Virus record (IMG/VR): IMGVR_UViG_3300044641_002616
Coordinates: 1-30,276 of that record
From: a virus
Direction: 5' to 3' (one strand)
DNA: 30,276 bases
Shown: one piece after another, positions 1 to 30,276 of the stretch
Numbering within the stretch: the first letter of the stretch is position 1
How the letters are laid out: every line of letters begins with the position of its first letter
Position numbers and translations under genes: made by a program
Notes under the pieces: generated by a model
Seen by the model: the letters and a program-made list of their open reading frames with translations, nothing else
The model's database searches: none
Told to the model about the DNA's origin: nothing

Positions 1-2
1 AA

Positions 3-857
3 GAAAATACCTTTGACTCGACTGATGATCTCGACGCCAAAGAAAGTCGTCTTACCGAAGAAGCTCGCCTTGCAGAGATTGGTGAAAAACTAATTAAGCA
101 AGAAGAAGAACGAGAGCAGCGCAAATACGATCAGGCCCGTGAGGATGCCGAATCAGAACTGCGTTATGCTGGTAAGTTCAAGTCTGCTGAGGATCTTGAG
201 AAGGCTTACAAAGAGCTGGAAAAGAAACTTGGTCAGAAAGAGAGTAATGATTCTCCTACGGAAGAAGAGCCCGATGGAGAAGAATCATCAGAAAATGAAG
301 AGGAAGATCAGGAAGAAGAGGTTGCTGTTTCTGAAGAAGCTGAGTTTCTTAAGTCTGCTTCTGAAGAGTATTATTCCAACAACAATCAACTTAAGCCTGA
401 AACCATTCAAAAGCTTAAGGAGATGCCTTCGGAGAAACTTGTCGAGGCATACCTAAATAATGTCAGAAACTCTCCAGCAGCAACGCCTCAGGTCCTAACA
501 GATGCTGATGCAAAATCAATTGTTGATTCTGTTGGTGGCACTGATTCTTACAATCAAACACTTGCTTGGGCAGCGGATAATCTTTCCCCCACTGAAGTTG
601 CTGCGTATGACAACGTAGTTAACAGCGGGAATAAGGATGCGATCTTCTTTGCTGTTCAAGCTCTTAATCAAAAGTATAAGGATTCCGTGGGATTCGAAGG
701 GCAGCAAGTCTCTGGTAAAAATGTTCGTAATTCCGTCAAGGGATTCCGTTCACAAGCCGAACTGGCTCAAGCCATTTCTGATCCTCGTTACCGTAATGAT
801 CCGGCGTATAGGCTGGACGTTGAAGAAAAACTGGCTGCAAGTGGCGATCTGCTTTAA
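3..857 (+). CDS. Capsid scaffolding protein (T7 gp9-like), 5' end outside window
   Basis: The reading frame is open from the first bases of the window, so the start lies upstream; 284 residues are visible. The protein is very acidic in its first half (Glu-rich runs at about visible residues 20-45 and 80-115), with a Lys/Leu/Glu block reading RYAGKFKSAEDLEKAYKELE that is typical of scaffold proteins of cyanopodoviruses. The C-terminal half is less biased and ends in a charged helix. Scaffold proteins direct procapsid assembly and leave before the head matures. Position directly upstream of the major capsid gene supports the call, as in T7 gene 9 to gene 10. A GC hairpin follows about 10 bases after the stop codon. 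Confidence 0.85.
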   Translation, partial: ENTFDSTDDLDAKESRLTEEARLAEIGEKLIKQEEEREQRKYDQAREDAESELRYAGKFKSAEDLEKAYKELEKKLGQKESNDSPTEEEPDGEESSENEEEDQEEEVAVSEEAEFLKSASEEYYSNNNQLKPETIQKLKEMPSEKLVEAYLNNVRNSPAATPQVLTDADAKSIVDSVGGTDSYNQTLAWAADNLSPTEVAAYDNVVNSGNKDAIFFAVQALNQKYKDSVGFEGQQVSGKNVRNSVKGFRSQAELAQAISDPRYRNDPAYRLDVEEKLAASGDLL

Positions 858-1057
858 GTAGATTGTGGGGACTGCAATGTCCCCCTGCCTATTGAGGATG
901 GGATAACCTCGTTAAAAACCCAGTTCGAACTGGAGTATTGGCCCGGTGCGCTGGATACCCAATACAACGGACGTATTACCCAAAAACTGAATACTTTTAA
1001 TCCGGACAAAATTCTAAGTACTTAGGAATCAAGTAAACCCTTTTTTCCTTTAATCAA
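858..1057 (+). promoter_or_regulatory. Structured leader between scaffold and capsid genes
   Basis: This 200-base gap holds no plausible gene but several symmetric elements: a hairpin 867-872/879-884 (GGGGAC/GTCCCC), a perfect 12-base palindrome at 921-932 (CAGTTCGAACTG), an inverted repeat 935-941/959-965 (GTATTGG/CCAATAC) and another perfect palindrome at 1014-1025 (CTAAGTACTTAG). Such an unusual gap in a packed genome, placed before the most highly expressed gene, suggests a capsid promoter plus an RNA leader. I could not recognise a specific phage RNA polymerase promoter. Confidence 0.5.
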
Positions 1058-2056
1058 GTGACTGCAACTCTTACGCAACTCGGCCAGGCTAATAAGGCCG
1101 GTGATACTAAAGCCCTCTTTCTGAAGCTCTTCACCGGTGAGGTGTATGAAGCTTTCCGTAACGCTACCATTGCCAAGGGTCTGGTCCAGAACCGTACCCT
1201 CCGCAACGGCAAGGAAGCCCAATTCATCCACACCGGTCGCATCACGGCTGGCTACCACACCCCCGGCTCCGCTATCCTCGGTTCGGGCAACCCTCCTGTG
1301 GCTGAGACCACCATCGCAATGGATGACCTGCTGGTCGCCAGCGCGTTTGTGTATGATCTGAACGAGACCCTGTCTCAGTATGACATCCGTGGCCCCATCG
1401 CCCGTCAGATCGGCCAGAGCCTGGCTGAATTCTATGACCGTCGTATCTTCCGCGTTCTGGACCGTGCTTCGGGCCTGACCGCTGCTGTGACCGGCGAACC
1501 CGGTGGTTTCCAGGTCAACCTGGGTGCCAACAAGGAGTATGATGCTCAGGCCCTCGTGGACGGTTTCTTTGAAGCCGCTGCTCGCCTGGATGAGATCGCT
1601 GCTCCTAAAGATGGGCGTGTGGCCGTGCTGGCTCCTCGTCAGTACTACGCCCTGATCAGCCAGGTTGATACCAACATCCTCAACCGTGAGTATGGTAACA
1701 GCCAGGGCAACCTGAACAGCGGCGAAGGTCTCTATGAGATCGCTGGTATCCGCATCTACAAGTCGAACAACATCCCCTTCCTGGGCAAGTATGGTTCGGC
1801 TTCTGGCGCCAACATCGACGCTGCCGCTGTGACCGGTGAGAACAACAACTACGGTATTGCTTCTAACTTCACCAACAGCTGTGGTCTGATCTTCCATCGT
1901 GACGCTGCTGGCGTTGTCGAGGCGATTGGTCCTTCGGTCCAAACCACTGGCGCCGACACCAAAGTCATCTACCAAGGCGACGTGATCGTCGGTAAGCTGG
2001 CCTATGGTGCTGGTGCTGTGCGTGTGTCCTGTGCCGGTGCATTCCGCAACGTCTGA
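1058..2056 (+). CDS. Major capsid protein (T7 gp10-like)
   Basis: 332 residues, close to the T7 gp10A length. The start is GTG at 1058: the frame is closed by TAA at 1034-1036 and no ATG lies between. N-terminal sequence MTATLTQLGQANKAGDTKAL and the segments GEVYEAFRNATIAKGLVQNR and LAEFYDRRIFRVLDRA are typical of the T7-like HK97-fold capsid family. It forms the icosahedral shell. Codon choice is strikingly biased to C-ending codons (AAC, ATC, CTG, GGC), unlike the mixed usage of neighbours, which fits very high expression. No clear Shine-Dalgarno site precedes the start. A strong terminator follows. I saw no obvious gp10B-type frameshift extension. Confidence 0.95.
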   Translation: MTATLTQLGQANKAGDTKALFLKLFTGEVYEAFRNATIAKGLVQNRTLRNGKEAQFIHTGRITAGYHTPGSAILGSGNPPVAETTIAMDDLLVASAFVYDLNETLSQYDIRGPIARQIGQSLAEFYDRRIFRVLDRASGLTAAVTGEPGGFQVNLGANKEYDAQALVDGFFEAAARLDEIAAPKDGRVAVLAPRQYYALISQVDTNILNREYGNSQGNLNSGEGLYEIAGIRIYKSNNIPFLGKYGSASGANIDAAAVTGENNNYGIASNFTNSCGLIFHRDAAGVVEAIGPSVQTTGADTKVIYQGDVIVGKLAYGAGAVRVSCAGAFRNV

Positions 2057-2060
2057 TAAC

Positions 2061-2083
2061 TCCTAATCTGGAGATTATTAGGA
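2061..2083 (+). repeat. Hairpin just after capsid stop codon
   Basis: TCCTAAT at 2061-2067 pairs with ATTAGGA at 2077-2083 around a 9-base loop. It lies between the capsid stop and the terminator, with no T run of its own. It may protect the 3' end of the capsid mRNA or be an RNA processing site. Confidence 0.5.
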
Positions 2084-2090
2084 ACAAGTT

Positions 2091-2119
2091 AGGGGGTCTC
2101 TACGGGGGCCTCCTTTTTT
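2091..2119 (+). terminator. Rho-independent terminator after the capsid gene
   Basis: A 10-bp stem (AGGGGGTCTC at 2091-2100 with GGGGCCTCCT at 2105-2114, including G-T wobble pairs) with loop TACG is followed by a T run at 2115-2119. Its place directly downstream of the capsid gene matches T-phi of T7, where partial termination sets capsid expression apart from downstream tail genes. Confidence 0.85.
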
Positions 2120-2136
2120 ATACCCGTGTCTGTCCA

Positions 2137-2751
2137 ATGACTTTTGCTACCACGCAGCTTGAAGCTGTCAATCAAATGCTTACTGGCATCGGACAGGCTC
2201 CGGTGACTTCTCTTGATTCGTTTAATCCTGAAGTGGCTACGGCACTTAGCATTCTTGATGATGCTAACCGTTCTGTTCAAGGAGAAGGATGGAACTTCAA
2301 TACTGAATATAAGTATCCATTCGTTTCCGATGTGAATGGTGACATCTTTGTGCCAAATACTGTTCTGCAAATTGCAGACAACAAGATTGCTAACGTACAA
2401 AAATACCAGACCGTATTGCGCCAAGGTCGGCTTTACGATAAAATCAATCACACCTACACTTTTCCCATTAACACCACGATTTACTGTGATGTGATCTGGG
2501 CATTCGACTTTGAGGATCTTCCACAAATCTTTAAGGATTACATCACCATCAAGGCCACCCGCATCTTCTATGATCGTGTGGCAGGAGATATTGATACGGT
2601 GAAGTTTAAGATCTTTGAATCGGATGAAGGGATGGCCAGGGCCAACTGCTTGTCTTATGATACGCAGACCTCCGAAGCTAATATCTTTGGAATTGAGACT
2701 GGTCAAAATTATTACATTTCATTCACACCATATCGAGCACTGGCACGCTAA
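2137..2751 (+). CDS. Tail tubular protein A (T7 gp11-like)
   Basis: 204 residues, close to T7 gp11 (196). The N-terminal pattern LEAVNQMLTGIGQAPVTSLD, then a helix with ALSILDDANRSVQGEGWNFN, matches the gp11 family (a run of the type L-x-A-V-N-x-x-L-x-x-I-G followed by R-x-x-Q-x-x-G-W-x-F-N). Gp11 forms the ring between the portal and the gp12 nozzle and is the gatekeeper of the tail. The stop codon shares one base with the ATG of the next gene, so the two tail-tube proteins are probably translationally coupled. Confidence 0.9.
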   Translation: MTFATTQLEAVNQMLTGIGQAPVTSLDSFNPEVATALSILDDANRSVQGEGWNFNTEYKYPFVSDVNGDIFVPNTVLQIADNKIANVQKYQTVLRQGRLYDKINHTYTFPINTTIYCDVIWAFDFEDLPQIFKDYITIKATRIFYDRVAGDIDTVKFKIFESDEGMARANCLSYDTQTSEANIFGIETGQNYYISFTPYRALAR

Positions 2752-5660
2752 TGGCTACTATCTCTCAGAAAATTCCTAACCTGATTGGTGGGGTTTCTCA
2801 ACAAGCAGACTCTTATAAGCTTGCTGGGCAGCTTAGGTCTTGTACTAATTACTTTCCAGACCCCGCCTTTGGACTCATTAAGCGTCCAGGTCTCAAGGGT
2901 ATTGGAAAACTGAGTGGAGCCGCAGCAGATGGCACTTGGTTCATGGCTGTCCGTGATGACCAAGAGCGTTACATCATTCAATTTTCTAAGGCTGGCGTAT
3001 TAAAGATTTGGGATGCTGAGTCTGGTGTTCCTAAAACAATCAATACTCCAGCTGCTAGTGCTACAACCTACGCAACGCATTCTGATTCAGCGGATCTGGC
3101 TCTGCTGCAAATCAATGACTACTACTTTGTCTTAAACAAAAAAGTAGTCACGCAAATGGCTGCAACGACAAGTGCTGCTCACTCCCACTATGCCTTTTTG
3201 CTTATTAATACTATTGGAGGTGATCTTACTTATTCGGTGACTTTGGATGCCACCACTTATACCATCACTAGTTCTAACAGTCATACTAGACTTAACGATG
3301 TACTTACAAGTTTAGTTAATGCTATTAATGCTGGTGGCACTTTTACGGCTACCGCAGTTGGTAATGCTATTTACATTGTTAAGAACACCGGAGCAGACTT
3401 CACCGTTAAGGCTTCTGGTGGTGCCACTGGAAATGCACTGGAGGCGTTTAAGGGTGAAGTGCCATCCATTACGAGTCTACCTCAACAATTTAAAAATGGG
3501 GCTATCATAAAAGTTGCTGGGGATGCAAACACCAAAGGTGATGATTACTACGTAAAGTTTACCACGGATGGTGGTGGTTCCTATGGGGCTGGTTCATGGA
3601 AAGAAACCATTGGTTACAGCGTACCACTTAGGTTTAATGGTACCACCATGCCTCACGTTATTATTCGTGAAGCCGATGGATCCTTTTCCTACCGTAATCT
3701 GAACCAAACAGCAGTTACGCCAACAGCAACACTTACTGGTGTTCCTCAAACAATATCGATTACCAACAATTCTTTTGGCAAGTATCAGGTTGGAGAAAGC
3801 TTTCCAGTAAGTGGAGGCTCCGGAACAGATCTACGCCTTAGGGTAACTAGCACCTATACTCGTACGACAACTACCACGTCTACAAATACCTCCACAACTG
3901 ACTATGTTCAGCTGGTGTATGTGACAATTGGTGGGGTTCCAACTGCTAGGTATCGCTGGTATGTGGGTGGCTCTCAAATTGCTGAGACCACAACTACCAA
4001 TCCAATTACGGTTGGAAACAAACAGATCTCTCAAAACGGAGCATTTGCTCCAGCAGCGCCACTGGCCACAACAAAGGCTGGTTTGACTATTGTCACCTCC
4101 TTTCCGAACACAATCAATGGTGTCGAGATCAGCCGTCCAGGACGTAACTACACAGCTTCTAATGTGGTTAGTTCGGAGTTTGGAGATACGTTTACGATCA
4201 ACACCGTGGCATCGGCTACCGGTACTGTAGATTTGGCTGCCAATCAGTATTGGAATGATCGAGTTGTTGGAGATACTGAATCTAATCCAGATCCAACCTT
4301 TATTGGTTCGACCATTAGCGGTATCAATTTTTTCAAGAATCGTTTGGTATTCTTCAGCAATGATAATGTGATTTGTAGTCAAGCTGGAAGTTATTTTGAC
4401 TTCTTTGCTAGTACTGTTATTACCATTGTCAACAGTGATCCGATTGATATTTCTTGTGGATCTCAGAAGCCTATTCAACTAAGGCATTCGCTTCAAATTC
4501 CACGAGGATTGATGCTGTTTGCTGATAATGCTCAGTACATTCTTGAAACTTCCACGGAAGCCTTTAGCCCCTCAACGGCTGAGATTAACCTTGTTTCTAC
4601 ATTCAGTCAAGATACCAAGGTTCCTCCTGTTGATGCGGGTAATAGTTTCATGATTCTGGATCAAAGCTCACGAGCATCCAGCATCAGAGAAATCTTGATT
4701 ACCGACTCCAATACAAAACCTCAAACAGCAGACATTACAAAACCTATACCTTCGTACTTGCCTGCTAAGGTTACGTCATTCAAGGGAAGCACTACTACTA
4801 ATACTCTTGTTCTACTTTCAGATCAAGAGAAGAATGCCATTTACATGTATCGTTGGCTTGTCAGTGAAGGCAAGGCTTTAATGAACAGCTGGTTCAAATG
4901 GGTTCTACCGGGAAATATCTCCTTGGTTAATTTTGAAGATGAATCTCTTTACATTGTAACGCAACAGCCTAATGCTTTCCTGAGTAAAGTAAATCTAGTC
5001 ACTGAGTCCTCCAGTGGGGCTTTGCTTTATGAGAATACCTATGTAGATACTCGGTTGGATTTCTACAACTATAATCCTCAAACCATTTATCTAAGTGGTA
5101 CCGACGAAACAAAGGTATGCTTTAAGGACGGACTTGAATCATTTACTGGTACGGCTGCTGTTGTGTCATTGGATCCAGTTAATCCAGGTTGGGTTAATAA
5201 TCTTACGGTTCAATACAATGCGGCTGCTCCAGTTGGACAGAAGTACTTTGTGTTATTGGAAGGAGATCAAACTTCCTACTCATGGGCTCTTGGCGTGACT
5301 TATGAAGCAGAGGCTACGCTTCCTGCGTTGTATTACAAACCAAGTGAAAATAGTGCGGATACTCTTAACATCCCTACAATCTATCGAGCAACCATTAGTA
5401 GTTACAACTCCGGGCCGTATACTGTAGAAATTGATGCGGATGGGCGTGATGTGTATTTGGCTGAACTTCCTCAAATTACAGCCAACCTCTATCAAGCTCA
5501 AACACTTCCGATGCTTCGTAATGCTAATAACACGGTGCCAATTATGGCCCGAGCAGATCAGGTATCAATCAAACTTAAGGCCGATTATCCATTCCCCACC
5601 GCCATCACAAGCCTAACATGGCAAGGATCTTTCACAACACGAGGAGTGACCAGGCAATAA
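2751..5660 (+). CDS. Tail tubular protein B (T7 gp12-like nozzle)
   Basis: 969 residues, longer than T7 gp12 (794). The N-terminus, IPNLIGGVSQQADSYKLAGQ with NYFPDPAFGLIKRPGLK, is the hallmark of this family (N-L-x-x-G-V-S-Q-Q and R-P-G). The central segment TFIGSTISGINFFKNRLVFF and the block with SSRASSIREI are also typical. The extra length lies in two places: about residues 140-230, and about residues 330-490, which include a Thr/Ser-rich stretch at 372-385. These look like added surface domains on the nozzle. Start and stop both overlap neighbours (1 base and 43 bases). Gp12 forms the end of the tail tube that carries the fibres. Confidence 0.93.
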   Translation: MATISQKIPNLIGGVSQQADSYKLAGQLRSCTNYFPDPAFGLIKRPGLKGIGKLSGAAADGTWFMAVRDDQERYIIQFSKAGVLKIWDAESGVPKTINTPAASATTYATHSDSADLALLQINDYYFVLNKKVVTQMAATTSAAHSHYAFLLINTIGGDLTYSVTLDATTYTITSSNSHTRLNDVLTSLVNAINAGGTFTATAVGNAIYIVKNTGADFTVKASGGATGNALEAFKGEVPSITSLPQQFKNGAIIKVAGDANTKGDDYYVKFTTDGGGSYGAGSWKETIGYSVPLRFNGTTMPHVIIREADGSFSYRNLNQTAVTPTATLTGVPQTISITNNSFGKYQVGESFPVSGGSGTDLRLRVTSTYTRTTTTTSTNTSTTDYVQLVYVTIGGVPTARYRWYVGGSQIAETTTTNPITVGNKQISQNGAFAPAAPLATTKAGLTIVTSFPNTINGVEISRPGRNYTASNVVSSEFGDTFTINTVASATGTVDLAANQYWNDRVVGDTESNPDPTFIGSTISGINFFKNRLVFFSNDNVICSQAGSYFDFFASTVITIVNSDPIDISCGSQKPIQLRHSLQIPRGLMLFADNAQYILETSTEAFSPSTAEINLVSTFSQDTKVPPVDAGNSFMILDQSSRASSIREILITDSNTKPQTADITKPIPSYLPAKVTSFKGSTTTNTLVLLSDQEKNAIYMYRWLVSEGKALMNSWFKWVLPGNISLVNFEDESLYIVTQQPNAFLSKVNLVTESSSGALLYENTYVDTRLDFYNYNPQTIYLSGTDETKVCFKDGLESFTGTAAVVSLDPVNPGWVNNLTVQYNAAAPVGQKYFVLLEGDQTSYSWALGVTYEAEATLPALYYKPSENSADTLNIPTIYRATISSYNSGPYTVEIDADGRDVYLAELPQITANLYQAQTLPMLRNANNTVPIMARADQVSIKLKADYPFPTAITSLTWQGSFTTRGVTRQ

Positions 5661-6160
5661 ATCTTATTCGCCCTGCCACTGTTGAAGATGCTTTCTATGT
5701 GGCATCACATCTTCAAGAAGACGATCGTCGGGAATTGGAGGGTCTTGGCCATAAAAACATGGCCCTGGCCCTCTCTATTTCTGTTCTGTCTTCTGACTTC
5801 AGTGTTACCTTTTTAAATCCTAAGGGTGACCTCTGCGGAATTGCGGGGGTATCCAGAACAGATGCCCATTGCGGATCCATATGGATGCTAACCACACCAC
5901 ATGTCCGTCCGTATCCAAAACTTTTTTTTAAGGAAGCAAAACGATGGGTCGATCAAATTGCTTCGTATGATGTCCTCCATAACATTGCTGATCCACGAAA
6001 CACTCTTCACATGAAACTTCTCCATATGCTTGGATTCAAGAAGCTCATGTATCGTACTGTGGGTCCTGACCGTTTAACCTATGTTGAATTTGCTAAGTTA
6101 ACAAAATGTGTGATGTCACAATCGCTATCGCTGCCGTCAGCGCAATTAGCTCCGGATTAG
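5618..6160 (+). CDS. T7 gp13-like protein, GNAT-related fold
   Basis: 180 residues versus 138 in T7 gp13. INLIRPATVEDAFYVASHL at residues 15-33 resembles the gp13 N-terminus (I-R-P-T-x-x-D). The middle FLNPKGDLCGIAGVSRT and the C-terminal helix with HNIADPRNTLHMKLLHMLGF match the acetyltransferase-like gp13 family (DUF2833 as I recall it), where a neighbour-to-neighbour I-A-x-x-x-N-x-x-H-x-x-x-L-x-x-x-G-F motif is kept. Gp13 is needed for virion formation in T7; its enzymatic activity is unproven. The gene starts inside the tail tube B gene (43-base overlap) and ends inside the gp14-like gene (55-base overlap); no later ATG would keep the family N-terminus. Confidence 0.8.
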   Translation: MARIFHNTRSDQAINLIRPATVEDAFYVASHLQEDDRRELEGLGHKNMALALSISVLSSDFSVTFLNPKGDLCGIAGVSRTDAHCGSIWMLTTPHVRPYPKLFFKEAKRWVDQIASYDVLHNIADPRNTLHMKLLHMLGFKKLMYRTVGPDRLTYVEFAKLTKCVMSQSLSLPSAQLAPD

Positions 6161-6687
6161 GTTCTATTGCTTCTTATCAAGCCGAACAGCAGGCTTATGC
6201 GGGACAGATGGCTGCGTATCAGGCTTCTCAGGAGGCCTACAACCGCCAGATCAAACTTAACGCTGAGGCTGCCAACCGCGCCTATGTTGCGGACCAGATG
6301 AAGCTGAAAAATGAATACGATAAGTCAGCCGTTGAGTCTCAGAAGCTTATGACTAATGCCCTTCAAGCCCAAGGCAATATCATGGCTTCTGGTAGGGTTG
6401 GTCAATCCGTTGGCATCCTTGCCCAGGATGCTGAAAGAAGCTTTGGCAGGGACATGGCTACGCTTGGTATGAATCTTGGTTATGCCAATGAGGATTATCT
6501 GCTTAGTAGTCAGAATACCTTCCAACAGGCTGAAAGTGCCAACGCCGCTGCTGCTGCTGGTAGGATGATCAGTCCTAGTGCTCCTAGTGGTCTTGGTCTC
6601 GTGTCGGGTATTGGCAGTTCCATTGTGGGTGGCCTTGGAACATATAATGAATTTGCACCCCCAGGCAAAAAGATCGGAGAAGGCTAA
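6106..6687 (+). CDS. Internal virion protein (T7 gp14-like)
   Basis: 193 residues, nearly the T7 gp14 length (196). It begins MCDVTIAIAAVSAISSGLGS, which parallels the T7 gp14 start (M-C followed by a hydrophobic Ala/Ile segment). A long Ala/Gln-rich helical region (about 25-150) and a Gly-rich hydrophobic C-terminus (GLGLVSGIGSSIVGGLG) follow. In T7, gp14 is ejected first and forms a channel in the outer membrane. The order gp13-like, gp14-like, gp15-like is that of T7. The start is fixed by homology even though it overlaps the upstream gene by 55 bases. Confidence 0.85.
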   Translation: MCDVTIAIAAVSAISSGLGSIASYQAEQQAYAGQMAAYQASQEAYNRQIKLNAEAANRAYVADQMKLKNEYDKSAVESQKLMTNALQAQGNIMASGRVGQSVGILAQDAERSFGRDMATLGMNLGYANEDYLLSSQNTFQQAESANAAAAAGRMISPSAPSGLGLVSGIGSSIVGGLGTYNEFAPPGKKIGEG

Positions 6688-6690
6688 TCC

Positions 6691-9600
6691 ATGGCTAGTA
6701 TTTATGATCCACAGGGTCCACAGGTTGCTCTTGGTGGGCCGTCTGTATCTCCAGGCTTTAGCCCTACGAGAACCTTCGATCCAAGTCAACAAATGCTTGA
6801 GGCTGTTGAACAACAGTCACGGCTTAAAAATAGAGAGATTGAACAGCTAACTGCCTTTAGTTCCACGCTGTCTAAGTTCGTACAAGAACAAGGTGAGCAG
6901 TGGAAAAAAGGTGAAATTGCAAAGGGCTTTTCTAAGTTCATCAGCAGTGGTGGTTCTCTTTCTCCAAAGTATCAACAAGAGCATAAAGAAGCAGAAGTTC
7001 GTCTCAGTGATGCAGCCAAACGGGACAACCAACTGGCAACAGTCGCTGAAACTCTTCCTAATGCTGAAGGTATTTCCGCTGGTATTCGAAATAATTCTCC
7101 AGCTTTGACTGGGTGGCAGGCCTACGGCTATAGCATTGCTCAGGCTCAGAACGCTCCGTTCTCTCTTGCCAACTACATCAATAAGGCAAGAAGCGAGAAT
7201 GCCATTATCCGTGATCCAGATACTGGAGTAGATATTACCATCGGTCCCCGCATGGGTAGGGCTCAGGCAGAACGTGTCATGGAGCTGCTTACCGAAAAGT
7301 GGTCGCTGGAAACAGGCATTTCTAAGATCAATCCTCAGGTTTTGATGGAGCACGCAGCAAATAACATTGCTGTTACCAAGCTTCGGATCATGGAGGATTG
7401 GGGCAAGGAACTGGATAGCAATGCCAAAGCCCTTCAACAAGACATTGCATTTAAGAACAGTGTTACTGCTATTGGCGGTATTACTGATCAAACAACTGCT
7501 GCCACAGCTTCTACGGCTTTAGAAAAGATCCTGAGTCCGTATTCATACCAGGAAATTAATGAGCAGTTTCCAAAGATTCTTGCTGCTGCTTATCAAGAAA
7601 AGGTGGCCGCTGGAGATCAACTTGGAGCCACTGCCCTGCTTACAAACCTTGGCAGCACCAGGCATCCGTCTGGCGTTGGTACCTATCGGGAACGCTTTCT
7701 TACAACGTTCCAAGATCTGGAAAGCAAACTTCAGGAGTTTGGGGCTGATCAGGAAAAGGCAAGGAAGGCTGATCAACTTGCACTGTTCCAACAAGAAGCT
7801 GAGCGGTACAATAATCTTCCCGCCGCCCAACGTGACGCCTTTATCAACGATCCAGCCAATGGTCTTCTGACTAGGATGCGTCTTGCTGGTATGGATGAAG
7901 ATAAGATCAGAGAGGCTCGTACTGGTGGTAGTACATCATTTGAAATTGCTCTATTGAAGGGCATCCGTGATGGTAGCCTTCTTGTAGGGTCTAATAAGAT
8001 CACCAAGTCGGTTTTGGATACCTACCTGGCCAATGGTACTATTGATAAAAGCGTTTACGATCAAGCAGTAGCAGCACCAGAGCTTGCCCAACAACAGACG
8101 GTTAACGATGTCTTCAAAGATGCTAAGGATCAAGCAGTCAATTTGATTCGTGCGTGGCAAACAAAGTCGTTTACCGGTTCGACTGTGCCCTCAGAAGCCT
8201 CCAAGGCCCAGGCTAAGGTGGTTGCAGAGGTGGCCATTGCCAAGGCCATGTCTAAATACCAAGGCACCATCCAGGCCCAGGTAGATGCCAATCAGCCAAT
8301 TAACATTATCAAAGTTTCCCAGGATCTGGCAGCTTTGGCTCGTCAGGAACTTAGTGATGCCAACTCAGCTTATTATTGGAATCCGGATACTCACTCGGCA
8401 CCTAACCTTCAAAAGGCTACTGATAAGACGCCATCCACAGCTCCTCCAACCTTCACCACCACCCTACCAAAACCCGTCATAGACGCAATTACCAACAGAG
8501 TTTCATCCAAAGCAGCTCCTGTTCTTGATCCAACAGCAGTCGATATTCCCGCCCAAATGATTGCTAACGAACAGTTGGCAGTTAATCAGGGTGGTAAAAT
8601 ATCCAGCAGCGTTGTTAACATTGCTAAGGCTTCTGGATACAAGGATGTTAATCGGTATCTTTCCGATCAAGCTACTAAAAATGGCATGACGTGGACACCG
8701 AACTCTGATCAACAAACATTCCTACGAAATGCAAAAACAATTTCTCCTAGCATCGCTGCTCGTCTTGCCGGTGAACTTACACCTTCTGAACGGCGGCGCC
8801 TTACACAACAGCTGGAAACAATACGAACCCAGCAACAAACAAAGGCGTCACTTTCGGCAGCAGCGGCGCCTGGGGGAACCTATGCCACATTCCAGAATGA
8901 TTTGATTCAGCGGGAAGGCGGCGGTACGGATCCGTACGGACAGTACAACTTTGGATTCGCCCGTAGTGGTCCCGCAGATCCAAACCTTACCAACCTGAAG
9001 GTAAGGGACGTTATTCGTGGTAACTACACGATCAATGGTCAACGTGTTGTTCACTTTGGAGCCTATCAATTCAAGGCCGATACCTTTGCAGCTGTTGCTA
9101 AGAAGGTTGGTATTTCGATGGATGCTCCATTCAACAAAGAGACCCAAGACCGTGCATTCCGAGCGGTGGTTATGGAAGGAGTCCTTCCTTGGAGGAATCG
9201 TCTGAATGATTACATGTCAGGCAAGGTTCCAGATACTGCTGCTAACAGAGCTGCTGCCATTCAAGATCTGCAAACTGAATGGACATCTATGAAGAACCTG
9301 ACTCCGGCAAAGCTTGGGTCGTATCTTCAGAACATGAGGATGGAACGGCAGCAAAGCACTGTTGATCCGAATCTTGGTACTCTGCCTCCTCCGCAACGGA
9401 CTGTTCGCGTTGGACAGATGCTGCTCAACATGGGCGTCAAGATTTGGCAACATCCAAACTTCGATCTTAATAAAGGGTACGTTGAAAAGGGCGGTAGAGT
9501 TGGTCGTCATTCCGATAATTCCAGACACTATGCTGCCAGTGCCCTTGACCTTCCTCTTTCACATAACAGTGTGACAGAGCTTGATAAGACGTTTGATTAT

Positions 9601-9741
9601 CTAAAAAACAATGCTGCGGCATTTGGCATCACCGAACTGTTCTGGGACCGAAAGGGTTATTATCAGAACGGTAAGTTGATTGGTGGACCACGGTCCCAGG
9701 CCATTCCAGGCCATGATACTCATCTTCACGTCGCATTCTAA
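6691..9741 (+). CDS. Internal core protein (gp15 position) with C-terminal muramidase-like and LAS-peptidase-like domains
   Basis: 1016 residues, longer than T7 gp15 (747). Residues 1-700 are helical, Gln/Ala/Lys-rich core-protein sequence. From about 730 a wall-hydrolase-like domain begins: TFQNDLIQREGGGTDPYGQY with Glu742 as candidate catalytic acid, followed by VHFGAYQFKADTFAAVAKKV, which resembles phage GH104/COG4678 muramidases (E-G..., G-x-Y-Q-F). From about 905 a second domain resembles M15/LAS metallopeptidases: SRHYAASALDL (His946, Asp953) and the extreme C-terminus HDTHLHVAF (His1011, His1013), which would bind zinc. Such domains would open peptidoglycan during DNA ejection. GGAGAAGG lies just upstream of the ATG. 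In T7 the lytic domain is on gp16 instead. Confidence 0.85.
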   Translation: MASIYDPQGPQVALGGPSVSPGFSPTRTFDPSQQMLEAVEQQSRLKNREIEQLTAFSSTLSKFVQEQGEQWKKGEIAKGFSKFISSGGSLSPKYQQEHKEAEVRLSDAAKRDNQLATVAETLPNAEGISAGIRNNSPALTGWQAYGYSIAQAQNAPFSLANYINKARSENAIIRDPDTGVDITIGPRMGRAQAERVMELLTEKWSLETGISKINPQVLMEHAANNIAVTKLRIMEDWGKELDSNAKALQQDIAFKNSVTAIGGITDQTTAATASTALEKILSPYSYQEINEQFPKILAAAYQEKVAAGDQLGATALLTNLGSTRHPSGVGTYRERFLTTFQDLESKLQEFGADQEKARKADQLALFQQEAERYNNLPAAQRDAFINDPANGLLTRMRLAGMDEDKIREARTGGSTSFEIALLKGIRDGSLLVGSNKITKSVLDTYLANGTIDKSVYDQAVAAPELAQQQTVNDVFKDAKDQAVNLIRAWQTKSFTGSTVPSEASKAQAKVVAEVAIAKAMSKYQGTIQAQVDANQPINIIKVSQDLAALARQELSDANSAYYWNPDTHSAPNLQKATDKTPSTAPPTFTTTLPKPVIDAITNRVSSKAAPVLDPTAVDIPAQMIANEQLAVNQGGKISSSVVNIAKASGYKDVNRYLSDQATKNGMTWTPNSDQQTFLRNAKTISPSIAARLAGELTPSERRRLTQQLETIRTQQQTKASLSAAAAPGGTYATFQNDLIQREGGGTDPYGQYNFGFARSGPADPNLTNLKVRDVIRGNYTINGQRVVHFGAYQFKADTFAAVAKKVGISMDAPFNKETQDRAFRAVVMEGVLPWRNRLNDYMSGKVPDTAANRAAAIQDLQTEWTSMKNLTPAKLGSYLQNMRMERQQSTVDPNLGTLPPPQRTVRVGQMLLNMGVKIWQHPNFDLNKGYVEKGGRVGRHSDNSRHYAASALDLPLSHNSVTELDKTFDYLKNNAAAFGITELFWDRKGYYQNGKLIGGPRSQAIPGHDTHLHVAF

Positions 9742-9752
9742 CTTGGGAATCA

Positions 9753-9780
9753 AAGGGACTTTCTTGCGAGATGGTCCCTT
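9753..9780 (+). repeat. Hairpin between the two core protein genes
   Basis: AAGGGAC at 9753-9759 pairs with GTCCCTT at 9774-9780 around a 14-base loop. No T run follows, so it is more likely a processing or stability element than a terminator. AAGGGGG at 9804-9810 is a strong ribosome binding site 9 bases before the next ATG. Confidence 0.55.
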
Positions 9781-9819
9781 CCCACAACACATCATTTACC
9801 CTTAAGGGGGTTCCATTAA

Positions 9820-12800
9820 ATGCCTAGCCTTACTGATTCGTGGGATTCTCAGTATTCATACCAAGACACCACATCAGTGTCTGCGCTTGATTCTGGGAAA
9901 ACTAATTCTCAAATTGAAGAAGAAAATCGCAACAAACAAACCAAGGCTGCGATTCAAAAATCTAGACAGATTAAGGAAAAAGCCGCAGCCGACAAAGCGA
10001 AGAAGCGGGCTAAGGGTCGTCCCAAACGTAATCGGGAATCATGGAATCCCGCACAGGTGCTTGGTCAAACCATTGGTGATGCTGCTAAGGCTCCATTCGA
10101 AGCAGTTTCAGATGTTGTTAGTCCCATTGCTGCTGCCGGTGGTGAATGGGTTGATAAAAACCTTTACGGTATTCGAGATGTCAAGCAACTGGAAAAGCGT
10201 AAGCAGGTAAGGCTTGGCAAAGAAAAATCAGATCTTGCTGTAAAGGCTGAACAGACTCGTGGTGAACTGAAGAAGCAATTTAAGCCTATTGCTGAAACTG
10301 CCAAGATGCTGCTTAAGGGTTCTGGCCCAGGCATTATTGAGGACTATGGTTCACGAGCAGTCACTGCCGGTCAAGAGATCATTGCTCGCACGGGTGAGAT
10401 GATTGGCCGCCCTGTGGCCCCTGAACAGGATCCTAGAAGCGATAGGTACATCAAGGCCCAGATTGACTTTGGACTCACTCCAGAGGATCCTATGATGGCT
10501 AAGGGGGCCGAACTCCTGAAGCTTATCAATGGTGCTCGACTGCTCCGCCGGATTACTCCTGGAGATGTCAGCAAGAATAAGATGGCCAGCTTCACTCGTG
10601 ATAGAAGCCTGGATTTCTTTGCTGGTTTCATTCACGCTGATACCTCTGATAAGGGCGGTCCTACCCTGCTTGCCAGGCTAGATGAGGCCCTGCCTGAGAA
10701 CCTCCGTCAGTTTGTTCCAGCAGCAGTTCTAGGTGATCCTGATTATGATAGTGAGGCTCGGTATCGAGTCCTTGCTGGTCTTGAAGACATGGGTCTTGGT
10801 ATCGTTGCTGATGCCGTGGGTGCCAGCTTTAAGGCACTTGATATATTCCGTACCAAACTGCGTCCATTTGGTAAAGCAGTCACCGATGAGACTCGCGCAG
10901 AAGCCATCTCGGAAGGAGTTAAGGTCCTCAACAAGGAACTGGATAATGCTGCTTCTAAGGCATCCGTAAAGGAAACAGAAGAGGCTATTCGATGGAATGA
11001 TGCTGATCAACTGACCCGCGATGAGATCCTCACTAAGATTGATGATATTAAACGTCGTCAATCGGACCCCTGGGAAGACAGCGCCGAACTTAAAAAGCAA
11101 TTGGATGCTGCTAATGATGAACTGAAGGATATTGACAACAACATTCTTCAACGTTCTGAAGGTATGCCCAGTGGAGCCAGCCGGGTTGAAACTGCTGCTG
11201 ACATTGGTAAGTTTGACATTCCTGAGGCCATCCTCCAGAATCGTGTTTGGATTACGGATGCTGCCACAAAAAGGGCCAACATGAGTGATGGTTGGAGGGC
11301 CCAGATTGACGAAGCTCTTGAGTATTACAAAGATAATATGGAGAGCCTGTATCGTCGATATAAGCCTTCCGAAGTCAAACGTATTGTCTCTGCTATTGAT
11401 CAGCAGGTTCTGGATTCGTATCAATCGGTTCTAGATACTACTAAGTCAGCAGAAGAAGTCCAACAGGCCATGCTGGATACCTTCCGTAAGGAAGGGCAAA
11501 CCTTTACTGGCGAGGTTGGTACTGAACAAATCAAAACCAAGGCACTCGTTGTTACCCAAGCAATGATGCGTCGTCTGTCTGAGAAGGCAGCCAACATTGG
11601 TGATGATTATCTCAGATCTGAATCTGCTGGTCTTCCTGAAGGCAACCACTTTGATCGCCTTGTTGATCAGGTGGCTGGCCTTGCTATGCTTCGCAAGGAG
11701 TCCTGGTCGCTTGAAGCTGGCCGTCGTCTGGCTGCTGGTAAGGCATGGAAAGGTACTCTGGATGAACTTTCTGCTCGGGAAACCGAAGAAGGCGGCACTG
11801 TTCTCACCACGAAGCTGTTGCGTAAGTGGGCAGATCATGTTAAGTACCTGATGATGACTGGTGATCCAGCTGCTCGCACAGAGGCTCGTCAGATGGCCCT
11901 TGCTATGGCATTGTCTGGTGGTGATCCTGCTAAGACGATTAGCTTTGCACAAACGGTTATCCGGTACGCAGGTAAGCGGGCTCTTGGACTGTTCTTCAAT
12001 AACATCCTGTCTGGTCCTAAGACCATCATCAGGAACCTTTCTGGTGCTGCGAGGCTTGTGTATCAGCCCATCCAGATTGGCATTCGTGGCATTATGGAGG
12101 GTGATGATCGCCTGATTGGTGCTGCTGGAGAAGGCTTTGCTGCCATCTTTAGCTCGATGCTGGAGGCTTCACAGGTTGCTGGTCAAACCTTTAAGAGCGG
12201 TGTTCCTGCGTCTTGGAGCAGCGCCAACGTTGTTACTAAGGCAGAAATGAAGGCCATGATTGATGGTCTTGAACTGGCTGCCACAAACGATGCTCAACGT
12301 ATGGTTGCTGGTCACCTTCGGTGGCTTGATTCCTTTATTGGATGGACAGAACTTCCTAGTCGTCTCATGATGTCGTCCGACGACTTCTTGCGTACCATTG
12401 CGGTTCGTCAGAAGATGACGCAGGACGCCTTTATGTATGCGTCGGAGAAGGGTGGCAAGAACTTTGCTGAAACCATGGAACATGCGATGATCGCAATGAG
12501 CCGTGGAATTGATCCTAAAAGCGGTCAGATCACTGATAAGGCCCTTCGTCAGTATGCTGATGAGGTTACCTTTACCAATGACCCCGGTGCCTTTGCTAAG
12601 AAGCTGGAAGAACTGGTTAGTATTGAAGTGAAGGGTATTGCCCCTGGTAAATACATCCTTCCCTTTATCCGTACCCCTGCTAACATCATGGGGTATCAGC
12701 TTGGATTCACGCCTTTGATTGGTAAGTTTCTTGGTGGGTATCGTAAGGCTCTTCAATCTGGAGATGAAATTGCTCTTGCTGAACTGCGTGGTAGGGAATC

Positions 12801-13869
12801 AATTGGTTCGCTGCTGTTATCCATCGGCTATGCTGCCGGTTCAAGTGGCCAGGTAACCGGCAATGCTCCGTATGATCCAGACGAGCGCGAACGTTGGAGA
12901 CAACAAGGTATTCAGCCACGCTCTGTCAAGGTTGGAGATAAGTGGGTATCCTATTCTTGGTTTGAACCACTATCCAACTGGATGGCTGCCGCTGCTGATC
13001 TTGGTCACCTTTCTCGTTATGGAGATATTGAAGATCTGAATCAGCTTGGAGCTGCCCTGACCTATGCTATTGCTGGAAGCTTTACCGAAAAGAGCTATCT
13101 GGCTAACCTTGATGGTATTGCGACCATTCTGAATCCTCAGGATACTTGGTCTAATCTTGTTGGCAATGGTAAAAACATTCCTGGTAATCCAAACAGTTTC
13201 CTGGATACGGTGTCTTCTGCTGGGTTGAACTTTGTTAACTCACAGATTATTCCTTATACTGGTGCTCGTAAGGCCTGGGCTAATGCTTCTGATGCGTACT
13301 ATCGAGAGTACGATAGCCTGTTCCAAAAGACCCTTGCTCAGTTGTGGCCTGGCATCAGCCAAATGGCTCCGTATGAACCGGACATCCTGACTGGCAAACC
13401 AATGCTGCGTTCCACAGGTGGTCCTTTGAATGCTATCATTCCTTTTGAAACACTTGAAGAAAATCAGAGCCCTGTTGCTCAGAAACTCATCGAAATGAAC
13501 GTGTGGCAAAAGGGACAGTTCAAGCAAGCAACCACCGGACAGATTTATACTGGTAAGGAGCGAGCAGCTGTCAAGGCCCTTGTTGCTAAGATGGGACTTG
13601 AAAGGGCGCTTGCCGCTCACTTCGCGTCTCCTGAGTTTAAGGCCGACGAACTTCGGTGGAAGGAGGGTTCTCTTACCCCACAGGAACGTTTGGTTGTTCC
13701 TTACTACAAACGACGCACCGAAGAAATCTTTAACGAATACATCAACGCAGCCAAACGGCAGATGGAGGCCACCAATCCGGACTTCATCAAGCGTAAAAAT
13801 GAGTTCCTCATGCGTCAGGGAATGCAACGCGGTGGCGTGTATGATCTGATTCAATACAGTCAACCATAG
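9820..13869 (+). CDS. Large internal core protein (T7 gp16 position)
   Basis: 1349 residues, similar to T7 gp16 (1318). Residues about 35-75 are strongly basic (KKRAKGRPKRNRES), followed by helical, charged sequence. Around 725-740 is FFNNILSGPKTIIRNLSGAA, a pattern (L-S-G-P-K/R-T-x-x-x-N) seen in very large phage ejection proteins, followed by several hydrophobic or amphipathic segments (about 735-800, 820-870, 1000-1030). I see no soluble lytic transglycosylase motif at its N-terminus, unlike T7 gp16; that activity appears moved to the upstream core protein. The role expected is the inner part of the ejection conduit across the cell envelope. It has an excellent ribosome binding site. Confidence 0.82.
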   Translation: MPSLTDSWDSQYSYQDTTSVSALDSGKTNSQIEEENRNKQTKAAIQKSRQIKEKAAADKAKKRAKGRPKRNRESWNPAQVLGQTIGDAAKAPFEAVSDVVSPIAAAGGEWVDKNLYGIRDVKQLEKRKQVRLGKEKSDLAVKAEQTRGELKKQFKPIAETAKMLLKGSGPGIIEDYGSRAVTAGQEIIARTGEMIGRPVAPEQDPRSDRYIKAQIDFGLTPEDPMMAKGAELLKLINGARLLRRITPGDVSKNKMASFTRDRSLDFFAGFIHADTSDKGGPTLLARLDEALPENLRQFVPAAVLGDPDYDSEARYRVLAGLEDMGLGIVADAVGASFKALDIFRTKLRPFGKAVTDETRAEAISEGVKVLNKELDNAASKASVKETEEAIRWNDADQLTRDEILTKIDDIKRRQSDPWEDSAELKKQLDAANDELKDIDNNILQRSEGMPSGASRVETAADIGKFDIPEAILQNRVWITDAATKRANMSDGWRAQIDEALEYYKDNMESLYRRYKPSEVKRIVSAIDQQVLDSYQSVLDTTKSAEEVQQAMLDTFRKEGQTFTGEVGTEQIKTKALVVTQAMMRRLSEKAANIGDDYLRSESAGLPEGNHFDRLVDQVAGLAMLRKESWSLEAGRRLAAGKAWKGTLDELSARETEEGGTVLTTKLLRKWADHVKYLMMTGDPAARTEARQMALAMALSGGDPAKTISFAQTVIRYAGKRALGLFFNNILSGPKTIIRNLSGAARLVYQPIQIGIRGIMEGDDRLIGAAGEGFAAIFSSMLEASQVAGQTFKSGVPASWSSANVVTKAEMKAMIDGLELAATNDAQRMVAGHLRWLDSFIGWTELPSRLMMSSDDFLRTIAVRQKMTQDAFMYASEKGGKNFAETMEHAMIAMSRGIDPKSGQITDKALRQYADEVTFTNDPGAFAKKLEELVSIEVKGIAPGKYILPFIRTPANIMGYQLGFTPLIGKFLGGYRKALQSGDEIALAELRGRESIGSLLLSIGYAAGSSGQVTGNAPYDPDERERWRQQGIQPRSVKVGDKWVSYSWFEPLSNWMAAAADLGHLSRYGDIEDLNQLGAALTYAIAGSFTEKSYLANLDGIATILNPQDTWSNLVGNGKNIPGNPNSFLDTVSSAGLNFVNSQIIPYTGARKAWANASDAYYREYDSLFQKTLAQLWPGISQMAPYEPDILTGKPMLRSTGGPLNAIIPFETLEENQSPVAQKLIEMNVWQKGQFKQATTGQIYTGKERAAVKALVAKMGLERALAAHFASPEFKADELRWKEGSLTPQERLVVPYYKRRTEEIFNEYINAAKRQMEATNPDFIKRKNEFLMRQGMQRGGVYDLIQYSQP

Positions 13870-13893
13870 CACACACATTGAATTCATTAAGCA

Positions 13894-16170
13894 ATGGCTA
13901 TCACTGAAAATACTTATACAGGGAATGGGACTTCGGTCCTTTTCCCATTTACCTTTCCATATCTTGATAGTGCTGATGTTAAGGTTACCCTTAATGGCAC
14001 TCTTACAACTGCATACACCTTTGCCAACGCTACCACTATTCAATTTACCAGTGCTCCGGCTGCTGGAATTAGTATTCGAATTTATCGGGAAACCGCTAAT
14101 GACGAAGCGTCTGCAACGTTCTTTCCTGGATCTTCCATTAAGGCATCTGATCTGAATAATAACTTTATTCAGATTCTTTACGTTGTTCAGGAAGTTGTTT
14201 CCCGATACATCAGTAGGTTTGGGGGTACCATGCTTGGTATTCTCAACATGGGTGGGTTCAGGATTACCAACCTTGGGACGCCCGCTGCTGGCACTGATGC
14301 TGCCACTAAAACTTATGTAGATGATAATGCTCTACTTTATAGTGGATCACCCGCGTTTACTCAAGATGGTGCTGGTGCTGTAACAAGGTCTTGGAGTAGT
14401 AAGCTGAAGGATGTTGTATCCGTAAAGGACTTTGGGGCCGTTGGGGATGGAGTAACAAACGACAGCGCAGCCATCCAGGCAGCAGCTACGGCAGCCGTCG
14501 CAGCTGGCGCACGTCTATGGATCCCTAAGACCAGCAACTTCTATGCGCTGGGGTCTGGAGCTATTTCCGTCACGCTGGCTGATGGGCGAGGGCTGGTAAT
14601 CGAGTCGGACGGAGCTGAGCTGAGGCAAACTGCAAACATTAGTGCCACAATTATTTCCGTAAGTTGCACAAGTGCTGTAACTGCTGCGCTTGGCACTAAC
14701 ACGTTTGCGGAGATCCGAGGGCTTGTTATTGACGGGCGTGGCGTACCAGAGCAGTGGGCTGAGACAAACTTTGCGAACCTGAAATTAGTCACGGGCATTG
14801 CCACTCAGACAGAGTATGTGCTGATCGAGAACTGCCGCCTTCGTAAGATTTACGGTTACGGCATCAACTCATCTGGCGCGTACCAGTCCGAAGTGCGAAA
14901 CTGTGCGCTTAGCGAGGTTGGTGGTCATTGGTATCAGAACAATACTTTTGATGCGTTTGGCGATGGCGTCTATCACAGCCGCGTCAAGGCAAACGGGAAC
15001 GTCCTGATCTCCCACTGCAACATTGTCGGTTACTCCAGCAATTACAGCCGCATCGGATGTACGTTTGAGTATGCCACTACCTACTACAACGCAACCATTG
15101 AGCACTGCCTCGTTCAAAAGTACGATCGTACTATCCACATCGAAGAAGGCAGCTCGTGCAATCTGACGATTGACAACTGTCGAGTGATCGACTTTCGGGT
15201 TGGCGTGTTTGTATTCAATCTCACGACGCAAGGCAGGATTAGGGCTTCAAACTCGTACTTCCAGTACGGCAGCGGGGACTACAACGGCTCCCAAGGTTGG
15301 ATTGCCTTTAACAGTTCGTCAACTCCAACTGAGTTCACGGACTGCTTCTTTACAATTACCTCTGGTAGTTTTACGTCAAATGCTGGGTCGGACGTTCGCT
15401 ACTACGATTGCATTTTTGACTATAAAAATGTAGCGTCTATCCTTTCCAACCACACTGCCTGGTTTGAAGGGTGCCAGTTCCGCAACATCGTTGCCCCTGG
15501 CGCAGCAAATCATTACTTCTTCTCTGGCACACAAAGGTTCCGGTCGTGTCGGTTCTACGGCACAGCCAACGTAACCTTTAACCGCAACTCAGGCACTAAC
15601 TTTGAAGAAGTCATTGATTGCATCAGCTACGGTCCGGTGCTGTCTACGCCAAACGTAGCAAGCTCTATTGAGTACATCGGATTCACCCCGTCGTCGAGCC
15701 AGCTTGCTGCCGGGTTTCGCGTTGCAAATGGTACAACGCTATACCTCCCAGCTTTTTACAACACGTTTCCGAACGTGGATGGCTGGATTGGCGTGGGATC
15801 TGGAAGCACCCAAAACGCACCTAGGACGTTCACTGCGTCAAGTACGACAGTTCCTTCGGCTATTTGGGCAAATCTTTCTAAGGCTACGCTGATCGTCAAG
15901 TTCAGCGACGGCACTGCTTCTTACCTTCTGCGACCAGAAATGTTTTGGGATCCAACCGCTTATGGTCAGGGCTATTACCATGCCAACATTAAGCGCAACA
16001 CGTCTGGTGCTTGGGTGGCGGATGGTGCCGTGACAACGCTTGGAACTCCATCTGCTGCTGGTTTTGACGGTTCCACAGCAAATAGTCTTACGTGGACGGG
16101 CGTAGGCGGATTTGCAAATCTATGCCAGGTGCTGATTGTCCCTAGACACGCCTCTACTTACATTCTTTGA
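13894..16170 (+). CDS. Tail fibre / receptor-binding protein with T7 gp17 N-terminal domain and pectate-lyase-type beta-helix
   Basis: 758 residues. Residues 1-100 (GNGTSVLFPFTFPYLDSADV, then FFPGSSIKASDLNNNF) match the gp17 N-terminal domain that attaches fibres to the gp12 nozzle. Residues 118-145 (LNMGGFRITNLGTPAAGTDA) are the common fibre linker. From about 174, VVSVKDFGAVGDGVTNDSAA is the classic start of a right-handed beta-helix of the pectate-lyase superfamily, continuing through Cys/Asn/Gly-rich rungs to about 620. The C-terminal about 130 residues look like a separate tip domain. It probably binds, and may degrade, a surface polysaccharide. From about 14450 base composition shifts to higher GC and rarer codons, which suggests the tip was exchanged. 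Confidence 0.9.
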   Translation: MAITENTYTGNGTSVLFPFTFPYLDSADVKVTLNGTLTTAYTFANATTIQFTSAPAAGISIRIYRETANDEASATFFPGSSIKASDLNNNFIQILYVVQEVVSRYISRFGGTMLGILNMGGFRITNLGTPAAGTDAATKTYVDDNALLYSGSPAFTQDGAGAVTRSWSSKLKDVVSVKDFGAVGDGVTNDSAAIQAAATAAVAAGARLWIPKTSNFYALGSGAISVTLADGRGLVIESDGAELRQTANISATIISVSCTSAVTAALGTNTFAEIRGLVIDGRGVPEQWAETNFANLKLVTGIATQTEYVLIENCRLRKIYGYGINSSGAYQSEVRNCALSEVGGHWYQNNTFDAFGDGVYHSRVKANGNVLISHCNIVGYSSNYSRIGCTFEYATTYYNATIEHCLVQKYDRTIHIEEGSSCNLTIDNCRVIDFRVGVFVFNLTTQGRIRASNSYFQYGSGDYNGSQGWIAFNSSSTPTEFTDCFFTITSGSFTSNAGSDVRYYDCIFDYKNVASILSNHTAWFEGCQFRNIVAPGAANHYFFSGTQRFRSCRFYGTANVTFNRNSGTNFEEVIDCISYGPVLSTPNVASSIEYIGFTPSSSQLAAGFRVANGTTLYLPAFYNTFPNVDGWIGVGSGSTQNAPRTFTASSTTVPSAIWANLSKATLIVKFSDGTASYLLRPEMFWDPTAYGQGYYHANIKRNTSGAWVADGAVTTLGTPSAAGFDGSTANSLTWTGVGGFANLCQVLIVPRHASTYIL

Positions 16171-16180
16171 GGTTTTAATT

Positions 16181-16444
16181 ATGGCTTTGCAACAATCGCT
16201 TTCCGCTACCACCAACCTTAATACTCAAGTCATTTTTCCCAAGGCATACGTTAAAGTTGAAAAAGTCACAGGTAATTGTACTTTGCTTGAAATCAGCCTT
16301 GCCATTTACACTGCCAAAAACGAAACCTTAATTGAAAACAAGAAATACTTGCATATTCCTGACGCCGAAGGTGGCAACTTTGTCAAGCAGTCCTACGAGT
16401 TCCTCAAAACCCTTCCCGAGTTCTCCGACGCAACTGACTGCTGA
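16181..16444 (+). CDS. Small protein after tail fibre, unknown function
   Basis: 87 residues from ATG 16181, chosen because GAGG at 16169-16172 lies 8 bases upstream. The sequence looks like a small beta-rich domain (AYVKVEKVTGNCTLLEISL) and ends in a helix with an acidic tail. No recognised family. It sits immediately after the fibre gene and overlaps the next start by one base, so a role as fibre chaperone or accessory virion protein is possible but only inferred. Confidence 0.7.
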   Translation: MALQQSLSATTNLNTQVIFPKAYVKVEKVTGNCTLLEISLAIYTAKNETLIENKKYLHIPDAEGGNFVKQSYEFLKTLPEFSDATDC

Positions 16445-16575
16445 TGTCCAAGCCAAAAGGCGCCCTTAACAAGGTCACCCACGTCCCTGGTCCCCCGAAG
16501 AAAACTAAGCAGGGCCAGGGACAGCATTCTTTGCCCAATCATGGGCGTAAACAATCACGAGGTCAAGGTAAATGA
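16444..16575 (+). CDS. Small basic protein, 43 residues
   Basis: ATG 16444 overlaps the previous stop (TGATG) and its own stop overlaps the next start (ATGA), which is strong contextual support for a real, coupled gene. The sequence (MSKPKGALNKVTHVPGPPKK at the start, then Gln/Gly/His/Lys-rich to the end) is rich in Lys, Pro, Gly and Gln and probably unstructured. It belongs with other tiny basic late proteins in this window; function unknown. Confidence 0.65.
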   Translation: MSKPKGALNKVTHVPGPPKKTKQGQGQHSLPNHGRKQSRGQGK

Positions 16576-16769
16576 TCACCATCTTCGGCATCAAGCTGAC
16601 CTATGAGGCAGCTATCTTTTTCGGACTCTTCATTGCTTCTGAGGTTATTGGTCTCAGCAAGTATCGTTCCAACAGCGTTGTTCAGGTTCTGCTGAAAGTC
16701 GTCACCCTGCTGAAGCCCCTTCGGTCTGAGGATGAGCGTCTTCAGAAGATTAAAGACTCCTTCAAATGA
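16572..16769 (+). CDS. Holin-like small membrane protein
   Basis: 65 residues with one clear membrane helix at about 11-29 (EAAIFFGLFIASEVIGLS) and a charged C-terminal tail rich in Lys, Arg, Glu. It directly precedes the endolysin with an ATGA overlap, the usual place for a holin. T7 gp17.5 is likewise a small one-helix class holin (67 residues). The assignment rests on size, topology and position, not on a family motif. Confidence 0.6.
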   Translation: MITIFGIKLTYEAAIFFGLFIASEVIGLSKYRSNSVVQVLLKVVTLLKPLRSEDERLQKIKDSFK

Positions 16770-17752
16770 CCAACATCCTACTGCCAATCAGCCAATACTA
16801 CCCCCAAACAGATAGTCGCACGGCTCACGCAGATAGGATGTGCTTTTCGAGCACGATGGCCATGGGTATCAAGTACCTGTGGCCTTCTTCTCTAAGCGGA
16901 TCAAATGCGGACGACGACTATCTCCGCACCGTGCTTAAGTTTGGAGACACTACAAATTTTGTAGCACAAACCCAAGCTGCCAAGGAGTATAAGGTACGTG
17001 CTACCTTCCACAAAAACGGCAACCTCAGTGCCCTCCAGAAGCGGCTAGAAGAGGGTGTTCCCGTGCCTGTTGGGTTTCTCCATCATGGTACGCCTACGGC
17101 CCCTCGTGGGGGCGGCCACTGGGTTCTCCTGGTGGGTATGACGGATACTCATGGTATCTTTCACGATCCATATGGGGAACTTGATAATGTCAACGGCGGC
17201 TATGTAAGTCGTGGAAAGGGCGGCAAACAGGTCAGCTACTCCTGGAAGAACTGGCTTCCACGTTGGGAGGTAGAGGGTCCCAATACTGGGTGGTTTATGG
17301 ATCTTCGAAGGATCGAAGACGTTAAGCCAGCCCCCGCTGCGGTGCCATTTGAGAACAACTTTAAGGGAGTTAGGAAGGCTGCGGCTAGTCTTGGAGCCAA
17401 GTTTCCAGAGGTTGTAGCAGCACAGTGGGCACTTGAGTCCAGCTGGGGCGTCCACACGTCTGGAAAGAACAACTTTTTCGGCATTAAGGGCACTCCAGGC
17501 ACCGCAAAACAAACATCGGAGTTCATCAATGGGAAGTGGATTACCATTTCCGATACCTTTAAGAACTACGAGACCCCTGTCGAATGTATTGATCATTTGA
17601 TCACTCTTTGGTACAAGGACTACAAGGGGTACAAGGGCGTCAATCGTGCCTTGGATTGGAGGGAATGCTGCCACCTGCTTCAAAAAGAGGGGTATGCAAC
17701 AGATCCTACCTATCCATCCAAACTCATTCAACTCATCTTGGAAAATCAGTAA
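16766..17752 (+). CDS. Bifunctional endolysin-like protein: C39-type cysteine peptidase domain plus glucosaminidase domain
   Basis: 328 residues. The N-terminal half has the papain-like C39 order of catalytic residues: Cys26 in DRMCFSSTMAMG, His118 in GGGHWVLLVG and Asp134 in HDPYGE. The C-terminal part (about 200-325) has VVAAQWALESSWGVHTSGKN followed by NNFFGIKG, the signature of endo-beta-N-acetylglucosaminidases (GH73-like) with Glu224 as the likely acid. Together they would cut both peptide and glycan bonds of peptidoglycan. It lies right after a holin-like gene (4-base overlap), so release of progeny is the likely job. No signal peptide is seen, so export would depend on the holin. Confidence 0.8.
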   Translation: MTNILLPISQYYPQTDSRTAHADRMCFSSTMAMGIKYLWPSSLSGSNADDDYLRTVLKFGDTTNFVAQTQAAKEYKVRATFHKNGNLSALQKRLEEGVPVPVGFLHHGTPTAPRGGGHWVLLVGMTDTHGIFHDPYGELDNVNGGYVSRGKGGKQVSYSWKNWLPRWEVEGPNTGWFMDLRRIEDVKPAPAAVPFENNFKGVRKAAASLGAKFPEVVAAQWALESSWGVHTSGKNNFFGIKGTPGTAKQTSEFINGKWITISDTFKNYETPVECIDHLITLWYKDYKGYKGVNRALDWRECCHLLQKEGYATDPTYPSKLIQLILENQ

Positions 17753-17971
17753 ATGACTTACTCTTCGTCAATTGTTCCAGGGCGTTATTCGGCTGAAGCT
17801 GTAACGTCCAATCTTGCAATTCCAGAACATGATTATGTGTCCTGTACCTATACTGGAACTAATCTAACTGGTGCTGTATTCAAATTTGGTGGAGCAAGTG
17901 GCATTACTGTTGCTACTCTTGTTCTTACTTATGATGGTTCTAATAACCTTCTTACCGTTACCAAGAGTTAA
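17753..17971 (+). CDS. Small virion-type protein, unknown
   Basis: 72 residues, starting directly after the endolysin stop. It is rich in Thr, Gly, Val and Ser with alternating beta-type pattern (SCTYTGTNLTGAVFKFGG, VATLVLTYDGSNNLLTV). Such proteins commonly accompany fibre genes. I do not recognise a family; a small structural or fibre-associated domain is the best guess. Confidence 0.6.
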   Translation: MTYSSSIVPGRYSAEAVTSNLAIPEHDYVSCTYTGTNLTGAVFKFGGASGITVATLVLTYDGSNNLLTVTKS

Positions 17972-17976
17972 CTCCA

Positions 17977-18459
17977 ATGACATACAAATATAACCCGTTT
18001 ACGGGCACATTTGATGACGCGACAACGGGTCCAGCCGGTCCAGCAGGTACTGTTTCTGTAGCAGGTTCTGGAACAGCCGCAGCCCCTGGAATGTCATTCT
18101 CTGCGGATGTAAATACTGGTTTTTATAACCCCAGTGCTGACGTACTTGGTATCACAACTAATGGAGTTGGCAAGGTAACAGTCGATGATACAGCTGCTCC
18201 ACTTAAGGAAGTGTTTGCTAGTGTATTTTATCCAGTTGTAACCCAAGTTGATATTGGAACCAATCCAAATCAAGTACCCCTTAATGGATACTTAGGGGCT
18301 TTGGCATTTCAAAATCAAGTCTCATTTCTGCGTAGTGCCAGCACAGCACCAGCAATGAATTTAGACATCAATTTTGAATACGTGTCTGATACTTCCATTA
18401 AAATTCGGATGCGGGGTTCTGATGGGACTGTCCGTTCAACTACCCTTACTTTGGCTTAA
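17977..18459 (+). CDS. Short tail-fibre-like protein with collagen-like linker
   Basis: 160 residues. After YNPFTGTFDD comes a short collagen-like run (GPAGPAG at about 18-25), then GTAAAPGMSFSADVNTGFYN, a pattern found in many phage fibres (A-A-P-x-x-S-F-x-x-D-x-x-T-G-x-Y-x-P). The C-terminal half is a beta-rich domain that may be the exposed tip. It probably forms or caps a second receptor-binding appendage. Placed in a run of accessory tail genes between endolysin and terminase. Confidence 0.65.
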   Translation: MTYKYNPFTGTFDDATTGPAGPAGTVSVAGSGTAAAPGMSFSADVNTGFYNPSADVLGITTNGVGKVTVDDTAAPLKEVFASVFYPVVTQVDIGTNPNQVPLNGYLGALAFQNQVSFLRSASTAPAMNLDINFEYVSDTSIKIRMRGSDGTVRSTTLTLA

Positions 18460-18462
18460 ATT

Positions 18463-19716
18463 ATGACCATTAAGGCACTTTACCCTACAATTAACCCAAC
18501 CCTTAATTTAGACTTTGCCAATACTAAAACTTTAGGTCCACTGGTCACGTTCACCCGCGCCAGCAGCGGCACGTTTGTGGACAGCAACGGGCTGCTACAG
18601 ACGGCGGCTACAGATGTGCCTAGGTTCGACCACAACCCCACGACCGGCGAGAGCCTGGGCCTGCTGGTGGAGGAGCAGAGGACGAATTTGCAACTGAGGA
18701 GTGAGGAGTTTGATAATGCAATCTACAGCAAAACAAGATGCTCTATTTCCATTAACTCTATTGCCGCCCCCAATGGAGCAACTACGGCGGACAAGATAGT
18801 TGAGGATACATCAACTAACAGTCATTTTATGTCGTCTTCGTCGCTTTCATACACAAGCGGACAATCCTACACTCTAAGCATTTTTGCCAAAGCTGGAGAA
18901 CGTAACAGATTTCGATTGCAGTTAGGCGGTGGTGGCACACCGTTCCCAGTAGCTGCTAACCATATAGCAACTTTTGACATTGCCTTAGGCTCTGTCGTAA
19001 GTGCAGGATCTGCATTGGTTGCAAGTATAATCCCGTATGGCAATGGTTGGTATCGCTGCTCTATCACTGCCACGGCGCAGGCAACCGCTAGTGATAGCGT
19101 TTTCCCGGTTGCGCTTGTCTCAAGCGGAACTACCATTAACTACACCGGAGACGGCACCAGCGGCTTATTCATCTGGGGCGCCCAACTAGAAGCCGGAGCC
19201 TTTGCCACCAGCTACATCCCCACCACCACCGCTGCCGCCACCCGCAGCGCGGACGTTGCCAGCATCACGGGCACAAACTTCAGCTCCTGGTACCGGCAGG
19301 ATGAGGGGACGGTGTTTGCGGAGGCCTCTTCGTATATGGGTTCTGCTGCTGTCACTCGCGGCGTTGTTTCTATTGACGGCGCGGCTGGAGACTCTCACCG
19401 CATATTCCGCCAAAGTGACTTACAGCCAGTTATTCAAGCATTTGTAGGCAACGTTGCGCAAGCAGTATTTGGACTTGGCGCAACTTGGAGCACTGCTGCA
19501 TCAAGGCGAATTTCCTATGCTTATGCAGTTAATAATTTTGGCGCAAACGTAGACGGAGGCACGGCGCAGACAGATGTTTCTGGAACATTGCCAACAACTT
19601 CAACATTGAATATCGGCACTATTTCAGGAGGCAACCAGTTTGGAGGCACCATCCGCCGTCTCACCTACTGGCCCCAGCGCCTCCCCAACAGCACCCTCCA
19701 GGCGATCACGCAATGA
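18463..19716 (+). CDS. Phage tail protein with lectin/LamG-like repeats (putative carbohydrate binding)
   Basis: 417 residues. The N-terminus carries the widespread phage motif TFTRASSGTFVDSNGLLQTA, then VPRFDHNPTTGESLGLLVEE with RTNLQLRSEEFDN. The rest is beta-sandwich-like, with two concanavalin/LamG-like segments (about 95-250 and 265-415; WGAQLEAGAFATSYIPTT ends the first). Proteins of this type are fibre or adhesin-like components. Composition is patchy: bases 18541-18700 and 19140-19330 are clearly GC-richer than the DNA between and before them, which suggests recombination in conserved blocks. Its stop overlaps the next start (ATGA). Confidence 0.7.
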   Translation: MTIKALYPTINPTLNLDFANTKTLGPLVTFTRASSGTFVDSNGLLQTAATDVPRFDHNPTTGESLGLLVEEQRTNLQLRSEEFDNAIYSKTRCSISINSIAAPNGATTADKIVEDTSTNSHFMSSSSLSYTSGQSYTLSIFAKAGERNRFRLQLGGGGTPFPVAANHIATFDIALGSVVSAGSALVASIIPYGNGWYRCSITATAQATASDSVFPVALVSSGTTINYTGDGTSGLFIWGAQLEAGAFATSYIPTTTAAATRSADVASITGTNFSSWYRQDEGTVFAEASSYMGSAAVTRGVVSIDGAAGDSHRIFRQSDLQPVIQAFVGNVAQAVFGLGATWSTAASRRISYAYAVNNFGANVDGGTAQTDVSGTLPTTSTLNIGTISGGNQFGGTIRRLTYWPQRLPNSTLQAITQ

Positions 19717-20009
19717 CGCACTACATCCGCTTCCCCGACGAATCCACCGGCATGGCTGCCCTTGATGCTGCTGGCCTTACCACCACCAATGAAGACGGCG
19801 ACACCGTGGTGCTCACCGCCAGCCACACGCACGCCCTGGATGTCATCGGCCCCATTTACACAGGTGGCACCTACGACCCCGACACCGGCGAAGTGCTTAC
19901 CCCACCCGTGCTGCTGAGCGGCTGGCACGTCAACTACATCGGTGAGTTGCCTGAGGAGTGCGACGCCTATGTGGTAAATCCAAAAAATCCTGTTCGAGTA
20001 TTCCTATGA
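19713..20009 (+). CDS. Small accessory tail protein, unknown
   Basis: 98 residues (MTHYIRFPDESTGMAALDAA). It has an acidic, beta-rich sequence with a GWHVNYIGELPEECDAYVV segment near the C-terminus. Such proteins often follow fibre genes of the preceding type in phages, possibly as chaperones or attached tips; that role is inference. Both ends overlap neighbours by 4 bases. GC-rich like the end of the gene before it, with which it probably moves as a unit. Confidence 0.65.
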   Translation: MTHYIRFPDESTGMAALDAAGLTTTNEDGDTVVLTASHTHALDVIGPIYTGGTYDPDTGEVLTPPVLLSGWHVNYIGELPEECDAYVVNPKNPVRVFL

Positions 20010-20233
20010 ATAGAGCCACTGAAGATCAATTTAACGAACTTCACGGCCTCGTCACCAACGAATTGATCGATCGCATCAAAAACGGTGTTGCCACCACCCA
20101 AGATCTTAAGGCCGCCGCCGATTGGTTATCCAAAAACAATATTACTGGCCTTCCGGTAACTGGAAGTCCGCTTGCTTCACTCTTTGAATCACTTGAATTG
20201 GAGATGGAGGATGTCGAACGGGCCATCAGATGA
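20006..20233 (+). CDS. terS: Small terminase / DNA maturase A-like protein (TerS)
   Basis: 75 residues from ATG 20006, which overlaps the previous stop (ATGA). The helix-rich pattern TEDQFNELHGLVTNELIDRI, then ATTQDLKAAADWLSKNNIT, is that of the small terminase subunit of many T7-like phages (E-x-x-x-x-x-L-H-x-x-x-x-x-x-x-x-x-K-x-G followed by L-x-x-A-x-x-x-L-K-x-N-x-I). TerS recognises concatemeric DNA and loads the large subunit. In T7 gene 18 also lies between the fibre/holin genes and the large terminase, though here several small genes separate the two. Confidence 0.7.
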   Translation: MNRATEDQFNELHGLVTNELIDRIKNGVATTQDLKAAADWLSKNNITGLPVTGSPLASLFESLELEMEDVERAIR

Positions 20234-20423
20234 TGACAATCAGGACTTAATTAGGAATATTATAGCAACTGCTGCACTTGGTTTGTTTGGGTGGCACCTT
20301 CTAACCCTTCACAACATTGCTAAGTCCGTTGATGTGCTGGTAAATCGAGCTGATGCAGCAAATCAACGCCTTGAGCGCCTAGAAAATTATGTCTTTGTAG
20401 AAGATGGCGCCCTCAAAAAGTAA
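20211..20423 (+). CDS. Small membrane protein with short coiled coil (spanin or second holin candidate)
   Basis: 70 residues from ATG 20211 (GGAG at 20200-20203 serves as ribosome site); overlaps the TerS gene by 23 bases. It has one membrane segment at about 18-32 (NIIATAALGLFGWHLLTL) and then a heptad-like coil (SVDVLVNRADAANQRLERLE). T7 places the Rz-type spanin gene 18.5 right after gene 18, and this topology (N-terminal helix plus coil) would suit a short i-spanin; a hemolysin XhlA-type lysis helper is an alternative. Confidence 0.55.
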   Translation: MSNGPSDDDNQDLIRNIIATAALGLFGWHLLTLHNIAKSVDVLVNRADAANQRLERLENYVFVEDGALKK

Positions 20424-20670
20424 GTCCGCCAAATATTATGCGGCAAATCCAACGGCAGCAGCCAAAAAAGCTGCCTATCAACGCAAACTAAATAAAAAAC
20501 CCACCGTTAAAAATGCTTCGGAAGAGCGGTGGACAGAGCGGAGACGACGTGGTATTGCCAGCAAAGGCGGTGCCGATCTTTCCCATACAAAAAATGGCCG
20601 CATGGTGCTTGAATCGCCATCCAAAAACCGAGCCAGAAACGGTCACAACGGCAAAAGTACCCGCAAATGA
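20404..20670 (+). CDS. Small basic protein of a family common in cyanophages
   Basis: 88 residues, highly basic (Lys/Arg-rich throughout), starting KSKSAKYYAANPTAAAKKAA and ending with SPSKNRARNGHNGKSTRK. I recall similar proteins (M-A-x-K-S-K-S-A-K-Y-Y/F-x-x-N-P at the start, N-R-A-R-N-G near the end) from many cyanophage genomes, always in the late region; function unknown. Charge suggests binding to nucleic acid, perhaps in packaging. Overlaps the upstream gene by 20 bases and the next by 4. Confidence 0.7.
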   Translation: MAPSKSKSAKYYAANPTAAAKKAAYQRKLNKKPTVKNASEERWTERRRRGIASKGGADLSHTKNGRMVLESPSKNRARNGHNGKSTRK

Positions 20671-20816
20671 ACAAAGGAAACGCCAAGCCTTCCGGCCTCT
20701 ACGCTAACATCAATAAGCGTCGCAAGGCAGGAACCAGTCGCCCAAAAAGCAAAAGCACGGTGTCACCTAAAGCGTATGCCAACATGAAAGCAGGATTCCC
20801 TAAGAAAAAGAAGTAA
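20667..20816 (+). CDS. Small basic protein, 49 residues, GLYANI motif
   Basis: ATG 20667 overlaps the previous stop (ATGA). The sequence starts MNKGNAKPSGLYANINKRRK and ends in a Lys-rich tail (FPKKKK). The S/K-G-L-Y-A-N-I-x-x-K-R motif is familiar from short proteins in many phages and marine viruses, without a known function. Strong positive charge and position beside the terminase genes suggest nucleic-acid contact; this is inference. Confidence 0.65.
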   Translation: MNKGNAKPSGLYANINKRRKAGTSRPKSKSTVSPKAYANMKAGFPKKKK

Positions 20817-20834
20817 ACCACCGAAGTAGGCCTC

Positions 20835-21152
20835 ATGCCTCTCAAAGATCCTTCTGAATACCTTTACTTTCTTAAGGCCATGACCGCAGCCGAAGCTAAG
20901 CGTATGTGGAGAACAGCCATTAAAGAACACTGGAACAACCAGTGTGTCTACTGTGGCTCATCTGAAAACTTAACGCTCGATCATGTCCATCCAAAGGCCC
21001 GAGGTGGTCACGACACTACTCATAATGTTGTGCCCGCCTGCCTAAATTGCAACCAGTCTAAAGGTTCGAACCACTGGTTGTCTTGGTGGGTCGGTCAAGA
21101 CTTCTTTGACCACAAAAACTTCTCCAGGGTTCTGTCCTGGACTACCGGTTAG
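20835..21152 (+). CDS. HNH endonuclease (1)
   Basis: 105 residues. A zinc ribbon Cys37-x2-Cys40 and Cys69-x2-Cys72 frames the HNH core: LTLDHVHPKARGGHDTTHNV contains Asp49-His50 and Asn64 of the beta-beta-alpha-metal fold, and CLNCNQSKGS completes it. HNH genes next to terminase genes are frequent in tailed phages, either as packaging-linked nucleases or as free-standing homing endonucleases; sequence alone does not decide. TAGG about 8 bases upstream of ATG 20835 is a likely ribosome site. It stands between basic small proteins and a virion-type gene. Confidence 0.85.
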   Translation: MPLKDPSEYLYFLKAMTAAEAKRMWRTAIKEHWNNQCVYCGSSENLTLDHVHPKARGGHDTTHNVVPACLNCNQSKGSNHWLSWWVGQDFFDHKNFSRVLSWTTG

Positions 21153-21182
21153 TACTAACTTAATTCTTTTTAGGTAAATCAA

Positions 21183-21746
21183 ATGGCTACTCTTCCCGCA
21201 GGCGGTTCCAGCTACGGCAACATCTCGACGGCTCCTGGTCGTCAGAGCGAGGACGAACTCAAGAACCGGACGCACACCACTGCTAACGTGTCTGGTGGTG
21301 TGACTACAACGACCACCGTTCCCGCTACCTTCGCTACCTCGGCTACAACCGTTGCTGTTAACGGTACTGTTGCCGCCTGTAAGACCGCAATCCGTACTGT
21401 TCGTCGGGCTGATCGTATCCCTTCCTCGAACAACGCAAACAAGACCGGTCGTGTGACCCGCGTTGATGTGGTTCAGGGCCGTATCCTGACCCTTGACACC
21501 CGTGTTGGTGGTTCTCTTTACACCAACGGCACCTATAACGGTGTGGCCCTGACGGGTGGTACAGGTACTGGCGCAACCGCAAACATCGTTGTGTCGGGTG
21601 CTGCTGTCACCAGTGTAACCCTCGTCAGCGGCGGTTCTGGCTACGACGTGGGCGAAATCCTGAGCGCCGCAGCGGCTACCATTGGTGGCACCGGCTCTGG
21701 CTTCTCCATCCGCGTGGCAACCACCACCGGTCCCATCAACGCCTGA
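21183..21746 (+). CDS. Probable abundant virion protein (decoration or fibre type)
   Basis: 187 residues, Thr/Gly/Ala/Val-rich. Residues about 118-183 form a beta domain with NGTYNGVALTGGTGTGATAN, TSVTLVSGGSGYDVGEIL and GGTGSGFSIRVAT, a repeated Gly-rich pattern I know from virion proteins of marine and freshwater phages. The N-terminal part (VPATFATSATTVAVNGTVAA) is another beta segment. Codon use is biased to C-ending codons as strongly as in the major capsid gene and unlike the flanking genes, which points to very high expression. A 30-base AT-rich gap precedes it. Decoration or head-fibre protein is the likely role. Confidence 0.65.
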   Translation: MATLPAGGSSYGNISTAPGRQSEDELKNRTHTTANVSGGVTTTTTVPATFATSATTVAVNGTVAACKTAIRTVRRADRIPSSNNANKTGRVTRVDVVQGRILTLDTRVGGSLYTNGTYNGVALTGGTGTGATANIVVSGAAVTSVTLVSGGSGYDVGEILSAAAATIGGTGSGFSIRVATTTGPINA

Positions 21747-21759
21747 GGTATCCCTTAAG

Positions 21760-22398
21760 ATGGCAAAAGTTACTTCTTCTCGAAATCGCTCCACCCGTTC
21801 GGCTAGCAAGCCCCCAACCACGGGTCAGAATCCTGGCCGAGCCAATCGCCAGTCTATCAGTCAGGCAAAGGTTACCACCTCTCAACAGCGCAGTAACCGC
21901 ATGAAGGCCAGCACTGCAAAGGTTACCTCTGCCTCTAATGGCAAGCCTAGCGGTGCTGGCTCTGCAAAGGTAACGACTGGACAAGGCAAGGCACCTGGCA
22001 CCCTGTCTTCCAGCGCCCAGGCCAAGGCCGAAGCGCGAGGCAAGCAGGCCGTAAAGGATGCTCAGGTTAAGCGCAATGCCCGTTCCGCCATGAAGAACAT
22101 GGAGGGCACGCTGAAGGCTGCTCGTACTGCCCGTAATGTTGCCAGCGCTGTTGCTGGTGCCAGCCGTGGTGGTGCTGCTGCTGCGGGTCTTCAGGCCTAC
22201 AATACTGGCGACTCCACCCTCAAGGCTGCCCTCAAGCGGGGCGACTATAAGCCCAAGCAGGGTCCCACCCAAAAGACCACCACAGGCTCTTTCAACAAGA
22301 AGTCCTTTAATGAGGCATTCAAGGCTGCTCGTAGTTCCGGCGCCAAAGAATTCAGCTGGCGTGGTAAGCGCTACAATACCAAGAAGAAGGGCGAGTGA
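21760..22398 (+). CDS. Basic Lys/Ser/Ala-rich protein with AKVT repeats
   Basis: 212 residues from ATG 21760 (GAGG at the preceding stop is the ribosome site). The first third repeats a short unit: [40 protein letters not shown]. The middle is an Ala/Lys helix ([20 protein letters not shown]), and the C-terminus is compact and basic ([20 protein letters not shown]). It looks like a histone-like or DNA-binding virion protein; the C-terminal F-x-x-A-F-x-x-A-R-x-x-G-x-x-x-F-x-W-x-G-K-x-Y motif is common in small phage proteins. Function not known. Confidence 0.65.
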
Positions 22399-22400
22399 TC

Positions 22401-22535
22401 GTGCCCCTTTCTCGTGGATCTTCAAAGAAGACGGTCTCCAAAAACATCTCCAAGATGGTAAAGGAGGGTCGTCCCCAAAAGCAGGCCATTGCGATTGCCC
22501 TTTCCAAAGCTGGGAAGAGCCAGAAGCGTAAATAG
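22401..22535 (+). CDS. Small basic protein (44 residues) of a widespread phage family
   Basis: Starts with GTG at 22401, two bases after the previous stop. The sequence [20 protein letters not shown] followed by [17 protein letters not shown] matches a family of very short phage proteins with the pattern S-K-x-x-I-x-x-x-x-x-x-G-x-P-x-x-Q-A-x-A-I-A-L (DUF6496-like as I recall). Function unknown; the helical, positively charged fold suggests nucleic-acid binding. Directly followed by a terminator-like hairpin. Confidence 0.65.
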
Positions 22536-22543
22536 CCACCATC

Positions 22544-22572
22544 GGGTCCTGTATGCCCCTACAGGGCCCTTT
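22544..22572 (+). terminator. Terminator-like hairpin before the second HNH gene
   Basis: GGGTCCTGTA at 22544-22553 pairs with TACAGGGCCC at 22560-22569 (one T-G wobble) around a 6-base loop; TTT follows at 22570-22572. The T run is short, so termination may be partial. It ends the basic-protein cluster. Confidence 0.6.
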
Positions 22573-22587
22573 CACATATGTTTAGGC

Positions 22588-23091
22588 ATGTTGACACTAT
22601 TACAAGGTCCGGGCCACCTTAGAGCCCATTTACAGCGCCATATTAATGCACCTTCTCAGTGGTACTATCCGTATCATTGCAGTTTTTGTCACGCTCAAGT
22701 TGAATTGTTACTTGCAAACGCTAGAAAACAACAAGGATGTGTTTGTAGAAAAGGCGTAAGGCATGGACAACATGGAACGGTAGAACATGAAATGTGGGAA
22801 AGATCAAAACGCCGGGCCCGGAAGAAAGGGTTTGAGCATACGATCAACTACACAGACATAAACGTACCATCCCACTGCCCATTGCTTGGAATTCCCTTGT
22901 TTCGTAGCGAAGGCAAGGGAGGTTGTGACAACTCTCCATCTTTAGATAGAATTGATTCATCTAAAGGCTACACTCCAGATAACATTTGGGTTATTTCTAA
23001 CAAAGCTAATTCTATTAAATCAAATGCAACCCTTGAAGAACTCGAAGCAATCGCCACAAGATTTAGAGCAAAGATTGAAGGAAAACTTTAG
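22588..23091 (+). CDS. HNH / endonuclease VII-like homing endonuclease (2)
   Basis: 167 residues if started at ATG 22588; the start is uncertain because no good ribosome site is seen. An N-terminal zinc-finger-like group (Cys31-x2-Cys34, Cys51-x-Cys53) is followed by MWERSKRRARKKGFEHTINY and then the catalytic block SPSLDRIDSSKGYTPDNIWV with ISNKANSIKSNATLEELE, typical of phage HNH nucleases that carry an L-D-R-I-D-x-x-x-G-Y-x-x-x-N motif. The gene is AT-richer than its neighbours and ends inside the 5' end of the large terminase frame, as expected of a mobile homing endonuclease. It may also act in packaging. Confidence 0.75.
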   Translation: MLTLLQGPGHLRAHLQRHINAPSQWYYPYHCSFCHAQVELLLANARKQQGCVCRKGVRHGQHGTVEHEMWERSKRRARKKGFEHTINYTDINVPSHCPLLGIPLFRSEGKGGCDNSPSLDRIDSSKGYTPDNIWVISNKANSIKSNATLEELEAIATRFRAKIEGKL

Positions 23092-24784
23092 TATATTCTT
23101 AAAGTTGGTCTGGAAATCATTAGATCTTCCAACTCCTACCCGTGCTCAATTGGCAATGGCGCGTTATCTCCAATACGGAGGTAAGCGCATACAGTTGCAA
23201 TGCTTTAGAGGTTTGGGTAAGAGCTGGGTTACGGCTGCGTTTGTGTTGTGGAACTTGTTCTGCGATAGGGACAAAAAGATTATGGTGGTGTCGGCCAGCA
23301 AGCAACGTGCCGATGACTTCTCGATATTCTGTCAAAAGGTCATCATTGACGTGGCGTGGCTTAACCACCTGGCTCCACAAGACGATGATCAACGGTGGTC
23401 ACGAGTATCCTTCGATGTTGCTGGTGCAAAACCGGCCCAAAGCCCTTCCGTAAAAAGCGTTGGGGTGACCGGACAACTCACTGGTTCTCGTGCCGATATT
23501 CTGATCGCCGACGATATTGAAACTCCCTCAAATTCAGCAACAGATATGATGAGGGAGAAACTCCTTCAACTGGTTACTGAGTTTGAATCGGTGTTGACAC
23601 CCAAAAAAGATAGCCGCATTATCTTTCTTGGGACGCCTCAATCTTGCTTTACCATTTATGGTTCACTTAGGGAACGTGGATATGTTCCAATGGTGTGGCC
23701 TGCCCGGTATCCAAAAGAACTGACTGGATATGAAGATATTCTTGCTAAGGAACTTCAAGCTGACATTGAAGAGCATGGCCTTGAACACTTAGCTTGGAAA
23801 CCAACTGACACTCGCTTTTCAGAAATTAACCTTCTTGAGCGGGAACAGTCAATGTCTCGGAGCAACTTTATGCTCCAGTTCATGCTGTCAACCAGCCTGA
23901 GTGACGCCCTCAAGTTTCCCCTAAAGCTGTCGGACTTTTCGGTTCTGCCGCTGGATTCCCAAAAGGGACCATCGGATGTGATCTGGGGTTCTGACAAGGA
24001 GACCCTTCTCGATCTTCCCGCCGTTGCCCTTCCTGGTGATCGGTGGCATAGGCCAAAGGCTGTCTCAGAATACATCCCCTGGAACGACACCATCACGGCG
24101 GTGGACCCCTCCGGTAGAGGCAAGGACGAAACCGTCTCCATCATCCTGTCACAGATCAACGGCTACCTCTTCATCCGAGACATCTTTGCCACACAGGATG
24201 GGTACTCGGATGCTACCCTAAGGGAGATCCTTAGACGCAGCCGCCAATACGGCAGTAAGATGTGTCTCATCGAATCCAACTTTGGTGACGGGGCGGTGAT
24301 GGAGTTGATGAAGAAACACGCCCAAGAAATGAAGGTTGGGATGGCGTTTGAGGAGTCACGCGCCACCACAAGAAAGGAAGACCGCATCATCGATACCCTG
24401 GAGCCGGTCCTTAATCAGCATCGACTGATCATTGACCAACGCCTCATCGATTGGGACTACCGCAGCAACCCAGAGCAGGCACCCGAAGAGCGCCTTCCCA
24501 GGATGTTGATGTACCAGCTGACCCGCATGTGTCGGGAGAAGGGGGCAGTCCGCCACGACGACAGGATTGACGCACTTGCCCTTGGGGTTAAACATTTTCA
24601 GGATGTCCTTGCTATCTCCGCAAAGGAGGCCCATATCCAAAACAAACGACACGAATGGAACGCCATGATCGACGCCTTTCTGGAGCAGCCGACCCTTGCT
24701 ACCGACATGCTCGTTGCCGGAAAGAGCTTTTCGGACCTTTCGGAGGGAAACATCGTTGACGGGAACGTTTATTCCTGGATTTAA
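23075..24784 (+). CDS. terL: Large terminase subunit (T7 gp19-like packaging ATPase/nuclease)
   Basis: 569 residues if started at TTG 23075 (T7 gp19 has 586). Homology to gp19 already begins at NFSIFLKLVWKSLDLPTPT, upstream of the first ATG (23156), so TTG 23075 or an earlier ATG inside the HNH gene (23024 or 22952) must be used. ATPase: FRGLGKSW (Walker A, Lys49) and ADILIADDIE (Walker B, Asp146-Asp147-Glu149), with SPSVKSVGVTGQLTGSRAD between them as in T7. Nuclease: VDPSGRGKDE (Asp344), ESNFGDG and DDRIDALALG (Asp499). It cuts concatemers and pumps DNA into the procapsid. Confidence 0.93.
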   Translation: MKENFSIFLKLVWKSLDLPTPTRAQLAMARYLQYGGKRIQLQCFRGLGKSWVTAAFVLWNLFCDRDKKIMVVSASKQRADDFSIFCQKVIIDVAWLNHLAPQDDDQRWSRVSFDVAGAKPAQSPSVKSVGVTGQLTGSRADILIADDIETPSNSATDMMREKLLQLVTEFESVLTPKKDSRIIFLGTPQSCFTIYGSLRERGYVPMVWPARYPKELTGYEDILAKELQADIEEHGLEHLAWKPTDTRFSEINLLEREQSMSRSNFMLQFMLSTSLSDALKFPLKLSDFSVLPLDSQKGPSDVIWGSDKETLLDLPAVALPGDRWHRPKAVSEYIPWNDTITAVDPSGRGKDETVSIILSQINGYLFIRDIFATQDGYSDATLREILRRSRQYGSKMCLIESNFGDGAVMELMKKHAQEMKVGMAFEESRATTRKEDRIIDTLEPVLNQHRLIIDQRLIDWDYRSNPEQAPEERLPRMLMYQLTRMCREKGAVRHDDRIDALALGVKHFQDVLAISAKEAHIQNKRHEWNAMIDAFLEQPTLATDMLVAGKSFSDLSEGNIVDGNVYSWI

Positions 24785-24925
24785 AAAGGAGACACCCACT
24801 CAAAAAAGACCACCAATCCACCACGATTCACCCCGATTTCCAAAAAAGGTGCTTGCTTCTAGGGGGGAAAGAGGGGGGTACCTCTGAGGAAGCCGCGACA
24901 GCGGCGCCCCGAAGACCAAGGAAGA

Positions 24926-24938
24926 CCCCCGAAGGGGG
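24926..24938 (+). repeat. GC hairpin with GAA loop
   Basis: CCCCC pairs with GGGGG around GAA, a very stable small hairpin. No T run follows, so a terminator is only possible. Downstream is a C-rich stretch that could compete for the G run. Confidence 0.45.
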
Positions 24939-25010
24939 ACTGACGCGGAGCAGACCCCCACCCCAACCCCCATTACTGTCCATTGTATTTATAGTTGAAC
25001 ACTATGACTA

Positions 25011-25076
25011 GACTCAGCAGAACAAGAGTCTCCGGAGCGGAGCGGAGGAGAGTCGCAGTTCTTCGGACACTGAGTC
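25011..25076 (+). repeat. Long imperfect inverted repeat
   Basis: Nested arms pair: GACTCAG 25011-25017 with CTGAGTC 25070-25076, AGAAC 25019-25023 with GTTCT 25058-25062, and TCTCC 25029-25033 with GGAGA 25047-25051. The centre repeats GGAGC/GGAGG units. It could fold in RNA or be a protein-binding site at the genome end. Confidence 0.5.
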
Positions 25077-25092
25077 GCAATCATAGTTGAGC

Positions 25093-25098
25093 TATAAT
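25093..25098 (+). promoter_or_regulatory. Possible sigma70 -10 box upstream of thyX
   Basis: A perfect TATAAT lies 119 bases before the thyX start. No good -35 box is found at the right distance; an ATAGTTGA motif overlaps just upstream and also occurs at 24991-24998. Weak on its own, but the position between terminase and the next transcription unit fits a host-polymerase promoter. Confidence 0.3.
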
Positions 25099-25147
25099 AG
25101 CCCCACCGTCCCCCAACAGTAGCAACAGCAGCAATAACAACTATAAC

Positions 25148-25195
25148 AGTCATAATAGTCATAGTAGTGGTAATAGTCATAATAGTCATAGTAGT
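25148..25195 (+). repeat. Direct repeat of 21 bases in a triplet-like low-complexity tract
   Basis: Two identical 21-base copies, at 25148-25168 and 25175-25195, each begin AGTCATAATAG and end CATAGTAGT. They sit in a longer tract of ATA/GTA/GTC triplets from about 25110. The tract ends 20 bases before thyX. Confidence 0.8.
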
Positions 25196-25216
25196 ACCCC
25201 TCCAATCTTCCAATAC

Positions 25217-25882
25217 ATGCCTCAAGTAAAGCTCATCTGGATTACACCAGACGCAGAGTCCATTATTACCTACTGTGCTCGGGTATCCAACCCAACGAAC
25301 CAAGAAGCCAATGCCAACCCAGAACGGTTGATCGACTACTTGGTTAAGCATAAGCACTGGAGTCCCTTTGAGATGGCCAGCGCCTGCCTTGAGGTAAACA
25401 CGACCCGTGACATCTCGGCACAGATCCTCCGGCATCGGTCATTCTCGTTTCAGGAATTCTCGCAGCGGTATGCGGAGGTTCAATTGAAACCGGAGATTCC
25501 CGATTGGAGGCGACAGGACCTGACCAACCGGCAAAACAGCATCGATGACCTTGATCTAGAAGCTATTGCTGAGGCAGATCAACTTTGTGCCAATGTAATT
25601 AAACAATCAACGCTGGCGTATCAGCGTCTCCTTGAGCTTGGTGTGGCAAAGGAGTGTGCCAGAAAGGTCCTGCCCATGAACAGTCCTACCCGCCTCTACA
25701 TGTCTGGGACAATCCGCTCGTGGATCCATTACCTTTCGGTGCGTACTGGTGTGGAGACGCAGCTGGAGCATCGACAGATTGCCCAAGAGATCAACACCAT
25801 TCTCATTAACCATCTTCCCTCGTTGACCAATGTCTTTAACTCTTTCTCAGGCCAAGCGTGTGGTGGCTGTGGCTCCCATTGA
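25217..25882 (+). CDS. thyX: FAD-dependent thymidylate synthase ThyX
   Basis: 221 residues. The ThyX signature R-H-R-x-x-S-x-x-x-x-S-x-R-Y is complete at residues 72-85 (RHRSFSFQEFSQRY). Upstream, KHKHWSPFEMASACLEV carries the conserved H-x-S-x-x-E block that binds substrate and flavin; the C-terminal SGTIRSWIHYLSVRT with a following Gln/Glu/His block (EHRQIAQEI) is the dUMP-binding helix region. The enzyme makes dTMP from dUMP with methylenetetrahydrofolate, FAD and NADPH, feeding phage DNA synthesis. Phages, including cyanophages, often carry it. No Shine-Dalgarno site is seen. It lies just after a repeat-rich gap, apparently as first gene of a new transcription unit. Confidence 0.95.
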   Translation: MPQVKLIWITPDAESIITYCARVSNPTNQEANANPERLIDYLVKHKHWSPFEMASACLEVNTTRDISAQILRHRSFSFQEFSQRYAEVQLKPEIPDWRRQDLTNRQNSIDDLDLEAIAEADQLCANVIKQSTLAYQRLLELGVAKECARKVLPMNSPTRLYMSGTIRSWIHYLSVRTGVETQLEHRQIAQEINTILINHLPSLTNVFNSFSGQACGGCGSH

Positions 25883-26003
25883 TTCGTACTACTATTACGA
25901 AGCTCTGCGTGTTCTTCAGGCGGCTGGGTATTATGGCACGCCTGCGCCCGTAGCCGTGGATAAGGCTGAGAGGCCTCTGGAAGGTTCAGGAGCACCCCTC
26001 TGA
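25830..26003 (+). CDS. Small ORF overlapping the 3' end of thyX
   Basis: 57 residues from ATG 25830 (MSLTLSQAKRVVAVAPIDSY, then EALRVLQAAGYYGTPAPVAV). It overlaps thyX by 53 bases in another frame and extends 121 bases beyond it. The sequence looks like a normal small protein: a helix around EALRVLQAAGYYG and an acidic/Pro-rich tail. Its last 33 bases are also the left arm of a composite hairpin. No family recognised; it may be real but could be chance. Confidence 0.45.
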   Translation: MSLTLSQAKRVVAVAPIDSYYYYEALRVLQAAGYYGTPAPVAVDKAERPLEGSGAPL

Positions 26004-26048
26004 CTCCCCGCAGGTGTCGTTGCACCTACGGCTCCTCAGAGGGCCTTT
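25971..26048 (+). terminator. Composite three-stem RNA structure, probable terminator
   Basis: Nested stems: AGGCCTCTG 25971-25979 with CAGAGGGCCT 26037-26046 (one bulge), AGGAGC 25988-25993 with GCTCCT 26031-26036, and AGGTG 26012-26016 with CACCT 26023-26027. TTT overlaps the right base of the stem at 26046-26048 and CC follows. It would close the thyX unit; the elaborate form could also be a structured RNA. Confidence 0.5.
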
Positions 26049-26223
26049 CCTGGGGCTTATACATGCCACTTGTAAATTTTGGTAGAAATTTGTGAAGTCC
26101 TTACGCTTATTGGCGGCCCCGGCTCTCCCCCCGGTGGGGTGGTCGGCCTGGTGTGTCCAGTTTCCGTGTCCAAACCGGGCCCTGGCCAGCCGAGAACCGT
26201 TGCGGCGCAGTGGGTTTGGGGCG

Positions 26224-26278
26224 TTGCGTATCTGCGGAAGAGACAGGTACGCAAGGGGTGGGCAGTACAAATGTACCT
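26224..26278 (+). repeat. Two mutually exclusive hairpins
   Basis: TTGCGTA 26224-26230 pairs with TACGCAA 26248-26254, while AGGTAC 26245-26250 pairs with GTACCT 26273-26278. The two stems share bases 26248-26250, so only one can form at a time. Confidence 0.4.
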
Positions 26279-26310
26279 AGAGTGCGCTGCCTCTTCTGCT
26301 TGATACGATT

Positions 26311-26338
26311 TTGTATTGCTATGGATCCGTATTTTATA
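26311..26338 (+). promoter_or_regulatory. Sigma70-type promoter candidate
   Basis: TTGTAT at 26311-26316 (-35) and TTTATA at 26333-26338 (-10) with a 16-base spacer, in an AT-rich patch directly after GC-rich DNA. It points at the run of small genes starting near 26402. An inverted repeat and a palindrome lie just downstream. Confidence 0.45.
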
Positions 26339-26351
26339 AAAAATCTGTACG

Positions 26352-26381
26352 ATTCTCAATAAGCACTCCTTTGTTGAGAAT
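26352..26381 (+). repeat. Perfect 8-bp inverted repeat downstream of promoter candidate
   Basis: ATTCTCAA 26352-26359 is repeated inverted as TTGAGAAT 26374-26381 with a 14-base gap. It would lie at or just after the transcription start, as an operator or leader hairpin. A 10-base perfect palindrome, AAGATATCTT, follows at 26385-26394. Confidence 0.5.
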
Positions 26382-26401
26382 GTTAAGATATCTTGAGCAG
26401 G

Positions 26402-26749
26402 ATGGACCGATGGGCAAAGCTGTGGTTAGGATGGCGTCAGTTCACAAACACTCCCATGAACACCTCAACCTTCACCCGCAACATCGCAGCCGCTGATCAA
26501 TTCATTGATTGGTTGGTCGCTTCTGTTCGTCTGAGCGATCTGCGCTGGCAGGATGACGAGTCCGGCATGTGGTTTCAACGTGTCCCCAGCGATGAAATTT
26601 TCGACAACGCCTATGGAGAGCTGGCTGATGCTTGGTCGGATCTGAAATGGTATGAACAGAAGTATGTGATCAGCGCTGCTGCCGATCAGCTGGCTGAGAT
26701 CGAAGCCCTCAGTAATGAGGCATCCGCTCTGATCCGTGGTAGGATCTGA
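26402..26749 (+). CDS. Hypothetical small acidic protein, first gene of early-type run
   Basis: 115 residues from ATG 26402; ATG 26456 (97 residues) is an equally possible start, and the extra N-terminus is Trp-rich and basic (MDRWAKLWLGWRQF). The core is helical and acidic with many Trp and Tyr (VASVRLSDLRWQDDESGMWF, then ELADAWSDLKWYEQKY). No family recognised. Early small acidic proteins of phages often bind host enzymes; that is inference. Its position just after a promoter candidate and two palindromes suggests early transcription by host polymerase. Confidence 0.6.
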   Translation: MDRWAKLWLGWRQFTNTPMNTSTFTRNIAAADQFIDWLVASVRLSDLRWQDDESGMWFQRVPSDEIFDNAYGELADAWSDLKWYEQKYVISAAADQLAEIEALSNEASALIRGRI

Positions 26750-26780
26750 ACCGACACGGGCGGCCGTCTAAAAAGCTGCC

Positions 26781-26796
26781 CACACACACACACACA
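26781..26796 (+). repeat. (CA)8 dinucleotide repeat in a leader
   Basis: Eight CA units, in a C/A-rich unstructured stretch that continues to the ATG at 26813. There is no Shine-Dalgarno site, so the CA-rich leader may be what keeps the start accessible to ribosomes. Confidence 0.8.
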
Positions 26797-26812
26797 CCAC
26801 GACATCCACACC

Positions 26813-27445
26813 ATGAAACGGGTCAAACCACGCGCCAACTCTCGCCACATTCTCGGAATGCTCGGGCTTGCCTCAGCTGCCGACATTGCTCAAGGTTGCA
26901 GCTGGTATCAACGCGCCTATGATCTCGGCGTCAGCTTCTGTCGCGCTTACGATGGGCTAACACTAGGGCAGGCAATCGGGGTTATTGCAGCATTGAGCCC
27001 CAACAACAAGTGGGCACGTAATGTTGCCGATGCAGAGGCTATGATCAAACTCTGGCACGCTGGAACTGATCCTAGAACCGCAAGGGTTTGCACCTACAAT
27101 ACCAACAAGGACAAAGCAGCTCGCATTCTTGAGTTGGAATCACCAGACGATGAGGCCATCCAAAAAATACTATCGGGGCAAAAGGTTGTAGCCTTCTATC
27201 GTTGCATCGCAGGCTACCGTGATACGGTTTGCGTAGACGGGCACGCGTTCGCTATCTTTATGGGTGAACGCATCCCTACAACTCAAACGCCGAGCATTGG
27301 TAAGGCACTCTATGCTGCCATCACCCGATCCTACATCCTCGCTAGTGAGCGATCCTTTGAAGCCTGCGGCCACCACCTAACACCAGCTCAAGTCCAGGCT
27401 GTCACATGGGTCACGTATCGGAGGCTTCTTGGTTATGACAATTGA
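26813..27445 (+). CDS. Conserved phage protein with HhH-GPD DNA-glycosylase-like features
   Basis: 210 residues. Motifs I recognise from many unrelated phages: VIAALSPNNKWARN at about 57-70, GQKVVAFYRCIAG at 122-134, VDGHAFAIFMGE at 141-152 and LTPAQVQAVTWVTYRR at 189-204; the family (DUF7178-like as I recall) has no assigned function. The block SGQKVVAFYRCIAG...VCVDGHAF resembles the endonuclease III segment G-V-G-R-K-T-A...V-D-T-H-I-F, and Lys124 to Asp142 are 18 residues apart, as are catalytic Lys120 and Asp138 of E. coli Nth. The C-terminal Fe-S cysteines are absent. A DNA repair or base-excision activity is a hypothesis. Neighbouring genes overlap it by 11 bases downstream; the leader is CA-rich. 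Confidence 0.7.
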   Translation: MKRVKPRANSRHILGMLGLASAADIAQGCSWYQRAYDLGVSFCRAYDGLTLGQAIGVIAALSPNNKWARNVADAEAMIKLWHAGTDPRTARVCTYNTNKDKAARILELESPDDEAIQKILSGQKVVAFYRCIAGYRDTVCVDGHAFAIFMGERIPTTQTPSIGKALYAAITRSYILASERSFEACGHHLTPAQVQAVTWVTYRRLLGYDN

Positions 27446-27617
27446 GCGTAAGTACTACGTGACGACCGGCACCCGTACCATGCGGGGCGGATGGCGGGTG
27501 AATGAGGGCAGGGTTATCTACGCTGCCGACTATTCACAAGCCTACCGCATCGCCGCCAGATCATGTTATCGTAGCGAACAAGTTATCACCCTTGAGGAGA
27601 TCCCACACCATGGCTGA
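27435..27617 (+). CDS. Hypothetical 60-residue protein
   Basis: ATG 27435 lies inside the end of the previous gene (11-base overlap), and the 3' end overlaps the next gene by 8 bases, so it is probably translated by coupling. The sequence MTIERKYYVTTGTRTMRGGW with ADYSQAYRIAARSCY looks like a small beta-beta-alpha domain with a Tyr-rich core. No family recognised. Confidence 0.6.
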   Translation: MTIERKYYVTTGTRTMRGGWRVNEGRVIYAADYSQAYRIAARSCYRSEQVITLEEIPHHG

Positions 27618-28089
27618 TTGTTCTACTCTGTCTGCTCAATGGCAGGCTGGCCAACACACCACACCAACACCAGCAGAGCGCACAGACTTTAGGCTCTGGC
27701 TGTTGTCTGAGTTTGGCAGGATGCGAGCATCAGGGATTGAACCACTGTTTGTCACCCGTGAGGTTCCCATTGAGGAGGCAATGGCGGCACTTGATAGGGT
27801 AGTGTTGCCGGGTGAGACTCGCTGGCTTCCGGTATCTCGCCTTAACAATGAGCCAAACCCTGATCTTATGTCTACGCAGCAGAACCTAATGTTCAGGGCT
27901 GTTCATGATTGGACCCACTGGAAGTTGGGCGCTGGTGCTACTTTTGAGGGTGAGTTTGCGGTTGCTATGGCACACATAGAGTCTGCGCCTTCGTCTATTC
28001 ATTGGATCCTGTGGTCTGAGGTTGCTGGCCAGGCAGCCACCGCTATAACTACCGGAAAGTTCCCACAACAAAAACTCGTCAAGATGTAA
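27610..28089 (+). CDS. Conserved phage protein with HD-x2-H / E / H / E motif, possible metalloprotein
   Basis: 159 residues from ATG 27610. The C-terminal half holds polar residues spaced as in a metal site: FRAVHDWTHWKLG (His99, Asp100, His103), TFEGEFAVAMAH (Glu113, Glu115, His122) and LWSEVAGQ (Glu137, Gln141), ending in FPQQKLVKM. I recall a similar F-R-A-x-H-D-x-x-x-H ... E ... H ... E-x-x-G-Q pattern from proteins of other phages without a known activity. The N-terminal 60 residues are helical. GAGGAG at 27595-27600 is a fair ribosome site. It is the last gene before a strong terminator, together with the 26813 and 27435 genes. Confidence 0.6.
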   Translation: MADCSTLSAQWQAGQHTTPTPAERTDFRLWLLSEFGRMRASGIEPLFVTREVPIEEAMAALDRVVLPGETRWLPVSRLNNEPNPDLMSTQQNLMFRAVHDWTHWKLGAGATFEGEFAVAMAHIESAPSSIHWILWSEVAGQAATAITTGKFPQQKLVKM

Positions 28090-28123
28090 GGCTCATTCCT
28101 ATCACCCATCATCACCGGATTTG

Positions 28124-28158
28124 CCGGGGTGGCTTAATCGCTGCCCCGGTTCTTTTTG
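28124..28158 (+). terminator. Rho-independent terminator
   Basis: CCGGGGTGGC at 28124-28133 pairs along all ten bases (two G-T wobbles) with GCTGCCCCGG at 28140-28149 around loop TTAATC; TTCTTTTTG follows. It ends the unit 26402-28089. Confidence 0.9.
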
Positions 28159-28355
28159 TTTGTTTGATGAGTAGTACATCCGCACCATCATTCACAAGCC
28201 TCACCCCTACAGGTCCGCTGTACCCCTGGCCTAAATTGTTTTGAATTCATCAGCAACGCTTATCAAAAAAGCTGTTGCCAGTGGGTCTAATGTTGGTAGG
28301 ATACGGTCAAGAGAGGACAAGGGACGCCTCAACGCCCGAGTCCATTCTCTCTTTA
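28159..28355. other. Intergenic stretch with promoter
   Basis: A 25-codon ORF (28167-28244) is present but has no ribosome site and is not supported. The rest is AT-rich leader with a promoter candidate at its right end. Confidence 0.4.
28275..28302 (+). promoter_or_regulatory. Sigma70-type promoter candidate
   Basis: TTGCCA at 28275-28280 (5 of 6 consensus -35 bases) and TAGGAT at 28297-28302 (4 of 6 for -10) with a 16-base spacer. It follows a strong terminator and faces the next gene run. Confidence 0.5.
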
Positions 28356-28595
28356 ATGAACACTCAACTGTCGGCCGTCTTTCCAGATGTTAGCGCAGCC
28401 GCCCATGTGTGGCCCACCACCCCCACAAACGGTTCCTTTGATTGGGAACAGCTCGACATCCTCAACCTTTGCCACCACGCCCAGCGCATCTTTGCATCCG
28501 ATGAGCACTCCAACTCGTACAAGCTCAGCTACCTCAAAGCAGCAGTCGACCTCATCCAACAAAGCGCCGAAACCCAAAACAACAAACAAGGCTGA
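28356..28595 (+). CDS. Hypothetical small protein
   Basis: 79 residues from ATG 28356, preferred over ATG 28290 because the latter lies inside the promoter candidate. The sequence has a Trp/Pro-containing N-terminus (AAAHVWPTTPTNGSFDWEQL) and then two helices (LDILNLCHHAQRIFASDEHS). No family recognised. It is the first gene of the second run of small genes. Confidence 0.5.
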   Translation: MNTQLSAVFPDVSAAAHVWPTTPTNGSFDWEQLDILNLCHHAQRIFASDEHSNSYKLSYLKAAVDLIQQSAETQNNKQG

Positions 28596-28628
28596 TCGTC
28601 CCTACTATCTTCCCTTTGTTTATAAGCA

Positions 28629-28955
28629 ATGAGCCGCTCCACATCCATCAGCACTGGCACTGTGTATCAGATCTATTTTGGTCGATACATTGAGGTACTT
28701 AACCGCACCGTCAGTGAGTTAGACTTTTCAAAGTTTGTCAAGGAGGAAATTGTTCCTGAGTTTGAGTCATTCAGCATTCAGGATGGGGTAGGGTATTGGA
28801 AGGGAGAACCGGAACCAATCAAGGTTCTTACCATTGTCTCCCAATCCTATGAGGATTCACTGCCCATTCATTCTATTGCTGAGGCATACAAGAAGAGATT
28901 CTATCAGGATGCGGTATTGGTCAACACGTTTTCTTGCTTCCCGAACCTAGTTTGA
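28629..28955 (+). CDS. Small protein resembling DUF3574-type domains
   Basis: 108 residues. The order of features, IYFGRY at about 15-20, then LDFSKFVKEEIVPEFESFSI, then DGVGYWKG, then KVLTIVSQSYED, resembles the pattern of DUF3574 proteins (F-G...W-x-x-F-x-x-x-x-x-x-P-x-F...D-x-x-G-x-W-x-x...K-x-L-x-I). That family has no known activity and an alpha+beta ferredoxin-like fold is likely. The match is by pattern only. Its stop overlaps the next start (TGATG). Confidence 0.6.
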   Translation: MSRSTSISTGTVYQIYFGRYIEVLNRTVSELDFSKFVKEEIVPEFESFSIQDGVGYWKGEPEPIKVLTIVSQSYEDSLPIHSIAEAYKKRFYQDAVLVNTFSCFPNLV

Positions 28956-29203
28956 TGGACAACAGGAACATGCCAGCAACAAAGGATCGAAACCCAAATG
29001 GTAACTTCCCACCTGAGATTGGGCGCATTATTGAAAAGATCAAACGACGGGGAAGTGATTCACTGTCTGATGGAGAACGGGTCATGGTTGTTCAGATCTT
29101 TAGGGCAGCAGCCATGACGATGGACAAGCGAGTGGTGGAGGTTAGGGATGCCATTCAGAAGGCACACCTAGAGTTCTGCTTTAGATTGGAGGGGATGCGA
29201 TGA
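28955..29203 (+). CDS. Hypothetical 82-residue helical protein
   Basis: ATG 28955 overlaps the previous stop (TGATG). It has a polar N-terminus (MDNRNMPATKDRNPNGNF), then PEIGRIIEKIKRRGSDSLSD and two more helices ending LEFCFRLEGMR. Basic and acidic residues alternate as in a small helical bundle. Unknown function; its stop overlaps the next start by 4 bases. Confidence 0.6.
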   Translation: MDNRNMPATKDRNPNGNFPPEIGRIIEKIKRRGSDSLSDGERVMVVQIFRAAAMTMDKRVVEVRDAIQKAHLEFCFRLEGMR

Positions 29204-29457
29204 CTGAACCTCTCTCCCCCGCCGCGCAGGCAATTCTCACTGCTAAGGCCAAGCAACGATGTCTAAACGAATGGGATCACGTTAATGATCCTCCGTGCCA
29301 CCCAAGTGACAACGACTGGAACGGATGTTATCAATGCGTGGATCGCCGTGGACTTGCCGCCGCCCTGCGAGCTGTTGTACAAGAACTTAAGTATTTTGGT
29401 ATCACTGAGAAAAACATTCTCGCCATCGCCGCCGAGCTGGAGGGTGCCGATGACTAA
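29200..29457 (+). CDS. Hypothetical 85-residue protein, Cys-containing
   Basis: Starts with ATGA overlap. The first half contains Cys and His residues (QRCLNEWDHVNDPPCHPSDN, then WNGCYQCVDRRG) that could bind zinc (Cys-x2-Cys in GCYQC); the second half is helical. No family recognised. It overlaps the next gene by 8 bases. Confidence 0.55.
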   Translation: MTEPLSPAAQAILTAKAKQRCLNEWDHVNDPPCHPSDNDWNGCYQCVDRRGLAAALRAVVQELKYFGITEKNILAIAAELEGADD

Positions 29458-29662
29458 CCCACAACCCTGGACATACTCATTCCCCGATGGCACTCGTGGG
29501 TGTGTAATGGCCTACAACAAAGCACATGCTATTGCCTCTATCGCTGAACTGAATCCGTCACAATCCCTTCTGTGCCTGTCCCTCCACCTGGAACCTGAAT
29601 GGACTTCGAATCCGCTTTGCGACTCACAAGCCGCCAACACCTGCCCAACCCAGAGGAGTTAG
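29450..29662 (+). CDS. Hypothetical 70-residue protein
   Basis: ATG 29450 lies 8 bases inside the previous gene. TYSFPDGTRGCVMAYNKAHA looks like a small beta-hairpin plus helix domain resembling the 27435 product (Y-x-x-A-x-x-I-A); the last 20 residues are Pro/Cys/Thr-rich and overlap the next gene by 64 bases, so part of the C-terminus may be unconstrained. Function unknown. Confidence 0.45.
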   Translation: MTNPQPWTYSFPDGTRGCVMAYNKAHAIASIAELNPSQSLLCLSLHLEPEWTSNPLCDSQAANTCPTQRS

Positions 29663-29850
29663 CCGAGCACTTGATGGATGTGCTTACCTGGAGGCAGCTG
29701 AGAAGGCTAGCCATCCGCAATAAGATCCATCAATACAGCTACCTCAACAAAAAGGGATTGGCTAAGATGTTAGCCTATCAAGCATTCAACCGAGCATCTC
29801 GATACCCAACAATCAATGGCCTACTCAGTCCCCAATCAACAGCAGTATGA
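29599..29850 (+). CDS. Small protein with Rho-N/SAP-like helical motif
   Basis: 83 residues. LTWRQLRRLAIRNKIHQYSY followed by LNKKGLAKMLAYQ (about 29-61) fits the pattern of Rho N-terminal or SAP-type domains (L-x-x-L-x-x-L-A-x-x-x-x-I-x-x-Y-S-x-x-x-K-x-x-L-x-x-x-L), which bind nucleic acid. The gene overlaps both neighbours (64 and 35 bases). Likely a small DNA- or RNA-binding protein of the early region; the match is by pattern. Confidence 0.6.
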   Translation: MDFESALRLTSRQHLPNPEELAEHLMDVLTWRQLRRLAIRNKIHQYSYLNKKGLAKMLAYQAFNRASRYPTINGLLSPQSTAV

Positions 29851-30142
29851 GCAGTGTCTCTATGATCTTCTGCATCAAGCCCTTGATCAATTGATTGACA
29901 TTGGTGCTCATCTTAATCTCCACTCTGATGTTCTGTCTACACACGAAATTGATGAGGAGGGTGTGACAACCGAACTGCCTGATGTTCATCCAGAGCGTCT
30001 ACTTCGAGCACAGATCGGCATTGAGGGGGCAGAAGAGGAGATGGACTCCACACAGAACCTCATCAAGTATGTGTCTAGCATTCTGATTACTCGGAGGGTG
30101 CGACAACTTCTACAGCAGGGACCAACAACCGAAGCAGTTTAA
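29816..30142 (+). CDS. Hypothetical acidic 108-residue protein
   Basis: ATG 29816 lies in the end of the previous gene (35-base overlap). Strongly helical and acidic (CLYDLLHQALDQLIDIGAHL, then IGIEGAEEEMDSTQNLIKYV), with no Cys apart from one near the N-terminus. No family recognised. Small acidic early proteins often act by binding host proteins; inference only. Confidence 0.55.
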   Translation: MAYSVPNQQQYEQCLYDLLHQALDQLIDIGAHLNLHSDVLSTHEIDEEGVTTELPDVHPERLLRAQIGIEGAEEEMDSTQNLIKYVSSILITRRVRQLLQQGPTTEAV

Positions 30143-30151
30143 CCGGCATCT

Positions 30152-30276
30152 ATGGCTACCCGTCAACAACTCGACAGACAGTTTCATCGAGAGATTGAAG
30201 CCAGACAAGAAGCCGTTAATAGGCTTCGGGAACGCACAAGAACAGCAGAGGATCGGTGTTATGCCAGCTCTACTGT
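30152..30276 (+). CDS. Start of a further gene, cut by the window end
   Basis: ATG 30152 opens a frame that stays open for the remaining 41 codons. The visible part (MATRQQLDRQFHREIEARQE, then NRLRERTRTAEDR) is a highly charged helix or coiled coil. Product unknown. Confidence 0.5.
   Translation, partial: MATRQQLDRQFHREIEARQEAVNRLRERTRTAEDRCYASST

Follow-up and report, generated by a model that had tools for sequence, protein, structure and literature searches.

The window analysed here is an IMG/VR virus record of 30,276 bp that carries genes of a T7-like podovirus, including those for the major head, tail and internal virion proteins, an endolysin and terminase. At 26813..27445 (+ strand) lies a gene with an ATG start whose 210-aa product we predict to be an OGG-like HhH-GPD DNA glycosylase. 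The initial annotation described this product as an orphan, but it belongs to two families, DUF7178 (PF23802; 141 bits, E 5e-41, against a gathering cut-off of 27 bits) and phrog_3842 (E 1e-52). Compared with its close relatives the gene has a dN/dS of about 0.07-0.08, and it is under strong purifying selection. The end of the gene overlaps a conserved small ORF of 60 aa (27435..27617, + strand), which in turn overlaps the start of a 159-aa gene related to phrog_3170 (27610..28089, + strand), here called the partner. Upstream, a ThyX thymidylate synthase gene (25217..25882, + strand) is given as context only; ThyX is present in 21/102 representative DUF7178 loci, mostly in close relatives of the window. 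Directly upstream of the DUF7178 gene there is an ORF of 118 aa (26393-26749), which has 44-80% identity in relatives of the phage and no family match. In addition, two free-standing HNH/endonuclease genes (20835-21152 and 22489-23091; phrog_2214 and phrog_3322) lie 5′ of the terminase gene.

DUF7178 is listed in Pfam as a family of unknown function, and a literature search for it found nothing. By tblastn the family was found in 137 sequenced phage records, from mycobacteriophages, gordoniaphages, streptomyces phages, microbacteriophages, cyanophages and roseophages, and in 165 records with a second query; many environmental virus records also carry it. Among 84,980 species genomes scanned there was a single relative, in a MAG classed as Candidatus Izimaplasma, and the Pfam model had no match among 14 control cellular genomes, which shows that DUF7178 is mainly a virus family. 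Several depositors have named relatives glycosylase, N-glycosylase or N-glycosylase/DNA lyase (S-CRES3 gp63, Cece 22, WilliamBoone 181, Shagrat 113, DroogsArmy 83, Kumao 115 and Dorin 6). A literature search for phage OGG enzymes returned only a Streptomyces phage HhH-GPD gene, which matches pfam00730 and whose membership in DUF7178 is not shown, and the unrelated Brig3 system. In Mycobacterium phage BTCU-1 (KC172839.1, 43964-44290; H113) a partial match lies under a gene named repressor; probably either the annotation is wrong or the copy is broken. In cyanophage NATL2A-133 (GU071104.1, 41666-42249; H6) the match is split between two annotated ORFs, which points to a likely frameshift or an error in sequencing. 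As for other neighbours, three actinophages, Cece and Zooman of Microbacterium and Sheen of Mycobacterium, have SprT-like protease genes a few kb or less from DUF7178 (L050 1679-2140, L138 585-1052 and L133 3153-3626), and this is a candidate association. Genes for Lsr2-like DNA bridging proteins are found near DUF7178 in Cece and adjoining it in Rhodococcus phage Dorin (L050 5213-5554 and L395 3657-4325).

The window protein reads S-G-Q-K124-V-V-A and, further on, V-C-V-D142-G-H144-A-F. It had been proposed that this Lys/Asp pair has the spacing of endonuclease III, with 18 residues in between; the offset from K124 to D142 is indeed 18, as in endonuclease III, but the residues in between number 17. 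Conservation was counted in 222 distinct ORFs of the DUF7178 family. The predicted nucleophile K124 (codon 27182..27184, + strand) and the predicted catalytic Asp, D142 (27236..27238, + strand), are conserved in 222/222, while H144 (27242..27244, + strand), for which invariance was also to be checked, is His in 188 ORFs and is replaced, solely by Trp, in the other 34. Within a set of 53 diverse members, whose identity to the window protein is as low as 23%, the Lys-Asp spacing ranges from 17 to 21 and is most commonly 18 (26/53), and the invariant residues include W31, Y32, S62, W67, N70, K124, F128, D142, Q195, A196 and W199. By itself, the Lys/Asp motif is weak evidence of kinship with glycosylases: among 259 unrelated ORFs 150-300 aa long in the flanking DNA, 4 (about 1.5%) contain the pattern K.{17}D.H, as do 1% of shuffles of the window protein. 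What lifts the motif beyond chance is the conservation of K124, D142 and H/W144 across the 222 ORFs. A further conserved motif, S62-P-N-N-K-W-A-R-N70 (26996..27022, + strand), in which S62, W67 and N70 are invariant, lies at what we infer to be the position of the gap-filling Asn/Gln loop of OGG1 and endonuclease III. The cysteines of the protein are at 29, 43, 93, 131, 140 and 185 and form no Fe-S cluster, as was noted at the outset.

The AlphaFold2 model of the window protein, built from a 53-sequence alignment, is all-helical and has a pLDDT of 95.7 and a pTM of 0.91. Residues 113-133 (27149..27211, + strand) form a helix-hairpin-helix in the secondary structure of the model (helix 113-120, hairpin 121-122, helix 123-133); K124 stands at the start of its second helix, and D142 opens helix 143-150. 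All of the best 50 VIA-align rows for this model were HhH-GPD proteins. At the top were archaeal and Thermotoga OGG2 enzymes (3knt, Z 11.9, 4.1 A across 181 residues; 3n0u, 11.8; 3fhg, 11.8; 3fhf, 11.2), followed by endonuclease III (1orp, 9.7), AGOG (1xqo, 9.6), hOGG1 (9.2) and MagIII (9.1). Since chance Z scores up to 13-14 are possible for helical models, the purity of this list outweighs the Z values themselves. The first 11 Foldseek matches were all OGG enzymes as well, with a best E value of 0.046 and all E values above 0.001. The predicted fold is thus HhH-GPD and not an unrelated one, which agrees with the family proposed in the initial annotation, as does the Lys/Asp pair; the nearest solved relatives, however, are 8-oxoguanine glycosylases, chiefly OGG2 enzymes, rather than endonuclease III.

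Sequence comparisons gave a fainter signal. Against PDB chains, profile A1 (E 0.02) and the broader profile A5 (E 0.08-0.15) both ranked OGG2 first, weakly, but a profile built on alignment A2, of 44 sequences, lost the OGG2 matches to the PDB, which shows that the sequence-profile evidence alone is fragile. A PDB search with the window protein as a single sequence gave chance matches only, and the HhH-GPD model PF00730 did not match DUF7178 at E 10 or less. The hhalign comparison with Nth/MutY relatives was not significant (5% probability, P 0.008) and placed K124 and D142 in register; D142 fell on the catalytic Asp both of MjOGG2, in the profile alignment, and of Nth, in hhalign. Taken together, the structural model supports membership of DUF7178 in the HhH-GPD superfamily by fold, with OGG2 as its nearest relative.

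The predicted base pocket lies near the C-terminus, in Q195-A-V-T-W199 (27395..27409, + strand). Both Q195 and W199 are present in 221/221 ORFs, one ORF ending earlier, and in the profile alignment Q195 falls on Asp194 of MjOGG2 and W199 on Trp198. The equivalent base-binding pairs are Gln315/Phe319 in hOGG1, Asp194/Trp198 in MjaOGG2 and Asp218/Trp222 in AGOG, and the phosphate of the lesion is contacted by a His (His270 of hOGG1; a His in MjaOGG2) or by a Trp (Trp243 of CacOGG1) (PMC3397491). The His or Trp at position 144 of DUF7178 therefore corresponds to the two residues that OGG1 enzymes have at that site. Judged from the aligned residues, the pocket has a Gln like OGG1 and a Trp like OGG2, and its conservation points to a guanine-type base as substrate. 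Three sensors of 8-oxoG are known, namely Gly42 of OGG1, the C-terminal Lys of OGG2 and Gln31 of AGOG. No counterpart to any of the three was identified in DUF7178, whose C-terminal residue is variable (Lys in 29/222, Asn in the window protein), which leaves specificity for 8-oxoG putative.

In its build the window protein most resembles OGG2 (MjOGG2, 3knt/3fhf; SsOGG2, 3fhg; TmOGG2, 3n0u), with a single chain of about 205-215 aa, no A-domain, an HhH-GPD fold, a Lys-Asp offset of 18, an invariant Trp corresponding to Trp198 and no Fe-S cluster. In contrast to OGG2, with which its identity is only 8-12%, DUF7178 has Gln195 for Asp194, lacks a conserved C-terminal lysine and is borne by phages. 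With OGG1 (human OGG1 and CacOGG1) it shares the Gln at the Gln315 site, the His/Trp two residues past the catalytic Asp and an HhH-GPD core that aligns over about 155-164 residues, but at 210 aa it lacks the A-domain and Gly42, has Trp in place of Phe319, and its model aligns only from about residue 116 of hOGG1. The likeness to AGOG (Pa-AGOG, 1xqo) consists of the HhH-GPD fold and a stacking residue of the Trp222 type, whereas in AGOG the hairpin is non-canonical and reversed and K140 and D172 are 32 apart, compared to a Lys-Asp spacing of 17-21 in DUF7178. Endonuclease III has the equally spaced Lys/Asp pair, but its C-terminal 4Fe-4S cysteines are absent in DUF7178 and its fold match is weaker than that of OGG2. 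With no OGG1 A-domain, no OGG2 C-terminal lysine and no AGOG spacing, DUF7178 looks like a separate phage branch of OGG-like proteins, outside OGG1, OGG2, AGOG and endonuclease III.

We found that a second conserved family accompanies DUF7178, adjacent to it in either order or fused to it, and this is what seems to be new. In the window, the overlapping starts and stops suggest that DUF7178, the 60-aa ORF (15 distinct matches, relatives at 32-100% identity) and the partner are probably co-translated. When viral contigs were searched with the partner family only, 33/38 loci contained DUF7178, and many of these loci are closely related to the window. After clustering at 55% identity, 13/16 partner clusters shared their locus with DUF7178, which was adjacent on one side or the other or was fused, a figure that somewhat overstates the linkage because the clusters were partly found via DUF7178 searches; the partner-only count of 33/38 is cleaner. 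Among the remaining three clusters, the records of L344 and L346 have DUF7178 elsewhere and those of L345 and L348 have none. The linkage is one-way, as most DUF7178 loci have no partner nearby. The invariant residues of the partner (N92, F95, R96, H99, D100, H103, G114, E115, E137 and Q141) probably form a metal site. Its model has a pLDDT of 95.8, and its fold matches were weak, with zincin-like peptidases among the best rows (Z 2.7-3.8); the motif, however, is HDxxH and not the zincin HExxH, and in some members the two His are one residue further apart. The sole sequence lead was a local match to a Coq4-type protein (3msq, E 0.66), in which the HDxxH-x11-E spacing fits, and Coq4 was not among the structural matches listed for the partner model. 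Both the zincin and the Coq4 readings are weak. An aromatic amino acid hydroxylase, guessed from an HDxxGH motif, was also considered and dropped, as no tool result backed it.

Fused or virion-type forms were found in several phages. In Rhodococcus phage E3, gp205 (858 aa, annotated as a structural protein) consists of a partner domain and an interrupted DUF7178 domain, and in Bixzunavirus I3, gp110 (DUF7178-like, 682 aa) adjoins gp111 (partner, 433 aa) between the genes for the major head protein and head decoration. Two environmental contigs encode proteins of 1954 and 1988 aa in which the partner is followed by DUF7178; their genes lie 3′ of the portal and tail protein genes, one of them directly before a tail-fibre-type gene. 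The catalytic Lys and Asp and the pocket Gln and Trp are kept in the proteins from E3 and I3 as well as in the two giant ones. At the position of the giant fusion genes, T7-like phages encode internal virion proteins that are ejected, and this position makes it likely, but unproven, that the giant proteins are delivered with the DNA. The 1954-aa fusion (L347 and L389, 4394-10255) also has a weak match to a glycine-zipper membrane segment at residues 1051-1081, below the family cut-off, which might suit a membrane-crossing protein. A literature search found no virion proteome paper for Bixzunaviruses or phage E3. In addition, a Foldseek search of viral models placed the DUF7178 fold inside many phage proteins of 600-1500 aa, some of them named ART-PolyVal-like. 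These large multidomain proteins are similar in style to the polyvalent and internal virion proteins surveyed by Iyer et al. 2017, although DUF7178 in the window is a stand-alone gene, and the text of that survey names no base-excision glycosylase domain (PMC5512222).

We propose, with a probability of roughly 0.6, that DUF7178 is a bifunctional glycosylase/lyase that acts on altered guanine early in infection. On this reading, the helix-hairpin-helix would bind damaged or modified DNA, and a purine would be flipped out, stacked on W199 and read at its edge by Q195; the most likely purine is a guanine that has been oxidised or altered in another way. D142 would then set up the attack, K124 as the nucleophile would break the glycosidic bond, and the backbone would be nicked by beta-elimination. 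Prediction and conservation together support the fold and the Lys/Asp pair well; the guanine-type substrate is predicted from the pocket only. The early timing is suggested by the virion forms and by placement upstream of RNA polymerase in cyanopodoviruses, as the RNA polymerase gene lies 3′ of DUF7178 in S-CBP42 and 9515-10a. Early in infection the enzyme, which in some phages would work jointly with the partner encoded downstream, would act on the entering phage genome and repair either guanine damage or an adduct installed by the host.

The main rival reading, which we consider unlikely but still of some weight, keeps an OGG-like glycosylase and changes its purpose: the substrate would be a base adduct or a modified guanine made by host defence or a rival phage (ADP-ribosylated or 7-deaza guanine), and the role would be counter-defence instead of oxidative repair. 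The virion-type fusions and the early placement suggest action during genome entry, which would suit such a role, as would the lack of an identified 8-oxoG sensor, and injected polyvalent phage proteins have been linked to counter-defence (PMC5512222). There is, however, no direct sign of such a substrate, and the Q195/W199 pocket suits ordinary 8-oxoG equally well. It is improbable that DUF7178 is aimed at host DNA, which the initial annotation named as a possibility, and makes abasic sites or nicks in the host chromosome for takeover; the early gene position in podoviruses fits this idea, but host DNA contains few lesion bases, for hosts as diverse as these no host-specific base is known, and no accompanying nuclease stood out among the recurrent neighbours of DUF7178. 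An endonuclease III-type glycosylase for uracil or pyrimidines is very improbable: the Lys/Asp spacing, the Z of 9.7 for 1orp and the nearby ThyX are consistent with it, whereas OGG2 ranks above (Z 11.2-11.9), the Fe-S cluster is absent and Q195/W199 match the purine pocket of OGG enzymes. Finally, a DNA-binding or lesion-sensing scaffold without catalysis has precedents in glycosylase homologues that sculpt abasic DNA (Mag2 entries 4b23 and 4b21 are among the VIA-align matches) and is the hardest to credit, because K124 and D142 are invariant in 222 ORFs and kept in the fused forms.

For the preferred reading, a glycosylase/lyase on altered guanine, the fusion with the partner in virion-type proteins suggests that these phages act on DNA bases at the start of infection. 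As a tentative extension, DUF7178 and the partner may form a two-part phage base-excision module of an OGG-like glycosylase and a metal-site protein, encoded as a short operon in small phages and, in others, fused into an ejected virion protein and delivered along with the DNA, that would mend damage gathered in the virion or remove adducts installed by the host on the entering genome. For the partner family, which is uncharacterised, the link to DUF7178 is the first functional context. To our knowledge, phage base excision at genome entry has not been described. DUF7178 is a predicted OGG-like enzyme, largely confined to phages, and the catalytic and pocket residues are all fixed, so that it can be assayed directly. 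Injection of the virion-borne forms, if it occurs, would place base excision at the moment of genome entry.
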